From contig JAGYOK010000001.1 of NCBI GenBank assembly GCA_018399685.1, positions 62,001-126,000 of the forward strand: a stretch of DNA of 64,000 nt, in the 5' to 3' direction. The translations under genes and the position numbers were made by a program. Shown here piece after piece: positions 1 through 64,000 of this stretch. The notes beneath the pieces were generated by a model. That model did no database searches. It had not been told where the DNA came from and was given only the letters and a program-made list of their open reading frames with translations. This DNA comes from Alphaproteobacteria bacterium (GTDB taxonomy: Bacteria; Pseudomonadota; Alphaproteobacteria; Micavibrionales; Micavibrionaceae). Positions within the stretch are counted from its first letter, which is position 1, and every line of letters begins with the position of its first letter.

Positions 1-1095
1 GAAGAATTTATAACCATAGACACAGAGTTTTTGCGGGAGAAGACCTATTATCCCAAGCTTTGCCTTGTCCAACTCTCTGGCTCTGATAAAGACGCGCGGG
101 CTGTAGACCCTCTGGCCGAAGGCATTGATATGTCGCCTTTATTCGATTTGTTGCAAAATAAAAGTGTACTTAAAGTTTTTCATGCTTGTCGTCAGGATCT
201 GGAGATCTTTTATAATCTGATGGGCTGCGTTGTCACGCCGATTTTTGATACACAAGTCGCAGCTATGGTCTGTGGATATGGTGATGCAATAAGCTATGAA
301 AAGTTGGTGAAAAGCATTGCGGGCGCCAATATTGACAAAAGCTCTCAATTTACAAACTGGTCACTTCGCCCTTTAAGCGATAAACAGCTCGAATACGCCT
401 TAGGAGATGTTACACATTTGTGTGATGTATATCAGGATTTGCGCGGGCAGCTCAAGAAAACCAAGCGTTGCCGATGGGTTTTCATGGAAGAGGAGATTCT
501 GAACAATCCGGCTACCTATGAAAACGATCCCTACGAGGCATGGAAACGCATCAAGATTCGCTCTCCCAAGCCTCGCTCTTTGGCTATATTGCGAGAGCTG
601 GCAGCGCTGCGGGAGCGGCAGGCACAAAAGTGTAATATCCCTAAAAACTGGGTTATTCGTGATGACACGCTTGCAGATATGGCGGGGCAGGCTCCTCGTG
701 ATATAAAAGACCTGAAAAAAATACGTAATATTTCAAAAGATATTATAAACGGTAAGCTGGGAAATCAGATGCTAAAAGCTATTGAATCAGCTTTGGCCAG
801 CCCCAGGGAAGTGTGGCCGGTTCCGGTAAAGAAAAAACAACTATCTCCCCACGAGATAGTTATCATTGATATCTTGAAAATGCTGTTAAAAATCGAAAGT
901 ACAGAGCATGGGGTTGCTCCAAAAATAATCGCCTCTGTGGATGATCTTGAGGCGATTGCACTGGATGATAATGCAGACGTTCCTGCGCTTAAAGGCTGGC
1001 GCAGGGAAGTGTTCGGAGAAGACGCTCTGGCCGTTAAACATGGCAAAATTGGAATTGGTATTAAAGATAAAAAAATTGTAAAAATTAAGCTGTAA
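1..1095 (+). CDS. rnd: Ribonuclease D, 5'-truncated by window edge
   Basis: Frame is open from base 1 (EEFITIDTEFLREKTYYPKLCLVQLS), with DEDD exonuclease motifs and a C-terminal HRDC-like region; the listed start at 31 is an internal TTG. Confidence 0.9.
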   Translation, partial: EEFITIDTEFLREKTYYPKLCLVQLSGSDKDARAVDPLAEGIDMSPLFDLLQNKSVLKVFHACRQDLEIFYNLMGCVVTPIFDTQVAAMVCGYGDAISYEKLVKSIAGANIDKSSQFTNWSLRPLSDKQLEYALGDVTHLCDVYQDLRGQLKKTKRCRWVFMEEEILNNPATYENDPYEAWKRIKIRSPKPRSLAILRELAALRERQAQKCNIPKNWVIRDDTLADMAGQAPRDIKDLKKIRNISKDIINGKLGNQMLKAIESALASPREVWPVPVKKKQLSPHEIVIIDILKMLLKIESTEHGVAPKIIASVDDLEAIALDDNADVPALKGWRREVFGEDALAVKHGKIGIGIKDKKIVKIKL

Positions 1096-1144
1096 CTCTG
1101 GAGTTTGATGGTTATTGAGATTGATCTGGTAATTGAGTACACGT

Positions 1145-1678
1145 ATGAATGTAAAAAATATTAAGAATACAAAAAGACTATATCTGCTGCGCCATGCGCA
1201 TAGCCCAAGCGTACCGGGAGTAAAAGATATAGATAGAGAGCTTAGCCAAGAAGGGGTTAAGCAGGCCAAAGCTCTTGGCGTTTATATGAAGAAAAATAGC
1301 TTTGCACCTGACATGGTTATGTGCTCCAGTGCGCCGCGTACCCGTAAAACACTGGAAGGTGTGCTGCAAAATGTGCCTGTCGCTAATGTGAAATATTTCC
1401 CCATTCTTTATGCGGGCAGTACCGGAGATTATCTGGCGCAGATACAAGGTTGCGATGATTCGTATAGCAGCATTATGGTCGTTGCCCATAACCCCAGTAT
1501 ATATGGTCTGGTAGCTCTCTTGGCAGAACTTGGTAATGATGCATTGGTTCATCGCCTAACAACGGGGGGATATGCTCCCGCAACACTTAGCGTTCTTGAC
1601 GTCCAGCAAGAAAAATGGGCAGATATTCAACCCGGCAAATGCCCTTTGCTGAACATAGTAAGCCCAAAGGATTATTAA
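1145..1678 (+). CDS. SixA-like histidine phosphatase family protein
   Basis: LYLLRHAHS (RH motif) near the N-terminus, VVAHNPS later; ATG at 1145 preferred over TTG at 1133. Confidence 0.8.
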   Translation: MNVKNIKNTKRLYLLRHAHSPSVPGVKDIDRELSQEGVKQAKALGVYMKKNSFAPDMVMCSSAPRTRKTLEGVLQNVPVANVKYFPILYAGSTGDYLAQIQGCDDSYSSIMVVAHNPSIYGLVALLAELGNDALVHRLTTGGYAPATLSVLDVQQEKWADIQPGKCPLLNIVSPKDY

Positions 1679-1693
1679 ATCTCTAATTAATAA

Positions 1694-1735
1694 AACTTAC
1701 CCCGCAGCTTTTGGCAACGGGGTAGTTAATTTTAC
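1694..1735. terminator. Bidirectional intrinsic terminator between the phosphatase gene and rpmG
   Basis: Inverted repeat TACCCCG/CGGGGTA with A-rich upstream and T-rich downstream flanks, between convergent genes. Confidence 0.6.
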
Positions 1736-1755
1736 AATATTGCCTAACCAAAGAA

Positions 1756-1956
1756 TTACTTCTTGGATGGGGGCATCTTCTTTTCGACAAACATGACATG
1801 TGCGCCTTTATTGCCTGTTTCTGGATTAACAGCCCAAGGGTCATATTTTTTCTTTTTTATTTTATATTCTGCACGTGTGGAGCGCTTCGCGTAATAGCGG
1901 TATCCAGTTCCAGCTTCACTCTCAAGACGTACTTTAACGTATGACGCTTTTGCCAT
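1756..1956 (-). CDS. rpmG: 50S ribosomal protein L33
   Basis: 66 aa basic protein MAKASYVKVRLESEAGTGYRYYAKRSTR...KYDPWA. Confidence 0.9.
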   Translation of the reverse strand: MAKASYVKVRLESEAGTGYRYYAKRSTRAEYKIKKKKYDPWAVNPETGNKGAHVMFVEKKMPPSKK

Positions 1957-2045
1957 TTTCCTAAAACTCCTTTATTCGAAGTCGGTTTTATGAAGGTTTT
2001 GCCAGTAAATGTCAAGTATTTCATAAGCCTGATTGCTATTTTTTA

Positions 2046-4304
2046 TTATTTGCGCCGTGATTGCCGGTTTCTTTGCCCTTGACGAGGCTTATTTTTGCGT
2101 TCCGCGCCTTGGCCTTCTCTGGCAGCTATGGGCTTTTGTATACCTGGAATATCGGCTCCTTTTTGCCCCGGAGCCAAATCAAATATACACGATCCGGTCA
2201 TGCCATCGGCTTCTTTAATGTTGATTCGTATATGTGCTCCTAACCGGAATACCTGTTTTGTACGTCGCCCGACCAAAGCATGAGCGGCTTCATCATGGAT
2301 ATAAAAATCATCGCCTAAGCTACGCATCGGGATAAGCCCGTCTGCGCCGCTTTCATCGAGTGTAACGAACAAACCAAAGCGTGTAACACCGTTTATAGTG
2401 CCGGGGAACTCTGCCCCGATATGGCTGGAGAGATAGCTCGCCGTAAAGCGATCAACAGCAGAGCGCTCAGCCTCCATAGAAGTACGCTCGGTTGCAGAGA
2501 TATGCTGGGCAATTTCCTCTATCCGTGATTTTTCCTCTTTATTCATAGCGCCATCGCCAAGCCCATAAGCGCCGATCAGTGCGCGGTGTACAAGCAAATC
2601 TGAATACCGGCGAATAGGGGAGGTGAAGTGCGCATAACGCTCCAGCGCCAGCCCGAAATGCCCGATATTATCCGGTGAATAAATTGCTTGAGACTGACAG
2701 CGCAACACCATTTGCGAAATTAAATGCGAATAGGGCGAGGCAGCGGCTTTGCGCAGTAGGCCGTTAAGTTGCTGTGGCTTGATATTTTGCCCCTTGGGCA
2801 TGCTCAAGTTAAAGCTCTCGACGAAATCCCGTGCGCTCTCTAGCTTGTCGTAAGATGGCTTGTCATGAATTCGGTAAATGCAAGGATAGTCCTTATTGCC
2901 TTCCAAAGCACTGGCCGCCGCCACATTGGCCAGCACCATAAACTCTTCAATAAGCTTATGCGAATCCAGACGAGCGCGGGGCTTGACTCCTGTCATCACG
3001 CCTTTCTCGTTAATCAAAATTTGCCGTTCTGGCAAATCAAGGTCAAGAGCACCACGGCTGGAGCGTGCTTTATCTAAAATTTTATAAGCTGCATATAACG
3101 GATTAATAACATTGTCCATTAGATGCGCTGTTGTTGCATCGCCATGCCCGTCCCGCGCAGCCTGCACTTGCTCGTAAGTCAGCCGCGCATGAGAGTTTAT
3201 AAGCGCGCGCACGAATTTATAGCGCAGCAATTTGCCTGCCTCATCAATATAAAGATGCACCGCCAGAGATGCTCGCACCTCACCGGGCTTGAGCGAGCAC
3301 AAATCATTCGACAAAGCTTCGGGGAGCATCGGTACAACACGGTCAGGAAAGTAAGTAGAGTTACCTCTTGCTTGCGCTTCCTTATCCAAATCAGTGCCAA
3401 AGCACACATAATGCGCAACGTCGGCAATAGCAACAATCATGTGATAACCGCCCTCGACGGTCTTTTCTGCAAACACTGCATCGTCGAAATCACGGGCATC
3501 TGCTCCGTCTATTGTTACTAAAGGAATGGCGCGTAAATCCTCACGCTTACCCAAGGGAGGAACTTTTAAATCCTTTGTTTCATCCAAAACAGCCTTGGGG
3601 AATGAGTCACTTAAACCCGCCTCGTGCAAGGCAATCAGGCTAATAGTTTTAGGATCGCCCTGTCGCCCTAAAATTTCACTCACCTTGACCTGCTTGCGCT
3701 TCAGCCCACGCGAAGGCAGTATCTCGGCTGTGGCAAGATCGCCGTCTTTGGCACCGTTCAAATCTCCGATAGCGATGTCAAAATCGTACTTGGCTTTCTT
3801 ATGGGTCGGAACCAATATCGCCCCGCGCTTTTGCATACGGATAATACCTAAAACCGAGCCACCATCATGTCGTGCCCCTTCATCTACAAGGCGAATAATC
3901 CGCGCTTCGTAAAAGCCATCATTAACACGAGAAAGACGACATAAGGCGCGGCTACCCTCACGCACATTCTTAAAATTTTTAGGGTCGGGAACAATCTCTA
4001 TTTTTGGCGGAGCACCTTGCAAGGCCTCATCCCAATCAAGGGGAAGGGCAAACACATCACCATCAAGATCAATTTCGTGAACGCGTACAACAGTTACCGA
4101 AGGCAGGCCATCCGGCGCGCTATAGGCTCCGCCCGGCTGTTTGGTAATTGAACTGTCTTTTGTTAAGGTTTTCAATATCTGCTTTAGCGCAACGCGGTTT
4201 TCTCCACCCTTAATCCCAAATGCTCGCGCGATTTCGCGCTTGGTTAACGGCTTGGGGGAGGTCTGTATAAACTTGAAAACCGCTTCTTTATTCAATGTAG
4301 TCAT
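2046..4304 (-). CDS. rnr: Ribonuclease R
   Basis: 752 aa; RNB motif DARDFDDAVFAE, HFTSPIRRYSDLLVHR, C-terminal S1-like domain and basic tail. Confidence 0.95.
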   Translation of the reverse strand: MTTLNKEAVFKFIQTSPKPLTKREIARAFGIKGGENRVALKQILKTLTKDSSITKQPGGAYSAPDGLPSVTVVRVHEIDLDGDVFALPLDWDEALQGAPPKIEIVPDPKNFKNVREGSRALCRLSRVNDGFYEARIIRLVDEGARHDGGSVLGIIRMQKRGAILVPTHKKAKYDFDIAIGDLNGAKDGDLATAEILPSRGLKRKQVKVSEILGRQGDPKTISLIALHEAGLSDSFPKAVLDETKDLKVPPLGKREDLRAIPLVTIDGADARDFDDAVFAEKTVEGGYHMIVAIADVAHYVCFGTDLDKEAQARGNSTYFPDRVVPMLPEALSNDLCSLKPGEVRASLAVHLYIDEAGKLLRYKFVRALINSHARLTYEQVQAARDGHGDATTAHLMDNVINPLYAAYKILDKARSSRGALDLDLPERQILINEKGVMTGVKPRARLDSHKLIEEFMVLANVAAASALEGNKDYPCIYRIHDKPSYDKLESARDFVESFNLSMPKGQNIKPQQLNGLLRKAAASPYSHLISQMVLRCQSQAIYSPDNIGHFGLALERYAHFTSPIRRYSDLLVHRALIGAYGLGDGAMNKEEKSRIEEIAQHISATERTSMEAERSAVDRFTASYLSSHIGAEFPGTINGVTRFGLFVTLDESGADGLIPMRSLGDDFYIHDEAAHALVGRRTKQVFRLGAHIRINIKEADGMTGSCIFDLAPGQKGADIPGIQKPIAAREGQGAERKNKPRQGQRNRQSRRK

Positions 4305-4425
4305 GAGGCACTGTGTAGACTTTATTTAGGGAAGCGTAAAGGAAATAATGCTTTTTGACATATAGTAACGCAGTGGTGTAAAGAGGATTAGGCAGGATAT
4401 TTTACCAAAAAGGAAAAAATTGGAT

Positions 4426-4800
4426 ATGAGAGGGATTAAAAAAGAACCAGTTTTGGGATGTATTAATGATGACATCCCTTTGTCTGAAATTATTGCGATA
4501 AGCTCAAGTATGGTTGATGAATACACAGAGCATGTGGATGTTTATGTTGACTTTCGGGGTAACGGTAAATTAATTGAAGATCCCATAGAGAACGATCAGG
4601 CTTTTGCCGCAAATCTGGAACAAGTTAAAAAAGACTTATTGGAAAAGGGTATGTTATTGGAATTACTAATAGCCCCTAATGGTAAAGAGTTATGGGTTAA
4701 CAAAAATTTTGTACCAACAGTAAAACAACAGTTTAAATCCAGCCAGGAATTGGAAGACGCATGTTCTGATAAAAATTTACCTGTTTTTGTGATTATGTAA
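4426..4800 (+). CDS. Hypothetical protein
   Basis: About 124 aa ORF on the opposite strand between rnr and topA; coherent acidic composition; no family recognised. Confidence 0.55.
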   Translation: MRGIKKEPVLGCINDDIPLSEIIAISSSMVDEYTEHVDVYVDFRGNGKLIEDPIENDQAFAANLEQVKKDLLEKGMLLELLIAPNGKELWVNKNFVPTVKQQFKSSQELEDACSDKNLPVFVIM

Positions 4801-4849
4801 TAAAATGTAGTGGTTCCTACTTGATCTGACAGCCTCAGCCTCGTTTTTG

Positions 4850-7429
4850 TTATTTAGAAGCACTTTTCTTTTTCGTCGCAGTTTTTTTCTTCTTACTGGC
4901 AGTGGTTTTTTTCTTCTTTTTCTTCGACTTGGATTTTGTTTCTTTTCCTTCAGCTTTAGCAATCTTCGCTGCTTCACGAGCGGCGCGTTTTTCAGCGCCA
5001 AGAGCTAGCACTTCAACCGCGCGGTTCATGCCAACATGCATAACGTCATCGCCTTTAGGCAAGGATGTAAATGTGCCCTGATGTTTCAAGAACGGACCAA
5101 AACGACCAATGCCCGCTTGAATCATCTCGCCTGTCTCCGGGTGCTCACCCACATCACGCGGCAGCGATAACAGCCCCAAAGCTAGATCCAAAGTTACATC
5201 TTCGGCGTTTGTTCCAGCGGCCAGACCCTGACGCTTCGGCTTAGGTAAAGCCTTTTTCTTTGGCTTTTTAGGAGCTTTTTTATCAGCTTTTTTGGCCTCT
5301 TTGACCTTCTTCTCATGTTCTTTTTCGGCTTGACCGTTCAAAGCCTCAACCTCGGCCACGGCCTCAGGAGCCGGATCAATTTGTACATAAGGGCCATAAG
5401 GGCCACGGCGCAGCGATACTGTACGGCCACTATCAGGATCATTTCCTAGAATCTTGGGCTCATTTGCCAGCGCAGCCGTTTCGGCATCCTCACCATCAGG
5501 AGCAACCAGAGCTCTGGTAAATTTACATTCAGGATAATTAGAGCACCCAATAAAAGCACCAAACTTACCGAGTTTAAGCCCCAAGCGGCCTTCTTCTAAC
5601 TTTTCATCATCGGCACAAGCTCTACATTTGCGCGTTTCATTACCTTCGGGGAAGAAGTGAACACCAAGCTCGGCATCCAGGTGGTCAATAACATCGGTTA
5701 TTGTAAGGTCTTTGGTTTCATCTACAGCCGCCTTAAAGTCTATCCAAAACAGGCGAATAGCTTCCTTCCATGCTACATGCCCCGAAGCAATCGCATCCAG
5801 CTCTTCTTCCAGATTGGCCGTGAAATCATAATCGACATAGCGGGCGAAGAACTTGGCCAGAAATGTTGTAACCAGTCTCCCACGATCTTCTGGCACAAAG
5901 CGCCGCTTTTCCATGGTTACATAATTACGATCACGCAAGACTTGCAAAATAGACGCGTATGTTGACGGGCGGCCAATGCCCAGCTCTTCCATTTGCTTAA
6001 CCAGCGAGGCCTCACTATAACGCGGCGGAGGCTGAGTGAAGTGTTGATCTGTAGAGGTGTTAATAAGCTTCGTTGGATCACGCTCTTTCATCGGTGGCAA
6101 GACGCGGTCTTTTCCATTTCCGTTTCCATTTGTTTCATCATCATCTTTATCTTCGTGATAAAGCGTCAAAAAGCCGTCAAAGGCAATAACCGAGCCATTT
6201 GCCCGCAAAACCACATCATCTGTTCCATCCGCAATATCGACCTTCACCTGATCGAGTACGGCATTTTCCATCTGCGAAGCAACGGTGCGCTTCCAGATCA
6301 GATCATAGAGCTTCCACTGGTCTTCTTCGAGCCTGCCACGCATCATCGAAGGCGTACGTGTTAGATCAGTCGGACGAATAGCTTCGTGTGCTTCCTGAGC
6401 ATTCTTGGCCTTGGACTTATAAAGTCTTGGCGTATCTGGAAGGTATTTATCCCCGTATTCTTTAGTAATTATGCTACGACATCCGGCAACAGCTTCATTC
6501 GATAAGGTAGTGCCGTCGGTTCTCATATAGGTGATTAAACCGCCATCATCATTACCTTCGTATAATCTTTGAGCCAACCGCATGGTACGTGACGCCGACA
6601 TACCCAATTTACGTGAAGCATCCATCTGTAAGGTCGAAGTAATAAACGGAGCGGGCGGAGTTCGGCGAACCTGTTTCTTCTCAATTTGTTGAATTGAAAG
6701 CTTTTTACCTTCAATGCGAGCTGCCGCGGCTGTTGCTGCCTCTTCGGTTCCAATATCAAATTTATCAAGCTTATTTCCCGCCAAATGCGTTAGCCGCGCG
6801 GTAAACGGTGCACCATCAGAAGTATGCAGCAGTGCTTCAATGCTCCAGTATTCCTGAGGCTTGAAAGCTTCGATCTCTGTCTCACGCTCACATATCAAGC
6901 GCAGAGCAACAGATTGCACACGCCCGGCAGAACGGGAGCCGGGGAGTTTCCGCCATAAAACCGGAGAGAGATTAAACCCAACCAGATAATCCAAAGCCCT
7001 CCGAGCCAGATAAGCATCAATTAAAGGCTGATCAAGCCCCCGCGCATTCTTGAACGCATTTTGTACAGCCGCCTTTGTGATCTCGTTAAAGGTCACACGG
7101 TGTACGCCTTTGCCTTCCAAAAGACCTTCTTCTTTCAAAATTTCATAAATGTGCCATGCAATAGCTTCTCCCTCGCGGTCAGGGTCGGGAGCTAGATACA
7201 ATGCATCAGCCGTTTTCAGCGCTTTTTTGATATCTCGCAGCGTTTTGTCGGCGCGATCCCCCATCTGCCATTTCATAATGAAATCGTCATCAGGAAGAAC
7301 CGAGCCATCCTTATTAACCAGATCACGAACATGCCCGTAAGAAGCAAGTACCTCATAATCCGTGCCTAAATATTTGTTGATAGTTTTGGCTTTAGCTGGT
7401 GATTCAACAATGACGAGATTTTTACTCAA
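4850..7429 (-). CDS. topA: DNA topoisomerase I
   Basis: 859 aa; MSKNLVIVESPAKAKTINKYLG Toprim start, PDPDREGEAIAWH, GLITYMRTDG, zinc-finger and TopA C-terminal repeats, Lys-rich tail. Confidence 0.97.
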   Translation of the reverse strand: MSKNLVIVESPAKAKTINKYLGTDYEVLASYGHVRDLVNKDGSVLPDDDFIMKWQMGDRADKTLRDIKKALKTADALYLAPDPDREGEAIAWHIYEILKEEGLLEGKGVHRVTFNEITKAAVQNAFKNARGLDQPLIDAYLARRALDYLVGFNLSPVLWRKLPGSRSAGRVQSVALRLICERETEIEAFKPQEYWSIEALLHTSDGAPFTARLTHLAGNKLDKFDIGTEEAATAAAARIEGKKLSIQQIEKKQVRRTPPAPFITSTLQMDASRKLGMSASRTMRLAQRLYEGNDDGGLITYMRTDGTTLSNEAVAGCRSIITKEYGDKYLPDTPRLYKSKAKNAQEAHEAIRPTDLTRTPSMMRGRLEEDQWKLYDLIWKRTVASQMENAVLDQVKVDIADGTDDVVLRANGSVIAFDGFLTLYHEDKDDDETNGNGNGKDRVLPPMKERDPTKLINTSTDQHFTQPPPRYSEASLVKQMEELGIGRPSTYASILQVLRDRNYVTMEKRRFVPEDRGRLVTTFLAKFFARYVDYDFTANLEEELDAIASGHVAWKEAIRLFWIDFKAAVDETKDLTITDVIDHLDAELGVHFFPEGNETRKCRACADDEKLEEGRLGLKLGKFGAFIGCSNYPECKFTRALVAPDGEDAETAALANEPKILGNDPDSGRTVSLRRGPYGPYVQIDPAPEAVAEVEALNGQAEKEHEKKVKEAKKADKKAPKKPKKKALPKPKRQGLAAGTNAEDVTLDLALGLLSLPRDVGEHPETGEMIQAGIGRFGPFLKHQGTFTSLPKGDDVMHVGMNRAVEVLALGAEKRAAREAAKIAKAEGKETKSKSKKKKKKTTASKKKKTATKKKSASK

Positions 7430-7453
7430 ACCATGCCTCTTTTGTTTTTTATT

Positions 7454-8620
7454 TTAATTATCATTTTGTTTTATCAGGATTATTTTATTTCCTGGGAGGC
7501 GCTTAATACGCCCTGCTAGCTCCAGTTCCATCAGAACCAACTGAAGTTCGGAGATAGTCACATGACATGCTCTGAGCAATTCGTCAACATTTATTGCAGT
7601 AAAAGACAGGCTGGAAATAATTTTATCTTGAAGCAATTCTCTGGATTTTGGTTCTGTCAGTTCTTCACATTTTGCAATATTGGTAACAAAACTTCGTTCC
7701 TGTACAACAGGTTCTCGAAAGCCATTTCCAGAAAAGTTCATAATAATTTCCATTACATCTTCCGCGTTACGTATCAAAGTGGCGCCTTCACGTATGAGAT
7801 GGTTAGGCCCTTGCGCCCGTGGATCGAGCGGCGATCCCGGAATCGCCATAATATTGCGCCCTTGTTCTCCAGCCATGCGCGCTGTAATAAGCGAGCCGGA
7901 ACGCATACCGGCCTCAACTACGATTACAGCCGCAGACAATCCCGAAACAATTCTATTTCTGCGCGGAAATGCTGCGGCAAAAGGTTTTGCGCCAAAAGCG
8001 CTCTCCGCTATAACAGCGCCTTTTTCTATAATTTCATCATAGAGCTTTTGGTTTTCTTCCGGGTAGACAACATCCACGCCGCCCGCGACAACAGCGATAG
8101 TTCCACTTTCCAAAGCCCCTTGATGAGCTGCCGTATCTATCCCGCGAGCCATACCGGAAGCAATAACCTGATCTTTTGCTCCCAATTCTTTTGCCAGCCT
8201 ACTTGCGAAATTTTTACCATTAAGGGACGCATTACGTGCTCCCACAATACCGACGCATGATCGGTTAAGAAGCAGGGGATTTCCCAAAACGCTAATAACA
8301 GGGGGGGCATCATCAATAGAGGCAAGAGCCAGAGGATAGGCTTCGTCCTTTACAGTAAGAATCGCTCCCCCGCGCTTTTTCAGCTTTTTATATTCAGCAA
8401 GGACTTGCCCCACAGGAGGAGGGGATAAAGGTTTTTTAATCCCGCCACGACGCGATAATTCAGGAAGAGCTTCAAGAGCATTTTTGGCAGAGCCAAAGCG
8501 CTCAAGCAACTGATAGAAAGTAATCGGGCCGATATTATCGGTGCGAATAAGCCTGAGCCAGTTCAGGCGCTCTTCTTCACTTAAATTGGTGGAGGGGCTA
8601 TATATTGTTTGCGTTTTCAC
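7454..8620 (-). CDS. dprA: DNA-processing protein DprA
   Basis: Rossmann-like DprA core (GIVGARNASLNGKNFASRLAKELG, SGMARGIDTAAHQGAL, SGSLITARMAGEQGR). GTG start at 8620 proposed because an AAGGG SD precedes it and the upstream ORF extension is encoded by palindromes. Confidence 0.9.
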   Translation of the reverse strand: MKTQTIYSPSTNLSEEERLNWLRLIRTDNIGPITFYQLLERFGSAKNALEALPELSRRGGIKKPLSPPPVGQVLAEYKKLKKRGGAILTVKDEAYPLALASIDDAPPVISVLGNPLLLNRSCVGIVGARNASLNGKNFASRLAKELGAKDQVIASGMARGIDTAAHQGALESGTIAVVAGGVDVVYPEENQKLYDEIIEKGAVIAESAFGAKPFAAAFPRRNRIVSGLSAAVIVVEAGMRSGSLITARMAGEQGRNIMAIPGSPLDPRAQGPNHLIREGATLIRNAEDVMEIIMNFSGNGFREPVVQERSFVTNIAKCEELTEPKSRELLQDKIISSLSFTAINVDELLRACHVTISELQLVLMELELAGRIKRLPGNKIILIKQNDN

Positions 8621-8637
8621 TGTTTCCCTTTTTATAA

Positions 8638-8709
8638 CGTCATTACACGGCTTGTCCGTGTAATCTAGTAGGTTAAATGGATTGCACGCACTAATGGCGT
8701 GCAATGACG
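8638..8709. repeat. Composite palindromic element (two adjacent hairpins)
   Basis: ATTACACGG-cttgt-CCGTGTAAT (8642-8664) and ATTGCACGC-actaatg-GCGTGCAAT (8681-8705); outer arms CGTCATTACACG/CGTGCAATGACG also pair (one G.U). Confidence 0.7.
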
Positions 8710-8719
8710 TGGTTGTGTG

Positions 8720-9367
8720 TTACCCTTTACTCCCGCTGATCTTGCTTTCTGTTCCAGACAGTAACCGCTGGATATTTTCTTTATGTCGTAACCATACAAA
8801 AATTGTAATCGCAGCACAAATCACAGCAGTTGATCCGCCATAAATGAAGTACGTTGCAATAGGAGCTACAGCTACGGCACATAATGCGGATAGAGAAGAA
8901 TAACGGGTTGTGAAAGCAACGACCAACCAAGTCGCAATAGCAATTAGACCGCTATAAGGTACAGCGGCAAGAAGTACACCCAATGTTGTTGCAACACCTT
9001 TTCCACCCTTAAATTTAAGCCATATAGGGAAGCAATGGCCGATTATTGCACCAATACCGCTAATGATCGCTATAACAATAGACATCTCCGCGCCCCACAT
9101 TTCACTGTATTGCATAGCAGGAAAACCGCCAAACAGGATCAAAATTGGAATACTGCCTTTGCCCATATCGGTGAGTAAAGTGGCAACAGCCAATAGCTTA
9201 TTTCCTGTCCTTAGCACATTTGTAGCGCCAATATTATTGGAGCCAATCTTACGGATATCTCCATAACCGGCAGCATAGGACAGGATCAAACCAAAAGGAA
9301 TTGATCCTGCTACATAACCAACGCTAAAGGGAATTAGAATCAGATTAAACAAGCTTTCCCAGTCCAT
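8720..9367 (-). CDS. plsY: Glycerol-3-phosphate acyltransferase PlsY
   Basis: GSIPFGLIL, GSNNIGATNVLR, KFKGGKGVATTLGV motifs; multi-TM. Confidence 0.95.
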   Translation of the reverse strand: MDWESLFNLILIPFSVGYVAGSIPFGLILSYAAGYGDIRKIGSNNIGATNVLRTGNKLLAVATLLTDMGKGSIPILILFGGFPAMQYSEMWGAEMSIVIAIISGIGAIIGHCFPIWLKFKGGKGVATTLGVLLAAVPYSGLIAIATWLVVAFTTRYSSLSALCAVAVAPIATYFIYGGSTAVICAAITIFVWLRHKENIQRLLSGTESKISGSKG

Positions 9368-9382
9368 ATCAACCTCTTTTAA

Positions 9383-10294
9383 TCATTTAGTAAGTAACAA
9401 ATCCAGCACCGCCATACGGGCATAAACGCCGTTTTCGACCTGTTTTGCCATGCGGCTATATTTCATATCATCGGCCAGTTCGCCAGAAATTTCGATCCCG
9501 CGATTCATTGGGCCAGGGTGCATAACCATAACATCTGGCTTAGCCGCTTTCAGGCGCTCGTGAGTCAAACCGTAATTCTTGAAATAAGTGTCATCATCAG
9601 GGAGTCCCTTTTTATCTGCTATGCGCTCTTTTTGAACGCGCAGCATCATCACCACGTCGCAATCATCAATGCCTTCATCAAGTGAATCGTAGTATGTTAT
9701 TCCCTTTACCGGCATTTTTTCCGGCTTAAAGAAATCCGGAGCAACAAAACGTAAATTAGCACCCATTTTGGTCAGTAAATGAGCATTAGAGTTGGCCACT
9801 CGGCTATGCGAAATATCTCCACAAATTGCTACGTTCAAGCCTTTCAACGAGCCCTTTTCCTGTATCATCGTTAAAGCATCTAGTAAGGCTTGTGTAGGGT
9901 GTGCGCGATAGCTATCTCCAGCATTAATAACCGGACATTCCATGCGCTCGGCCACCTTGATAGGTGCGCCATATTCGCTGTGACGAATCACAACCGCGTC
10001 GGGCTTCATAGCGCCTAAAGTATCAATGGTGTCTTGAAAACTCTCATTTTTGTTAAGCGAACTAACGCCAGCGTTCCAGTTTATAAGCTCTGCGCCTAGC
10101 CTTAAAGCGGCAAAATTAAAAGACGTCACCGTCCGTGTTGAATTCTCAAAAAATAAAGTCATAACGACTTTGTCTTTTAGCTTTTCTCGATCCCATTCTC
10201 CGCCGTTAAGGGCGTCTGCGTAAAACTGCGCCAAGTCTAAGATTTCTTTGATCTCACTTACGCTAAGTTCGTCTATGTCAAGTAGATGCTCCAT
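9383..10294 (-). CDS. pyrB: Aspartate carbamoyltransferase catalytic subunit
   Basis: FFENSTRT, HPTQALLDALT, VMHPGPMNRG motifs. Confidence 0.97.
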   Translation of the reverse strand: MEHLLDIDELSVSEIKEILDLAQFYADALNGGEWDREKLKDKVVMTLFFENSTRTVTSFNFAALRLGAELINWNAGVSSLNKNESFQDTIDTLGAMKPDAVVIRHSEYGAPIKVAERMECPVINAGDSYRAHPTQALLDALTMIQEKGSLKGLNVAICGDISHSRVANSNAHLLTKMGANLRFVAPDFFKPEKMPVKGITYYDSLDEGIDDCDVVMMLRVQKERIADKKGLPDDDTYFKNYGLTHERLKAAKPDVMVMHPGPMNRGIEISGELADDMKYSRMAKQVENGVYARMAVLDLLLTK

Positions 10295-10381
10295 GTTCTT
10301 TCCCGTCCACGTTGTTAATTCTCAATGATGTTATGCAATATCAGGAAATGCACTGGTTTTATTTCAATGTCCAGTAGATTC

Positions 10382-10891
10382 TTAAAACAACCCTTGTATG
10401 AATGTGTGGTATTTGAGTGCGGCACAAACAATAATTCCAACAATAAAGCCCGGTCCCGCTGGGATAGAAAGAGTGTTAAACGGAACCTTTTTCTTCATCA
10501 CAAAACGCGAATAAAAAATAATACCTAAGCCATGAAAAACACCCGCCAACGCACCAAGTGCCATGGCAAGGAAAATATATTCGCTACCCAGCCATATTCC
10601 TGCCGCTCCGATGAGCTTAACATCGCCAATACCCAGTGTATCAATGCCATAAAACTTGTTTCCAAAGCTGCGAATCACTAATAATAGACTACTGCTTAGA
10701 ACGGTGGCTATAAACAGATCCAGGGGGTGAGCTTCGCTAAAACCACTTATAATATGAAAAGCCAGACCGGCAAAAAAGAACTGGAGGACATAACGATTCG
10801 GCAGCAGGCGCGTCTTCAGGTCTATACAAAAAAGCAAAACCAAAATAAAAAGAGAATAAATTATTACAGATACTAAGGCGAAAGAGGTCAT
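10382..10891 (-). CDS. Prepilin peptidase, A24 family (CpaA-like, no N-methylase domain)
   Basis: 169 aa multi-TM; DLKTRLLPN and GIGDVKLIGAAG match the catalytic Asp motifs of A24 peptidases. Confidence 0.88.
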   Translation of the reverse strand: MTSFALVSVIIYSLFILVLLFCIDLKTRLLPNRYVLQFFFAGLAFHIISGFSEAHPLDLFIATVLSSSLLLVIRSFGNKFYGIDTLGIGDVKLIGAAGIWLGSEYIFLAMALGALAGVFHGLGIIFYSRFVMKKKVPFNTLSIPAGPGFIVGIIVCAALKYHTFIQGLF

Positions 10892-10913
10892 AAATTGTGT
10901 TATAACACAATTT
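10892..10913. promoter_or_regulatory. Perfect 22-bp palindrome abutting the prepilin peptidase start codon; candidate operator
   Basis: AAATTGTGTTATAACACAATTT is exactly self-complementary and lies in the divergent intergenic region. Confidence 0.6.
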
Positions 10914-11025
10914 GTTTGTTATTAAGATTCTATTTACGCTTCATTTATGATGTCCGTCATGTAATTTTGTGACTGATAAAAGATGCAGAAAAAGCTATAA
11001 ATTAACTACAGGATGATAGATTAAA

Positions 11026-11397
11026 GTGAGCCAGAAAAATATTCTTGTTATTGAAGATAATGATTTTGTTCGAATGCAGCTTTGCCGCTTTTTGATCGAT
11101 GAAGGGTTTGAAGCGCTCGAAGCAATCGATGGAGAGCAAGCACTTTATATTCTGTCTGGTAATAGCATTGATATGATCGTAGCAGATGTGCGCATGGAAC
11201 CAGTAAATGGTTTTGAGTTAATCAGCGTTCTGCGCGGGCAGGGAAACAAAACACCGGTTCTTGTTGTCACAGGTGATGAAAATGCTGATATTCTAAGCGA
11301 GGCTTCCAGGCTAGGTGTTGCGGCGGTACTAAAGAAACCGGTACAAAAAGAACGGTTGATTAAATCAGTTTCACGTATTTTGAACGTGGAAAAATAA
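11026..11397 (+). CDS. CheY-like response regulator receiver protein
   Basis: IEDND, VADVRM phospho-Asp, VVTGD, LKKPVQ; single REC domain, GTG start. Confidence 0.92.
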   Translation: MSQKNILVIEDNDFVRMQLCRFLIDEGFEALEAIDGEQALYILSGNSIDMIVADVRMEPVNGFELISVLRGQGNKTPVLVVTGDENADILSEASRLGVAAVLKKPVQKERLIKSVSRILNVEK

Positions 11398-11469
11398 GAT
11401 GCCGGATGCTACATTTAAAGACGTGTTTGAATTAATGTCAGATATAAACGACAAGGTTTAGAGGTTAGT

Positions 11470-12906
11470 TTGCTGCTATCAGTGAGGAGTTTCTCCTCGG
11501 TTTTCTTATTATATTTATTTGGCGCGCTCTTGGGGTTGGGGGCGTGCTCACCCGTAGATATACCTGGTGCTCGCAACTTGTCGATTCCTTCCCCTACAAT
11601 GGCCGCACAGCGCAAGGATGCGGTTAATGAAAAATCCGATAGTGTTATATATTTACCACTTGGCAGCGATGTTCTGGTTCCTAAAACGGCTTCTGGTATC
11701 GGGCTGCCAAAAGAGATTGTCGGGCCGTTTGAGCTTCGCTCTGAAACTGTGGCAGGCGCGCTACAGTTGATCTTAGCCGACTACGAAGTCTCGATGGCTT
11801 TTGAAAGTGATGAGGCATTTTCTCGCACAATTACCGTAGCAAATTTGCACGGGCCGCTCAGTAGAGTGGTGAAGCGTGTATGCAGTCTGGCTGATTTGTA
11901 TTGTTCTTATGATGACGGGTTGCTGGTTGTTAAGGAAACTCAAACATTTACTGTTACCGTACCCCCTGTAGGAGGAGAGACAGATATTTTGAGTTCTTTG
12001 GCAACCGGGGTTCAGGCAATTACGGGAACTTCTCCCATTACCGAATCTTCAACCCGCACCATTATCTATGAGGCCACGAACAGAACGGCAGAGCTTGCGG
12101 AGCGTTACTTTCAGCGAGTACGGGCGAGTACGGCATTGATTGTCTTCGAGGTCTATATTTGGGAAGTTTCATTGAATAGTGGAAATTCTACAGGAATTGA
12201 TTGGGAGGGTATAGATTCTATCGGAAAATATACAACAGGCATAAACATTTCCGGCGGAGCTAATGCTAACTATTCACCAATCAGTATAGGCCTTCCGACA
12301 ACGGGAGGGTTCTCCTTCGGATCAAACGATGTTTTTGAGTTTATATCTTCATTCGGCGCTGTTAAGACAATTTCACAGCCGCAAATTACCGTACTTTCTG
12401 GGGCTCAGGCAAGTTTACGTGCGGCAGATACGGTGAATTACGTGTCTGCACTCACGCGTTCAACTGATAACGGAGAGGTGACTGTTTCTACGGAAACTGA
12501 TTCGGTAGATACAGGGTTTACGCTTACTATTTCAAGTAACTGGGACAATGCAACGGTTTATGGAACCATTAAAATTTCTTTAGAGGAATTTAGAGGCTTC
12601 CAGAATTTTGATGCAGACGGCACAACGCTGCAATTACCTGAAACTACCGAAAGAGAGCTTTCAACACAGGTTCGGATCCGTCCCGGTGATTCGTTGCTGA
12701 TAGCAGGATTGGTGCGGGAAAGTGATGAGTTTAGCTCTGATGGTATCGGATTCGATATGCCGTTTTTTCCAACATCCAGAACTGCTGAAAAAGCAAATAC
12801 AGAGCTTGTATTTCTTCTAAAACCACGTGTTATAGTATACACATCCGAGGGTGTTGGCAGTGGTGGTGGCAGTGAAATATATGCCGATGATATGAATCGC
12901 TATTAG
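11470..12906 (+). CDS. Type IVb pilus/T2SS-like lipoprotein secretin (PilN-type)
   Basis: Lipobox-like LGLGACSP; secretin core (SQPQITVLSGAQASLRAADTVNYV, VRIRPGDSLLIAGLVRES, ELVFLLKPRVI). Start TTG 11470 or GTG 11482 uncertain. Confidence 0.88.
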   Translation: MLLSVRSFSSVFLLYLFGALLGLGACSPVDIPGARNLSIPSPTMAAQRKDAVNEKSDSVIYLPLGSDVLVPKTASGIGLPKEIVGPFELRSETVAGALQLILADYEVSMAFESDEAFSRTITVANLHGPLSRVVKRVCSLADLYCSYDDGLLVVKETQTFTVTVPPVGGETDILSSLATGVQAITGTSPITESSTRTIIYEATNRTAELAERYFQRVRASTALIVFEVYIWEVSLNSGNSTGIDWEGIDSIGKYTTGINISGGANANYSPISIGLPTTGGFSFGSNDVFEFISSFGAVKTISQPQITVLSGAQASLRAADTVNYVSALTRSTDNGEVTVSTETDSVDTGFTLTISSNWDNATVYGTIKISLEEFRGFQNFDADGTTLQLPETTERELSTQVRIRPGDSLLIAGLVRESDEFSSDGIGFDMPFFPTSRTAEKANTELVFLLKPRVIVYTSEGVGSGGGSEIYADDMNRY

Positions 12907-13141
12907 ATCCTGACCTTAAAATTTCTATCATTATTTTGAGGGGTAATGTGCAAGGATATGTATCCTAAAGTATATAACGTACAGCGGAAATACCTTGTAT
13001 AGACCACGTACAGACGCCAAATAAAACTATTTTTCCACATATATGTGATATATTATCTTTTTTGGTTACAAATCCCTATGTTTCTGTAAATATTGTGTAT
13101 AATAATAAGGGGTTATTGCTGTCCACAAAAGTTCAATAAAG

Positions 13142-14758
13142 ATGCGTTCGCACAAGTTTAAAATAATTGCTTTTTTTATTATCGTCTTAGCTATAATTCT
13201 GGACGCAGAAGGTGCTTTTGCACAGTATAGGGGTTTTGATTCACCAACATCACGTATGTCTGGTGGATCATCTTTCGGACTAATTCCCGTCAAGTCATTA
13301 ATTGACGGAGGATCGATCCCTGTTGGTGCTTCTGCACAAGTCGTTGTTTTATTCCGCAACGAGGGGGCGCAGGATGTTGAGACAGGTCTTATAAACCTGT
13401 ATCCGTCTTCAAATATAACCGCGGATATTTCGCTAAACCAGTGCGCAACCGGCCTTTCTTCCGGCGCTGAGTGCGCTGTAGCTATATCGGTAAAAGGGCT
13501 GCAAGCAGGAGCATGGCGCCTTGAAATGCTTATGCGCCATTCAGGGCGTACTCGGCTTGTAACTGCAACAGTTTCAGGCAAAGTGGAGGCCGGTTCAGAT
13601 AGCTCAAATCGCCTTTCTAGTGATATTGAGGCTATCCCGGACAGTCTGGATTTTGGTTCACTTAGCTCCAGCCAAACCCTGATCAAATCGATTATTTTGC
13701 GCAATACAACATCCAGTACTGTTAATATCTCCGAAGTCGCGATGAATGCCGCCGATAGTGCCGGTTACGTTGTAGAAACAGACTGCTCTGAGTTAAAAGC
13801 GGGGCAGGCGTGTATTGCAACAATTGTCTGGGCTCCGAAAAGAACCGGCCCGGCTACCGGTGTTCTTATTATTCGTCATGACGGGCCAACAGCATTAACC
13901 AGCATTGCAATAAAAGGTGAGTACAAGCCTGATGATGTGGAAGAGGCCGAAGGATTTCCTGAAGCAGTACCCGGGCGCGGTCTCCTTGTGTCTTCCCAAA
14001 CAGAATTTGATTTTGGTGATAACATTTCCTCAGCCTCAACAATGACGGTTTCGCTTGTTAACACAGGAGATACTGCGTTGACATTGGGAGAGGTTAAGAT
14101 TTCTGGTGGTGATAATGGTTTAACACTGGCCAACACAGGCTGCTCTGAAGGTTTGGAGTTAAACCCTATTGAAGCCTGCCCTCTTACTTTGACATGGTCG
14201 CCAACGCGTCTGGGTAGTGTCGTTGACGATGTTCAGGTTGTTCACAATGGTGCGCGTGGCATTCTTGTTCTTCCCGTGAGAGGGGAAGCAACAGCAACAG
14301 TAAGCCAGGATCAAAAGGCAATTGTGATTAGCTCGAATGGTAAAAGGGTGCAAAGCGTGGTTAGTAATGAAAATGCCAAGTCTTCAAATGATAATTCCGC
14401 AACAAAGGAAGCTGAAAAGACGAAGACTTCTAAAAAAGCAAAGCCTGCCACTTCTGCATCTTCTTCAACAAGTTCTATGAATTCATCAAGCGCCCTTGAC
14501 GGCCTTGTTATCACATCTTTTTCAGCAAGCCGGGCAATAGTAAATGGCCCCGGGGGGAGCCGTCTGGTGTTTGATGGTGAACCTATTATGTTTGGCGGGG
14601 TTATATGGGATGTAAGTATCCAGAAGAATGGCATTGAGTTTATTAGCGAAACAAGCCGTGTATTACTTCTGTTTGATCGTTCTTTGTCTTCGGTTAATCG
14701 TGTAACCGGGCAATCCTCCAATAGCAAGTCTTCAAGCTCTTCATCGTCCGGTGGCTAA
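13142..14758 (+). CDS. Secreted protein with about three ASH-like beta-sandwich repeats, Ser-rich linker and C-terminal PilP/GspC HR-like domain
   Basis: Signal peptide; repeats with DFGSLSSSQTLIKSIILRNTTSS / DFGDNISSASTMTVSLVNTGDTALTL and paired Cys; C-term DGLVITSFSASRAIVNGPGGSRLVFDGEPIMFGGVIWDVSIQKNGIEFI. Confidence 0.65.
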   Translation: MRSHKFKIIAFFIIVLAIILDAEGAFAQYRGFDSPTSRMSGGSSFGLIPVKSLIDGGSIPVGASAQVVVLFRNEGAQDVETGLINLYPSSNITADISLNQCATGLSSGAECAVAISVKGLQAGAWRLEMLMRHSGRTRLVTATVSGKVEAGSDSSNRLSSDIEAIPDSLDFGSLSSSQTLIKSIILRNTTSSTVNISEVAMNAADSAGYVVETDCSELKAGQACIATIVWAPKRTGPATGVLIIRHDGPTALTSIAIKGEYKPDDVEEAEGFPEAVPGRGLLVSSQTEFDFGDNISSASTMTVSLVNTGDTALTLGEVKISGGDNGLTLANTGCSEGLELNPIEACPLTLTWSPTRLGSVVDDVQVVHNGARGILVLPVRGEATATVSQDQKAIVISSNGKRVQSVVSNENAKSSNDNSATKEAEKTKTSKKAKPATSASSSTSSMNSSSALDGLVITSFSASRAIVNGPGGSRLVFDGEPIMFGGVIWDVSIQKNGIEFISETSRVLLLFDRSLSSVNRVTGQSSNSKSSSSSSSGG

Positions 14759-14806
14759 CCGGTAAGAAGGGTAATATTGTTTTTATGAAAAATCTGGGTC
14801 AGTGTA

Positions 14807-16615
14807 ATGAGTGAGAACCCTCCATCACAGGAGCCAAATAACGAAGCGCCTAAAGCGCCTGGCGAAGAAGTAAAAGCCTCTCTGGCAATAAACCCTGACA
14901 GGGGTGCTATGACCAGAGAGCAATTAGCAATACGTCGTCGTGAGAAGGCAAAAGAGGGACGTGAGCGTTACCTAGATATGGTTCAACGCGAGCGTGTAAT
15001 GTTGCTGGAGCAGGGAATTGCCCGCTCTACGGAGCAGCTATTGGATATGGCCGGTGCGGTCACTTCTACAGAAGACGATGAAGAGGCAATTAAAGATCGC
15101 GCTACCGGCGATCAGTTGCGCTCTATTTTACCGGTCCAATCATGGCTCCCGCTGCGTATCCATTTGATAGGATTAAAAGACGGTGTTTTGACTATTGCGC
15201 CATTGTACGAGATGCAAGATCGCCAGATAGAGGCGCTCATGTCTACGGCAAAGCGCAGTGGTTTCCGTGTGGATAAGGTGGAAATCGAGATATGGGATCG
15301 TAAAGAGCTTACCGACACCCTGCGGGCTGTGCATGATTTGTCCGCCGATCGGTGTGAAAAAACACTTTCTCAATGGCTTGGAGATATTGATAATGGCCTG
15401 CTTTTAAACCAGTTTCAGCGTGACATGCTGGCAGAAGCTTTGCAAATGCGCGCATCCGACATTCATCTTGTACATGATAATACCCCCGAAACACCAAACT
15501 GGATTCAATACCGTATCGATGGGGATTTGCTGCCGATGCATCTTTTGCCCGCCGATTCGATGGCTCGTTTGACAACATTGCTCAAAAGGGATGCAGGGCT
15601 GAACTTTGGTGATCGTGTTACCCCGAAAGACGGACGCTTTGGGTTTCAATGGCAGGGACGCTCTATTGATGTTCGTGTGGCCGCTGGGCCGCATGCTCAG
15701 GATGGTGAAAAGATTACTTTGCGTTTGCTTGATCGTGCATCACTAAAAGGATTTGATGACCTTTTCCGTCGCCATCTGGACGTTGCGGATTCTTTATCAA
15801 AACTTCTTTCTCCGGAAATCAAAGGTGCGGGCGGATTGATTTTGCTATCCGGGCCGACCGGCTCTGGTAAAACAACAACGCTCTACGCGTGTGTTCAGCA
15901 TATTGACAGGCGCCGCAAACATGTACTTACGATTGAAGATCCGATTGAATATGAACTGCGTTACGCTACGCAATGGCAAGTTAGGCACGGCATGGCCGGT
16001 GGAGAATTTGCAGATCTGATCCGCGCTGCCATGCGTCATGACCCTGATTATATTGTTATCGGGGAAATGCGTGACCCTGATACAGTAGAGACATCGCTGC
16101 GCGCCGCGGAATCCGGGCATACTGTTATTTCTACGGTGCACGCAGATACTGCTTTGCAAACTTTTGAGCGCTTGCGCTCACTCATCCCCGCCACGCGTGA
16201 GCGTTCATCAACCTATACATTGGCGCAACAGGTTGGAGCCATTTTAAACCAGCGGCTGGTACGAACACTTTGTCAGGGTTGTGCACACACAAAGAGGGCG
16301 GGCGAGGTACTAAGCCCGGATATTTTAGAGCATGTTGGTTTGGACAAGAATCAGGAAGTACGATTACATAACTCTAGCGGTTGTGATCTATGCAGCCGTA
16401 CAGGTATTTCAGGCCGAACACTTCTTCTGGATGCATTATTGATTAATTTACCCCCTTCGCAGCGTAACGAGATATATGAGGCTTTGTTGCTTAATGTTAA
16501 CAATATTAAAAATATCGACGGGGTTTTGGTTTATTCGCGTAAAGATGGTTTACTGGATCTGGTCGTTTCAGGGATGGTCGATCCGATTGCCGCAATTTCA
16601 TATCTTGATGAATAA
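14807..16615 (+). CDS. GspE/PilB/PilQ-type secretion/pilus assembly ATPase
   Basis: Walker A GPTGSGKTTTLYA, IEDPIEYEL, VIGEMRDPDTVETSLRAAESGHTVISTVHA, C-terminal CxxC...CxxC. Confidence 0.95.
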   Translation: MSENPPSQEPNNEAPKAPGEEVKASLAINPDRGAMTREQLAIRRREKAKEGRERYLDMVQRERVMLLEQGIARSTEQLLDMAGAVTSTEDDEEAIKDRATGDQLRSILPVQSWLPLRIHLIGLKDGVLTIAPLYEMQDRQIEALMSTAKRSGFRVDKVEIEIWDRKELTDTLRAVHDLSADRCEKTLSQWLGDIDNGLLLNQFQRDMLAEALQMRASDIHLVHDNTPETPNWIQYRIDGDLLPMHLLPADSMARLTTLLKRDAGLNFGDRVTPKDGRFGFQWQGRSIDVRVAAGPHAQDGEKITLRLLDRASLKGFDDLFRRHLDVADSLSKLLSPEIKGAGGLILLSGPTGSGKTTTLYACVQHIDRRRKHVLTIEDPIEYELRYATQWQVRHGMAGGEFADLIRAAMRHDPDYIVIGEMRDPDTVETSLRAAESGHTVISTVHADTALQTFERLRSLIPATRERSSTYTLAQQVGAILNQRLVRTLCQGCAHTKRAGEVLSPDILEHVGLDKNQEVRLHNSSGCDLCSRTGISGRTLLLDALLINLPPSQRNEIYEALLLNVNNIKNIDGVLVYSRKDGLLDLVVSGMVDPIAAISYLDE

Positions 16616-16639
16616 GATTAGTTTTTTAGGTAGCAATAT

Positions 16640-17860
16640 ATGCAGCAATGGTTAGTAGAAATAGCTTACGAAACACGTACAGGTGCTAAAAAAGTGACGG
16701 AAGCTTTCTTTTTGCCCACCATTGATGATGTGCGCGCTGCTGTGACAAAAAAAGGAGGATATGTCTTAAATGTTCGCCCTTATTCTCGTTCTCCGTTGGA
16801 GCGCCTTCTGGCTAAATCCACATGGTGGCAGGTACGGCTTTTGCGTGGAATTCAGTTCAGGACACAAACGGCTTCGCCAGGTGTGGCACTGTGGAAAATT
16901 ATTCAGGCAGAAGATAATCCGCGCAGGCAAAATATTTTGGCACCTGCGAGGGAGGCTCTCACACGCGGCCTTGGCGTTATAGAAGCGCTTAAAGCTTTGA
17001 ATATCTTTGATCATGGAACATTGGCTATTTTAGCGGGTTCTGAACAGGCTAACAAGCTTAGTGAGGGGATCCCTCACGCTATCCAATCCATCACTGAAAA
17101 ACGAAAAAATACCCGTGCAGTGGTCGGGACGCTTGCATGGCTAGGATTTGATGTGTTCTCTATCGTTAGTTCCCTGTGGGCAGGTAAAGGGATGGTCTTA
17201 AGCTGGTTTAGAGACAATAGACCAGTAGATCCAGTGGAGCGCGAAAGTTTTGATCTTGTAGTAAATAATCTGGAAATCATATGGGATGTTCTTATATGGG
17301 TCGCAGTATCTTTTGGTGTCATTATGGCGTGGTGTGTTTTTTCATTTTGGATAAACCGCGGAAAAAAAGACTGGCCTACAGCCAGATTTGTTAGGATTAT
17401 TCCATTGATCGGCTCTTATTTGCGAGATCTGGCTTTTGCCGATTCAATGATGGCAGCTGCGCGTATGATACGTGGACGTGTGCAAATTGACATTGCTTTG
17501 AATCAATCAGAAGAGGCCTCCAGCGTACCGGAAGTGGGAGAATACTGGCGGGAAGCATCCAAAAATCTCGATCGTGGTATTGGCCTTGGAGTTGCTCTTG
17601 ACCGGAAACCTCTAAGACGTAGCGAGCGCCTTGAATTAGCAGGCTTGTCCGATCTCGGACAAGTTGCTACAGTCATGGAATCAATTGCCGAAATGAGGGC
17701 ATCTTCTGCAAGAACCAGACACAAATTCATCGTTTGGATTGCATTTGCTTTGACAGGCGTATTCCTTGCGGTAGCTTTCGGTAGTGCTATTTACGCTCTA
17801 ACTGTTATGAATATGAGTATGGATTCTATGATGGGTGGTTTGATGCAAGGAGCTATGTAA
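16640..17860 (+). CDS. GspF/PilC/PilR-type inner-membrane platform protein
   Basis: 406 aa, TM segments at about 175 and 205-230 and the C-terminus, GspF-like repeats, located after the ATPase. Confidence 0.82.
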   Translation: MQQWLVEIAYETRTGAKKVTEAFFLPTIDDVRAAVTKKGGYVLNVRPYSRSPLERLLAKSTWWQVRLLRGIQFRTQTASPGVALWKIIQAEDNPRRQNILAPAREALTRGLGVIEALKALNIFDHGTLAILAGSEQANKLSEGIPHAIQSITEKRKNTRAVVGTLAWLGFDVFSIVSSLWAGKGMVLSWFRDNRPVDPVERESFDLVVNNLEIIWDVLIWVAVSFGVIMAWCVFSFWINRGKKDWPTARFVRIIPLIGSYLRDLAFADSMMAAARMIRGRVQIDIALNQSEEASSVPEVGEYWREASKNLDRGIGLGVALDRKPLRRSERLELAGLSDLGQVATVMESIAEMRASSARTRHKFIVWIAFALTGVFLAVAFGSAIYALTVMNMSMDSMMGGLMQGAM

Positions 17861-17874
17861 GGATAAAGGCAAAT

Positions 17875-18948
17875 ATGGAAGAAGAAAATAAACAGCAAAA
17901 TCCGGATCAAGCAGTTGGTAATCCATTACCGCCGCTTGGTCAGGAGCAATCTCTTGGCCCGGAAAGGCAGGTAGGAGAAAACCCGACGGAAGCCCCCAGA
18001 CAAAAGGGTGTTAAACCCGGTATAGCGGACATTCTTGCCGGTGAAGCTGGCGATTTTAAGAAAAATATACAACCATATCTTCCCGGTGAGTTAATCGGCG
18101 GTTCAATCCCCCATGTTTATGGTACAGAAGATGAAGCGGTCTGGAATGCTGCATCACAAGCATGTGGGACAGAACGTGTGCACTATGTTTATTCAGTTGA
18201 TGGAGGACGTATATGGTATTTGGCTTGCCCTTCATCATCATTATCCTCAAACCCTGATAGCTGGTGCCCTCTTGCTGCGGCTTTACCCGGAAACAGCGAA
18301 CATTGGGATAAAGAAACGGTCTATCTTTATGAACAAGAAGGTATGGCTTCAGCGCTAAGATGGGATCCAGAAACAGGACGCATGCAAGTATTCCTTGGCG
18401 CCACACGTACCATTTTGCCGCGTATGCAAAGTATGGACGCAAATTTTGTAACGATTAACCCGGAATCTGCCAGCATCGCTTTATGGCGTAACAGGATGCT
18501 TCACACCGAAAAACTATCCAGAGCTGTTATACGTGTGCTTATTCTTATGGGCATGGGAGTAAACGCTGTTGCTATGTTTGTATTGTTTTTCAGCGTTCTT
18601 TCCGTTGCCTTTATTCACGGTAACTTAAATAAAATCAAAGAAGAAACAGATCAGGCTGCGTTTAAGCTTATGGAGAATGCGGCCGAGGTGATGCAAAGCG
18701 ATACAATCAGACATATGGCAAGGGTTCAGAATCTGTTGGATAATCTTGCACAGGCGAACGGCTATCTGGTAAGATACGAAGTTTCAGGGAAACGCACAGA
18801 TTGGAATGCTGTTGTTCCGACCGCGTTGTCGGATCAGGCACGCACAGATACAAGCTATATAGATGTTGTAGGAAGTAGCGTGAGAAAACACGTGCCTAAA
18901 GTTACAAAAGAAGATGAGGACAACGTCCGTCTCATAGGGAATAAATAA
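17875..18948 (+). CDS. Bitopic pilus-assembly candidate (large cytoplasmic domain, one TM, periplasmic coiled coil)
   Basis: 357 aa; TM VLILMGMGVNAVAMFVLFFSVLSVAF followed by a predicted helix; position suggests a PilN/PilO-like role; no family recognised. Confidence 0.6.
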   Translation: MEEENKQQNPDQAVGNPLPPLGQEQSLGPERQVGENPTEAPRQKGVKPGIADILAGEAGDFKKNIQPYLPGELIGGSIPHVYGTEDEAVWNAASQACGTERVHYVYSVDGGRIWYLACPSSSLSSNPDSWCPLAAALPGNSEHWDKETVYLYEQEGMASALRWDPETGRMQVFLGATRTILPRMQSMDANFVTINPESASIALWRNRMLHTEKLSRAVIRVLILMGMGVNAVAMFVLFFSVLSVAFIHGNLNKIKEETDQAAFKLMENAAEVMQSDTIRHMARVQNLLDNLAQANGYLVRYEVSGKRTDWNAVVPTALSDQARTDTSYIDVVGSSVRKHVPKVTKEDEDNVRLIGNK

Positions 18949-18990
18949 ACTTATATAACATGTTGTTGTAATTATATTATTGGTAGAAAA

Positions 18991-19533
18991 ATGGATACAA
19001 AGAAATTTAATTTTATAAATCTTAATTATAAGGCATTTGTAAAATACCTAAATCCAAGATCGTTTAGCAATCTTGATGTTTTTCTTGAATCTTTGCCCCA
19101 AAACACAAACAAAGCTTTGTTAATAATAGCGGCGGCAGTGTGGGTGTCTGCCGGTATTCTGGGACTATCTGCCACTATAAAAATGCAGGAAGCTGCACAA
19201 TTATCAGTAGAGCGTCGGGAGGCCAAGGTTTTGTTGCCTGCCGTTCCCAGAATTCAGGATAAGCCGGTGGAGGCGAGGGATGTTATGGCTTTTGTGGATG
19301 AGTTACAGAAAACATACAAAGGCCTTGAAATCAAAGGGGGTTCCTCTAATATTACTGTGACCGCAAAATCAACGTCCATGTTTGGTGAGTTTCGTGAGGC
19401 CATCGGACATATCCAAAACGGAGGTCTTGGCTGGCGTGTGAACGTGGATAAACTGTGTGTAGGAAAAGAGTGTAATCCTAATCCTCTCACTGCTTCGTTA
19501 AAAATTAATAAGGTCTCTGTTGAAAAAGAATGA
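18991..19533 (+). CDS. Bitopic protein, PilO-like candidate
   Basis: 180 aa; one TM (ALLIIAAAVWVSAGILGLSATI), heptad-like segment, small periplasmic domain with two Cys. Confidence 0.6.
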   Translation: MDTKKFNFINLNYKAFVKYLNPRSFSNLDVFLESLPQNTNKALLIIAAAVWVSAGILGLSATIKMQEAAQLSVERREAKVLLPAVPRIQDKPVEARDVMAFVDELQKTYKGLEIKGGSSNITVTAKSTSMFGEFREAIGHIQNGGLGWRVNVDKLCVGKECNPNPLTASLKINKVSVEKE

Positions 19534-19581
19534 TATGAGATGTTTGGGGTTATTTCCTAAGGGAAAGAAAGTAGTGAATTA

Positions 19582-20316
19582 ATGTGTAAGAGCCGTTTTG
19601 ACAAGGTTATAGGAGGGAGTCAGCACGCTAATCAAAGCGGTAATGTTCTGTTTCTTATCCTTATTGCTGTGGCACTATTTGCGGCTCTTTCATACGCTGT
19701 GACATCTTCTACACGTACGGGTGGTGGCGCCGCCAGTAATGAAACAAATTTGATTAGCTCTGCCCAGATCACACAATACCCTGCTGCTGTAAGCACTGCT
19801 GTTATTCGTATGGTAATCTCCGGCGTATCCGTTGATGAAATTCGTTTTAATCGTCCTGAAAATGATGAATTTGATGATCTGGATTCAACAAATATAGGAG
19901 TTTTTCACCCAAATGGCGGTGGGGCATCATATATTCCTGCACCTGAGGATGTTATGGCTGATGGCCAACCCGGCGACTGGACTTTTAACGCAGAAATGGA
20001 AGTCCCGGAAATTGGCCTGTCCGGTATTGGCGGAAACGATATAATCGCTTATCTCGTAGGGTTGCGTAAATCTATTTGCATGAAAATTAACGAAGAATAC
20101 GGTATAGGTTCCACAATACCTGAGCTTGAAGGTGGAAACTCCGCCAATTTTGAGGTTCGTATGTATGACGATGGCACCAACGATTATGAAATACCAGAGG
20201 ACGACGTCCCCGATATTGATGATGGCTCGGGAACTTTTGATGGCCAACCCTTCGGCTGTTTTCAAGATGGTGGTGGCGGTAATTATGTTTATTATCACGT
20301 CGTTTTGGAGCGCTAA
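19582..20316 (+). CDS. Type IV pilin-like protein lacking Glu5
   Basis: QSG|NVLFLILIAVALFAALSYAV prepilin-like leader/TM; paralogous to 54002-54712. Confidence 0.75.
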   Translation: MCKSRFDKVIGGSQHANQSGNVLFLILIAVALFAALSYAVTSSTRTGGGAASNETNLISSAQITQYPAAVSTAVIRMVISGVSVDEIRFNRPENDEFDDLDSTNIGVFHPNGGGASYIPAPEDVMADGQPGDWTFNAEMEVPEIGLSGIGGNDIIAYLVGLRKSICMKINEEYGIGSTIPELEGGNSANFEVRMYDDGTNDYEIPEDDVPDIDDGSGTFDGQPFGCFQDGGGGNYVYYHVVLER

Positions 20317-21095
20317 TGAAAGCTTCATTGGGTAATTATATTAAAATGAGATTTTTTTGTAATTCAGGAAAAGCAGCTGTTATTATAGATAAAGAGAATC
20401 AGCGCGGAAGTGCTCTTGTATATATTCTTATCGCTATTGCTCTGTTGGCTGCATTGACCGTAACTTTTATGGGTTCATCTAGCCAGCAGACATCTTCGCA
20501 AAACTCCTTCCGACTGATAACAGATTTACGTAGTCGTATCGATATAATTCGTTCTGCTGTGCAGGAATGTGTTTTGTCTTATCCAAAGGGTGATTTGACG
20601 ATTGATAACGATGCCTCCGGTACGGATCCTTACGCACGCCGCAATTTTCCAATTAAACCAAATTCCACACATTTCAATGGTGCGGCTATAGGCCCGACAA
20701 CAGGGCAACTTGCTGCTGACATTCGTTGCCCTGGTAATCCGGGAAGTGATAATAATCATGCATTAATATTTAAGAGCACATCAGGGAAATTCTTACCTCC
20801 GCCGCCGGAAATGTTTAAACCTTGGCAATATTACAATGGCGCAGATGGCGTTTATTTTTGGACTAGAACAGAAAAAACAGACGCATATATCATATCAGCG
20901 TTGGACAAACTTGATGATCAGTTTGGAGAATGTGAGGCTGATGTAGTGGATGCAACAAGCGGAGCCGTTGATCTGGATAGTAACGGGGAAACACGCTGTG
21001 AAGGAGGTTTCCGCTGTTTTCGTATACGTATGACCATTAGCAATACAGCTATATATAATGGTGACAGCGATAACGACGAAGCTGCTTGTCCATAG
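20316..21095 (+). CDS. Type IV pilin-like protein lacking Glu5
   Basis: QRG|SALVYILIAIALLAALTVTFMG; TAATG overlap with the preceding pilin gene. Confidence 0.75.
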   Translation: MKASLGNYIKMRFFCNSGKAAVIIDKENQRGSALVYILIAIALLAALTVTFMGSSSQQTSSQNSFRLITDLRSRIDIIRSAVQECVLSYPKGDLTIDNDASGTDPYARRNFPIKPNSTHFNGAAIGPTTGQLAADIRCPGNPGSDNNHALIFKSTSGKFLPPPPEMFKPWQYYNGADGVYFWTRTEKTDAYIISALDKLDDQFGECEADVVDATSGAVDLDSNGETRCEGGFRCFRIRMTISNTAIYNGDSDNDEAACP

Positions 21096-21097
21096 GA

Positions 21098-23053
21098 TTA
21101 TCTCGGAAATAGTCGCTTGATATCCAAAATAACCCGCGAAAATTCATTATTGATTTCTTCCACACATGCTGAACAATTATCCTGCGTGTTGCTGTGATTT
21201 TGTAAACGGGAAGCAAGATCTCCAAGTTGCTTGCAGCAAGCTGAACGCGCTGCGCCTTTTAAACTGTGCCCCAAATCAGATAAGAGCTTTCCATCACCGT
21301 TTTTAAGAGCTTTATTAATTTTTTCTATTAGTGGTGCGGTCATATCAATGAACATATACATCATGTCTCTCGTACCTTTATCCATAGCGCCGATTTGCTC
21401 AAGTAGACAATTTTGGTCAATGGATGGCGTTTCAATTTTAGGATATGTTTTATTTTTAGGTTTATACGGACATTCTTCAATGTTTAGCAGACACCAACGG
21501 ACGAGCAGTCCTCTAAGCTGACCAATTGTAACAGGCTTCAAAAGATACTCGTCAAACCCGTAATTTATATAATGCTCGCGCTGAGTAAGCTGCACATCTG
21601 CTGTCAAAGCTATTATAGGAATATCTTTGCTGACCATGGCATAACCATTTCTGATAATGCTGACCAGTTCGTATCCATCCATTTCAGGCATATGTAGATC
21701 GGTAATCAGAATATTGTAATTTCCTTTTTCAAGGTGCTCCAGCGCCTCTTTTCCGTTACTAACGAAATCAGCATCACAGCCCAAATGTTCCAGTTGTCTG
21801 CGGATTATTTCACGCACACTGTCAGTATCTTCCGCTACAAGCAATTTAGCATTATCTTCAATCATAGCCTTGTTCTGGGTTGCCGCACTTTTGACAGCCT
21901 CCCCTAAACCACGGCGGCTGGCCGGTTTGGTAATATATTGAGCACCCAAGGAATGTAGACTATGCGCCAACCCGACATCATCACGCACTGTATACATAAT
22001 CAGGCCGATATAAGGGCGCAAAACGGTAAGCTCGTGCATCAGATCAAGGCCAAGCCCGTCAGGCAACCCCTGATCAATAACCGCAACGTCAAAAGGACTT
22101 TGTAAAGCCATTGTCATAGCTTCATTACAGGTCGAGCATTGTTCTACTCGCGCCCCCATAGAGCGCAGCGAAGTCACGATTTCCCTGGCGCCTTGTGGAT
22201 GATCCTCTATTGATAGAACTGATATTCCCTCCAGATTAGGCAACTCTACGCGCTCTTCGTCCGTGCTAATTTCTTCGGTGGGGATTTCAAACCAGAATAT
22301 TGATCCTTGCCCTTCGGTACTTTCAACGCCGATTTTCCCTTCCATAAGTTCGACCAGCTTCTTGGAAATGGATAAACCAAGCCCAGTACCGCCATATTTA
22401 CGCGAGGTTGTATTATCCGCCTGAGTAAATGAGGAGAATAGCTTACCGCATACTTCATAAGGGATGCCTATTCCTGTATCAATAACCTCAAAGCGCAAAA
22501 CCAGAGCGCCTTCGGGTACCTTGATATGTTCTGCCACTGTACTAACCCGCACTGTAACACTACCTTCATGGGTGAATTTAAGCGCATTGCCACATAAATT
22601 CATAATGATCTGGCGCAAACGTTTTGGATCTCCAAGTACTACAAAAGGGACATCAGTTCCAATGTCATCAATAAGCCGTACATGAGCGCCGCGCACTTTG
22701 ACGGATAAAGCCTCCAATATACCGCGCACAAGCAGGCGCACCGGCACTTCATAAATGTCTAGTTCCATCGCTCCGGCATCCATTTTTGCCACATCCAGCA
22801 CATCATCGAGAATTTCCAGTAAGCCGCTGGATGCATTTTGTGCAGTTTTAACCATAGAGGCTATTTTTTCACTTGGTTCTTCTTCGGCAATAAGCTCCAG
22901 CAAACCATAAATTGTTTGCATGGGTGTGCGAATTTCATGGCTTATAGTTGCTAGAAAATTGGATTTTTGCTGCGCCAGTTCATCAGCTTCCGCTACGGCT
23001 TGCTTTAAAGCGGCGATTGTATCTTGCGTATTTATTTCTTTTTCTGGTGTCAT
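21098..23053 (-). CDS. Cytosolic hybrid sensor histidine kinase (HisKA-HATPase-REC-REC-Hpt)
   Basis: [45 protein letters not shown], two REC domains, Hpt motif [10 protein letters not shown]; no TM segment seen. Confidence 0.93.
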
Positions 23054-23166
23054 GGTTTCTTCATGTCAGGCAGCAAATGTTAAGAAAGGCTTGCAATACT
23101 GCAATGCTATAAGCTATCACAGTCTCTTAGCTATCCATAGAATATGAATATGATTAGGAGAAAAAA

Positions 23167-24177
23167 ATGGGATATAAAGTCGCTGTAGCAGGAGCAACGG
23201 GCAATGTTGGCCGCGAGCTTTTGAATATACTTGATGAGCGTAATTTTCCCGCGGATGATGTAATAGCACTGGCTTCCAGCCGTTCGGCAGGAAGAGAAGT
23301 ATACTGTGGTGATAAAGCCACCAAGGTTCAGGACATCGCCAACTTTGATTTTAAGGGCGTTGATATTGTGCTCTCATCGCCCGGAGCAAAAGTTTCCGCA
23401 CAATATTCTCCGGTTGCGGCCAAGGCTGGCGCGGTTGTAATTGACAACACCAGTCATTTCCGTATGGATCCGGATGTCCCCCTGATAGTTCCAGAAGTTA
23501 ATCCCGAAGCCATAAAAAATTATTCAAAAAAGAATATTATTGCCAATCCTAATTGCTCTACTATTCAAATGGTCGTTGCTCTCAAGCCTATTCATGACGC
23601 TGCCGGAATCCGCCGCGTGGTTGTAAGCACCTATCAATCTGTTTCCGGTTCTGGCAAAGCCGCAATGGATGAGCTGTTTAATCAGACCAAGGGTATCTAT
23701 ATGAACCAGTCTCCCGTGCCCAATATTTATCCAAAGCAGATTGCATTTAATGCCATTCCGCAAATTGACGATTTTCTGGATAACGGCATGACCAAAGAAG
23801 AAATGAAGATGGTTGAAGAGACCAGAAAGATACTTGATCCTAAAATTGAGGTTTGTGCATCTTGCGTACGCGTGCCTGTATTTCTAAGCCATGCCGAGAT
23901 GATTAATATCGAGATGGAAAGAGATCTTTCCCCGGATCAGGCCAGAACTATCTGGCGCGAGTTTGAAGGTATAACAGTAATCGACCTTGATAACGAAGAT
24001 CTGGAATACATAACACCAAAAGAAGTGCAGGGTGAAGACGATGTCTATATTTCGCGCATTCGTAAAGACCCAACGGTTAAACATGGCCTTAATTTTTGGT
24101 GCGTAGCCGATAATCTGCGTAAGGGAGCCGCGCTTAACGCAGTACAAATAGCCGAGCTTTTGATTAAGGAAATATAG
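23167..24177 (+). CDS. asd: Aspartate-semialdehyde dehydrogenase
   Basis: VAGATGNVGRELL, IANPNCSTIQMV, SYQSVSGSGKAAMDEL-like segment. Confidence 0.97.
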   Translation: MGYKVAVAGATGNVGRELLNILDERNFPADDVIALASSRSAGREVYCGDKATKVQDIANFDFKGVDIVLSSPGAKVSAQYSPVAAKAGAVVIDNTSHFRMDPDVPLIVPEVNPEAIKNYSKKNIIANPNCSTIQMVVALKPIHDAAGIRRVVVSTYQSVSGSGKAAMDELFNQTKGIYMNQSPVPNIYPKQIAFNAIPQIDDFLDNGMTKEEMKMVEETRKILDPKIEVCASCVRVPVFLSHAEMINIEMERDLSPDQARTIWREFEGITVIDLDNEDLEYITPKEVQGEDDVYISRIRKDPTVKHGLNFWCVADNLRKGAALNAVQIAELLIKEI

Positions 24178-24193
24178 GAACAGGATCAAAGCA

Positions 24194-24898
24194 CTATAAA
24201 TAATTGCGATATGCTTCACAAACCTTCAGGTCACGCAGGCTTGCCTGTTGTTTATGCTCGCTCAAAGGATCACGGCCATACTCGTCCAAAAGGTAAAATC
24301 TGTCCTTATAGTGCTCCTCAACAAAGCAGGCCTTAAAAATTTCCTCAGCCGTGGCCTGCCCTTCTATTAGAGCCAGCCCCAGCACTAAAGACCCGCAGAC
24401 AGGCACAGCCACTTGAAGCAGATTAAAAACATCATCGCTCATTGCTTCAACATGAGCAGCAACCGATTCATGAAGCTGCGGCGCCTGCTTTAGCGCTTTA
24501 ATTTCTGTAGTTGTTTTTAAGGGATGGCCGAAACGCTCTTCCACCCAATTACGCCACCTTGCCCAATTAGCCTCTTGTTCATCCTGCAATTCCTGAGGTT
24601 TATCAGCTAAATAGCATATAAGATCAGTATCCAGATATTTTAAAACCGCCTCGTTCATCGCCGCTCTTTTTTTGCGAACCTGCTCTATATAAGTGCTTAG
24701 AATTTGGGTAAATGGCATGTTTCCAGGGTTGATCTTTTTTTCCTGCGCCGCCCATTCCTTTACGATCTCTGCGGCAATCTGCTCGTTTTGTGCCAGCAAA
24801 AGAGCGCCGGACGCAGTTTTTACCGCTTTACCGTCGAGCAATATCGCGTAACCTTCCGGTTTTTTCTCGTAAGATACCAGAGTATAAAATCGTTTCAT
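24194..24898 (-). CDS. ATP12 family F1-ATPase assembly chaperone
   Basis: MKRFYTLVSYEKKPEGYAILLDGKAVKTASGALL...; ATG at 24898 preferred over the longer ORF overlapping the upstream gene. Confidence 0.88.
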   Translation of the reverse strand: MKRFYTLVSYEKKPEGYAILLDGKAVKTASGALLLAQNEQIAAEIVKEWAAQEKKINPGNMPFTQILSTYIEQVRKKRAAMNEAVLKYLDTDLICYLADKPQELQDEQEANWARWRNWVEERFGHPLKTTTEIKALKQAPQLHESVAAHVEAMSDDVFNLLQVAVPVCGSLVLGLALIEGQATAEEIFKACFVEEHYKDRFYLLDEYGRDPLSEHKQQASLRDLKVCEAYRNYL

Positions 24899-24905
24899 AA
24901 TACGT

Positions 24906-26465
24906 TTATTCCTGCTTTGGCTCTTCTTTAGATTTTGGCTCTTTAAGAGAAATATAAGGAACACAGGAAGAACCGCTCCCGGATCTTTGCAAACTGGCTT
25001 GAACGAAATCATATTGATCTTTGCTCAGCTTGATTTTATCAAGCCCGCCGTCATCTGAAAGATAAAAAGACGTATCAAATGGGCTGTGATTGTCGTTTGC
25101 CGATGTTTCTCTAACTCTGATAATCCCGTCTTTTGTATCCATAGCAAATTTTTTGTACTCATTTGTGGCAAGGGAGCCAATTCCGCATCGGATCTGAGCG
25201 CTTTGTTTCCCGGAGAACTCATGTGGCAGGTTCGCAAACCACGGACGCACGAAAGCAATGTCCAGATTACCATCTTGTACTATAATATTGGTAACATTGC
25301 TTGCAGTTTCTTTTAACAGCATAAATGCGGGCATAAGCTCCCGATCATCTTTGCCTGTAATCTTGCCTATTCGCAAAAGCCCGTCTTCTTTCATAACGTC
25401 AAAATCAAGCGCTTCATATGACGCGTCTCCGGCTAGAACGTTCTCAAGATATACATGAACACTCAAATCGCGGTTATCCAAAAATCCCCAAAAGCCATTT
25501 GTACCAGAGGCTTCTCTCGAATATCCCATAAGCTCCCGTATGCGGGTAAAAATAGCAAAAACACTTTCCTCACCAACTAGATCCTCTAAAACAATTTTTT
25601 CAGATGTGATATCACCGGAAAGTTTTGTACGTAAATTCCCCGCTTGCGCTTTTTCTATGATTATGTCGGGGGAAATAACGGTATTCATATTTTGAATATC
25701 TAAAGCTCCCTTAACCTTGAACATATCATCCCCCACAGAGGAAATGGTGAGATTAGCGCCTATAGATTTATCTCCCGAGCGCAACTCAAATTCTTCTATT
25801 TTCAGGTGTTTTGAAGATATGTGGTTATATGTGCCTTTGGCTTGTACGTCTGCAAAGTTAAATGCAAAAGGAGTTATGGGGGCAAGGACATAATTATATT
25901 TCCCTGTGAAGCTTTTTTGCACTTCAAGGCCTGCTTCAAAATTCCATGGCTGCAATCCAATTTTACCATTTGCACGAAGCGTTGCTTGTTTGCCAACCTG
26001 ATCGTGATCGATAAAGATTTTATCAATATAAAATTCTTTAGGCATAAAAACGCCTTTAATCGCTGAAAGCCCGTCAACATAAAACTCCGAAACGCGTGGA
26101 GAACGGGTGGCCACGTCCAAAAAGGGCATGCCTATACGTAATTTTTTAACTTTAACCAGAGGCACAATATCGTCGGGACTGGATAAGATATCTACATCCT
26201 CAACGTCCAGACTCACAGAAGGAAAGAAGCCCATATGGTTTAATTTCCCAAGCTTAACAGGACGCCTGCCGGAAAACTCGGAAATAAAACCGCGCACACC
26301 CTCGTGCCAGATCTCGCCATTACCACCCATATTGGCCAGAACTGTTATAATCACCAGCATAAAAGCCAAAAGAAAGAAGCATATTTTAAGAAACGTCATA
26401 AACCATTCATATGGAGTTTTTTGCTTTTTGTCTTTTGGGTTAAGAAGGTAAGATTCTTCATTCAT
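24906..26465 (-). CDS. AsmA-like membrane-anchored protein
   Basis: N-terminal TM followed by AsmA-like repeat texture (VKLGKLNHMGFFPSVSLDVEDVDILSSP). Confidence 0.6.
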   Translation of the reverse strand: MNEESYLLNPKDKKQKTPYEWFMTFLKICFFLLAFMLVIITVLANMGGNGEIWHEGVRGFISEFSGRRPVKLGKLNHMGFFPSVSLDVEDVDILSSPDDIVPLVKVKKLRIGMPFLDVATRSPRVSEFYVDGLSAIKGVFMPKEFYIDKIFIDHDQVGKQATLRANGKIGLQPWNFEAGLEVQKSFTGKYNYVLAPITPFAFNFADVQAKGTYNHISSKHLKIEEFELRSGDKSIGANLTISSVGDDMFKVKGALDIQNMNTVISPDIIIEKAQAGNLRTKLSGDITSEKIVLEDLVGEESVFAIFTRIRELMGYSREASGTNGFWGFLDNRDLSVHVYLENVLAGDASYEALDFDVMKEDGLLRIGKITGKDDRELMPAFMLLKETASNVTNIIVQDGNLDIAFVRPWFANLPHEFSGKQSAQIRCGIGSLATNEYKKFAMDTKDGIIRVRETSANDNHSPFDTSFYLSDDGGLDKIKLSKDQYDFVQASLQRSGSGSSCVPYISLKEPKSKEEPKQE

Positions 26466-26534
26466 TAATCTGTTCTTTCTGCTTTTGCTCGCCAGCGTTT
26501 ATAATCTGGCACTCATTATAAAGAGCATACAATC

Positions 26535-27563
26535 TCAATCAAGCGCCTCGAAAGGATCTTGTTTGTATTTGTGATTAAACCCCAGAGATTTCCAACTCTG
26601 TACTAAATCTTTCGGGAGTGGCGCTGTAATATCAAGCAACTGCCGTGGATTTGACGGATCGGGTAAAATCAGGCGGTGCGCGTGCAGATGCATCCGCTTT
26701 GCGATATCCATTCCTGCCATATCCGCATCAATGCGTTTGCTTTCCTCATCCTTTATGGATTGGTATTTACGGTCTCCCAAAATGCCGCAACCCAGCACTT
26801 GAGCTGCGTGTACGCGGATTTGGTGCGTGCGCCCTGTACGAGGCCAGAACGCTACAAAGGCAGCTTCGCGCCCAGCGTTTTCTATAACCGCATATTCCGT
26901 AAGAGCGAATTTGCCCTCTTCATCATTGATTTCCATTTTTTCATAATCGCCGCCGGATTTTATAATCGGAGCCTTGATTGTACCCTCATAACCCTCTGGA
27001 GCGGGAGAAACCACCGCCCAATATATCTTTCGAACATCATGTCTTTTAAAGCTTTGCCCTAACACTCTGGCGACTTTGGCCGAGCGAGCCAAAAGCATAA
27101 CGCCGCTGGTTTCCTTATCAAGGCGGTGAACAAGGCGTGGCTTTACTCCTTCTTTATCGGCAAAAACCTCAAGCAATCCGTCTATATGGCGCTTTGTTTT
27201 ACTCCCTCCCTGCACGGCCAGATCATAGGGCTTGTTCAGGGCGATAACATCATCATCTTCGTATATAACCAGCGAGCGCATAAAGGCGTGATCTTTATCG
27301 GTGATTTTAGGCTTATCCGTTTTAAAGGATTTTCCTTGTACGGTCTGCATGGCAGAAGGCGGGATTTTTACTTCCTGTCCTGCAATAAGATGAGAGTCAG
27401 GTTTTGCACGCTTGCCGTTTACACGGATTTGCCCTTTGCGTAAAAGCTTTTGAGCCAGAACATATGATAACTCCGGCACATTTTTTTTCAGCCAGCGATC
27501 AAGACGCTGCCCGTCATCGTCATCCTTAACTTTAACAAAACGGTGGGAAGACCCATCACTCAT
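26535..27563 (-). CDS. RluA/RluC-family pseudouridine synthase
   Basis: S4-like N-terminus (DDDDGQRLDRWLKKNVPELSY), catalytic LVHRLDKETSGVMLLAR, GRTHQIRVHA; ATG at 27563 overlaps the crcB stop (ATGA). Confidence 0.92.
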   Translation of the reverse strand: MSDGSSHRFVKVKDDDDGQRLDRWLKKNVPELSYVLAQKLLRKGQIRVNGKRAKPDSHLIAGQEVKIPPSAMQTVQGKSFKTDKPKITDKDHAFMRSLVIYEDDDVIALNKPYDLAVQGGSKTKRHIDGLLEVFADKEGVKPRLVHRLDKETSGVMLLARSAKVARVLGQSFKRHDVRKIYWAVVSPAPEGYEGTIKAPIIKSGGDYEKMEINDEEGKFALTEYAVIENAGREAAFVAFWPRTGRTHQIRVHAAQVLGCGILGDRKYQSIKDEESKRIDADMAGMDIAKRMHLHAHRLILPDPSNPRQLLDITAPLPKDLVQSWKSLGFNHKYKQDPFEALD

Positions 27564-27943
27564 GACGCTATACTCCGCATAATCCACAAACCAAAAAACA
27601 GGGCAAGAATGCTGAGCATCACAGAAAACACTATATATCCAGCGGCCTGTAGCAGTGCGCCACGCTCCCACAATGTTACAAAATCAAGAGAAAATGTAGA
27701 AAATGTTGTGAAGGCTCCTAAAAATCCTGTAGCAAGCAAAGATCTAAGCTCCGGTGATACTTGATCCATTTGCGCAAACTTGCCAATCATTATCCCCATT
27801 AAAAGAGAGCCAAGTATATTTACGATCAATGTCCCCCAAGGATAGCCGTGCCCTAAAAAATGCACCGATCCCACGTTTACGCCGTGTCGCATTGTTGCAC
27901 CGAGTGCACCGCCAAGAGCAACAACTCCTATTGTACTTATCAT
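27560..27943 (-). CDS. crcB: Fluoride exporter CrcB/Fluc
   Basis: GGALGATMRHGVN, PWGTLIVNILGSLLMG, TGFLGAFTTFSTFSLD. Confidence 0.95.
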   Translation of the reverse strand: MISTIGVVALGGALGATMRHGVNVGSVHFLGHGYPWGTLIVNILGSLLMGIMIGKFAQMDQVSPELRSLLATGFLGAFTTFSTFSLDFVTLWERGALLQAAGYIVFSVMLSILALFFGLWIMRSIAS

Positions 27944-28001
27944 AAAAACCTCTTAGAGTTCTGCAGTTTAACACTTACCCTATATTAAGGACGTCATACT
28001 A

Positions 28002-28859
28002 ATGGGTTTAAGCCATACACAAAAGGGAATTCTTCTTGCTCTTATCGGTTATAGTTTTTTTTCAATATCTGATACATGTGTTAAATGGCTTGGGAACAGT
28101 TATCAGGAAAGCACAATTTTATTCTGGGCTTACTGTTTTGCTTTAATAACATGCCTTGTTTTAGCCTTTCCAGCCGGGCTAAAAAAAACATTTAAAACAA
28201 AAACACCAATTCTCCATATTGTACGGAGCTTTTGTATGGTTCTCCTTTCTTATTGCGCTATTGCTGCATTTGACGGAGCGCAAGGATTGCCTTTATCAAC
28301 TCTTTATACCATCATTTTCCTGTTTCCTTCTATTGCTGCTATTTTAGCCATTCCGATATATAAGGAATCTGTTTCCAAAAAAAGCTGGCTTATTATCCTT
28401 ATTGGTTTTGCCGGAATTGTTGTTGCATTCCACAAAGAAACCAATTTTGTCAATCCACATATTTTATATGCTTTTGGTGTTCTTTTCTTTGCGACAGCCG
28501 TTAGTTTTCTGGCGCGCCCGATAAGTAAAAGCGACCATATTCTGACCTTTCCTTTTTATCCTGCTTTAATCTCCATCCCCATGATGCTTGCCTATACAAG
28601 GGGTAATATCTCCTTACTCGAACTCAGTCATCTTCCAATATTTATTCTGGCGGGATTTAGCGTATGTCTAGCCATGGCCTGCGTGCTGCAAAGCTTTCGC
28701 AATGCACCTTATGCTGTGATTGCTCCTGCCCAATATATACAGATGATCTTAGGGCTGGTCATTGGGTATTACATTTTCGGCGACGTGCCAAACATGTGGA
28801 TGCTTATCGGAGCGGGTATGGTTGTTGCTAGCGGGATGCTATTAATCACGCGAAAATAA
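28002..28859 (+). CDS. DMT-superfamily (EamA) transporter
   Basis: About 10 TM segments in two EamA-like halves. Confidence 0.85.
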   Translation: MGLSHTQKGILLALIGYSFFSISDTCVKWLGNSYQESTILFWAYCFALITCLVLAFPAGLKKTFKTKTPILHIVRSFCMVLLSYCAIAAFDGAQGLPLSTLYTIIFLFPSIAAILAIPIYKESVSKKSWLIILIGFAGIVVAFHKETNFVNPHILYAFGVLFFATAVSFLARPISKSDHILTFPFYPALISIPMMLAYTRGNISLLELSHLPIFILAGFSVCLAMACVLQSFRNAPYAVIAPAQYIQMILGLVIGYYIFGDVPNMWMLIGAGMVVASGMLLITRK

Positions 28860-28971
28860 TGTCATTAATATCTTTTTTTTAAAATATACAAATACGTGAC
28901 TTGACCTGCCCGCCCCAACGGTGAAATATAGCGTCTTTGACACAGAGTAACGCCGGAAGAAGGTTAAAAAT

Positions 28972-29982
28972 ATGAGCTTACAAAGCCTTTCCTACACAGA
29001 CGAAGTTGCCGAGGCAACGGCTCCCATATATGAGAAATTATCCAGACAATATGATGAAGCGCACTGGAGAACTATCGCCCCTTATATTTATGAGATTAAC
29101 CGCCTTAAAAAAGAAAAAAACGCGGTTATTCTGGTTCATAACTACATGACGCCGGATATCTTTTTTGGCATTAGCGACTTTGTCGGCGATTCATTGATGC
29201 TAGCGCGGGATGCGGCCAAAACAGATGCTGATATAATAATCCAATGTGGCGTGAATTTTATGGCCGAGACTGCAAAAATACTTTGCCCTGAAAAGAAAGT
29301 GATTATCCCTGATACCAAGGCCGGTTGCTCATTAGCCGATGCAATTACAGCAAAGGACATGCTTGCTCTAAAAGAAAAATATCCCGGAGTTCCGATCATT
29401 ACTTATGTGAATACCAGCGCAGAGGTCAAAGCTTTATCAGACGTTAGCTGCACCTCCGCCAATGCACTGCAGATTGTTAACGCATTGGGGGCGCAGGGAC
29501 ACAAAGACGTCATTTTGGCACCTGATAAATATCTAGCTATGAATGTTGCCGCAGAAACTGACGTTAACGTCATTATATATGAAGGAAGCTGTGAAGTGCA
29601 TGAGCGCTTTAGCCCGCAAGATATCATTGATGCCCGTAAATCTTATGGTGATATTGTTGTGCTCGCACACCCTGAATGCCCTCCTGAAGTTATGGCTCAG
29701 GCTGATTACTCCGGCTCGACGGCTCAAATGGATAACTACATCAAGAAGAACCAGCCCAAGCGTGCCATGCTAATGACCGAATGCTCGATGAGCGATAACG
29801 TTGCAGCCGCCAACCCGAATGTTGAGATGATTGGTACATGCCAGATGTGCCCGCATATGAAGCGCATTACCTTGCCGAAAATCTTGAAAGCCCTGCAAAC
29901 TGAAAGCCCGGAAGTAGAGATTGATCTTGAAATCATTAAACTCGCCCGCATTCCAGTAGATAGAATGCTTGAATTGAGTTAG
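28972..29982 (+). CDS. nadA: Quinolinate synthase A
   Basis: VHNYMTPDI, DSLMLARDAA, CGVNFMAETAKIL, AHPECPPEV, TECSMSDN, CQMCPHMK. Confidence 0.97.
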   Translation: MSLQSLSYTDEVAEATAPIYEKLSRQYDEAHWRTIAPYIYEINRLKKEKNAVILVHNYMTPDIFFGISDFVGDSLMLARDAAKTDADIIIQCGVNFMAETAKILCPEKKVIIPDTKAGCSLADAITAKDMLALKEKYPGVPIITYVNTSAEVKALSDVSCTSANALQIVNALGAQGHKDVILAPDKYLAMNVAAETDVNVIIYEGSCEVHERFSPQDIIDARKSYGDIVVLAHPECPPEVMAQADYSGSTAQMDNYIKKNQPKRAMLMTECSMSDNVAAANPNVEMIGTCQMCPHMKRITLPKILKALQTESPEVEIDLEIIKLARIPVDRMLELS

Positions 29983-30021
29983 GGTTTAAGGTCAAATGCC
30001 TATCTATAAGGAGATAAAACC

Positions 30022-30870
30022 ATGCAGCTCCCGTCTATTCTTATCGAAGAATTGGTACGCAGTGCCTTAAAGGAAGATCTGGGGCATGGTCTGGATATTA
30101 CCAGCGCTGCTGCTTTATCTCCTCATCTAGAAGTACGCAGTATTTTCAAAGCGCGCGAAGAGGGCGTTTTAGCCGGTCTTATTCCAGCCTTATCGACTTT
30201 TCATCATGTCGACCCGGATATTGAATTTGAAATTTTTGCTCAAGATGGTGAAGTTCTTGATGCCAATCAGGGTATTGCTGTAGTTAGCGGCCCGGCGCAA
30301 TTTATCATGACGGCGGAGCGGGTTGCTCTTAATTTTATGACCCATATGTCTGGAATAGCCAGCATGACGAGGCGCTATGTTCTCGCTGTGCAGGGCACAA
30401 AAGCAAGAATATGCGATACGCGCAAAACGCTCCCCGGATTAAGAGCTATACAAAAATATTCTGTCCGTGCCGGTGGCGGGTTTAACCATCGCTTTGGTCT
30501 AGATGATGCTGTGCTGATTAAAGACAATCATATCGCGGCGGCTGGCGGGATATCTCAGGTGCTTGATATGGCTTGTGACAATACCGGCCATATGGTCAAA
30601 ATCGAAATTGAAGTTGATACCCTCGCCCAACTCGAAGAAGTATTGAGCCATGGCGGGGCTGACGTTGTTATGATGGATAATTTTTCACTTAAAAATCTTA
30701 AAATCGGTGTGGAAATGGTGAGTGGGAGCATGATTACCGAGGCATCTGGTGGCGTTAATTTAGGCAACGTTAGAGATATTGCCGAAACAGGCGTGGATAT
30801 TATCTCTATAGGTGCTCTTACCCAGTCTGTCACTGCGCTTGATATAGGGCTGGATATTGAGGAATCATAA
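30022..30870 (+). CDS. nadC: Nicotinate-nucleotide pyrophosphorylase (carboxylating)
   Basis: CDTRKTLPGLRAIQKYSVRAGGGFNHRFGLDDAVLIKDNH. Confidence 0.97.
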   Translation: MQLPSILIEELVRSALKEDLGHGLDITSAAALSPHLEVRSIFKAREEGVLAGLIPALSTFHHVDPDIEFEIFAQDGEVLDANQGIAVVSGPAQFIMTAERVALNFMTHMSGIASMTRRYVLAVQGTKARICDTRKTLPGLRAIQKYSVRAGGGFNHRFGLDDAVLIKDNHIAAAGGISQVLDMACDNTGHMVKIEIEVDTLAQLEEVLSHGGADVVMMDNFSLKNLKIGVEMVSGSMITEASGGVNLGNVRDIAETGVDIISIGALTQSVTALDIGLDIEES

Positions 30871-30900
30871 CCGTAGTTTATGGCTATAAATAACAATGAA

Positions 30901-30926
30901 GTCGGCAAGCATTCCTGCCAGCCGAC
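30901..30926 (+). terminator. Possible weak terminator hairpin after nadC
   Basis: GTCGGC/GCCGAC inverted repeat; no clear U-tract follows. Confidence 0.3.
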
Positions 30927-30986
30927 CTCAAATTTATGACTGCGTATTCATGATATGTGACCCTGTTAAGAGCCTGCAAATCATCC

Positions 30987-31430
30987 CTATGCTGTACCTT
31001 GTTTAATGATCCGCTTAATACCATCTTCTAAAAGAGGAACCTTAAAATTAATCAACAAACATTGTTTTGCTTTTGACATCTTCAGACTTGTAAGCAATTT
31101 CTCCTCATGGATTGGCTTGAGTTTGCTCACTGTTCTGACTTCGACAACGATACAATCATCAACGATCAAATCAAGCTCCAGCTTAAAATCAAGCGTTTCG
31201 CCCATGAATGTTATAGGATAAGTAACATTACGCTTGAACGGAACATCCCGCTTAGTCAAAATCTGGCATAAACAATCTTCATATACCTCTTGTAAAAGTC
31301 CTGGCCCCAACTCCATGTGAATAAGTTTAGCTGCATTAATCACCTCCTTGACCGCACGATCTTCCCGTGAGTCCTTTGCTGTGATTGTGTCGTAAGCTAC
31401 TGTTGCGACTGCTGCTTTATGATAATTCAT
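30987..31430 (-). CDS. GxxExxY-family protein (PD-(D/E)XK-like)
   Basis: INAAKLIHMELGPGLLQEVYEDCL...FKLELDLIVDDCIVVEVRTV...CLLINFKVPLLEDGIKRII. Confidence 0.85.
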   Translation of the reverse strand: MNYHKAAVATVAYDTITAKDSREDRAVKEVINAAKLIHMELGPGLLQEVYEDCLCQILTKRDVPFKRNVTYPITFMGETLDFKLELDLIVDDCIVVEVRTVSKLKPIHEEKLLTSLKMSKAKQCLLINFKVPLLEDGIKRIIKQGTA

Positions 31431-31448
31431 ATTTTACTACTCCCTTCC

Positions 31449-31472
31449 TTTTTATTAAGTTTTTTATTAAGT
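31449..31472. repeat. 12-bp tandem duplication
   Basis: TTTTTATTAAGT x2, immediately adjacent. Confidence 0.6.
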
Positions 31473-31689
31473 TTTTACTTTTTATACACTGTTCTCCGAA
31501 ACTTGTACAATTTTTTCCATAAAGACAAAAACAGCTGTGCTGAAATATTAAGTCCATATAGTTCGACGAGAGCCCATTATACGATTTGTATGCATTTTTT
31601 CAAAGAAGATTAGTTTTTTTGTATCTTGCAGTGCAAAATAACCCTGATAATAAGGGCTTTTCGGCAAGGCACGTAGGGGATGTTGTGTT

Positions 31690-34137
31690 CTATATAACCC
31701 TGTTTTTCCCAATAATATAAAAAACAATAAAGGCAACGCTGAGCAAAGCATAGCAAGCCCCCGCAATAATCAGGGTATTATCAATACCAAAAGTTATATT
31801 AAAGGCAATTGCCAGAGAGCTTCCAAGGACTCCGGCTGCACCGTTTATTCCCCAGAACCATGCAGTTGCCCGCCTGTCAAACCGCTCGGTTAGCATTAAT
31901 CCTGTAGGGAAGCCAAACCCCATAAGCAGGCCTACAGGTGACATGACGGCAATACTAACCAGAACGCGGGAGATAATTCCTGATTCGGCATATTCATGGA
32001 ATATGTAAGGCAAAATATGCGACATTGCCAAGCCATAACCAAAGACGAGCAAGCACCACAATATTTGTCGGGGCAGGGTTGCCAAAGGCATTTTATCTGA
32101 AATAAAACTGCCAATACCGGCAGAAACAATCAAGCTGAACAACACAACGCTAAGCCCATAAATCGGGTGACCAAGAAACAAACCCAAGGCCTGCAAAAGT
32201 GATATTTCCATGAACATAAAGCCCAGACCAATCAATATAAAGTAAAGTGTTCCTGCCATAACAAATGGACTGGTCTTGTCTTTTACTGTCTTGAGCAGAG
32301 GCCGTATAATTACAAACCCAACCATAATTGCGGCAAATATGATGATTAAATAAAGGTTAAAAGTAGCTTTTACTTGCCCCAAATTAACATGGTGCATATT
32401 TTCATGGCCGCTTATGGCAAGCTTTGCAACTTTCCAGGGTTTGGTTAAAGGAGCCTGATTAAAGAAGAACGGGCGCATGTCCGTAGATGGGGTAATGTCA
32501 AAGAATTGCCTTTCCGAAATTTCTTTAATATCTTTAATTGATTTGGCATTAATCAATTCCGAGATTAAACCATCTGGAGGATTTGTTCCTGGCAGAAGGA
32601 CAATCTTGTATTGTTTTTCGTTTGCTGCATTTTCCAGAGCAGCAATTTGCTCTGGGGTGAAAGGGGATTTCGAAATAACAAGAGTTGCAAGGAACTCTGA
32701 ACTAAATAAAGCAATATATTTGCTGGCATCTTCAACACCTTGATTGAAAAGTGTGGACATAGCAACGCTCAAGGATCGGGCGCTATCATCCCTGACGCTA
32801 GCCGACCAGCGGCTTAAAGTGAAAACACCATTATCGCTCAGGTCATCCATAAAAATTTCCCAAGCTTCTGTGGTATATAGGCCGTTTTCAGAAAGAGCAA
32901 ACGCACCAGCGCCGGTTGCAGCCCATGTGTCGATCAGACTCATTTGTACTATATCAAGTTTTTCAGTGTTTTGTCTGAACCAGCTACGCGCTTCTTCATT
33001 AAGGAGAGTAACGCCGGGTAATTCATACAGATTGGCATACTCCCTGTATTCCAGATGGTCGCGCAATAAATGAATTTGCACAGGGTTAACGTCAATAGCA
33101 GTGACTTCGTCAACTCCAAAATACTTGGCCGAAAGAAGATCCCGGCCACCGCCAACCCCTATAATCGCAGCCTTTTTCAGATTTGGTAAATAATAGGCAA
33201 TGTTGGTGACGTCGTATTCCAGATATTTGTGCTTGGAATAATCACCATCAAATTTTGTAATGGGTGTTTCAGCATCACCATCAATAATCAACGCCTTTAC
33301 TGGAAATTTCTGCCCTTCAGGTAAAAGTGGCGAAGGTCCCCAGAGAAAAGGCTCACGAGTTTCTTCATTCATAACGGTAACACGTGAAATCGAATTCCAT
33401 CCTTCATAATCGATGGATGATCTTTTTATGAAAGCATCTTTAGACCACAAGGGATAGAAAAAGGGTTTCGGTAAAAGAGCATTTATCGTGCCTATGCCAA
33501 TACTTCCGGTAATAAAAATTACAGCCAGTTTCTTAAGATTATAGTGTTTAATGCCGAGCCTTACGTCTTTTGATGCATCGCTTTCAACGGGAAAAGCCAT
33601 AGCGGCGAGGAACGCTGCGCCTGCCAGCAAAATGATTGCTGAAGGTGTATCAATTGTTTCCATTAATAATAGAGCGGCCAGACAACCCAATCCTGCACCT
33701 ATAAGGTCTACGCCATAGGTTTTTCCAATAGGAAAAGGCGCACGCGTTAAGCTCACTGTAATGACAATACCTGCGTAATAATATGCTATGCCGCTGGCTA
33801 GAGCATTAATAGGTAATGTTATCAGGGTTTGTATTACTTCAGAGGAAATTATGGGGACGTAAAGCTGGACTATAAGGGCGACAATAATAAAGAAACCAAA
33901 TCCCATGGAATATTTTATAGCAATCAAACCGAAGTCGCGCCGCTGCTCTTCCTCGTCGCCACGATAAATTTTGAGCGCTCCAAGGGTAAGGCCGAACATT
34001 GCCATACTGATAACCAAAAATGACAAGTGATACCATGAGGTCACGGAGAATAAACGGGATTGCAAAATTTGCAGAGCCATCACCAGAGCCGAGATTAAAA
34101 ATACTCCGGTATAAAAGGAAAATGCTTTATTTTTCAT
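31690..34137 (-). CDS. Polytopic membrane protein with spermidine-synthase-like domain
   Basis: 815 aa; N- and C-terminal TM bundles flank AIIGVGGGRDLLSAKYFGVDEVTAIDVNP (SAM/dcSAM-binding-like). Confidence 0.8.
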   Translation of the reverse strand: MKNKAFSFYTGVFLISALVMALQILQSRLFSVTSWYHLSFLVISMAMFGLTLGALKIYRGDEEEQRRDFGLIAIKYSMGFGFFIIVALIVQLYVPIISSEVIQTLITLPINALASGIAYYYAGIVITVSLTRAPFPIGKTYGVDLIGAGLGCLAALLLMETIDTPSAIILLAGAAFLAAMAFPVESDASKDVRLGIKHYNLKKLAVIFITGSIGIGTINALLPKPFFYPLWSKDAFIKRSSIDYEGWNSISRVTVMNEETREPFLWGPSPLLPEGQKFPVKALIIDGDAETPITKFDGDYSKHKYLEYDVTNIAYYLPNLKKAAIIGVGGGRDLLSAKYFGVDEVTAIDVNPVQIHLLRDHLEYREYANLYELPGVTLLNEEARSWFRQNTEKLDIVQMSLIDTWAATGAGAFALSENGLYTTEAWEIFMDDLSDNGVFTLSRWSASVRDDSARSLSVAMSTLFNQGVEDASKYIALFSSEFLATLVISKSPFTPEQIAALENAANEKQYKIVLLPGTNPPDGLISELINAKSIKDIKEISERQFFDITPSTDMRPFFFNQAPLTKPWKVAKLAISGHENMHHVNLGQVKATFNLYLIIIFAAIMVGFVIIRPLLKTVKDKTSPFVMAGTLYFILIGLGFMFMEISLLQALGLFLGHPIYGLSVVLFSLIVSAGIGSFISDKMPLATLPRQILWCLLVFGYGLAMSHILPYIFHEYAESGIISRVLVSIAVMSPVGLLMGFGFPTGLMLTERFDRRATAWFWGINGAAGVLGSSLAIAFNITFGIDNTLIIAGACYALLSVAFIVFYIIGKNRVI

Positions 34138-34150
34138 GTTTTTTGCCTAA

Positions 34151-34801
34151 TTATTTAGTAATGTCCGATTGTGGTGTTTTTTTATCAAGCTGTGTTTTGT
34201 AAAACGCCAGCAGGCAGCTTCCCCGCATGCAACGCCATAAAACATATATAAATACAGGTAAGCACGCAATAAACCCCGCAACTTTAAGATTTTGCCTGTT
34301 TTTCTCAAAAATAAGCTCACCACAAAAATCAATTATCTTGTTAACTGATCGCATATTCCCATGATTAACAGCGCTGAACAAAGCTTCGGTGCAGACTTCC
34401 AAAGGGTGATAGTCTACCACTACAAGCATATATAACAGGCCGAAAAAAGCCGATATCGCAAATAGTATATTAGCATTCCAGAATGTTCGGATCATATAGC
34501 TTGTGTGGGCTATAACCAATTTGTCTTTCGCCTTTTTCCCGCGCACGCGGTAAGTATAGATGCCCGCCAGAACACATATACAGATCATAAGAGCAAAAAT
34601 ACTGATATAGCTGATTGGAAACACTGCGCACAGAAAAGACGTACAAAACGCTATATATAAAAATAAAAGAAGAAAATTGTTAAACCAGGGAGGGAGGTCT
34701 TTTCCCCTGACAATACTTTCTTGCTGGGTTTTTGGAGCAGATTCTTGATTATCCATTTCGTGCTTTGCTGATCCTTCCTGATGATAGCAATGGCTCATCA
34801 T
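34151..34801 (-). CDS. Putative multi-TM membrane protein
   Basis: 216 aa with about four hydrophobic segments; C-terminal VYVLWRCMRGSCLLAF-like region resembles DUF4870/Tic20-type proteins; family uncertain. Confidence 0.5.
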   Translation of the reverse strand: MMSHCYHQEGSAKHEMDNQESAPKTQQESIVRGKDLPPWFNNFLLLFLYIAFCTSFLCAVFPISYISIFALMICICVLAGIYTYRVRGKKAKDKLVIAHTSYMIRTFWNANILFAISAFFGLLYMLVVVDYHPLEVCTEALFSAVNHGNMRSVNKIIDFCGELIFEKNRQNLKVAGFIACLPVFIYVLWRCMRGSCLLAFYKTQLDKKTPQSDITK

Positions 34802-34871
34802 AGTGCAGTAAATAGTAATGAGTAAACAGCTATTTGCCCATTATTTTGACCCTTGTTCAGGCTCTTTAACA

Positions 34872-36686
34872 TCAACGCCGTGAAAACAATTTTTCAATTT
34901 CATTTAATGACAAACAAACATAAGTAGGCCGCCCGTGATTGCACTGTCCGGACAACGGCGTTTCCTCCATTTGCCGCAGCAACGCATTCATTTCATTAGC
35001 ATTTAATCTCCGGCCTGAACGCACAGAGCCATGACACGCCATTGTTGCAAGTATATGGTTGATCTTTTCCTCAAGCAGTGTCGCTTTATCATATTCTTTT
35101 AGATCATCCAGTAGGTCAAAGAGCAGAGTTTTAGTGTCTAATCTCCCCGATAACAGAGCAGGAACGCTCTGTACTGCAATAGCGCCTGCGCCAAATGGCT
35201 CAATCTCAAGCCCCAGTTTGGCAAATGTTTCGCTATATTCGAAAAGCTGCTCAGCGTCGCTTTCGTCCATCTCGATAATGTCGGGTGTAAGCAGGCCTTG
35301 TTTCTCCACTCCGGTCTTTTCGAGTTGCCCTTTAAAGCGCTCATAAACCAGCCGTTCATGTGCAGCATGCTGATCTACAATAACGACACCTTCTTTTATC
35401 TGGGCGATAATGTAATTCTCATGTATCTGTGCTTTAGCTGCGCCAAGAGGAAATCCTTGAGCATCTTCTTCATGCACGGAGCAGGGCTGCTCTTCAACTC
35501 GTGCATTGGGGTTTATCTCATAAGAAACCTGCTCGGATTCATAAAAATTGTGATTTGCACTTAGCTGGGCTGGCGTATAATTATTGGTATAAGATCGGGG
35601 AACCGCTTTTCCCTGCCCGCGATAAAGCGGTAAAAAAGACCCCGAAGCACTTTTATCCAAAGCCTCTAAAGTGCGCCCTCCGACAGTTCCCGCCGTCCTG
35701 TATCCCCCTTCCATGATAGCATGCTTTAGGGCACTTATAATCAGCCCCCGCACAAGCTGAGGATCACGAAACCGCACTTCTGCCTTAGCCGGGTGAACGT
35801 TAACATCGACTTCCTCAGGCGGCAGATCAAGAAATAATGCAACGACCGGATGCCGGTTGCGATGCAAAACATCTGCATAAGCTGCGCGGACACAGCCATG
35901 GAGCAAACGGTCTTTTACAGCCCGTCCATTAACAAACAGATATTGATATTGCGATGTACCGCGATGATAAGTGGGAAGTCCCGCATAACCAGTAATTATA
36001 ATCTTCTCTCGCTCGGCTTTTATTACCATGGAGTTTTTGCCAAAATCCCGCCCCAGTAATGCACTCAAACGGCTTTGGGAATCTAAAACAGCAGGTAAGT
36101 TAAGTTTACGCGAGCCGTTATGGATTAACGAAAATTCTACAGCCGGATATGCCATGGCAAGACGAACGAGAGTGTCCCTGATTGCGCCGAACTCTGCCCG
36201 CTCACTTTTTAGAAATTTGAGCCGCGCCGGTGTGGCATAAAACAAATCGGCAACCTCTATTCGCGTTCCTTCGGGATGAGAGCTTGGCCGCACTCCCGAT
36301 TTTTTCCCGCCTTCACAAGCAATTTCCCAGCCTTCTTTATTTTCCTTATCATATGTCTTGATATTAATTTTTGCCACAGCCGCAATAGAGGCCAGAGCTT
36401 CCCCGCGAAAACCAAGATGAACAATATTTAATAAATCATCGTCTGGAAGCTTTGACGTAGCATGCCTGTCTAAAGCGGCCTTAATCTCTTCTTCAGACAT
36501 GCCGCAGCCATTATCATTGATAACAATTCTGGTTTTTCCACCTTCAACAATATCAACATCAATAGCACTGGCTTCCGCATCCAGAGCATTTTCGACCAGC
36601 TCCTTAACGACAGCAGCAGGGCGCTCGACAACCTCTCCGGCTGCGATCTGGTTGATAAGGGTTTCTGGCAAATATCGAATACGCAT
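34872..36686 (-). CDS. mutL: DNA mismatch repair protein MutL
   Basis: IAAGEVVERPAAVVKELVENALDA, DNGCGM, GFRGEAL, VDVNVHPAKAEVRF, C-term CHGSVRSGRRL and CNHGRPTYV. Confidence 0.97.
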   Translation of the reverse strand: MRIRYLPETLINQIAAGEVVERPAAVVKELVENALDAEASAIDVDIVEGGKTRIVINDNGCGMSEEEIKAALDRHATSKLPDDDLLNIVHLGFRGEALASIAAVAKINIKTYDKENKEGWEIACEGGKKSGVRPSSHPEGTRIEVADLFYATPARLKFLKSERAEFGAIRDTLVRLAMAYPAVEFSLIHNGSRKLNLPAVLDSQSRLSALLGRDFGKNSMVIKAEREKIIITGYAGLPTYHRGTSQYQYLFVNGRAVKDRLLHGCVRAAYADVLHRNRHPVVALFLDLPPEEVDVNVHPAKAEVRFRDPQLVRGLIISALKHAIMEGGYRTAGTVGGRTLEALDKSASGSFLPLYRGQGKAVPRSYTNNYTPAQLSANHNFYESEQVSYEINPNARVEEQPCSVHEEDAQGFPLGAAKAQIHENYIIAQIKEGVVIVDQHAAHERLVYERFKGQLEKTGVEKQGLLTPDIIEMDESDAEQLFEYSETFAKLGLEIEPFGAGAIAVQSVPALLSGRLDTKTLLFDLLDDLKEYDKATLLEEKINHILATMACHGSVRSGRRLNANEMNALLRQMEETPLSGQCNHGRPTYVCLSLNEIEKLFSRR

Positions 36687-36746
36687 AAAAACGACTATAA
36701 CGGCATGTTTCGATTCCAGGCAAGGATCAGTAGAAAAACAGGAGAA

Positions 36747-38081
36747 TTAAGTTCTGGGATCATTTTTTTTATCGAAGACGGCTCCCAAAAGTCGCGCGCC
36801 GTCAAAAACGGTATCATCGATGGTGGCTCCTGTGAAATCTGCCCGTCGCAGATCACAATTTGTTAAATCCGCTCCTTTAAGGTTAACGCCCATAAAAATG
36901 CAGTCACGAAAATCGCAATTTTGCAAATCAGAGAAACTTAAATCAGAGCCACTCAGGTCTGTGCGTTTTATACGTTTTTTCAGCAGGCTTTCAAAAACCA
37001 ACGGGCTAAGTCGCGCATAATGCATATGCACCCGATTCATTTTTACATTTTTTAATGAGGAGCCACGCAAATCTATATTATCCATGTAGCAATCGCGAAA
37101 ATCCGAATAATCAAGATTAGCGCTTTGCATCGAAGCATGATTGAGGTCTAATCCCACAAAAGAAGCGTGTTGAGCATGAAGCGCTGTAAGAGGGTATAAA
37201 CGCAAATCTTCAACCTTGCGCAAATCATATCCCGAAAGGTTCATTCGGTTTCCGTCCCGACCTACAGAGCTAACCCATTTTTGCTGATCTTCAAGCTGTT
37301 CAATCAGGCTTTGTTCTGGATCATCAGTGGAAGAAAGCACTTCAACTTTTTCATCAATAGCCCCCGAAACGTTTACGCCATATCTTTCTGTATCGCTCAT
37401 ATTCATGCCTGAGATAATAGCATCACGCATATTCGATTTTGTCATGTTAGAGCCGGTGAAATCGGTGTTACTAAGATTGGTTCCGACAAAAAGCGCTTGC
37501 GTCATGTCCGCATCACGTGAAGTGACGCCCGTCATATCGGCTTGTGAAAAATCGGCGTTACGAGCGCGCACCCCGGAAAGGTCTGCGTTTTTCAGCTTCG
37601 CGCCGGTGAAAACAGTTTTCGCACCTTTACCATTTTTCATTATGCGAGTGATAAGATCACCTTTGTGTTTCTTTTCCATGATCTTGCCCTCGCGCATATC
37701 CGCTTGCATCAAATTAACGCCGGAAAGGTTCGTTCTGGTAAGAGTGGCGCCGCGCAAATCTGTGCGTGCCAGATCTGCGTGAGACAGGTCACAATAATCC
37801 ATGTTACAGCCAAAGAAACAGGCACATCTAAGTGTGCATAAAGAAAGGTCTGCATTAACAAAAGAAGAGCCGGTAAAATCTGCCTGCGATAAATCTTTTC
37901 CCTTGAAGTTTAGTTTGGACAAGTCTTTATACCTTAAAACAGCTCTTCCGCCGCCGATTTTCCCGCGCAAAAACATAAGATGCTTTTCCAAAACATCATC
38001 CAGCTCAATCTGGGAAACTTTGGGCAAGGATTCAGGTTGAGGAATTTCGGTAACCTCGATATTTGGCAAATCTTCCAACAT
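36747..38081 (-). CDS. Pentapeptide-repeat protein
   Basis: 444 aa with long runs of A(D/N)LXX repeats in two blocks. Confidence 0.9.
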   Translation of the reverse strand: MLEDLPNIEVTEIPQPESLPKVSQIELDDVLEKHLMFLRGKIGGGRAVLRYKDLSKLNFKGKDLSQADFTGSSFVNADLSLCTLRCACFFGCNMDYCDLSHADLARTDLRGATLTRTNLSGVNLMQADMREGKIMEKKHKGDLITRIMKNGKGAKTVFTGAKLKNADLSGVRARNADFSQADMTGVTSRDADMTQALFVGTNLSNTDFTGSNMTKSNMRDAIISGMNMSDTERYGVNVSGAIDEKVEVLSSTDDPEQSLIEQLEDQQKWVSSVGRDGNRMNLSGYDLRKVEDLRLYPLTALHAQHASFVGLDLNHASMQSANLDYSDFRDCYMDNIDLRGSSLKNVKMNRVHMHYARLSPLVFESLLKKRIKRTDLSGSDLSFSDLQNCDFRDCIFMGVNLKGADLTNCDLRRADFTGATIDDTVFDGARLLGAVFDKKNDPRT

Positions 38082-38179
38082 GGACTTAAATAATCAAACT
38101 TTAATGAAGAGTTATAAGATAAGCAGTGCAGCGCTGTTTTAATTAAACAATCGCAATATATTCAGTGTTAATACTAGTG

Positions 38180-39790
38180 TTACGATATTTTCCTGACAAT
38201 CTCTATAAGATTCTTGGTGGAGCCAGTCATGGCTTTAGTCTCTTTTTCCTCCAAAAGTGCCGGAATAATTTGGTTAGCCAGTACTTTCCCAAGCTCCACA
38301 CCACATTGATCAAAGCTGTTAATATTCCATAAAATCCCCTGAACAAAGATTTTATGCTCATAAAGCGCTATTAGCATACCAAGAGAATAGGGTGTTAGTT
38401 CATCAAGCAAAATAGTTGTACTTGGCCGGTTACCCTCAAAACGCTTGTTCGGGTCATCACTTTCCTTGCCTTCCATCAAAGCTTCGCTTTGGGCAAAAAT
38501 ACTGGCCAGCAATCTGGTTTGATGGTCGCCGATAGAGTCAGTGTTCTTTATACAGGCAATAAAATCACATGGAACAATGGTGGTGCCTTGGTGAAAATGT
38601 TGAAAAAAGGAGTGTTGAGCATTGGTTCCCGGCGCGCCAAAAATGACAGGGCTTGTGTCATAGGGAATAGGTTGTCCATTTTTGTCTGTGGATTTGCCGT
38701 TTGATTCCATATCCAGCTGCTGCATATATGTCGGGAAGCGAGACATATTTTGTATATAAGGAATGATAGCAAGATTGTCATACCCAAGAAAATTGCGGTT
38801 CCACATTCCAATGAGCGCCATGATAACAGGCAGATTTTCTTCCATCACGGCGCTATTGAAATGGTCATCTATTGCTTTTGCGCCGTCAAGCATAGCCCTG
38901 AATTGCTCAAACCCAAGGGCAAGACAAAGGGAAAGGCCAACAGACGACCATAAAGAAAAGCGCCCCCCGACCCAATCCCAAAGCGGATAGATATTATCTT
39001 CTTTTACTCCGAATTTTTTCGCAAGCTCCACATTTTGTGAGACGGCAACAAAATGATCTTCCGCACTATTCGCACCAATTTCTTTGCAAAGCCATTCCTT
39101 GGCACTTTGTGCGTTAACCATAGTATCCATTGTGGTAAAAGACTTGGAAACAATGATAAACAGTGTTTTTTTCGCATCCACCTGTTTAAGAACGCTTGTT
39201 AGATGCGAAGAATCGAGATTAGAGACAAAGTGTACCTTGATGTTTTGATCCGTATAAGGTTTCAAAGCCTTATAAGCCATTGCAGGCCCAAGATCAGAGC
39301 CGCCAATTCCAATATTAACAATATGGGTAAAGCGCCCGTTACTACGAATTTCATCGCTGAATCTATGCATTTTATCAAGTACGCACTGGATTTTCGGAAT
39401 TATGTTTTCCCTATCAATCACGATTTTTGCATCTGCGCCTGCACGCAAAGCCGTATGCAAAGCCGCGCGGTTTTCGGTTGGATTTACAGCCGTATCGCCT
39501 TTAAACATTTTCTCCCGCCAATCGGGCAGGTCACAGGCCTTTGCATAATTACAAAGCTTTCTAATAGTCTCCTCGCTCACGCGTTGCTTGGAATAATCCA
39601 TAAGCAAAGACCCCAGACGAAGGCTGAATTTCTCAAAACGCTGGGCATCTCTGGCAAACAGGTCGTGGATATGAGTGTCTAGCATAGCCGAAGCGTGTTG
39701 CTCCAGTTCAGCCCATTCAGGCAGATCGCACCGCATAAAATTGGCAGCGGTCTTTTTTGCAGCTTTTGTCTTTTTAAACATCCGTGACAT
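38180..39790 (-). CDS. pgi: Glucose-6-phosphate isomerase
   Basis: VNIGIGGSDLGPAMAY, WDWVGGRFSLWSSVGL, GQPIPYDTSPVIFGAPGTNAQHSFFQ. Confidence 0.97.
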   Translation of the reverse strand: MSRMFKKTKAAKKTAANFMRCDLPEWAELEQHASAMLDTHIHDLFARDAQRFEKFSLRLGSLLMDYSKQRVSEETIRKLCNYAKACDLPDWREKMFKGDTAVNPTENRAALHTALRAGADAKIVIDRENIIPKIQCVLDKMHRFSDEIRSNGRFTHIVNIGIGGSDLGPAMAYKALKPYTDQNIKVHFVSNLDSSHLTSVLKQVDAKKTLFIIVSKSFTTMDTMVNAQSAKEWLCKEIGANSAEDHFVAVSQNVELAKKFGVKEDNIYPLWDWVGGRFSLWSSVGLSLCLALGFEQFRAMLDGAKAIDDHFNSAVMEENLPVIMALIGMWNRNFLGYDNLAIIPYIQNMSRFPTYMQQLDMESNGKSTDKNGQPIPYDTSPVIFGAPGTNAQHSFFQHFHQGTTIVPCDFIACIKNTDSIGDHQTRLLASIFAQSEALMEGKESDDPNKRFEGNRPSTTILLDELTPYSLGMLIALYEHKIFVQGILWNINSFDQCGVELGKVLANQIIPALLEEKETKAMTGSTKNLIEIVRKIS

Positions 39791-39814
39791 AATTCTTATA
39801 GGCTCAGTAAAATC

Positions 39815-41260
39815 TTATTCAACATTCGGGAGTTCGGTTACTTCACTAACCGCGTGATTTCCAATCGTCAGGCTTGCAATGTCTGGCGGATCACCTACCA
39901 TAATGAGAGTCATTTTCTCTATGTCAAGCAAACGTTTGCAAACCGCTGCAATATCTGAAGCGCTCACAGCATTAATCTTATCGGCGCGCGTGTCGAGATA
40001 GTCAACTGGCAAATCATCAAGCTGTAGCGAAAGCAATATACCGGATATTGAATCAGTAGAAGTTAAAGACAATGGCAATGAGCCAATAATATATGATTTT
40101 GCCTGCTCAAGTTCCTTCTCACTTACCGGAGTTTCACGCATTTTCTGCCATTCTTCGCTGATAAGGGAAACCATTTCTTCAACATTTTCATTTGCCGTAG
40201 AAGTCGAGACATTCAAAATATCGGCCTCTTCAAACTGGCTGAAATATGAGTAAATACCATAAGTCAGCCCCCGATTTTCACGGATTTCTTCCATCAGGCG
40301 GGAGCCAAACCCTGAAGCACCCAGAATAAAATTCATCAAATAGGCACTATAGAAATCTTCATCCTGCCGATTAACCCCCGGTTGGGCGATTTTGATAATA
40401 GTCTGGGGAATGTTTTGCCTGAACAAATAGGCTTTCCCCTCATTACTTAGTTTAATTTTTCGAGGATCCTCGCGCTCAATAACCGGTAGTTCGGCAAAAA
40501 TATCATCAAGTCGCTGTTTCAGCTCTTTGGCTGTAATATCTCCGGCAACGCCGATTATTAAACGGTTTCTCCCAAGCCCCTCGTGAAATTTGTGCAAATC
40601 CTCTGCGGTAATTTTTTCCAAAGAAGACAGGGTGCCGCCGCTGTTCATGGCATACTCATGTCCCTCAAATAACCGGTCATTTTGCAAACGCGCAGCAATC
40701 CAGTTCGGGTTTGAAAGAGAGGAACGAATACGGCTTTTATTTGCTTCACGCATACGTGATAGAGGCTCGTCATCAAAACGCGGCTCGGTCAGAGCCTTGT
40801 TAAGCAGATCAAATGCCATATCCTTGTTTTGGGACAGGGTTTTTAATGAGCCGCTGAAATGATCCCGTCCGGCGCTAAAAGATAGCGATATGGAATTATC
40901 TTGCAGCATTTTCTGGAAAGTTTGTGATTCAAGATCGGCGGCTCCTTCATCCATTGTGTTGGAAGCCAATCGGGCAAGTCCCTGCTTTTCGTACGGATCG
41001 TTTTTTGCACCACTGCCACGGAATGCGTAATTCATGGAGATAATCGGCAAGCTGTGATCTTCCACCAGCCAGGCTTTGATACCACTGCCGGAGGTAACTT
41101 CCTGAATGTCCAGGAATTTATCTTGCGTCGATTTCTGGTGTGGAGCGACGTCAAGGATATGCGTTTTCAAAAAGACAGAAAGCCCCAGCAGGCACAATAT
41201 CACTATCACAGGGATAATGATTTTTTTGCAAACACAGAAAGAAGAATTACAACAGCACAT
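39815..41260 (-). CDS. M16-family peptidase-like protein, catalytic motif degenerate
   Basis: M16 fold texture, GLARLASNTMDEGA in place of HxxEH; N-terminal TM; TAATG overlap with upstream M16 gene. Confidence 0.88.
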   Translation of the reverse strand: MCCCNSSFCVCKKIIIPVIVILCLLGLSVFLKTHILDVAPHQKSTQDKFLDIQEVTSGSGIKAWLVEDHSLPIISMNYAFRGSGAKNDPYEKQGLARLASNTMDEGAADLESQTFQKMLQDNSISLSFSAGRDHFSGSLKTLSQNKDMAFDLLNKALTEPRFDDEPLSRMREANKSRIRSSLSNPNWIAARLQNDRLFEGHEYAMNSGGTLSSLEKITAEDLHKFHEGLGRNRLIIGVAGDITAKELKQRLDDIFAELPVIEREDPRKIKLSNEGKAYLFRQNIPQTIIKIAQPGVNRQDEDFYSAYLMNFILGASGFGSRLMEEIRENRGLTYGIYSYFSQFEEADILNVSTSTANENVEEMVSLISEEWQKMRETPVSEKELEQAKSYIIGSLPLSLTSTDSISGILLSLQLDDLPVDYLDTRADKINAVSASDIAAVCKRLLDIEKMTLIMVGDPPDIASLTIGNHAVSEVTELPNVE

Positions 41261-42663
41261 TATTTTTCTCCTTCACTTGAATCAACGGGGAGCAAGATTC
41301 CCTCAATATACGGCGTTGAAGTCGGTCTATCTGGATTAAGGTAAACCATTGCGGCTTGTTTGATATCTTCTGCTGTAACAGTGCTTATTGCCTCCGGCCA
41401 GTTTTCAACATCATCCAAAGGGATGCCAACGACCATATTGCTGCCAATAATCATCGCCGGAGCGCTCAGGCTGTCTTGTGCGAAAATAGCACTGTTTTTA
41501 AGGCGTTTTATCGCATCTTTTACTTCTTCTTCGGTGGGGCCATCGCTGGCCATTTTTCTTAACTCATCATCAATGGCATCTCTTAATGCGCTCACACCAT
41601 CCACCGAGGAGGGGGTTGCGCTGATACCAAGTGTCCCGTCATCCCAACTTCCCAAAGAACAATAAAGCCCGATATTTGCCGCCAGCTTTTTTTCAATAAC
41701 CAGAGCTCTGTATAAGCGCCCTGTTGACGGAGCGCCCATAATTTCTTCCAGCACCTCCAAAGCCAGCGAGGTATTTGTATCCTGACGATAGCCGGGCACG
41801 CGGTAGATGCGCTTGAACAAAGGCTCCCGAACATTTTCATGCTTCATAATAATCGGATCATGAGGGGGGATATTCTGTTCTTCGTGTTTCCTTATGCGTG
41901 GCGGGAGCGGCTCTCCTTTAGGAATTTTGCCATAAGTACGTTTGGCCATTTCGACAATTTGCGGCAAAGTAACATCGCCGCTTACTACTAAAATCGCATT
42001 ATCGGGGTTGTAAAACAGGTCATAAAAATGTTTTGCATCGCCACGTTTGTGGTTTTCGATCTCCTCCATCCAGCCAATAACCGGAATGCCATAAGGATGA
42101 GCAGGGAAGAGTGCGGCGTTCATCTTCTCGGCCAGTTGAGCGCTTGGGTTGTTATCCGTGCGCTGGCGGCGCTCTTCCTGAATAACTTTATTTTCAGAGA
42201 CGACATCTTCTTCCGGCATACTGATCCCGCGCATGCGGGCGGCCTCGATTTGCATCATTTTTTCAAGATGCTCAACTGCAACAGACTGATAATACGCAGT
42301 ATAATCCTGTCCGGTAAAAGCGTTATCCTCCCCCCCGATAGAGCGCACAATGCGTGAAAATTCTCCCGGAGCATATTCGCCAAGCCCCAGATACCCATGC
42401 CCCTTAAACATCAGATGTTCAAGAAAATGCGCAATCCCTGATTTCCCCGGAAGCTCATCTGCCGCCCCGACTTTATACCAGATCATATGAGTTGCAACCG
42501 GAACGCGGTGGTTCTCCACGACAACAATTTGTAACCCGTTATCCAGCGCCGCGCTTTTCGCATTAAACATCTTTTCTGCACATGCAGGCGCAAATGCAAA
42601 AAGAATAAAAACTGCGGACAGGATCGACAGAAAAGACAGGGTTTTTATATTGTTAAGACGCAT
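41260..42663 (-). CDS. M16-family zinc peptidase (active)
   Basis: GIAHFLEHLMFKG (HxxEH), downstream E; N-terminal signal peptide. Confidence 0.93.
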   Translation of the reverse strand: MRLNNIKTLSFLSILSAVFILFAFAPACAEKMFNAKSAALDNGLQIVVVENHRVPVATHMIWYKVGAADELPGKSGIAHFLEHLMFKGHGYLGLGEYAPGEFSRIVRSIGGEDNAFTGQDYTAYYQSVAVEHLEKMMQIEAARMRGISMPEEDVVSENKVIQEERRQRTDNNPSAQLAEKMNAALFPAHPYGIPVIGWMEEIENHKRGDAKHFYDLFYNPDNAILVVSGDVTLPQIVEMAKRTYGKIPKGEPLPPRIRKHEEQNIPPHDPIIMKHENVREPLFKRIYRVPGYRQDTNTSLALEVLEEIMGAPSTGRLYRALVIEKKLAANIGLYCSLGSWDDGTLGISATPSSVDGVSALRDAIDDELRKMASDGPTEEEVKDAIKRLKNSAIFAQDSLSAPAMIIGSNMVVGIPLDDVENWPEAISTVTAEDIKQAAMVYLNPDRPTSTPYIEGILLPVDSSEGEK

Positions 42664-42748
42664 ATGACAAATATTCCCTTACATATTTTTGAAGGATAAA
42701 TTAGGCTCTGACCCTAAAGGACAAACCAGACTTTATTAGGTTATGACC

Positions 42749-43345
42749 TTAATCAATAATCACAGGCGTTTTACCCTCAAGAATATCCTTGCCTTCTTCT
42801 TTGTTCTTTTTAAGGCGCTCATACTCAGCCCCGGCATCAACAATAGAAGCAGTGGGCTTAACTTCTGCGCCCCCCAATCCCAAAAGTTTTTTGGCAACAG
42901 GAGTGTTCTTTTCGGCAAGTTCTTTTGTTTCCTGATCTATAATATTGCGAATAGACGCATTCGCCTGATTTGCTCCGGCTTTATCAAGTAATATGGCTTC
43001 AATGTTTTCTGCGGCTGCGCCTGAACTTGTATCTTGCATCCGCACAGATTTATCACCGAAAACCGCGTACTTTGCGGTATCAAGCACAGTTTTTTCCTGC
43101 GGGCGCTGCATGCCGGGCACAGGAGGAGGCAGTGTCATAACCTTTGGCATTTCTAAAGGAGCGCGGGTAATCACTGCAAATTCATCCGGAGCCTCCCGGT
43201 TTAGCCCAAGAGTTCCTCTGACATTGTCCTTTACGTTGCCGCCGCATCCAGTGGGAAGCAAGGCTGCCAATCCCAACAAAGCGAGAGAAAAAAATTTTAA
43301 AAAACCGGAATTTCTTGTCATGAGCATAGCTGTTTTAATTTTCAT
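42749..43345 (-). CDS. DUF3035/BamF-like lipoprotein
   Basis: Lipobox-like LLPTGCGG, then LGLNREAPDEFAVITRAPLEMPKVMTLPPPVPG; positioned next to lspA. Confidence 0.75.
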   Translation of the reverse strand: MKIKTAMLMTRNSGFLKFFSLALLGLAALLPTGCGGNVKDNVRGTLGLNREAPDEFAVITRAPLEMPKVMTLPPPVPGMQRPQEKTVLDTAKYAVFGDKSVRMQDTSSGAAAENIEAILLDKAGANQANASIRNIIDQETKELAEKNTPVAKKLLGLGGAEVKPTASIVDAGAEYERLKKNKEEGKDILEGKTPVIID

Positions 43346-43374
43346 TACTTTTCATTATTGTAAGGTCAGGGAAT

Positions 43375-43980
43375 TTAAGTGTCACGATATAGCTCTTTTC
43401 CCTCAAGATCAAAGAATAAAGATACAATAATTAACAAGCAGATTCCCGATGTAATCGAAATATCTGCAATATTAAAAGCAGGCCAATGATACCCCAAAGC
43501 ATGGAAATCCAGAAAATCGATCACCGCCCCAAAACGTGAGCGGTCAATAACATTTCCCAAAGCTCCGCCAATTACCAGCGCATAACCTGTCCCGTAAGCC
43601 CAGTGAGCAGAGCGCATAAGCCAATAGGCAAAAATTAGTGTAATAGCAACGGCAATAGCCACAAGCAGATAAGCTCCATAAGGACCCATTCCGTTAAACA
43701 GGCTAAAACTTACCCCTGTGTTCCACGCCATAACGATATTAAAAAAAGAGGTGATCTCCAGCGTAACATGTTCTGTAAGCAGCGGCTCTTGAAAGTACCA
43801 TTGAAAAAACCCGCCGCCGCTCTCACCATTAATTTCAGGCTTAATTATATGCTCGACCACGAACCACTTGCTAAGCTGATCGGCAATAATAACACCAACA
43901 GACAATAGCAACCACAACAGGCGGCTTAAATCCAGCGATCGCGACGCCGAGTTTACATCTTTAATTTTATTTGCTGACAT
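43375..43980 (-). CDS. lspA: Lipoprotein signal peptidase
   Basis: ADQLSKW, GNVIDRSRFGAVIDFLDF, PAFNIADISI. Confidence 0.95.
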   Translation of the reverse strand: MSANKIKDVNSASRSLDLSRLLWLLLSVGVIIADQLSKWFVVEHIIKPEINGESGGGFFQWYFQEPLLTEHVTLEITSFFNIVMAWNTGVSFSLFNGMGPYGAYLLVAIAVAITLIFAYWLMRSAHWAYGTGYALVIGGALGNVIDRSRFGAVIDFLDFHALGYHWPAFNIADISITSGICLLIIVSLFFDLEGKELYRDT

Positions 43981-44179
43981 AAGGGCTTCTTTGTCCTTGT
44001 TGGCTTTGTGTTTGGGAATCTTTAAGGTAATAATTTATTCGCCATAATCAAGCTTAAAATTATTCTTAATTCCTGACCTCTGGATTTATAATGAAAATAT
44101 GCTTATTTATAAAGCCTGATATCTTGATCTGGTAAGACAAACAAGAAAAATAAGGCATATAAAGGCATATATTTAACAC

Positions 44180-45118
44180 ATGGATTATTTTGAAACATAT
44201 AAAAACTTACCGGATGAAGTGCGCGGATGCGTTGTAGTTATTGGTAATTTTGATGGCGTGCATCTGGGGCATCAGGCCTTGTTGGAACGCGCTCGCAATA
44301 TGGCACAAAAGCTGGGGAAAAAAGTTGGAGCGCTCACTTTCGAGCCTCATCCGCGTCAACTGTTTCGCGCAGACGAACCGTTTCGCCGCATTACACCTTA
44401 TGCTTTAAAAATCGAACGCCTTGAAAAAAGCGGCGTGGATGTAGTCTTTTCGCTGCCATTTGACTGGGATGTTGCCAGCCTCTCTCCAGAAGATTTCGTG
44501 GAACGAATCCTTGTTAACGGGCTTGCTGCCAGCCATGTAGTAATCGGGCATGATTTCCGTTTTGGCCAGCTACGTAAGGGCGGCGCCGAAACAATCGAAA
44601 AGGCAGGCTTGCCATTAAGCATTGTCAGCAAAGTCCATGGCGATGAAACAACCGGAGAGCTATCCTCCAGCCATGTACGCCAGTGTTTAAAAGACGGGCA
44701 AATGGAAGAAGCCGCAGCAATACTGGGCTGGCCTTGGGAGATTCGCGGAGAGATTATTCACGGGGATCGACGCGGACGCCAGCTTGGCTATCCTACGGCC
44801 AATATGCAACTCGGCGATGCTTTTCATCCTGCCTATGGTGTTTATGCATGCTGGGCGCAAATAGCCGGAGAAAGCCAGTGGTATAATGGCGTTGCAAATA
44901 TCGGGATAAGGCCAATGTTCGAGGTTGATGCTGCGCTTGTTGAAACTCATATCTTTGATTTTGATCGTGATATCTATGGGCAGACTTTAAGAGTAATTCC
45001 TGTAGAACGCCTTCGTGGAGAAGCAAAGTTCAATTCTCTTGAGCAGCTTGTGCAGCAAATTGAAAAAGATTGTATAGAAGCGTGGAGAGCTTTCTCCCAC
45101 GTTACCTCCGCCTCTTAA
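44180..45118 (+). CDS. ribF: Bifunctional riboflavin kinase/FAD synthetase
   Basis: VIGNFDGVHLGHQALL, VIGHDFRFG, GDRRGRQLGYPTANM, GVYACWAQI. Confidence 0.96.
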   Translation: MDYFETYKNLPDEVRGCVVVIGNFDGVHLGHQALLERARNMAQKLGKKVGALTFEPHPRQLFRADEPFRRITPYALKIERLEKSGVDVVFSLPFDWDVASLSPEDFVERILVNGLAASHVVIGHDFRFGQLRKGGAETIEKAGLPLSIVSKVHGDETTGELSSSHVRQCLKDGQMEEAAAILGWPWEIRGEIIHGDRRGRQLGYPTANMQLGDAFHPAYGVYACWAQIAGESQWYNGVANIGIRPMFEVDAALVETHIFDFDRDIYGQTLRVIPVERLRGEAKFNSLEQLVQQIEKDCIEAWRAFSHVTSAS

Positions 45119-45129
45119 AATCAAAAAAC

Positions 45130-45158
45130 TTGACATCATGGGAATTATGTCCTATCAT
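45130..45158 (+). promoter_or_regulatory. Sigma70-like promoter
   Basis: TTGACA - 17 bp - TATCAT, near consensus, about 560 bp upstream of ileS. Confidence 0.55.
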
Positions 45159-45723
45159 GCCTTCATGACAAACGAATACAACAACGAATATAACAAAGAA
45201 CAAAAATCAGAAAAAACACCCGAATGTTTCGGAGTAAAACAGGTATGTTCATCTCAAACGAGAGAATTAATCCATGCTGCACTGCCGTTAAATTGGCCAA
45301 AAATTTAGCCAATAAAATAAAAAAATTGTTTAAAACAAAATAAACAAACCTCCCTGAGCCGCAGCATTAATCCGCCCCGAGAACAATAAAAAACATAGCT
45401 AAATCATACACTTGGTAGAAATACCCTCCTAAAATCACAAAAGCATCATAATTATTGTTTGAAAGGGTAACATTATTACCGCAAATAAAATGCGCCTTCA
45501 TTCTTGAAACCCTTGATCTTTTCCTTACACCGCGCCATAGTAAGCCCCATGACCAGTGCGCAAGTTACGATTATTATTCGAATTACCAACCCGGCTCTTA
45601 TATAAAGCAGAGACCGGGAAGCGTGCATTTCAAACTTTTTTTCCAAAAAATGTATGGTAATAACAACCGCGAGCGCATAGATATTTATGTTCGCATTATA
45701 AAAATGATTTTAGAGACATAAAA

Positions 45724-48693
45724 ATGACCGATAAACCAGACGTAGATTATAAAGACACCGTATTCCTTCCCAAAACCGACTTCCCGATGCGCGGGAACTT
45801 GCCGCAAAAAGAGCCGGAAATTATCGCAAAGTGGCAGGAAATCGACCTTTACGCCAAGATGCGTGAAGCGGGTGCAGGCAAGGAAAAATACGTGCTGCAC
45901 GATGGCCCTCCTTATGCGAATGGTGATATTCATATGGGCCACGCGGTTAATAAAATCCTTAAAGACGTGATCGTCAAGTCTCAAACAATGATGGGCAAAG
46001 ACTCCCCATATGTGCCGGGCTGGGATTGTCATGGCTTGCCGATTGAATGGAAGGTGGAGGAGAAATACCGCGCCGCCGGTAAAGATAAAGACGAAGTTGA
46101 TATTCTCGAATTCCGTGAAGAATGCCGCCAGTTTGCGCAAGAATGGATAGATATTCAAAGCAAGCAGTTCCAGCGCCTCGGTATTTCAGGCGATTGGGTA
46201 AATCCATATAGAACCATGACAACGCGTGCCGAAGGCAAGATCGTCCGCGAGATCCATAAATTTGCGAATAATGGCTCTTTATATAGAGGCAAGAAAATCG
46301 TTATGTGGTCGGTGGTCGAGAAGACGTCTCTCGCTGAGGCTGAAGTTGAATATATGGATCATAAATCCGTCACGATTTGGGTACGTTTTCCCATTGTTAA
46401 AACGCTTAACCCGTTGCTTGAGGGTGCGGATATCGTTATCTGGACAACAACGCCTTGGACGATTCCATCTAACCGCGCGATTGCGTTTGGTGAGAATGTC
46501 GAATATGGCGTGTATGAGGTGAAAGCCGTTGCCGAAGGCAGCTCCGTAGAAGTAGGCGCAAAGTTGGTTATGGCGACATCTTTGGTCGATGATGTAATGG
46601 AAAACGGTAAGGTCGAGGAATTTGAGTGTCTTAAAAGATTTTTTGGTTATGATCTTTCGAGTGTTATCTGTAAGCATCCACTTGCCGATCTTGATGCGCA
46701 TTATAAAGAGTTTGATGTACCGATGTTGGTCGGAGATTTTGTCACCGATGACGCAGGAACAGGCTTTGTCCATATCGCTCCCGACCATGGTGAGGACGAC
46801 TTTAACTTGGTTCAATATGAGAATATTTTTAGAGGCCAAAACTTAGAAAAATTAAAGGCTATGGATCCTGAACTTGGGTTAGAAGGTGTGGATCCTAAAA
46901 TTATTCAGTATGCACATTTGCCTAAAATCGAAATCACCGACAACGTAACCGATGACGGGAAATTCCGCGAGCATGTTGGTTTATTTGCTGGGCTTGAGAT
47001 ATATACCCAAAAAGGCAAGCTCGGAGATGGGAATTTTGCTGTTCTGCGTGAGCTTGCAAATGCAGGTAAACTGGTTGGTAAAAAATCAATCACTCATGAA
47101 TATCCGCATAGCTGGCGCTCTAAGGCTCCTGTGATTTTCCGTTCTGCAAATCCGCAATGGTTTATCGCGATGGACGATAAAGAGCAAATCCGCGCCAAAG
47201 CTCTTGCGGCCATCAAAGAAACAAAATGGTATCCACCAAAAGGGGAAACCCGTTTGTCTTCCATGATCGAGAACCGCCCCGATTGGTGCATCTCGCGCCA
47301 GCGTGCTTGGGGGGTACCGATCGCCCTGTTCTTGCACAAGGAAACCGGCGAAGTCCTGATCGATAAAGCCATATTCGATAAAATCGGTGATGTGTTCGAA
47401 ACCGAAGGCGCGGATGCTTGGTGGAAAGAGGGTGCGGCGCAAAGGTTCCTTGGCGAAAAATATGACGCCGATGACTACACCCAAGTCTTTGACATTGTAG
47501 ATGTGTGGTTTGAATCCGGCTCCACCCACGCTTTTGTGGTGGGCGATAAACAAACATGGCCATGCTTTGAAGGCGTAGGCGATCAGGTTGATCTCTACCT
47601 CGAAGGCTCTGACCAGCACCGCGGCTGGTTCCACTCATCCTTGCTGGAAGGCGTGGGAACAAAGGGAGTGGCTCCATATAAAAACGTGCTCACTCACGGT
47701 TTTGTGCTCGATGAGAAGGGCTATAAGATGTCCAAATCCGTCGGTAACGTGGTTGATCCTTTAAAGATGATGGAGCAATACGGCGCCGATATTATCCGCC
47801 TGTGGGTGATGCTATCTGACTACGCCGAGGACATCCGCATCGGTAAGGAAACCTTAAAAAACACAAGCGATTTGTACCGTCGTTTACGTAATACACTGCG
47901 CTTTACTCTGGGTTCAATTCACGGTTTCACCGAAGAAGAGCGCGTGGATTTAGGCGATGAGCGCGTGCCAGAGCTGGAGCGTTACATGCTCCACTTGCTA
48001 GCTTCGATGGATACGGATGTAAGGGGCTATATCGAGAAATATGAGTTTGGTAAGCTGGCTAAAAAGCTCCATGATTTTTGTAATGCAGAATTATCGGCAT
48101 TTTACTTCGATATCCGCAAAGACCGCTTGTATTGTGATGATCCAAGCTCGTTTGAACGCCGCGCCTGCCGCACGGTTATGGCAGAAATCTTTAAATATTT
48201 GAGCGCTTGGCTCGCGCCTATTCTTAGCTTTACGGCTGAAGAAGCATGGTCTTTACGCCCCGCAGGTGTATTCGAAGAGGCGGATTCCGTGCACTTACGC
48301 GAATTCCCTAAAGCTCCGAAAGAGTGGAGAGATGACGCTTTGGACAGTAAATGGAACAAAGTAAGAGAGGCTAGAGGTTTTGTTTTAAGACCATTAGAGG
48401 AACTTAGAAAAGATAAAGCTATCGGTTCTTCTCTTGAAGCAGAAGTTTCTGTAGGTGTTCATCCAAACATTATTGGTTTGTTCAAGGGGATTGATTTTGC
48501 CGATGTTTGCATAGTTTCTATTGCTGACGTATCTGCAAATAATGAAATTAGGGACGAAAAAACGTATACAACAAGCATCCAAGAAATTCGCAATGGCACC
48601 AAATGCGAACGCTGCTGGAAAGTCCTGCCCGAAGTCACCGAAGAGAGCGGGCATCTATGTAATCGCTGCGCAAGCGTGGTGAAGGGGAGCTAA
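45724..48693 (+). CDS. ileS: Isoleucyl-tRNA synthetase
   Basis: [16 protein letters not shown] (HIGH-like), [11 protein letters not shown]-terminal CERCW...CNRC zinc site. Confidence 0.97.
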
Positions 48694-48765
48694 AAACCCG
48701 TTGCCTCTTACCTGCTAATAAGTAACAATAATCCCGTATTCATTATAAAAGCAGGGGGGAGAGCC

Positions 48766-49689
48766 ATGAGCGCACAAAAACACACTCACGCAAGGCGCTC
48801 CAGCATTATGGCCGGATATAGCGCTATTGGTATAAGCGCGACTTTGATCATCATCAAAGCGATTGCCTACCACATGAACGGGTCTATGGGGATTTTGTCT
48901 TCCCTGACCGATTCTGCCCTTGATTCGTTGATCTCTATCATGGCTTTAGCCAGCGTTTATTATGCTAGCCAGCCAGCCGATTCGGAGCATCGCTGGGGAC
49001 ATGGAAAAATGGAGGCCGTGTCTGCATTATTTCAGGCCGCAGTTATCACTGGAGGCGGCTTGTTCCTGATTAGCGAATCCTTGCACCGCCTGTCTCACCC
49101 TCACGAAATGCAAAATTTTGGAGTTGGTATGGGCGTTATGGCAATCTCGATAGTGCTGTCAATTTTGCTGGTCTGGATACAGCGCCGATCATTAGCCGAA
49201 TCAAAGTCACTGGCAATAGAGGCCGATTCGCTTCATTACAGCAGTGATGTATTAATCAACTCAGGAGCGCTGTTGGTGATTTTCCTGACTATGCAAGGCG
49301 CGCCATATTGGGTTGATGTACTATTTGCGCTGGGTGTTGCGGCTTTTATGGGCAAGTTGGCATACGGTATCGCGCGTAAGTCGCTGGATATGCTGCTCGA
49401 TAAAGAGTTGCCCGAAGAGCAGCGCGCCCAACTTATCAAGGTTATTGAAGCACAAGAGAAAGTTGCCGGATGGCATGATCTGCGCACGCGCCAGAATGGT
49501 AATAGTGTAGTGATTACTCTTGATATTGAGGTCAATCCAACCATCTCTTTGAACTCGGCTCATGCAATTGCCAAGGGTTTGGAGAACGATTTTTTGAAGC
49601 TTTATCCTGATGCTGAAATTCTCATCCATGTAGATCCAGAAGGCGATAAAGCAGATGCTCGCCACCGTGTTAAAGGTGTTCACGTTTAA
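48766..49689 (+). CDS. Cation diffusion facilitator (FieF-like)
   Basis: DSALDSLISIMAL, HRWGHGKMEAVSAL, ADSLHYSSDVLIN metal-site motifs. Confidence 0.93.
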   Translation: MSAQKHTHARRSSIMAGYSAIGISATLIIIKAIAYHMNGSMGILSSLTDSALDSLISIMALASVYYASQPADSEHRWGHGKMEAVSALFQAAVITGGGLFLISESLHRLSHPHEMQNFGVGMGVMAISIVLSILLVWIQRRSLAESKSLAIEADSLHYSSDVLINSGALLVIFLTMQGAPYWVDVLFALGVAAFMGKLAYGIARKSLDMLLDKELPEEQRAQLIKVIEAQEKVAGWHDLRTRQNGNSVVITLDIEVNPTISLNSAHAIAKGLENDFLKLYPDAEILIHVDPEGDKADARHRVKGVHV

Positions 49690-49705
49690 GGAACAATAAA
49701 TAATC

Positions 49706-50653
49706 TTATTGAGCAGAAGCAACGATTGTATTGGAGGCATCTTCCGGGGTGGTGTGCAGCCACCATGCTTGCCTGTTTATCGAGTATATCGGCTTGTAAT
49801 GCCCAACAGCACTGGCGCTATGCATTATCTTGCTTTGGTTATCCAGAACATATGGCCCTTTTTCGGTGTAGACGATTAATATCGCGTGGGGCATTTTCTT
49901 TTTCAAATCCTGAACAATAGCAACGCGCATGCGGCTTTCCGGAACTCCCATTGCGCGCAAAGCTACATATTTGGCGATGGCAAAATCCTCACAGTCTCCA
50001 CCATATTTCATGAATTCAACAGGTGTTGACCAGTAATCGGATTGACCCCAGTTCTTCTGATCGATGATGTATTCTTTCTTGTTCATCATCGCGTCAACAT
50101 CCTTTGCCATTTCATAAATAGAATCCGATAGATATTCAGACAATTCTATTTTCATGGCCTTGATTATGCGTCGCGCCTTGATATCTTTCATCTCTTCTTC
50201 AAAACGGTCAAACATCCCAAGCCATTTTGTAAAAGCTTTTAAATTTCCAGAGCGCTTTTCATTAGCTCCAAACAAGGAAGGGTAGATTTCAATATCTGCA
50301 AATTGTGGATCTGAGTCGTTGATCGAGGCCAGTACTATTTGATCGTCAAGACCCGCAGCGTTCGAGGACTTTAAAAATATGCATAACGAAGAAAGACAAA
50401 GAATTCCTGTTGCCAGAGTGCGCAGGATCCTTTGTTTAAAAAGTAAACCATAAAGCTGTTTTCTGTTAATAAACCCCATCTCCAGAAACACTTCACCAAG
50501 AGGGGCGGCTGTATTTTTCTGGCGTTTGAGTGCGTGCCTTAGCTCATGTGGAGAAATTGATCCTTGTACAACAAGAATTTCACCTATCTTATTATGAGAT
50601 AGTAAATAACTTATTTTTCTTAAAACCCCTGTAGGGAGCTTGTTATCAGCCAT
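49706..50653 (-). CDS. MshEN-like domain fused via a TM segment to a transglutaminase-like cysteine peptidase (BTLCP/LapG type)
   Basis: N-term KIGEILVVQGSISPHELRHALKRQ + KNTAA + PLGEVFLEMGFINRKQLYGLLFKQ; hydrophobic TLATGILCLSSLCIFL; C-term YGGDCEDFAIAKY, PHAILIVYT, YVLDNQ triad context. Confidence 0.8.
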   Translation of the reverse strand: MADNKLPTGVLRKISYLLSHNKIGEILVVQGSISPHELRHALKRQKNTAAPLGEVFLEMGFINRKQLYGLLFKQRILRTLATGILCLSSLCIFLKSSNAAGLDDQIVLASINDSDPQFADIEIYPSLFGANEKRSGNLKAFTKWLGMFDRFEEEMKDIKARRIIKAMKIELSEYLSDSIYEMAKDVDAMMNKKEYIIDQKNWGQSDYWSTPVEFMKYGGDCEDFAIAKYVALRAMGVPESRMRVAIVQDLKKKMPHAILIVYTEKGPYVLDNQSKIMHSASAVGHYKPIYSINRQAWWLHTTPEDASNTIVASAQ

Positions 50654-50861
50654 TTTAAATAACTCTACACCAGTTTAACGCACGATTTTCCTGAATAACC
50701 ACTAAAATTGACTAATAAATCAAGCCAATCCTTTTTATATGTGCACTACTATTAAACACCAGAAACATTGACGAATTCCTAATAAAAAGCCATAAAGAGT
50801 AAATTTTTTTTATTATTTAAATAATTATGTTGTCCCGCAAAATACAGGCATATTAATCCAA

Positions 50862-52400
50862 ATGAACAACAAAACCCCTCAGGCCGCTGAAATAATTAAT
50901 AAATTCAAGGGTCTCCCCATTCTTGTGGTCGGCGATATTATGCTTGATCGCTTTATATATGGGAAAGTTAATCGGATATCCCCCGAAAGCCCGGTTCCTG
51001 TTCTTTCTGTGGAAAGAGAGAGCATGATGCTTGGGGGGGCGGGTAACACGCTTTCAAACCTGATTCATTTGGGGTGTGAGGGAAGAATAGTCTCTATCAT
51101 TGGTGATGATGAGAATGGCAAAATATTGAAAAGGGAGATCCAAAGAAACGGAATTGACCCATCTTGCCTCATTAAGGTTTCCGATCGCCCGACAATAGTT
51201 AAAACAAGATTCCTGGCCGGTCACCAGCAGCTCCTCCGCTCGGATTATGAACGCATTTCACCGGTTTCCGAACAATATCTACAGCCCTTGCTTGAGAAAA
51301 CAAATCAGGCGATAGAAGGCGTTGGCGCTGTAATTATATCGGATTACGGTAAAGGCCTGTTAACACCGGCTTTTATAAAAGAGCTTATTACAATGGCCAA
51401 TAAGAAGGAAATTCCGATACTTGTCGACCCCAAAGGCATGGATTTCGGTATTTATAAAGGCGCGGACGTTATAACTCCAAATAAAAAAGAACTACAAGAA
51501 GCCACAGGCGGTATGGGTGTTGATACCGATAAACAAATAGAAGAAGCGGCCTTGCATATTATTAAATCCTGCGGCCTTAAAAGCGTCGTTGCAACGCGTT
51601 CGAAGGATGGTATTAGTGTAGTGCAAAATGAAGCGAGGGGGGCTAATGTCGCTCATATCAGAAGCTCTTATGATATTGAGGTTTTTGATGTTTCCGGCGC
51701 AGGAGACACGGTTATTGCGACTATCGCGGCGGCGCTTGGTTCCGGCGCAGATATTGTTGCTGCTGCGTCTTTGGCCAACATTGCCGGAGGCATTGTTGTT
51801 TCAAAAGTTGGTACATCACCAATTTGCGCAGAAGATCTGCAAGACTATATCGCAAGGCACGATCCTTATGACAGCATAGAAAAAACACCGTGCGAGCAGG
51901 TTGATTCGGTATATCAGGCGCCAGTTATGGGTTGGCAAAAAGCAGGTGAAGAGGTTCGTCGATGGAAAGCTCGCGGGCTAAAAGTCGGCTTCACAAATGG
52001 CTGTTTTGATATTCTCCATTACGGACACGTTACGTATCTTAATGATGCGCGTCGTAAATGCGATCGTCTGGTTTTAGGGCTTAATAGTGACTCATCTATC
52101 AGATTGTTGAAAGGAGAAGGGCGGCCAGTGCATAATGAGGAATCCCGCGCGCGAGTTATCTCGGCGCTGGGAGCTGTGAACATGGTTGTTATCTTTGGCG
52201 CGCAGGAAGAAGGGCAGGATAACACCCCGTGTGACCTCCTATCCCAGCTCCAGCCCGATATTTTCTTCAAAGGTGGAGATTACACCATTGACCAGCTTCC
52301 AGAAGCGCCAATAATCATGCGCAATGGCGGGCAGGTCGAGATTATGCCAATCTATGAGGGGCACAGCACGACCGGATCAATCGAGAAGATAAAAGATTAG
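50862..52400 (+). CDS. hldE: Bifunctional heptose 7-phosphate kinase/heptose 1-phosphate adenylyltransferase
   Basis: PfkB kinase (VVGDIMLDRFIYG, DVSGAGDTVIATIA) fused to nucleotidyltransferase (FTNGCFDILHYGHVTYL). Confidence 0.95.
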   Translation: MNNKTPQAAEIINKFKGLPILVVGDIMLDRFIYGKVNRISPESPVPVLSVERESMMLGGAGNTLSNLIHLGCEGRIVSIIGDDENGKILKREIQRNGIDPSCLIKVSDRPTIVKTRFLAGHQQLLRSDYERISPVSEQYLQPLLEKTNQAIEGVGAVIISDYGKGLLTPAFIKELITMANKKEIPILVDPKGMDFGIYKGADVITPNKKELQEATGGMGVDTDKQIEEAALHIIKSCGLKSVVATRSKDGISVVQNEARGANVAHIRSSYDIEVFDVSGAGDTVIATIAAALGSGADIVAAASLANIAGGIVVSKVGTSPICAEDLQDYIARHDPYDSIEKTPCEQVDSVYQAPVMGWQKAGEEVRRWKARGLKVGFTNGCFDILHYGHVTYLNDARRKCDRLVLGLNSDSSIRLLKGEGRPVHNEESRARVISALGAVNMVVIFGAQEEGQDNTPCDLLSQLQPDIFFKGGDYTIDQLPEAPIIMRNGGQVEIMPIYEGHSTTGSIEKIKD

Positions 52401-52618
52401 CGTACCAGCTCTAATAAAAGGTAGAAACACCCACCGATTGAAGTGTTGGGAAATAACTCTGTACCTGAGCTAAAAGAGTTGCTAGAATCGTCGCCAGCGA
52501 GAATTAACAAAAACATGCATCGGTAACCTGATTTCGTGTGGGTATGAGATTATTATTAATGTCTGGCTTGGTTCTCGTTATGACATGTTTTTAAAACATT
52601 TATAAAAGGTCTGGTCTT

Positions 52619-53374
52619 ATGCGTTTTACATTATTTGCTTTTTGTTGTTGTGCTTTATTGTCCTTAGGGGCATGTACGAATTATCCTAATCCCATGGCAC
52701 GGGGCTATTCATCATATGCCCAAGCTTACAAGTCTGCCCCCGGCCCGACTGTGGATGATATAGGCTATGATTATTCCTATCATAGCAACAAATCTGTATT
52801 GAAAGATATTCGTTATGTTGCTAGCGATCTTGTAGAAAAGCTCGACAAAAAACTCGCCATGAACGTGGAAGAGGTCTATTTGAAAGTCCAAAGTGACAAT
52901 GCCTTTTATAACAGCTTTGATTACATTATTCGCGATGAATTAACCAAACGCGGCTATTTGCTTGCTATATCACCCGTAAATACATTGACTTTGGATCTTG
53001 TCGTGGAAAGTGATTTGCCGGAATGCACAGGCGTTGAACAGGGTGAGGGAGTATATAAAAAGATGTTCCTTGCTCTGGCGATTAACGTTAACGAAGGCAT
53101 TCCTCAGGACTTGGTGGGAGATTATTATGAAGTCCCCGCATATGATTTTGAGGCTGGTGAAAACGGAGGTATAGAAATTAACCTTTGTCCGGAAGAAGAG
53201 CAGGTTGTGGACGTTTATCAGGCCGTAAAAGATCATGAGGAAATTATTGTTCCGGAAGAAATGATCGTTATAGACCTTACGGCAAAAGAACCGGCACAAA
53301 AGGACGTGTCTGATATTATTCCAGAGTTGCTGGAAACCCAAAATACTGAAGCACCGGAAGAAGCACCGGAGTAA
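52619..53374 (+). CDS. Predicted outer-membrane lipoprotein, possible FlgO-like fold
   Basis: Lipobox SLGAC; ASDLVEKLDKKLAMNVEEVYLKVQSDNAFYNSFDYIIRDELTKRGY resembles the FlgO N-terminal pattern; acidic C-terminus. Confidence 0.6.
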   Translation: MRFTLFAFCCCALLSLGACTNYPNPMARGYSSYAQAYKSAPGPTVDDIGYDYSYHSNKSVLKDIRYVASDLVEKLDKKLAMNVEEVYLKVQSDNAFYNSFDYIIRDELTKRGYLLAISPVNTLTLDLVVESDLPECTGVEQGEGVYKKMFLALAINVNEGIPQDLVGDYYEVPAYDFEAGENGGIEINLCPEEEQVVDVYQAVKDHEEIIVPEEMIVIDLTAKEPAQKDVSDIIPELLETQNTEAPEEAPE

Positions 53375-53398
53375 ACATAACCACGGGAAGGTGGAAAA

Positions 53399-53983
53399 AT
53401 GCGCTATGGTGGTAAAACGTTTCTTGTTTTGATCTCATGTTTACCGCTGCTCAGTGCTTGTCTGCTAAGTGGTCCGTATCCATATAAGCTAACAGCAGGA
53501 GTGCTCTATGCTGCATCACAGGGCGTGTTTGCAGACCCCAAGGTTAACCTCAGGGAAAAAAATTATGCTGCGGCAGATTTTCTCCAGTCTCAATTCGGAA
53601 AAACGGTATCAACATATCACGTCATAAAAGCGCTCCCGCTTGAGGAGTTGGATCATCCGGGTATTACCTCGCCATTAGGGCGTAATATTTCGGAAGGGGT
53701 AGGTCTGCGCCTTGCAGAGCTTGGATACAATGTTTTGCTGCAAGATGTAGCCCCTCACGATAATCAGGGGCTTTACCCGAAACCTTCGCAAGACATTTCA
53801 GAGCACTATATCCTCAAGGGTTATTACAACGTTAAAGCCAACGATATCGATATAATTTTGCATATGGTAGATGCCAGAAGCAACAAAGTTGTTGCGCGCT
53901 TTGATTATACAATGATCCTCTCGCGAGAAATAAAGAAGCTCGCGCAAACCTCGCCGCAGATATTCCGGGTAAAAGGGCAATAG
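53399..53983 (+). CDS. FlgO-domain-like lipoprotein
   Basis: Lipobox LLSAC; AAADFLQSQF...LGRNISEGVGLRLAELGYNV...EHYILKGYYNVKANDIDIILHMVDARSNKVVARFDYTM. Confidence 0.65.
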   Translation: MRYGGKTFLVLISCLPLLSACLLSGPYPYKLTAGVLYAASQGVFADPKVNLREKNYAAADFLQSQFGKTVSTYHVIKALPLEELDHPGITSPLGRNISEGVGLRLAELGYNVLLQDVAPHDNQGLYPKPSQDISEHYILKGYYNVKANDIDIILHMVDARSNKVVARFDYTMILSREIKKLAQTSPQIFRVKGQ

Positions 53984-54001
53984 GGTAAAAACTAGACCAG
54001 A

Positions 54002-54712
54002 TTATCGAGCCATCAATGTGTAGAAATAATGATAGCTGTTATCGGCTGTGCACCTTACGCAACCCTGCTTGGCGGGCTTAATGGAAAAGCTTGTTTCTTC
54101 TACAACATTTGGAGTGATGGAGAATTGCTCCCCATCACCAAACCGTTTGGAATTAGCTGATTTCAGGCAAGAAGACGTATCTTCAGGTTGCCCCTCAAAT
54201 CCGAGCGACTTATTTATAATACTGCAAAATTCTTCCGTTACGTTCGGGAGAACAGCTATTAATTCAGCGTCATCCGAGCCAACGTCCGGCAATGCAGTTT
54301 GCCCGTAAAACTCCCACATATCGCCATTATTCACGTTTTCTGGCGGAGCGCTATAGCGAACACCCCCGCCTTCGCGCGCGAATATCTGGTTGGTTTTGTC
54401 TGTATCTGCTGACAAGTCTCCGTAATCTTCTGCCGCTAAAGGGTGGGAGAACCTTATATCGTTCTCGCTTATGCCGTTTTGCATGATGTAGTAAATGCCG
54501 CGCTCTAGCTCATTGGCATGTTGCCTGACCTGAGCTGCGTATAAAATCAAAGTCTCTTTATCAATTTGTGCGTTATTGTTTGAATTTCCTTGTATGGCTG
54601 CGACCAAAGCGGCGATAAGAGCAATAGCTATTAATATAATTATCAGCATATTGCCCTGCTGATCTTTAATTTTGTTTTGTGGGTTATTAGACCTTTGATA
54701 AGGGTTGGGCAT
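54002..54712 (-). CDS. Type IV pilin-like protein lacking Glu5, paralog of the 19582 and 20316 products
   Basis: QQG|NMLIIILIAIALIAALVAAIQ; NGISENDIRFSHP matches SGVSVDEIRFNRP; shared GGG.x.Y.xAPE.V segment. Confidence 0.75.
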   Translation of the reverse strand: MPNPYQRSNNPQNKIKDQQGNMLIIILIAIALIAALVAAIQGNSNNNAQIDKETLILYAAQVRQHANELERGIYYIMQNGISENDIRFSHPLAAEDYGDLSADTDKTNQIFAREGGGVRYSAPPENVNNGDMWEFYGQTALPDVGSDDAELIAVLPNVTEEFCSIINKSLGFEGQPEDTSSCLKSANSKRFGDGEQFSITPNVVEETSFSIKPAKQGCVRCTADNSYHYFYTLMAR

Positions 54713-54723
54713 GGCATAGGTCG

Positions 54724-56406
54724 CTAGTTATCTATTGGGGCTAATGCAATGCAATCGGGAAGAAGAGCACAGGCATCTTTCGCAGCTGTTTCAGAATAGC
54801 CATCAAAGCGGGCGCGATAAATCCATCCTTGTTTGGTTTTAAGCGGAGCTACCCTGCTTTTTGCACTGCTTAGGGAATCGGGCAGCATGTTCAGTGTCTT
54901 GCTCAGAGCTTTTTCTGTCCTATTGCGGGAGGTGAATGCTCCAACCTGAATAGACCATTTTTCATTTATCGATCTCTTAGAAGCATCCGGTGATGGAGCT
55001 GACGGCTCAATATTGGCAATCTCTGTTGTTTCGTGGGAGCTTTCAAGAATAACCCCGCCCCGCTCGGCAAAGCCGCTGATAACAGAAGGGGAGGAAGATG
55101 AGGGGATGGCAGGAACGCTCGCAAGATCATCTTCATTCTTTTTGTTTGGTGTAGCTGAAATTTTTTCCTTACGGGAATTACGAAGTTGTGCTGAAATTGC
55201 AATCAACCCTGTTTCGATCCGGTTTTTCACGTTTATGTCGTAGTCACCTTCACCGATCATGCGGTTGAACATGGAATCTTTCTTTGAAGAATCAAGCATA
55301 TTCCACCGCGAGTCATGATCTTCGGCTGCAGCGTAATCTCGATCAGCATCAGAATTAGACCCTTCTTGTGGTGAGAGAGCCAGATCAGATGAAGTAAGAT
55401 CCGGTTCTGCGGATGCTTTTGAAGCGGTATCAGATACTGACAAGGAAGCCATTACAAGGTTATCATTATAATTTTGCTGCGGCTTTCTTCCTGGGACAGG
55501 AACTTCGCTGGCTAGAATATATACGCCCCCAACCTGATTGAACGCGCTATCTAATAATCGTTCCATATGCGTATCTCGTGAGCGACCGGTACGTCCTCCG
55601 AAGACAACGCCGATCAAACGGTGATCCTGACGAACGGCTGAAGCAATCAGATTAAACCCCGAGGCTTTGATGTAGCCCGTTTTCATGCCGTCCATTCCAT
55701 TATAGCTGCTCATTAATTTATTATGATTACGATAAGTTTTGCCATCATAAGAGAAGCTCCGAGTCGAGAAATAATGATAGTAATCCTTATACTCTGTTAG
55801 AAGGACACGCGCCAATATACTCATATCGTGGGCTGTGCTGATTTGTTTGGGGTCGTGCAGGCCAGAGGCATTTCTGAATAAGGTATTTCTCATACCCAGT
55901 GAACGCGCTTTTCTGGTCATCATGTGAGCAAACTCATCCTCTGTGCCGCCCAATTTTTCAGCGATGGTTACGGCGATGTCATTTGCTGACTTGGTTACCA
56001 GAATTAATATGGCATCCTCAACTTTAATAGTTGAACCAGCCGGAAGATTTAACTTGCTTGGAGGCATGCTTGCTGCATGTCTGGAGACATACATACGATT
56101 ATATAGTTTAAGGTTGCCCCGTTCAACTGCATCAAAAACCATAAGCAGAGTCATAAGCTTTGTTAGCGAAGCGGGGTGCAGTTTCTTGTGGGCATTGGAA
56201 TTATGTAATACTTGTCCGGTATCAGCATCTACAACATAAGCGGCATATTTATTTGCAATAATGTTTGATTCAACTCTTCTGGCATTACTTTTTATGGGAG
56301 CAAGCGTTAAACATACAAACAACAGACACAATAGTATGCGCCCAAAAAACTTTTGACCCTGAATCGGAACACGTGAGGTGGGGATGTGTTTGCGCTCTTC
56401 ACTCAT
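54724..56406 (-). CDS. D-alanyl-D-alanine carboxypeptidase with C-terminal SPOR domain
   Basis: SLTK, SAND, KTG penicillin-binding motifs; SPOR-like KWSIQVGAFTSRNRTEKAL... Confidence 0.93.
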   Translation of the reverse strand: MSEERKHIPTSRVPIQGQKFFGRILLCLLFVCLTLAPIKSNARRVESNIIANKYAAYVVDADTGQVLHNSNAHKKLHPASLTKLMTLLMVFDAVERGNLKLYNRMYVSRHAASMPPSKLNLPAGSTIKVEDAILILVTKSANDIAVTIAEKLGGTEDEFAHMMTRKARSLGMRNTLFRNASGLHDPKQISTAHDMSILARVLLTEYKDYYHYFSTRSFSYDGKTYRNHNKLMSSYNGMDGMKTGYIKASGFNLIASAVRQDHRLIGVVFGGRTGRSRDTHMERLLDSAFNQVGGVYILASEVPVPGRKPQQNYNDNLVMASLSVSDTASKASAEPDLTSSDLALSPQEGSNSDADRDYAAAEDHDSRWNMLDSSKKDSMFNRMIGEGDYDINVKNRIETGLIAISAQLRNSRKEKISATPNKKNEDDLASVPAIPSSSSPSVISGFAERGGVILESSHETTEIANIEPSAPSPDASKRSINEKWSIQVGAFTSRNRTEKALSKTLNMLPDSLSSAKSRVAPLKTKQGWIYRARFDGYSETAAKDACALLPDCIALAPIDN

Positions 56407-56543
56407 GAAATAGAATAAACCCAGATTAAAACGTAGAATATCTAAAATTGCTCAGGACATAGATCTCCCAAAAAACAAAGAAAAATTATATGCTATTTTT
56501 TGAAGAATGTCTATTTTTACACATAAAAATACTTTACATAAAA

Positions 56544-56562
56544 TTTTGTGCACCGCACAAAA
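56544..56562. promoter_or_regulatory. Candidate PhaR-type operator 1
   Basis: TTTTGTGC-ACC-GCACAAAA: perfect arms around a 3-nt spacer (TGC-N3-GCA). Confidence 0.5.
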
Positions 56563-56568
56563 AAGGCC

Positions 56569-56595
56569 TTGACGAAAAGTTCTTTCAAGTATATT
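56569..56595 (+). promoter_or_regulatory. Phasin promoter
   Basis: TTGACG - 15 bp - TATATT upstream of the phasin gene. Confidence 0.45.
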
Positions 56596-56619
56596 GTTTT
56601 TTTAATCGCACAAAAGGTG

Positions 56620-56634
56620 TTGTGCATCGCAAAA
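56620..56634. promoter_or_regulatory. Candidate PhaR-type operator 2
   Basis: TTGTGC-ATC-GCAAAA downstream of the predicted -10; a half-site ATCGCACAAAA is at 56605-56615. Confidence 0.45.
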
Positions 56635-56709
56635 CATTTTGTTAAAAGATTGCGTATAAGGATTTGAGGGAAGCCCCGTAAGATACCCATTTTAATTTAG
56701 GAGACCATT

Positions 56710-57087
56710 ATGAGCAAGACAAATAACCCATTGGATCAATTGATCAAAAACAGCACTGAGTTCAGCAGCCAGTATTCTGATGCCTGCACAAAATCTACAT
56801 CAATATTGATGAAGGGACTTGAAAACATCGTTGAAACAGCAACAACGCTGATTCAGAGCTCAACCGAGAAGCAAACAAAGTTTGTTAAACAGGTAATGTC
56901 CAGCAAAGACATTAACGAAATCACTGATATTCAAGGAAAAATGTTTCAGGAGAATCTTGATGACCTTCTTTCAGGTCTGACAAAAATCTCTGAGATGAGC
57001 ATCAAAGTTCTTTCAGACAGCTCTGAGCCATTAAACGTGGAACTTAACAAGGCAGTCAAAAAAGCCACAAGCTCACTAGCGGCTTAA
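56710..57087 (+). CDS. Phasin-family protein
   Basis: 125 aa amphipathic all-helical sequence typical of phasins; strong leader and terminator. Confidence 0.75.
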   Translation: MSKTNNPLDQLIKNSTEFSSQYSDACTKSTSILMKGLENIVETATTLIQSSTEKQTKFVKQVMSSKDINEITDIQGKMFQENLDDLLSGLTKISEMSIKVLSDSSEPLNVELNKAVKKATSSLAA

Positions 57088-57120
57088 GTCTAAATTAAAG
57101 ACTGCTAATAAGCTTTTTAT

Positions 57121-57165
57121 AAGAACCCCTTGTAGCCCTGAGTGCAGCAAGGGGTTCTTGTTTAT
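57121..57165 (+). terminator. Intrinsic terminator after phasin gene
   Basis: AAGAACCCCTT/AAGGGGTTCTT 11-bp perfect stem followed by a T-rich tract. Confidence 0.8.
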
Positions 57166-57447
57166 TGTATTTATAAATGTTTTTTATTTAATACATTAAG
57201 ATTATTTTTATAAGTCGGCAGAGTTTCATATGATTCGTTTTTTGAGTGCAGCATTTTTCTCTTGAAGATTGTTTAATCATATAAAAACACGAGTGTATGT
57301 AAAAATAAATTTTTTTATTTTTTTAAAGATTATTAAATTTACCGACATCTGCTTTTAATGAGTTCTATGTGATATTACATTTGTAACCCAAATTATAATA
57401 TTATCGAATAAGAACATAATAAAAACCAAGAATGGAAGAGTTTTCAG

Positions 57448-58161
57448 GTGAACATGGCCAGAGATTTGTATACTAACGTTAAAGCTATTGTAACTGATAT
57501 CGAAGGGACAATAACACCTCCTGCATTTATTAAAGAGGTGCTTTCGCGATATGTAAGTGAAAAAATTCCAGATTATATTTGGGATTATGAATCCGACATT
57601 TCCCGCCATCTTGATACTGTACGCGAACAGGAAAAAAATTTCGATCTTACAACCGAAGAAATTATTGAAGTATTGCTGCGCTATCTTGATGAAAGGAAGA
57701 AAAATAACCCTTTGCAAGCTCTTTATACCCTGATTGTTGCAGAGGGATATCAAGCCAAAAAAATACAATCGCTGGTATATGAAGATGCGTTGCACGCTTT
57801 CAGGCGGTGGCGCGAGCATGGGATTCTCGTCTATATATATTCTACGTTGAGCGTGCAGGAGCAGCGACTTTTTCTGACCAATACACAAGCCGGTGACATA
57901 ACAGACAGCTTTAATGGTTTGTTTGATACTCAGTCAGGAGAAAAGAGGCAAACACAGAGCTATGATAAAATTGCGGTGTCACTTGGGTTGCCAAGTCCGG
58001 ATATTTTGTTTCTTACGGACAATATCGAAGATGCTGTAACAGCATCCAACTCAGGGATGAAGGTTATTGTTCTTGATCGTCAGGCCTGTCTAGTGAATGC
58101 TTATGGATGCCGGATTGAGCATGACTTTGATAACATTTTGCCAGAAACGGTCTCTGCATAA
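57448..58161 (+). CDS. mtnC: Enolase-phosphatase E1 (methionine salvage)
   Basis: AIVTDIEGTITPPAFIKEVL, VYIYSTLSVQEQRLF, FLTDNIEDAVTASNSGM; start GTG 57448 or ATG 57454. Confidence 0.88.
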   Translation: MNMARDLYTNVKAIVTDIEGTITPPAFIKEVLSRYVSEKIPDYIWDYESDISRHLDTVREQEKNFDLTTEEIIEVLLRYLDERKKNNPLQALYTLIVAEGYQAKKIQSLVYEDALHAFRRWREHGILVYIYSTLSVQEQRLFLTNTQAGDITDSFNGLFDTQSGEKRQTQSYDKIAVSLGLPSPDILFLTDNIEDAVTASNSGMKVIVLDRQACLVNAYGCRIEHDFDNILPETVSA

Positions 58162-58170
58162 TTGATTAGC

Positions 58171-58198
58171 CTTATTTATCGAGACTTATTTATCGAGA
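58171..58198. repeat. 14-bp tandem duplication
   Basis: CTTATTTATCGAGA x2, then partial TTTATCAGA. Confidence 0.65.
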
Positions 58199-58364
58199 TT
58201 TATCAGACTGTTTCCAATGCCGGAGCGGAATAGATGCTTTTTTCTTGATTTATCTTTCTGCATTGTCTATTGTCCCGCCACATTGTGGGAGGTTGTCATA
58301 TGAAAAGTTCCATGTATGAGCCTGACCACAAAACTCCTAAACGCTATTGAAAAGGAGAAACACA

Positions 58365-58799
58365 ATGGCAAAAGTAAAGAAAGTATCAGGTTACATTAAC
58401 CTGACAATTACGGGTGGCGCTGCCAACCCTTCCCCGCCAGTTGGTCCTGCTTTGGGTCAGCACGGCGTTAATATCATGGAATTCTGTAAGGCATTCAACG
58501 CTAAAACAGAAGACAGCAAAGGTATTCCTACACCTGTAGTTATCACCGTTTACGAAGACCGTTCCTTCACATTTATTACAAAGACACCTCCTGCAAGCTA
58601 TTTCTTGAAACAAGCTGCAAAGGTTAAAAGTGGAGCAAAAACTCCTAGCCGTGAAATAGTCGGTCAGGTGCGCAGGTCACAAGTCAAGGAAATAGCTGAA
58701 AAGAAAATGCCTGACTTGAATGCAAACGACATTGACGCAGCAATGAAAATTATCGAAGGCTCGGCTCGTTCCATGGGCATCGAAGTTGTGGAGGGTTAG
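58365..58799 (+). CDS. rplK: 50S ribosomal protein L11
   Basis: [57 protein letters not shown]. Confidence 0.98.
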
Positions 58800-58803
58800 A
58801 ACT

Positions 58804-59505
58804 ATGGCTTATAAAAGTAAAAAGATAAAAAGCTTCGCAGAAAAAGTAGACCGCATGAAGGCCTATGATTTGAAAGAGGCGATTGCACTCCTTAAAGAAT
58901 GTTCTAAAGAGCGTAAATTCGACGAGACTATTGAAATTGCAATGAACCTCGGCGTTGACACCAAGCACGCGGATCAGCAGGTTCGCGGTATGGTATCATT
59001 GCCAAATGGGACAGGCGCAACGATTCGTGTGGCTGTTTTTGCTAAAGACGATAAAGCAAAAGAAGCAAAAGCTGCTGGCGCTGATATTGTTGGTGGAGAA
59101 GATCTTCTGGAAAAAATTCAGGGAGGCTTCCTTGATTTCGATCGTTGTATTGCTACACCGGATATGATGGCGCTGGTCGGTCGTGTTGCCAAGATATTGG
59201 GGCCAAAAGGTCTTATGCCCAACCCAAAGCTTGGCACAGTTACACCAAATATTGAAAAGGCTGTTAAAGATGCCAAAGGCGGAGCGATAGAGTTCCGTGC
59301 CGAAAAAGCCGGTATTATCCACGCACGCGTTGGTAAGGTATCTTTCGCTGATAAAAAACTGGCTGAAAATGTTGCAGCATTTGTTGAAGCGATCAAAAAG
59401 GCCAAACCAGCCGGAGCAAAAGGTACTTATATTGAAAAAGTTTCTTTGACGTCCTCCATGGGGCCCGGTTTGAAAATAGATCTTGAGACTATTGAAGCAG
59501 CATAA
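58804..59505 (+). CDS. rplA: 50S ribosomal protein L1
   Basis: L1 signature [16 protein letters not shown]-term [18 protein letters not shown]. Confidence 0.98.
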
Positions 59506-59530
59506 TTAAATAGGACTTTATAATTACAAA

Positions 59531-59561
59531 AGGCGCCTTGGAATTACCGGGCGCCTTTTTA
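59531..59561 (+). terminator. Intrinsic terminator after rplA
   Basis: AGGCGCC/GGCGCCT stem followed by TTTTT. Confidence 0.8.
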
Positions 59562-59582
59562 TTGGATACTAATATTTATCTC

Positions 59583-60131
59583 TTAATCAAAATTGTTTTC
59601 TAAAGGATCAGGGATTTTAGAAAAGTTTCTTTCCAGCGACCAGGAGCGCTGTGCTCTCATCAAATTTTCAGACGAAATTCCAGCATTATTATAGGCGTAA
59701 TGTGGATTTGTTGGCCTCAATTGATCAGAAAGGAGGCTAGCAAAGAGATGAACAGGAGTACAGTCGTCCCCTTCGAAATGTTCCAGATCCCACTGTGAAC
59801 TACACGATAGGCGGGTAACAAATAGATCTTCTTTATCAACTTGTTGAGGACGAAGGGCAGTCCCTTTAACTAAAGCATCTTTACAGTACTGTCCGATAAC
59901 GTCCTTAAGGATTTCTTTTTTCAGGCCTCTAATACTATCCAAAAATTCTTGAACATCAGGATCATCAAACAATGCTAGCATTATAGTTTCACTAGGTATT
60001 TGCCCTTCGGAACAATTTAGACTCATCTCTTCACGATACACAGCGATTATGTCTTCAGCTTTTTCAAGAACACCTTTGGATTTGTCAGTTTTCGTGCTTT
60101 GAGAAGCTCCCCCATTAAAAGTAATATCCAT
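59583..60131 (-). CDS. Hypothetical protein, possible stand-alone Clp N-domain-like double repeat
   Basis: AEDIIAVYREEMSLNCSEGQIPSETIMLALFDDPDVQEFLDSIRGL and CTPVHLFASLLSDQ...NNAGISSENLMRA resemble two Clp-N repeats. Confidence 0.55.
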   Translation of the reverse strand: MDITFNGGASQSTKTDKSKGVLEKAEDIIAVYREEMSLNCSEGQIPSETIMLALFDDPDVQEFLDSIRGLKKEILKDVIGQYCKDALVKGTALRPQQVDKEDLFVTRLSCSSQWDLEHFEGDDCTPVHLFASLLSDQLRPTNPHYAYNNAGISSENLMRAQRSWSLERNFSKIPDPLENNFD

Positions 60132-60273
60132 ATAAAACCACCTATAACATTAATAATTTTTATAACCCAGCAAAGGATACAATATTTCAGGAACATTAGA
60201 CAATAAAATTCACAAACGTAGTTGGTTTAATAGTGGTTAAACGTAGATAGACAAAGATTTTTGAAACTTTTCC

Positions 60274-60300
60274 TTGACGAGACAAATGTAAGTGTATAGA
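60274..60300 (+). promoter_or_regulatory. Possible rplJ promoter
   Basis: TTGACG - 15 bp - TATAGA, about 190 bp upstream of rplJ. Confidence 0.3.
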
Positions 60301-60435
60301 AACGGCTCGTTGAATATATCTGTCTGAGACTGCAGGCGCCCTTAGATATTAGGGTTAAGTCCTGTATAGATGGGAAATTACAAGGTTCACTTGTTACTGT
60401 TTTTGTGAGAGCTTGTCGTTTTTTGTTTCGGATGG

Positions 60436-60461
60436 GTGGCTTTATTAGAGCCACTTTTTTA
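60436..60461 (+). terminator. Attenuator-like hairpin in rplJ leader
   Basis: GTGGCT-ttattag-AGCCAC followed by TTTTTTA, ending about 30 nt before the rplJ ATG. Confidence 0.65.
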
Positions 60462-60489
60462 TTGGATTATTAAATTAGGAGTAAGACCC

Positions 60490-61005
60490 ATGGGCATGAG
60501 CCGGGCACAAAAAGAAGCAGAAGTTCAGGCATTAAATGAACGCTTCACGAAGGATGAGTTGGTTGTGATAACGCATTACTCTGGACTCACCGTTTCCGAG
60601 ATATCTGATCTTCGTACGCAATTACGTGAGCAGGGAGCAACTTTTAAAGTAACCAAAAACTCACTTACAAAATTAGCGCTTAAAGGCACAAAATTTGAAG
60701 GCCTGAGCGATATGTTTGCCGGTCCTACAGGTGTGGCTACATCACAGGATCCTGTTGCGGCTGCAAAAGTGGCGCATAAATTCGCTAAAGATAATGGTAA
60801 ACTTATTATCGTTGGTGGTGCGTTAGGTGAAATGGTTCTGGATGCGAAGGGCATTGAAGCGATCGCTAAACTGCCTTCTCTTGATGAGCTTCGCTCTAAA
60901 CTGGTTGGCTTGCTACAAGCGCCAGCTACGAAATTGGCGGTATTGCTTCAAACTCCGGCACGCAATCTTGTCGGTGTTACCGAAGCTTACGGCGAAAAAG
61001 GTTAA
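60490..61005 (+). CDS. rplJ: 50S ribosomal protein L10
   Basis: MGMSRAQKEAEVQALNERFTKDELVVITHYSGLTV; ATG at 60490 with an AGGAG RBS; the ORF-track start at 60436 lies in the leader hairpin. Confidence 0.96.
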   Translation: MGMSRAQKEAEVQALNERFTKDELVVITHYSGLTVSEISDLRTQLREQGATFKVTKNSLTKLALKGTKFEGLSDMFAGPTGVATSQDPVAAAKVAHKFAKDNGKLIIVGGALGEMVLDAKGIEAIAKLPSLDELRSKLVGLLQAPATKLAVLLQTPARNLVGVTEAYGEKG

Positions 61006-61063
61006 TTAAATAAAGTTTTAACAGCAAAATTATTAAAAATTTTTAGGAAAAGGAGATATTATA

Positions 61064-61435
61064 ATGGCTGCTAATTTGGAAAAAATTGTTGAACAACTAT
61101 CTGAACTAAGCGTTCTTGAGGCTGCTGAGCTTTCAAAGCTTCTGGAAGAAAAGTGGGGCGTGACTGCCGCTGCCGCTGCTGCACCTGTTGCTGTTGCTGC
61201 TGTTGCCGATGCTGCTGAAGAAAAGGATGAATTCGATGTTATCCTTGAAGCTGCTGGCGGTAACAAAATCGCAGTGATTAAAGAAGTTCGTGCGATAACA
61301 GGCCTTGGCTTGAAAGAAGCTAAAGATCTTGTTGAAGCTGGTGGCAAAGCCGTTAAAGAAGGCGCGCCAAAAGCAGAAGCTGAAGAAATTAAAGGCAAAC
61401 TTGAAGCCGCTGGTGCTACAGTTGCCCTTAAATAA
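61064..61435 (+). CDS. rplL: 50S ribosomal protein L7/L12
   Basis: Ala-rich hinge; [35 protein letters not shown]. Confidence 0.98.
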
Positions 61436-61457
61436 CTTTAAACTTATATAAGTTTTT

Positions 61458-61505
61458 GCATTTCCCGCCGGGTTTTATACTAAAATAGCGGGGAATGCTT
61501 TTTTG
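61458..61505 (+). terminator. Terminator/attenuator between rplL and rpoB
   Basis: GCATTTCCCGC/GCGGGGAATGC 11-bp stem (one G.U) followed by TTTTTT. Confidence 0.75.
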
Positions 61506-61801
61506 CTTGTTGAGCCAGATTTAGGTTGACAATAAAGCAAGGGTAGGCCATATAGCTAACAAAGTTTTTCGGGATAGACGTGACATCGGTATTTATACGG
61601 CCCTTGTTAAAGGACAAAACATTATAAAATTAATAAATCACTTTGGCATTTAAACAAAAACAGAATGCTAAAAAGTGGTTTCTTTTGCGTGTTATAAACC
61701 CATAGTTTTACTTGCGGGTATTATTTAAGACAGGCAATCAGACATATGTATAAAAGATACATATATAAAATAAGACATATATAAAGAAGGTAGGATCAAT
61801 T

Positions 61802-64000
61802 ATGTGCGCAGCAAAAACCAAAGCCTCAAACAACAAATTCAAAGAATATATCGCCGCTAATTCTATTGAAAGCTTCACAGGTAAAAAACGTGTCCGTCGT
61901 AATTTTGGACATATCAATGAAGTTGCGCAAATGCCAAACCTTATTGAATTGCAACGTGAATCTTACGAACGTTTTCAGCAAAAAGATATTCCTGCCGATC
62001 AGCGAGAAATTACAGGGCTTGAGGAAGTTTTTGCTTCTGTTTTCCCAATCCGTGATTTCAGTGATAAAGCCGAGATCGACTTTGTTAAGTACGAATTTGA
62101 AGAGCCTAAATATGACGTTGATGAATGCCGTCAGCGCGGAATGACCTATGCTGCGCCATTACGTGTTACTCTGCGTTTATCCGTTTTTGATGTTGATGAG
62201 GATACGGGGCTGCGCTCTATCCGCGACATTAAAGAGCAAGACGTCTACATGGTAGATATGCCAATGATGACAGAAAATGGTACTTTTGTTGTCAACGGTA
62301 CCGAGCGTGTTATCGTATCCCAGATGCACCGCTCCCCCGGTGTGTTCTTCGATCACGATGGTGGAAAAACTCACGTTTCCGGCAAATACCTGTTCTCTGC
62401 ACGTGTTATTCCTTATCGTGGGTCATGGCTGGATTTTGAATTCGATGCGAAAGATCTTATGTATGTGCGTATCGACCGCCGCCGTAAATTGCCGTTGACT
62501 ACTTTCCTTCGTTGTCTTGATAGTGCCGAAACCCAGAAGCTCCGCGCTGAAGCTTTGGAAAACGATGAAGAAATCGATCCATTGATGGTTCAAGGAATGT
62601 CCAACGAAGAAATTTTGGCTAATTTCTACAAAGTTGTTGTGTATACAAAAACCAAAAAAGGCTGGAAAACCCCATTTGATGGCGAACGTTTACGTGGCGT
62701 AAAGATGCCATTTGACTTGATAGATGCCAAGACTGGCAAAGTCGTCATGGAAGAGGGTGAAAAAATGACGGCCCGCAAAGCCAGCAAACTGTCTGAAGAC
62801 GGCTTAAAAGAGGTAATAGTTCAGGAGCCTCAGCTTGTTGGACGTTTTCTTGCAAAAGACATATATGACATGAATACTGGACTGGTTATGTTCGAAGCCG
62901 GTTATGAATTGGTAGAAGGTGACTTTGAAAAGCTGGCCGAAGCCGAGGTTGAGGAAATAGGGATTTTGGCTATTGATTATCTCAATGTTGGCCCATATAT
63001 GCGTAATACTCTTCTGGCGGATAAATGTGATACACGCGAAGAGGCATTGATTGATATTTATCGCGTTATGCGTCCGGGTGAGCCGCCAACAGTTGAATCA
63101 GCACAAGCGCTGTTTGACTCATTGTTCTTCGATGCCGAGCGTTATGATCTTTCTCCGGTTGGCCGCGTAAAAATGAATGCTCGCCTTGATTTGGAGGCCG
63201 AAGATCAGTTCCGCGTTCTTTGCAAGGCAGATATTCTGGCTATCGTAAAATACATGCATGGCCTAAGAGACGGTCAAGGTGAGGTCGATGATATTGACAA
63301 CCTCGGTAACCGCCGCGTTCGCTCTGTTGGTGAGTTAATGGAAAATCAGGTTCGCATCGGTCTTCTTCGTATGGAGCGTGCTATCCGTGAGCGCATGAGC
63401 TCGGTTGATATTGACACTTATATGCCGCATGACTTGATAAATTCCAAGCCTGCGCAAGCTGCTGTGCGTGAGTTTTTTGGCTCATCCCAGCTTTCGCAGT
63501 TTATGGATCAGACCAACCCGCTATCTGAGATTACCCATAAGCGCCGCCTGTCTGCTTTAGGACCGGGTGGTCTAACTCGTGAGCGAGCAGGATTTGAAGT
63601 TCGTGACGTGCACCCAACACACTATGGTCGTATTTGTCCGATTGAAACTCCTGAAGGCCCGAACATCGGTTTGATTAACTCTTTGGCTACTTTTGCCCGC
63701 GTGAACCAGTATGGCTTTATCGAAAGCCCTTACCGTAAGGTGGTTGACGGTAAAGTGACCTCAGAAGTGGTTTATATGTCTGCAATGCAAGAAGCCAAAT
63801 ACACAATCGCTCAGGCTAATGCGATACTGACAGAAGAGGGTGGTTTTGAAAAAGACCTTATCTCTTGCCGTCAGGCTGGTGAGAACGTGATGTCTATACC
63901 TGACCAGATTGATTACATGGACGTTTCACCAAAGCAGATGGTATCAGTTGCCGCAGCGTTGATTCCGTTTCTTGAAAATGACGATGCGAACCGTGCTTTG
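61802..64000 (+). CDS. rpoB: DNA-directed RNA polymerase beta subunit, 3'-truncated by window edge
   Basis: Frame opens at ATG 61802 ([38 protein letters not shown]...), contains [64 protein letters not shown]; no stop before 64000. Confidence 0.98.

What the first reader, a model, noticed from the sequence alone, without database searches (positions are those of the whole stretch)
10382..21095. Compact, divergent type IVb-pilus/T2SS-like machine
Contiguous genes encode a minimal A24 peptidase, lone CheY-like regulator, lipoprotein secretin, ASH/HR-like protein, ATPase with tetracysteine motif, GspF-like platform, two bitopic proteins and two pilin-like proteins. No canonical FTLIEL pilin, PilT or Tad-type genes are present. 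Order roughly follows R64 PilN-PilQ-PilR, but the accessory subunits look different from textbook systems.
Basis: partly seen in the sequence, partly recalled or inferred. Interest (0 to 1): 0.72.

Follow-up and report, generated by a model that had tools for sequence, protein, structure and literature searches.

The report
Unnamed pilus machine of Micavibrio predators
Bacteria of the Micavibrio order, which includes predators of other bacteria, carry a conserved set of genes for a hair-like surface filament whose motor and outer-membrane gate form their own branch of the type IV filament family and whose subunits all lack a residue found in almost every known filament-forming subunit.

Summary
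The gene cluster is real. The window is a Micavibrionales MAG. The ordered nine-gene set cheY–secretin–ASH–ATPase–GspF–orf7–orf8–pilin1–pilin2 is intact in 44 of 52 loci with full flanks, and the platform gene occurs in 103 of 142 order genomes at 59–87% identity.

The "odd" bitopic proteins are standard roles in divergent form. Predicted structures match orf7 to PilO2/BfpC/GspL (both domains) and orf8 weakly to PilO/GspM. The ASH protein ends in a P-like domain. So this is a complete type IV filament assembly machine, not a fragment.

Yet it fits no described subtype. It scores far below every curated cut-off. In ATPase and secretin trees it forms its own 100/100 clade. Nesting inside the sampled T4bP is rejected (AU p = 0.001 and 1e-9); being sister to T4bP is not (p = 0.14). 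Relatives occur in a few other alphaproteobacteria, some inside VirB operons, and on two betaproteobacterial conjugative plasmids. Every pilin examined lacks Glu5; pilin1's first 21 mature residues are identical in 58 of 61 loci.

Best reading: a chromosomal contact or adhesion pilus related to conjugation-associated pili, probably regulated by CheY and the adjacent hybrid kinase. Function is untested.

The parts
10382..10891 (-). minimal A24 prepilin peptidase, 169 aa, without the N-terminal A24_N_bact domain
   Evidence: Pfam PF01478 1.1e-15 only; divergent neighbour kept in 56 of 80 named loci
11026..11397 (+). stand-alone CheY-like receiver, first gene of the cluster
   Evidence: PF00072 2.4e-23; first gene in all complete loci
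11470..12906 (+). secretin with lipobox (LGAC), outer-membrane channel
   Evidence: PF00263 5.5e-19; MshL 96 bits and PilN 85 bits, both far below cut-offs; own clade 100/100
13142..14758 (+). periplasmic ASH/Ig-domain protein with C-terminal P-like domain (possible secretin-inner membrane linker)
   Evidence: PF15780 4e-17; homologous ASH proteins align to the small P protein of VirB-linked relatives, hhalign probability 80%
14807..16615 (+). extension ATPase of GspE/PilB type with tetracysteine motif
   Evidence: PF00437 2.6e-79; own clade 100/100
16640..17860 (+). GspF/PilR-like inner-membrane platform
   Evidence: T2SSF 6e-5, below cut-off; 59-87% identity for full-length matches across the order
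17875..18948 (+). orf7: bitopic GspL/BfpC/PilO2-type assembly protein (actin-like cytoplasmic domain, TM helix, periplasmic ferredoxin-like domain)
   Evidence: AF2 pLDDT 87; PilO2Bp Z 8.4, BfpC Z 7.0, PulL C-ter Z 8.0 rmsd 2.1
18991..19533 (+). orf8: bitopic GspM/PilO-type protein
   Evidence: AF2 pLDDT 85; PilO Z 6.6, XcpY/EpsM about 6, tied with unrelated ferredoxin-like folds
19582..20316 (+). pilin1: prepilin, cleavage G|NVLFLILIAVALFAALSYAVT, Leu at mature position 5
   Evidence: 58 of 61 loci identical over 21 residues, residue 5 Leu in 61 of 61
20316..21095 (+). pilin2: prepilin, cleavage G|SALVYILIAIALLAALT, Tyr at mature position 5
   Evidence: pilin1 and pilin2 profiles related, hhalign 96.6%; residue 5 Tyr in 51 of 51 readable loci
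21098..23053 (-). convergent hybrid histidine kinase (HisKA-HATPase-REC-REC-Hpt), possible partner of the CheY protein
   Evidence: Pfam; neighbour in 70 of 80 named loci

Best explanation
The cluster encodes a complete type IV filament assembly machine of a distinct, unnamed lineage. SHOWN by computation: prepilin peptidase, two prepilins, extension ATPase, platform, GspL/BfpC/PilO2-type and (weaker) GspM/PilO-type assembly proteins and secretin are all present and inherited together across Micavibrionales. INFERRED: the linked A24 peptidase cleaves pilin1 and pilin2 at the conserved Gly; the ATPase, docked on the orf7 cytoplasmic domain and the platform, extrudes a filament whose core is the near-invariant pilin1 helix, with pilin2 as minor or tip subunit; it leaves through the secretin, tied to the inner membrane by the ASH/P-like protein and orf7/orf8; the adjacent CheY and hybrid kinase switch production or activity. 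There is no dedicated retraction ATPase in the locus, so it is probably extension-only or borrows PilT/PilU of the separate pilus system. Most likely use: a cell-to-cell contact or adhesion pilus derived from, or sharing ancestry with, pili that assist conjugation, kept by these bacteria for holding prey or surfaces.
For: Ordered nine-gene set in 44 of 52 full-flank loci; platform in 103 of 142 order genomes. Structures of orf7 and orf8. ATPase clade 100/100 and secretin clade 100/100, with the same two sub-clades in both trees. Nesting inside the sampled T4bP rejected, p 0.001 and 1e-9. Conjugation link: in three other alphaproteobacterial genomes the cluster lies next to VirB8/VirB9 and, where the contig reaches far enough, VirB10/VirB11 or coupling-protein genes; in two betaproteobacteria it lies on conjugative plasmids; IncI2 plasmids show the same pattern for R64-type pili. 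pilin1 N-terminus 97% identical against 52% for the rest.
Against: No experiment shows a filament. The lineage's link to conjugation is by gene neighbourhood in sister lineages, not in Micavibrionales: VirB9 is sporadic in the order (20 of 142). Several well-assembled genomes lack the platform gene (none in genera g8, g19, g34), so the machine is not essential to every member and a role in predation is only a guess. orf8 structural matches (Z about 6) are within the range of unrelated folds. The P-like reading of the ASH C-terminus is weak from the Micavibrio profile alone (4.9%).
Confidence: 0.72

Rival explanations
1. It is an early-branching member of the type IVb pilus group (R64/BFP/TCP), rather than a separate lineage.
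For: orf7 has the T4b-type PilO2/BfpC fold; secretin scores T4b PilN and BfpB; sister position to the T4b ATPases not rejected, p 0.138; clustered genes, peptidase without the methylase domain as in R64/IncI2.
Against: Nesting within the sampled T4b is rejected; T4b rows form their own 100/98-100 clade in both trees; different order; no Glu5, whereas PilS-type pilins have it; no PilV/shufflon.
Confidence: 0.35
2. It is a type II secretion system that exports hydrolases or toxins into prey.
For: GspE/GspL/GspM-like parts; the M. aeruginosavorus genome paper reports a 'functional' T2SS although GspCGHK are missing (PMC3189940), which may partly be this locus.
Against: GspE score 238 bits against a cut-off of 630; T2SS sister position rejected at p 0.017; no GspG with Glu5, no GspHIJK set.
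Confidence: 0.1
3. It is an accessory arm of the near-universal Dot/Icm-like T4SS of the order (thin pilus plus T4SSb, as on IncI plasmids).
For: DotH in 132 of 142 order genomes; in one genome (L119) DotI-DotH-like genes begin about 500 bp after pilin2; R64 precedent.
Against: Only one genome with adjacency; genomes with one and not the other exist both ways (G027-029, G096-098 against G064, G106).
Confidence: 0.12

Closest known systems
R64/IncI1, IncI2, IncK2 thin pilus (T4bP: PilN-O-P-Q-R-S-U-V)
   Same: secretin lipoprotein, ATPase, platform, PilO2-type actin-like protein, small A24 peptidase, link to conjugation (IncI2 sits beside a VirB system)
   Different: order (PilO-PilP before PilQ), ATPase and secretin clades, Glu5 present in PilS-type pilins, PilV/shufflon present; no ASH protein or CheY
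BFP of E. coli (BfpB, BfpC, BfpD)
   Same: secretin lipoprotein hit (9u5s, 3e-11), BfpC fold in orf7 (Z 7.0)
   Different: ATPase only 93 bits; not placed in the trees here
MSHA pilus
   Same: best NCBIfam secretin hit is MshL (96 bits)
   Different: cut-off 250 bits not met; separate 100/100 clades for ATPase and secretin
Type II secretion system
   Same: GspE/F/L/M-like core
   Different: no Glu5 major pseudopilin, no GspHIJK; sister position rejected p 0.017
Rhodoferax ferrireducens NC_007901 and Methylibium petroleiphilum NC_008826 plasmid pilus loci
   Same: Rhodoferax: pilin1/2, secretin, ATPase, platform and orf7 homologues by profile (orf8 weak); both share the order secretin-P-ATPase-F-orf7-orf8-pilins
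   Different: P protein instead of ASH protein; on conjugative plasmids; Rhodoferax has two secretins and a PPIase

Membership tests
Type IV filament superfamily | extension ATPase + platform + prepilins + prepilin peptidase (+ secretin in diderms) in one locus | tested here: met
Type IV filament superfamily | prepilin cleavage Gly followed by hydrophobic helix | tested here: met
   pilin1 and pilin2 alignments A4, A5
Type IV filament superfamily | usual but not strictly required: Glu at mature position 5 of the major pilin | tested here: inconclusive
   Glu5 absent from both locus pilins: Leu in 61/61 pilin1, Tyr in 51/51 readable pilin2; Pro, Thr, Ala, Leu or Tyr in relatives. Which pilin is the major one is not known, and an unlinked major pilin is not excluded
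T4bP (R64/BFP/TCP) | GspL/PilM-like PilO2/BfpC protein | tested here: met
   only by predicted structure, no sequence match to PilO
T4bP (R64/BFP/TCP) | ATPase and secretin nest among T4bP sequences | tested here: not met
   sister position not excluded; BFP/TCP not sampled by name
T4bP (R64/BFP/TCP) | curated PilN secretin cut-off (TIGR02520, 288 bits) | tested here: not met
   85 bits; own genome no match at 1e-60
T2SS | GspE equivalog cut-off (630 bits) | tested here: not met
   238 bits; own genome none at 1e-150
T2SS | pseudopilins GspG,H,I,J,K | tested here: not met
   two prepilins only, neither reaching a Gsp cut-off
MSHA pilus | MshL cut-off 250 bits and MSH clade | tested here: not met
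   96 bits
T4aP | PilB equivalog cut-off (676 bits), PilMNOP, PilT | tested here: not met
   227 bits; a separate locus on contig C15 carries PilB, PilT, PilU
Tad/T4cP | CpaF/TadA ATPase and Flp pilin | tested here: not met
   TadA-family score 66 bits against a 373-bit cut-off; the Tad locus is on contig C27
Any T4 filament | a filament is actually made | not testable with these tools
   needs electron microscopy

The most novel reading that the evidence does not exclude
This is a further bacterial subtype of type IV filament, beside T4aP, T4bP, T2SS, Com, MSHA and Tad, with a filament built from pilins that all lack Glu5, born in or shared with conjugation systems and turned into a chromosomal contact organelle of Micavibrio-type bacteria.
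Probability: 0.45. Interest if true: 0.78.

Novelty: new variant of a known kind. Interest (0 to 1): 0.6.

Why it matters
Micavibrio feeds while stuck to the outside of its prey, and how it holds on is unknown; this is an order-wide candidate organelle with a clear deletion test. If the pilins really form a filament without Glu5, the usual account of subunit docking (Glu5 with the N-terminal amine of its neighbour) is not universal, and a cryo-EM structure would show what replaces it. The VirB- and plasmid-linked relatives also offer a test of whether conjugation pili were the source of a chromosomal organelle.

Tried and rejected
Relatives in viral contigs (none) and, with the window's platform protein, on plasmids (none; found only via the ATPase, and the Rhodoferax platform). 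First thought that the flanking genes in L154-L156 were Dot/Icm; Pfam shows VirB8/9/10/11 and a coupling protein. hhalign of orf7 with R64 PilO, GspL and PilMN, and of orf8 with PilP and PilM, gave nothing, so the assignments rest on predicted structure. Foldseek alone gave no E under 0.001 for either model. A phylum-wide platform search gave only weak generic hits outside the class. PHROGs and Rfam: nothing informative. One T4b row (L213) in the first large ATPase tree was the wrong, PilT-like paralogue and was left out later. The MSH sister test did not finish.

Full report
WHERE IT IS. The window is part of a 2.1-Mb MAG (G000, contig C1). A scan of named genomes with the platform protein returned Micavibrio spp. 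and alphaproteobacterial MAGs, including an M. aeruginosavorus MAG (CP066681, L109), so the source is the order Micavibrionales. GC content shows no island-like break at the locus. The cluster lies beside housekeeping genes (topA, dprA, plsY, pyrB on one side, asd on the other), and most of this neighbourhood is shared by relatives.

OBSERVATION. Gaps inside the + strand run are short from the ASH gene onward (about 48, 24, 14, 42 and 48 bp, then a 1-bp overlap of the two pilin genes); about 72 bp separate cheY and the secretin gene and 235 bp separate the secretin and ASH genes (coordinates). The secretin carries a lipobox (LGAC).

CONSERVATION. The platform protein occurs in 103 of 142 order genomes, 59-87% identical for full-length matches. 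In 20 loci chosen across the order, the genes recur in one order (a few loci are partial); in 52 named loci with full flanks, 44 have all nine genes in order and strand. In the eight exceptions orf8 and both pilins are missing from the place after orf7 (seven loci), or only ASH-ATPase-F-orf7 remain together (L093); whether the missing genes sit elsewhere was not tested. The A24 gene (56 of 80) and the hybrid kinase (70 of 80) usually flank the cluster.

PARTS. orf7: AlphaFold2 on 50 sequences, pLDDT 87. Residues 64-207 align to PilO2Bp (Z 8.4), BfpC (7.0) and cyto-EpsL (6.2-6.3), residues 279-357 to PulL C-ter (Z 8.0, rmsd 2.1 over 68 residues) and XcpY; both ends pointing to the same protein class (GspL/BfpC/PilO2) makes this convincing although each Z alone is moderate. 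orf8: pLDDT 85, a transmembrane helix then a ferredoxin-like domain; PilO 6.6, PulL 6.3, XcpY 6.2, EpsM 5.7, mixed with unrelated folds of the same Z, so GspM/PilO type is likely from fold, topology and position together. The ASH protein: homologues from other alphaproteobacteria align at their C-terminus to the small P protein that sits in the same place in VirB-linked relatives (80%), which in turn matches the plasmid versions (91%). The kinase is HisKA-HATPase-REC-REC-Hpt.

PILINS. pilin1: G|NVLFLILIAVALFAALSYAVT in 58 of 61 loci; the first 24 mature columns average 97% identity, the rest 52%. Residue 5 is Leu in all; pilin2 has Tyr (51 of 51 readable). Relatives outside the order have Pro, Thr, Ala, Leu or Tyr, while R64-, IncI2- and IncK2-type PilS have Glu5. 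GspK-like tip subunits are known to lack Glu5 (general knowledge; NCBIfam GspK scores 14 bits for pilin2, below cut-off), so an alternative is that both are minor pilins and the major one is encoded elsewhere; the C15 pilin with FTLVE exists in the genome, but it is linked to its own machine.

RELATIVES AND CONTEXT. In 385 genomes of the class only 12 match, 8 of them outside the order. Five (L149-L153) are chromosomal with an ASH protein; three (L154-L156) lie in VirB operons: VirB8, VirB9, then secretin-P-ATPase-F-orf7-orf8, and in L156 pilins, VirB10 (with a weak N-terminal ASH/HYDIN-like domain, 2e-4, below cut-off), VirB11 and a PilT-like ATPase; in L154 a coupling protein and a VirB11-like ATPase follow on the other strand (L155 VirB genes by sequence likeness to L156 only). 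On plasmids the system appears in Rhodoferax ferrireducens (orf7 1e-8, orf8 0.002, pilins 1e-18 to 4e-20) and Methylibium petroleiphilum. Outside the class no chromosomal relative was found in a sample of 398 genomes of the phylum; the sample is sparse.

TREES. Against MSH, T2SS and T4b references defined by curated families and R64-type plasmids, the ATPase family is one side of a branch with 100/100, T4b 100/98-99, MSH 100/100, T2SS 100/100. The secretin tree repeats this, including the split [Micavibrio + L149-153] and [plasmids + VirB-linked L154-156], though these inner splits are less well supported there. AU tests reject nesting among the sampled T4b (p 0.001, 1e-9) and sisterhood with T2SS (0.017), not sisterhood with T4b (0.138). 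References for BFP, TCP and Com are absent and T4aP has one PilB, so 'distinct lineage' is well supported, 'new subtype' is a proposal. The T2SS secretin in the secretin tree comes from one region of an E. coli plasmid that also carries stcE; only its secretion genes were used.

LITERATURE. The M. aeruginosavorus genome paper reports T2SS without GspCGHK, three operons with prepilin signals, and no T4SS (PMC3189940). The T4F review lists six bacterial types and foresees further letters (PMC10191384); Denise et al. left many systems 'generic' (PMC6668835). Searches of the open library for Micavibrio with pili or type II secretion found no description of this cluster. Precedents for pili in predation: Bdellovibrio Flp pili, needed for predation but not for attachment (PMC5430801), and the Myxococcus Kil Tad pilus (PMC12075869, abstract).

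VERDICT. A real, complete, order-wide type IV filament machine of a distinct lineage with Glu5-less pilins; function inferred, not shown.

Noticed in passing
G000 contig C19 = L158 (DotH 4541-5701, DotB-like 17012-18169); order-wide: A Dot/Icm-like T4SS marker (DotH) is present in 132 of 142 Micavibrionales genomes, although the M. aeruginosavorus genome paper states there is no type IV secretion system (PMC3189940); another paper noted pT4SSi in seven Micavibrionales (PMC9418006).
   Followed up: partly
L119:14807-16769: In one genome (G021) DotI- and DotH-like genes start about 500 bp after the pilus cluster, an IncI-like arrangement; single case.
   Followed up: partly
L156:2260-3777: A VirB10/TrbI protein with a weak ASH/HYDIN-like Ig domain at its N-terminus, in the same operon as the pilus genes.
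   Followed up: no
L124, L131, L136, L137, L141, L142, L144: A sub-lineage lacks orf8 and both pilin genes after orf7, and loci of this kind tend to have the kinase upstream; where the missing genes went is unknown.
   Followed up: no
G000 contig C36 = L160:1387-11896: A VirB/VirD4-like T4SS gene run (VirB9 and VirB11 confirmed by family search), sporadic in the order (VirB9 in 20 of 142 genomes), probably on a mobile element.
   Followed up: partly
L168 (P. aeruginosa plasmid) and L185 (P. brassicacearum plasmid): Another divergent pilus/T2SS-like locus with radical SAM/SPASM genes next to the pilins, forming its own ATPase and secretin clades.
   Followed up: no

Follow-up and report, generated by a model that had tools for sequence, protein, structure and literature searches.

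Can a c-di-GMP receptor and the protease under its control be carried on one polypeptide? In known Lap-type systems the c-di-GMP receptor is a separate inner-membrane protein (LapD, or DvhD). The question is raised by a gene in a 64,000-nucleotide stretch of DNA, here called the window, from a member of the Micavibrionaceae (assembly GCA_018399685.1, contig JAGYOK010000001.1, positions 62,001 to 126,000). The gene encodes an MshEN c-di-GMP domain, a signal-peptide-like segment and a LapG-type BTLCP protease, in that order. The features discussed below are listed in Table 1.

The ORF starts with ATG and is uninterrupted by a stop over its 315 codons. The segments quoted in an earlier, sequence-only reading of this DNA, namely two 24-residue motifs and the KNTAA spacer between them, are all exact in the ORF. 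That reading proposed a single-ORF fusion, and the fusion is real: the family models for both domains exceed their cut-offs, and both domains have structure matches. The source genome is a metagenome assembly (2.1 Mb, 108 contigs, 92% complete), and it might be thought that two genes have been joined by an assembly or frame artefact. Beyond the fragmented assembly itself there was no sign of this, and identical domain order is found in 90 non-redundant full-length homologues, some of them on single-contig genomes. A frame error separating the two domains is thereby refuted, and the chance of an artefact is negligible. An internal start at Met59, which would give an unfused protease, was rejected because inspection of the alignment shows that Met59 is not conserved in the family. 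Scanning the intergenic region for promoters and terminators gave nothing above chance.

Table 1. Features of the fusion gene, its product and related loci. Positions are those of the window except where a locus is named.
Feature	Residues	Position	Strand	Basis or remarks
Fusion gene: MshEN c-di-GMP domain, signal-peptide-like segment, LapG-type BTLCP protease	315 aa	49706..50653	-	
MshEN domain	22-74	50432..50590	-	NF053729, Foldseek to 5htl, conserved contacts
MshEN motif 1	22-45	50519-50590	-	24 residues, KIGEILVVQGSISPHELRHALKRQ
Spacer between MshEN motifs	46-50		-	5 residues, KNTAA
MshEN motif 2	51-74	50432-50503	-	24 residues, PLGEVFLEMGFINRKQLYGLLFKQ
Hydrophobic (h) region	79-94	50372..50419	-	preceded by basic R/K78
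Signal peptidase I-like site S97-N98-A99	97-99	50357..50365	-	family consensus A-R-A; A99 90/90, position 97 small 90/90
Probably disordered linker	about 100-128	50270..50356	-	pLDDT < 50 at residues 94-115
LapG-type BTLCP (peptidase C93) domain	about 129-301	49751..50269	-	PF06035, LapG structures
Catalytic Cys	C221	49991-49993	-	in GGDCEDFAIAKY; 90/90 homologues
Catalytic His	H256	49886-49888	-	in PHAI; 90/90 homologues
Catalytic Asp	D271	49841-49843	-	in LDN; 90/90 homologues
hldE-like neighbour (PfkB kinase + cytidylyltransferase)		50862..52400	+	divergent from fusion gene; 85 loci of group, usually adjacent
Unfused tandem BTLCP paralogues		L092:9033-9710, L104:9071-9745, L105:9068-9745, L111:9772-10428, L119:9109-9837		

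The AlphaFold2 model of the fusion protein (pLDDT 83) consists of four MshEN helices, followed by a low-confidence linker and then the protease fold. Past the protease domain there is a conserved C-terminal tail, T-x-(V/I/L)-x-A-S-A (window 49706-49760), which is modelled as disordered.

The C-terminal half is a LapG-type protease, as the sequence-only reading had suggested. The match to PF06035 scores 73.5 bits, against a cut-off of 27, over residues 169-298. A phmmer search of the PDB matched Legionella LapG (4fgo) at 1.7e-21 and a putative protease (4u65) at 6e-19, and Foldseek showed that this half of the AlphaFold model has the LapG fold (4fgq, E 5e-10). The catalytic triad is fully conserved, as are three acidic residues, D220, E222 and D223 (90/90 homologues), which are predicted to form a Ca site and are assigned by homology to LapG. 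The LapG equivalog model NF045674 gives 98.4 bits, below its cut-off of 320, and the protein is LapG-like and not a LapG orthologue as judged by NF045674.

The MshEN fold proposed for the N-terminus is likewise borne out. NF053729 (c-di-GMP_motif, MshE-related) matches end to end at residues 22-74 with 53 bits (cut-off 38), phmmer against the PDB matches V. cholerae MshE (5htl) at 2.1e-6 and also Thermus PilF, and the N-terminus of the AlphaFold model superposes on c-di-GMP-bound MshE (5htl) over 53 columns at 0.8-1.0 Å, with a Foldseek probability of 1.00.

The sequence-only reading noted that the conserved arginine is replaced by K in motif 1 and P in motif 2, and was concerned that binding might be weakened or lost. 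The alignment argues against this. All 90 homologues have K or R at position 22, the counterpart of Arg9 in MshE, and 11 of the 12 guanine-contact positions (R/K, L, G, L, L, Q in each motif) are conserved. The exception is the first residue of motif 2, position 51, equivalent to Arg38 of MshE, which is variable (P in 48 homologues as here, R in 10, Q in 10, and others). G24, L38, G53 and Q74 are invariant (90/90), while L71 is found in 89, L42 in 86 and Q45 in 72 of the 90. Mean entropy is 0.60 bits at the 12 contact positions vs 2.37 bits at the other 41 (Mann-Whitney p 5e-6, uncorrected for relatedness); some of the contact residues have a role in the MshEN fold as well. Motif 2 of the fusion protein fits the relaxed pattern of Wang et al., and motif 1 misses it at one position, Ser32. 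The pattern permits [RKPN] at the arginine position, and changes of Arg9, Asp12 or Gln32 in MshE shift the affinity at most about fivefold, the hydrophobic contacts being of greater importance (PMC5013675). On the basis of the conserved contact residues and these results, the MshEN domain is likely to bind c-di-GMP.

It could be argued that the domain no longer senses c-di-GMP and has become a localisation or interaction tag, for example for a secretion or pilus platform, with constitutive release of the protease and control by expression or by Ca. PF05157-type domains also bind proteins. Further points in this direction are the variability of position 51 and the fact that the relaxed pattern is followed by only 55/90 homologues in motif 1 and 25/90 in motif 2. 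The near-invariance of the other contacts, including the four invariant residues and K/R22 (all 90/90), would be needless for a mere tag, and we regard this explanation as rather unlikely.

The source genome has seven GGDEF matches, several with an intact GG[D/E]EF by eye, so c-di-GMP is probably made in this organism. GGDEF proteins are present in 12/12 genomes searched. The only other MshEN domain above cut-off in the source genome belongs to a GspE/PilB-type ATPase (L151:8865-10910, on contig G000:C15) in a pilus or type II secretion cluster.

A match to the fusion protein is found in 57/58 related genomes, drawn from the same genus, family and order (Micavibrionales), and most of these matches span about residue 8 to 314. 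The named relatives found by a family-alignment search of contigs are Micavibrio and alphaproteobacterial MAGs. Beyond the Micavibrionales, in about 780 genomes (388 from the class and 398 from the phylum), the matches listed cover the protease part alone: those from outside the family begin near residue 82 or later, nearly all after residue 110, and the only full-length matches among those listed come from the window's own family. An MshEN profile specific to the family gave no match in the fetched unfused BTLCP loci. We therefore consider, from these comparisons of sequence, that the fusion is old, and specific to the order Micavibrionales as far as sampled.

One genome of the order has nine protease matches, several of them consecutive on one contig (G044:C9), which represents a BTLCP expansion. 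In the window, positions 50862-54712 contain genes for the hldE-like protein, a lipoprotein, an FlgO-like lipoprotein (PF17680) and a short membrane-anchored protein, and this arrangement is kept in about half of the loci. Across the group the fusion gene and hldE are usually divergent, and the FlgO-like lipoprotein genes lie on the far side of hldE.

The hydrophobic segment between the two domains had been described as a transmembrane (TM) helix. In the AlphaFold2 model the last MshEN helix continues unbroken through it (helix 64-92). The segment is hydrophobic, mostly over 15-18 residues among the homologues, and is preceded by R or K at position 78 in 90/90. At 18-24 residues from position 78 comes Ala99, which is the sole invariant residue between 79 and 124 (90/90), and at residue 97 every homologue has one of A, S, V, T, P or G; no other pair of columns two apart has a small residue followed by Ala in more than 41% of the 90 homologues. 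The features expected by signal peptidase I, namely a basic n-region, an h-region and small residues at -3 and -1, are thus all present in the homologues, with the atypical feature of a folded n-region of 75 residues. The c-region after the hydrophobic stretch contains a basic residue in 74/90, which is unusual for a signal peptide. Unfused BTLCPs of other Alphaproteobacteria have in this position an ordinary signal peptide with a similar A-x-A end.

Because the invariant Ala99 and the small residue 97 follow the (-3,-1) rule of signal peptidase I, the segment looks more like an ancestral signal peptide than a plain TM helix. The parsimonious history is that MshEN was added ahead of an existing signal peptide, which was retained. 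The topology put forward earlier, with a cytoplasmic MshEN and a periplasmic protease (N-in/C-out), is judged from the sequence to be supported. The idea of sensor and protease in a single chain holds for the gene product as made; it may not describe the mature form, given that the signal peptidase I rule is obeyed in 90/90, and the predicted cut may part the sensor from the protease when the protease is released. In five Micavibrionales the fusion gene is followed immediately downstream by a second BTLCP gene, which is unfused and begins with an ordinary signal peptide that likewise has an A-x-A end; it is a natural paralogue that lacks the sensor (Table 1).

If instead the segment is never cut, MshEN and protease would remain one chain, and c-di-GMP would act across the membrane through the position, dimerisation or reach of the protease. 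The continuity of the MshEN helix with the hydrophobic helix in the model is consistent with such a tethered protease, and in the sequence itself the strongest point for an uncut anchor is the basic residue after the hydrophobic stretch. There is also a precedent for a membrane-anchored BTLCP in DvhG of D. vulgaris (PMC13090378). An invariant Ala99 and an always-small residue 97 within a variable stretch are hard to explain without signal peptidase, and homologues have a normal signal peptide at the same place. We consider an uncut anchor unlikely, while giving it some weight.

The genome search suggested in the sequence-only reading for LapD found its domain to be absent: LapD_MoxY_N (PF16448) was found in 0/121 Micavibrionales, vs 89/299 Pseudomonadota, which served as a positive control. 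In many of these positive genomes, comparison of coordinates places a LapG match beside the LapD domain. A GGDEF-EAL protein of the source genome (L183:2228-4405, on contig G000:C37) was considered as LapD and not adopted, since its EAL catalytic residues look intact by eye. Its resemblance to LapD lies in a pair of TM segments and a periplasmic part; it also has a degenerate GEDEY, and could be a LapD-like or phosphodiesterase partner. Most of the genomes searched contain GGDEF frames of similar size (728-763 aa). Micavibrionales may conceivably have a receptor of a kind other than LapD, as DvhD is.

The same search was to cover adhesins with a TAAG-type site, and a T1SS adhesin with [T/P/A]AAG was indeed found in the group. 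An ABC protein of the LssB/LapB type scores above the TIGR03375 cut-off in 12/12 genomes tested, the best-scoring gene in each genome is grouped with tolC and hlyD in a LapEBC-like set, and at most of these loci tolC has a very large ORF for an adhesin as its neighbour. Nine adhesin N-termini were located by gene order and not by motif; [I/V]E[P/T]AAG occurs in all nine, and in most of them two times. The cleavage point of LapG enzymes lies between the alanines of [T/A/P]AAG, a site that comes after a β retention domain and a targeting helix (PMC13090378). The model of the adhesin N-terminus (pLDDT 65) has two β-rich parts, then a helix (205-213), and then EPAAG and disorder. In this model, which is of modest confidence, the helix-then-AAG layout resembles that of known LapG substrates (PMC13090378); Foldseek gave no useful fold match for the modelled N-terminus.

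A profile of the adhesin segment matched 46/58 relatives by score, including a weak and false match in the window's genome (G000:C1:2526), which was rejected as a coiled-coil protein with PASG. The [TPA]AAG site is present in 45/46 adhesin loci. With a motif-free profile, [TPA]AAG was found within 28 residues upstream in 40/44 loci, vs 14/897 background windows of the same frames, with some circularity remaining beyond the nine N-termini located by gene order, as the loci were originally fetched with a profile that contained the motif. The adhesin HMM found no match in 12/58 genomes, nearly all of which keep the protease. In the window's genome the adhesin is broken by a contig end, which removes its N-terminus together with the region of the cleavage site and leaves 548 C-terminal residues with VWA and RTX; the tolC-ABC-hlyD genes are present. 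The fusion protease gene and the adhesin locus are not adjacent.

FecR/BapA_N-type T1SS proteins (loci L145-L150), to which the LapA retention model gives weak matches, were rejected as principal substrate candidates because their FecR part is not followed by a conserved AAG site. Four of these loci (L146-L149, for example L146:9016-18345) contain a second T1SS locus, consisting of a FecR/BapA_N-type FG-GAP protein, a CHASE2-adenylate/guanylate cyclase, HlyD and an LssB-type ABC protein; in L149 its genes are in opposite orientation.

In M. aeruginosavorus, GMV0107 is a protein of 2892 aa with VWF and RTX, whose gene adjoins those for TolC, HlyB and HlyD and has reported values of 16.9 in attachment phase vs 0.3 in attack phase (PMC3189940). 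Its architecture and gene order lead us to infer orthology with the adhesin described here. The fusion protease probably has a giant T1SS adhesin as its substrate, which it would cut off the cell.

The protease could in principle be a c-di-GMP-linked BTLCP with some other target in the envelope. In Caulobacter, the alphaproteobacterial BTLCP HvyA restricts capsulation (PMC4241560), and the fusion gene adjoins hldE (LPS heptose synthesis) and FlgO-like lipoprotein genes and not the adhesin. The presence of a canonical [TPA]AAG at the right structural place of the adhesin in nearly every locus speaks against another target, which we think improbable.

Our overall reading is that Micavibrionales have a Lap adhesin-release system without LapD, in which the c-di-GMP receptor is fused to the protease precursor; we hold this to be probable. 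Its computed components are the fusion, both folds, the conservation of ligand and catalytic residues, the (-3,-1) site, the absence of the LapD domain and the occurrence within the order of an adhesin with its site and transporter; what we infer is that c-di-GMP is bound, that the precursor is cleaved at 99 and the adhesin is cleaved as well, and how and in which direction control is exerted. The precursor would be a Ca-dependent LapG-type cysteine protease with a cytoplasmic N-terminal MshEN receptor directly ahead of a signal peptide. It would be inserted N-in/C-out via Sec, such that the protease domain enters the periplasm, and signal peptidase would most likely cut after Ala99 to give the free protease. 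This would in turn cut the adhesin at [I/V]E[P/T]AAG, past its periplasmic retention domain, and so let it leave the cell. With c-di-GMP bound to MshEN the precursor would stay uncleaved or tethered, and adhesion would be maintained at high c-di-GMP; loss of c-di-GMP would lead to cleavage after Ala99 and adhesin release.

LapD restrains LapG by retaining it at the inner membrane. We favour gated release because of this, and because three of the ligand contacts, L67, L71 and Q74, share a helix with the hydrophobic segment. The more specific proposal is that of a ligand-gated signal peptide, in which c-di-GMP bound to MshEN decides whether signal peptidase releases the attached protease, replacing LapD within one polypeptide. 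This is put forward only tentatively, and we know of no case in which c-di-GMP gates a signal peptidase. A sensor that is cut off acts only before or during cleavage.

The entire order appears to have lost LapD and to have placed a different c-di-GMP domain on the protease precursor, ahead of a cleavable-looking signal peptide. If the scheme is true, it represents inside-out control of an adhesin in one polypeptide and a novel type of output for MshEN, and it may also be the first signal peptide gated by a second messenger. Predators of the Micavibrio type attach to prey to live, and for them it would provide a concrete and testable switch between attachment and detachment, a relevance suggested by the strong upregulation of the related adhesin gene GMV0107 in attachment phase (PMC3189940). 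A literature search, which left most subscription journals and preprints outside its range, found no description of MshEN and LapG in one protein, or of Lap components in Micavibrio.

Compared with the LapG/LapD/LapA/LapEBC systems of Pseudomonas fluorescens, V. cholerae and Legionella, the system described here has the same BTLCP with a C-H-D triad and predicted Ca-binding acidic residues, a T1SS adhesin with VWA and RTX, a periplasmic N-terminal retention part and [T/A/P]AAG, and an LssB/LapB-type ABC transporter. It differs in that Micavibrionales lack the LapD domain and have a receptor of unrelated fold (MshEN) fused to the protease precursor, and in that the protease gene lies outside the adhesin operon and scores well below the LapG equivalog cut-off (98 bits vs 320). 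With DvhG/DvhD of Desulfovibrio vulgaris it shares a divergent BTLCP, adhesin release without a LapD receptor and membrane anchoring of the protease; however, DvhD is a separate dCache-PAS-HD-GYP protein, and DvhG has a TM helix and linker and no c-di-GMP domain (PMC13090378). HvyA and other alphaproteobacterial BTLCPs belong to the same family and class and are exported by a signal peptide, but they lack MshEN; HvyA is controlled by cell-cycle expression and acts on capsulation (PMC4241560). Finally, MshE, NfrB and PilF-type proteins contain the same 53-residue, two-motif c-di-GMP domain with the same fold; in them it is fused to cytoplasmic ATPases or glycosyltransferases (PMC5013675), whereas here it is fused to a protease that is predicted to be exported.
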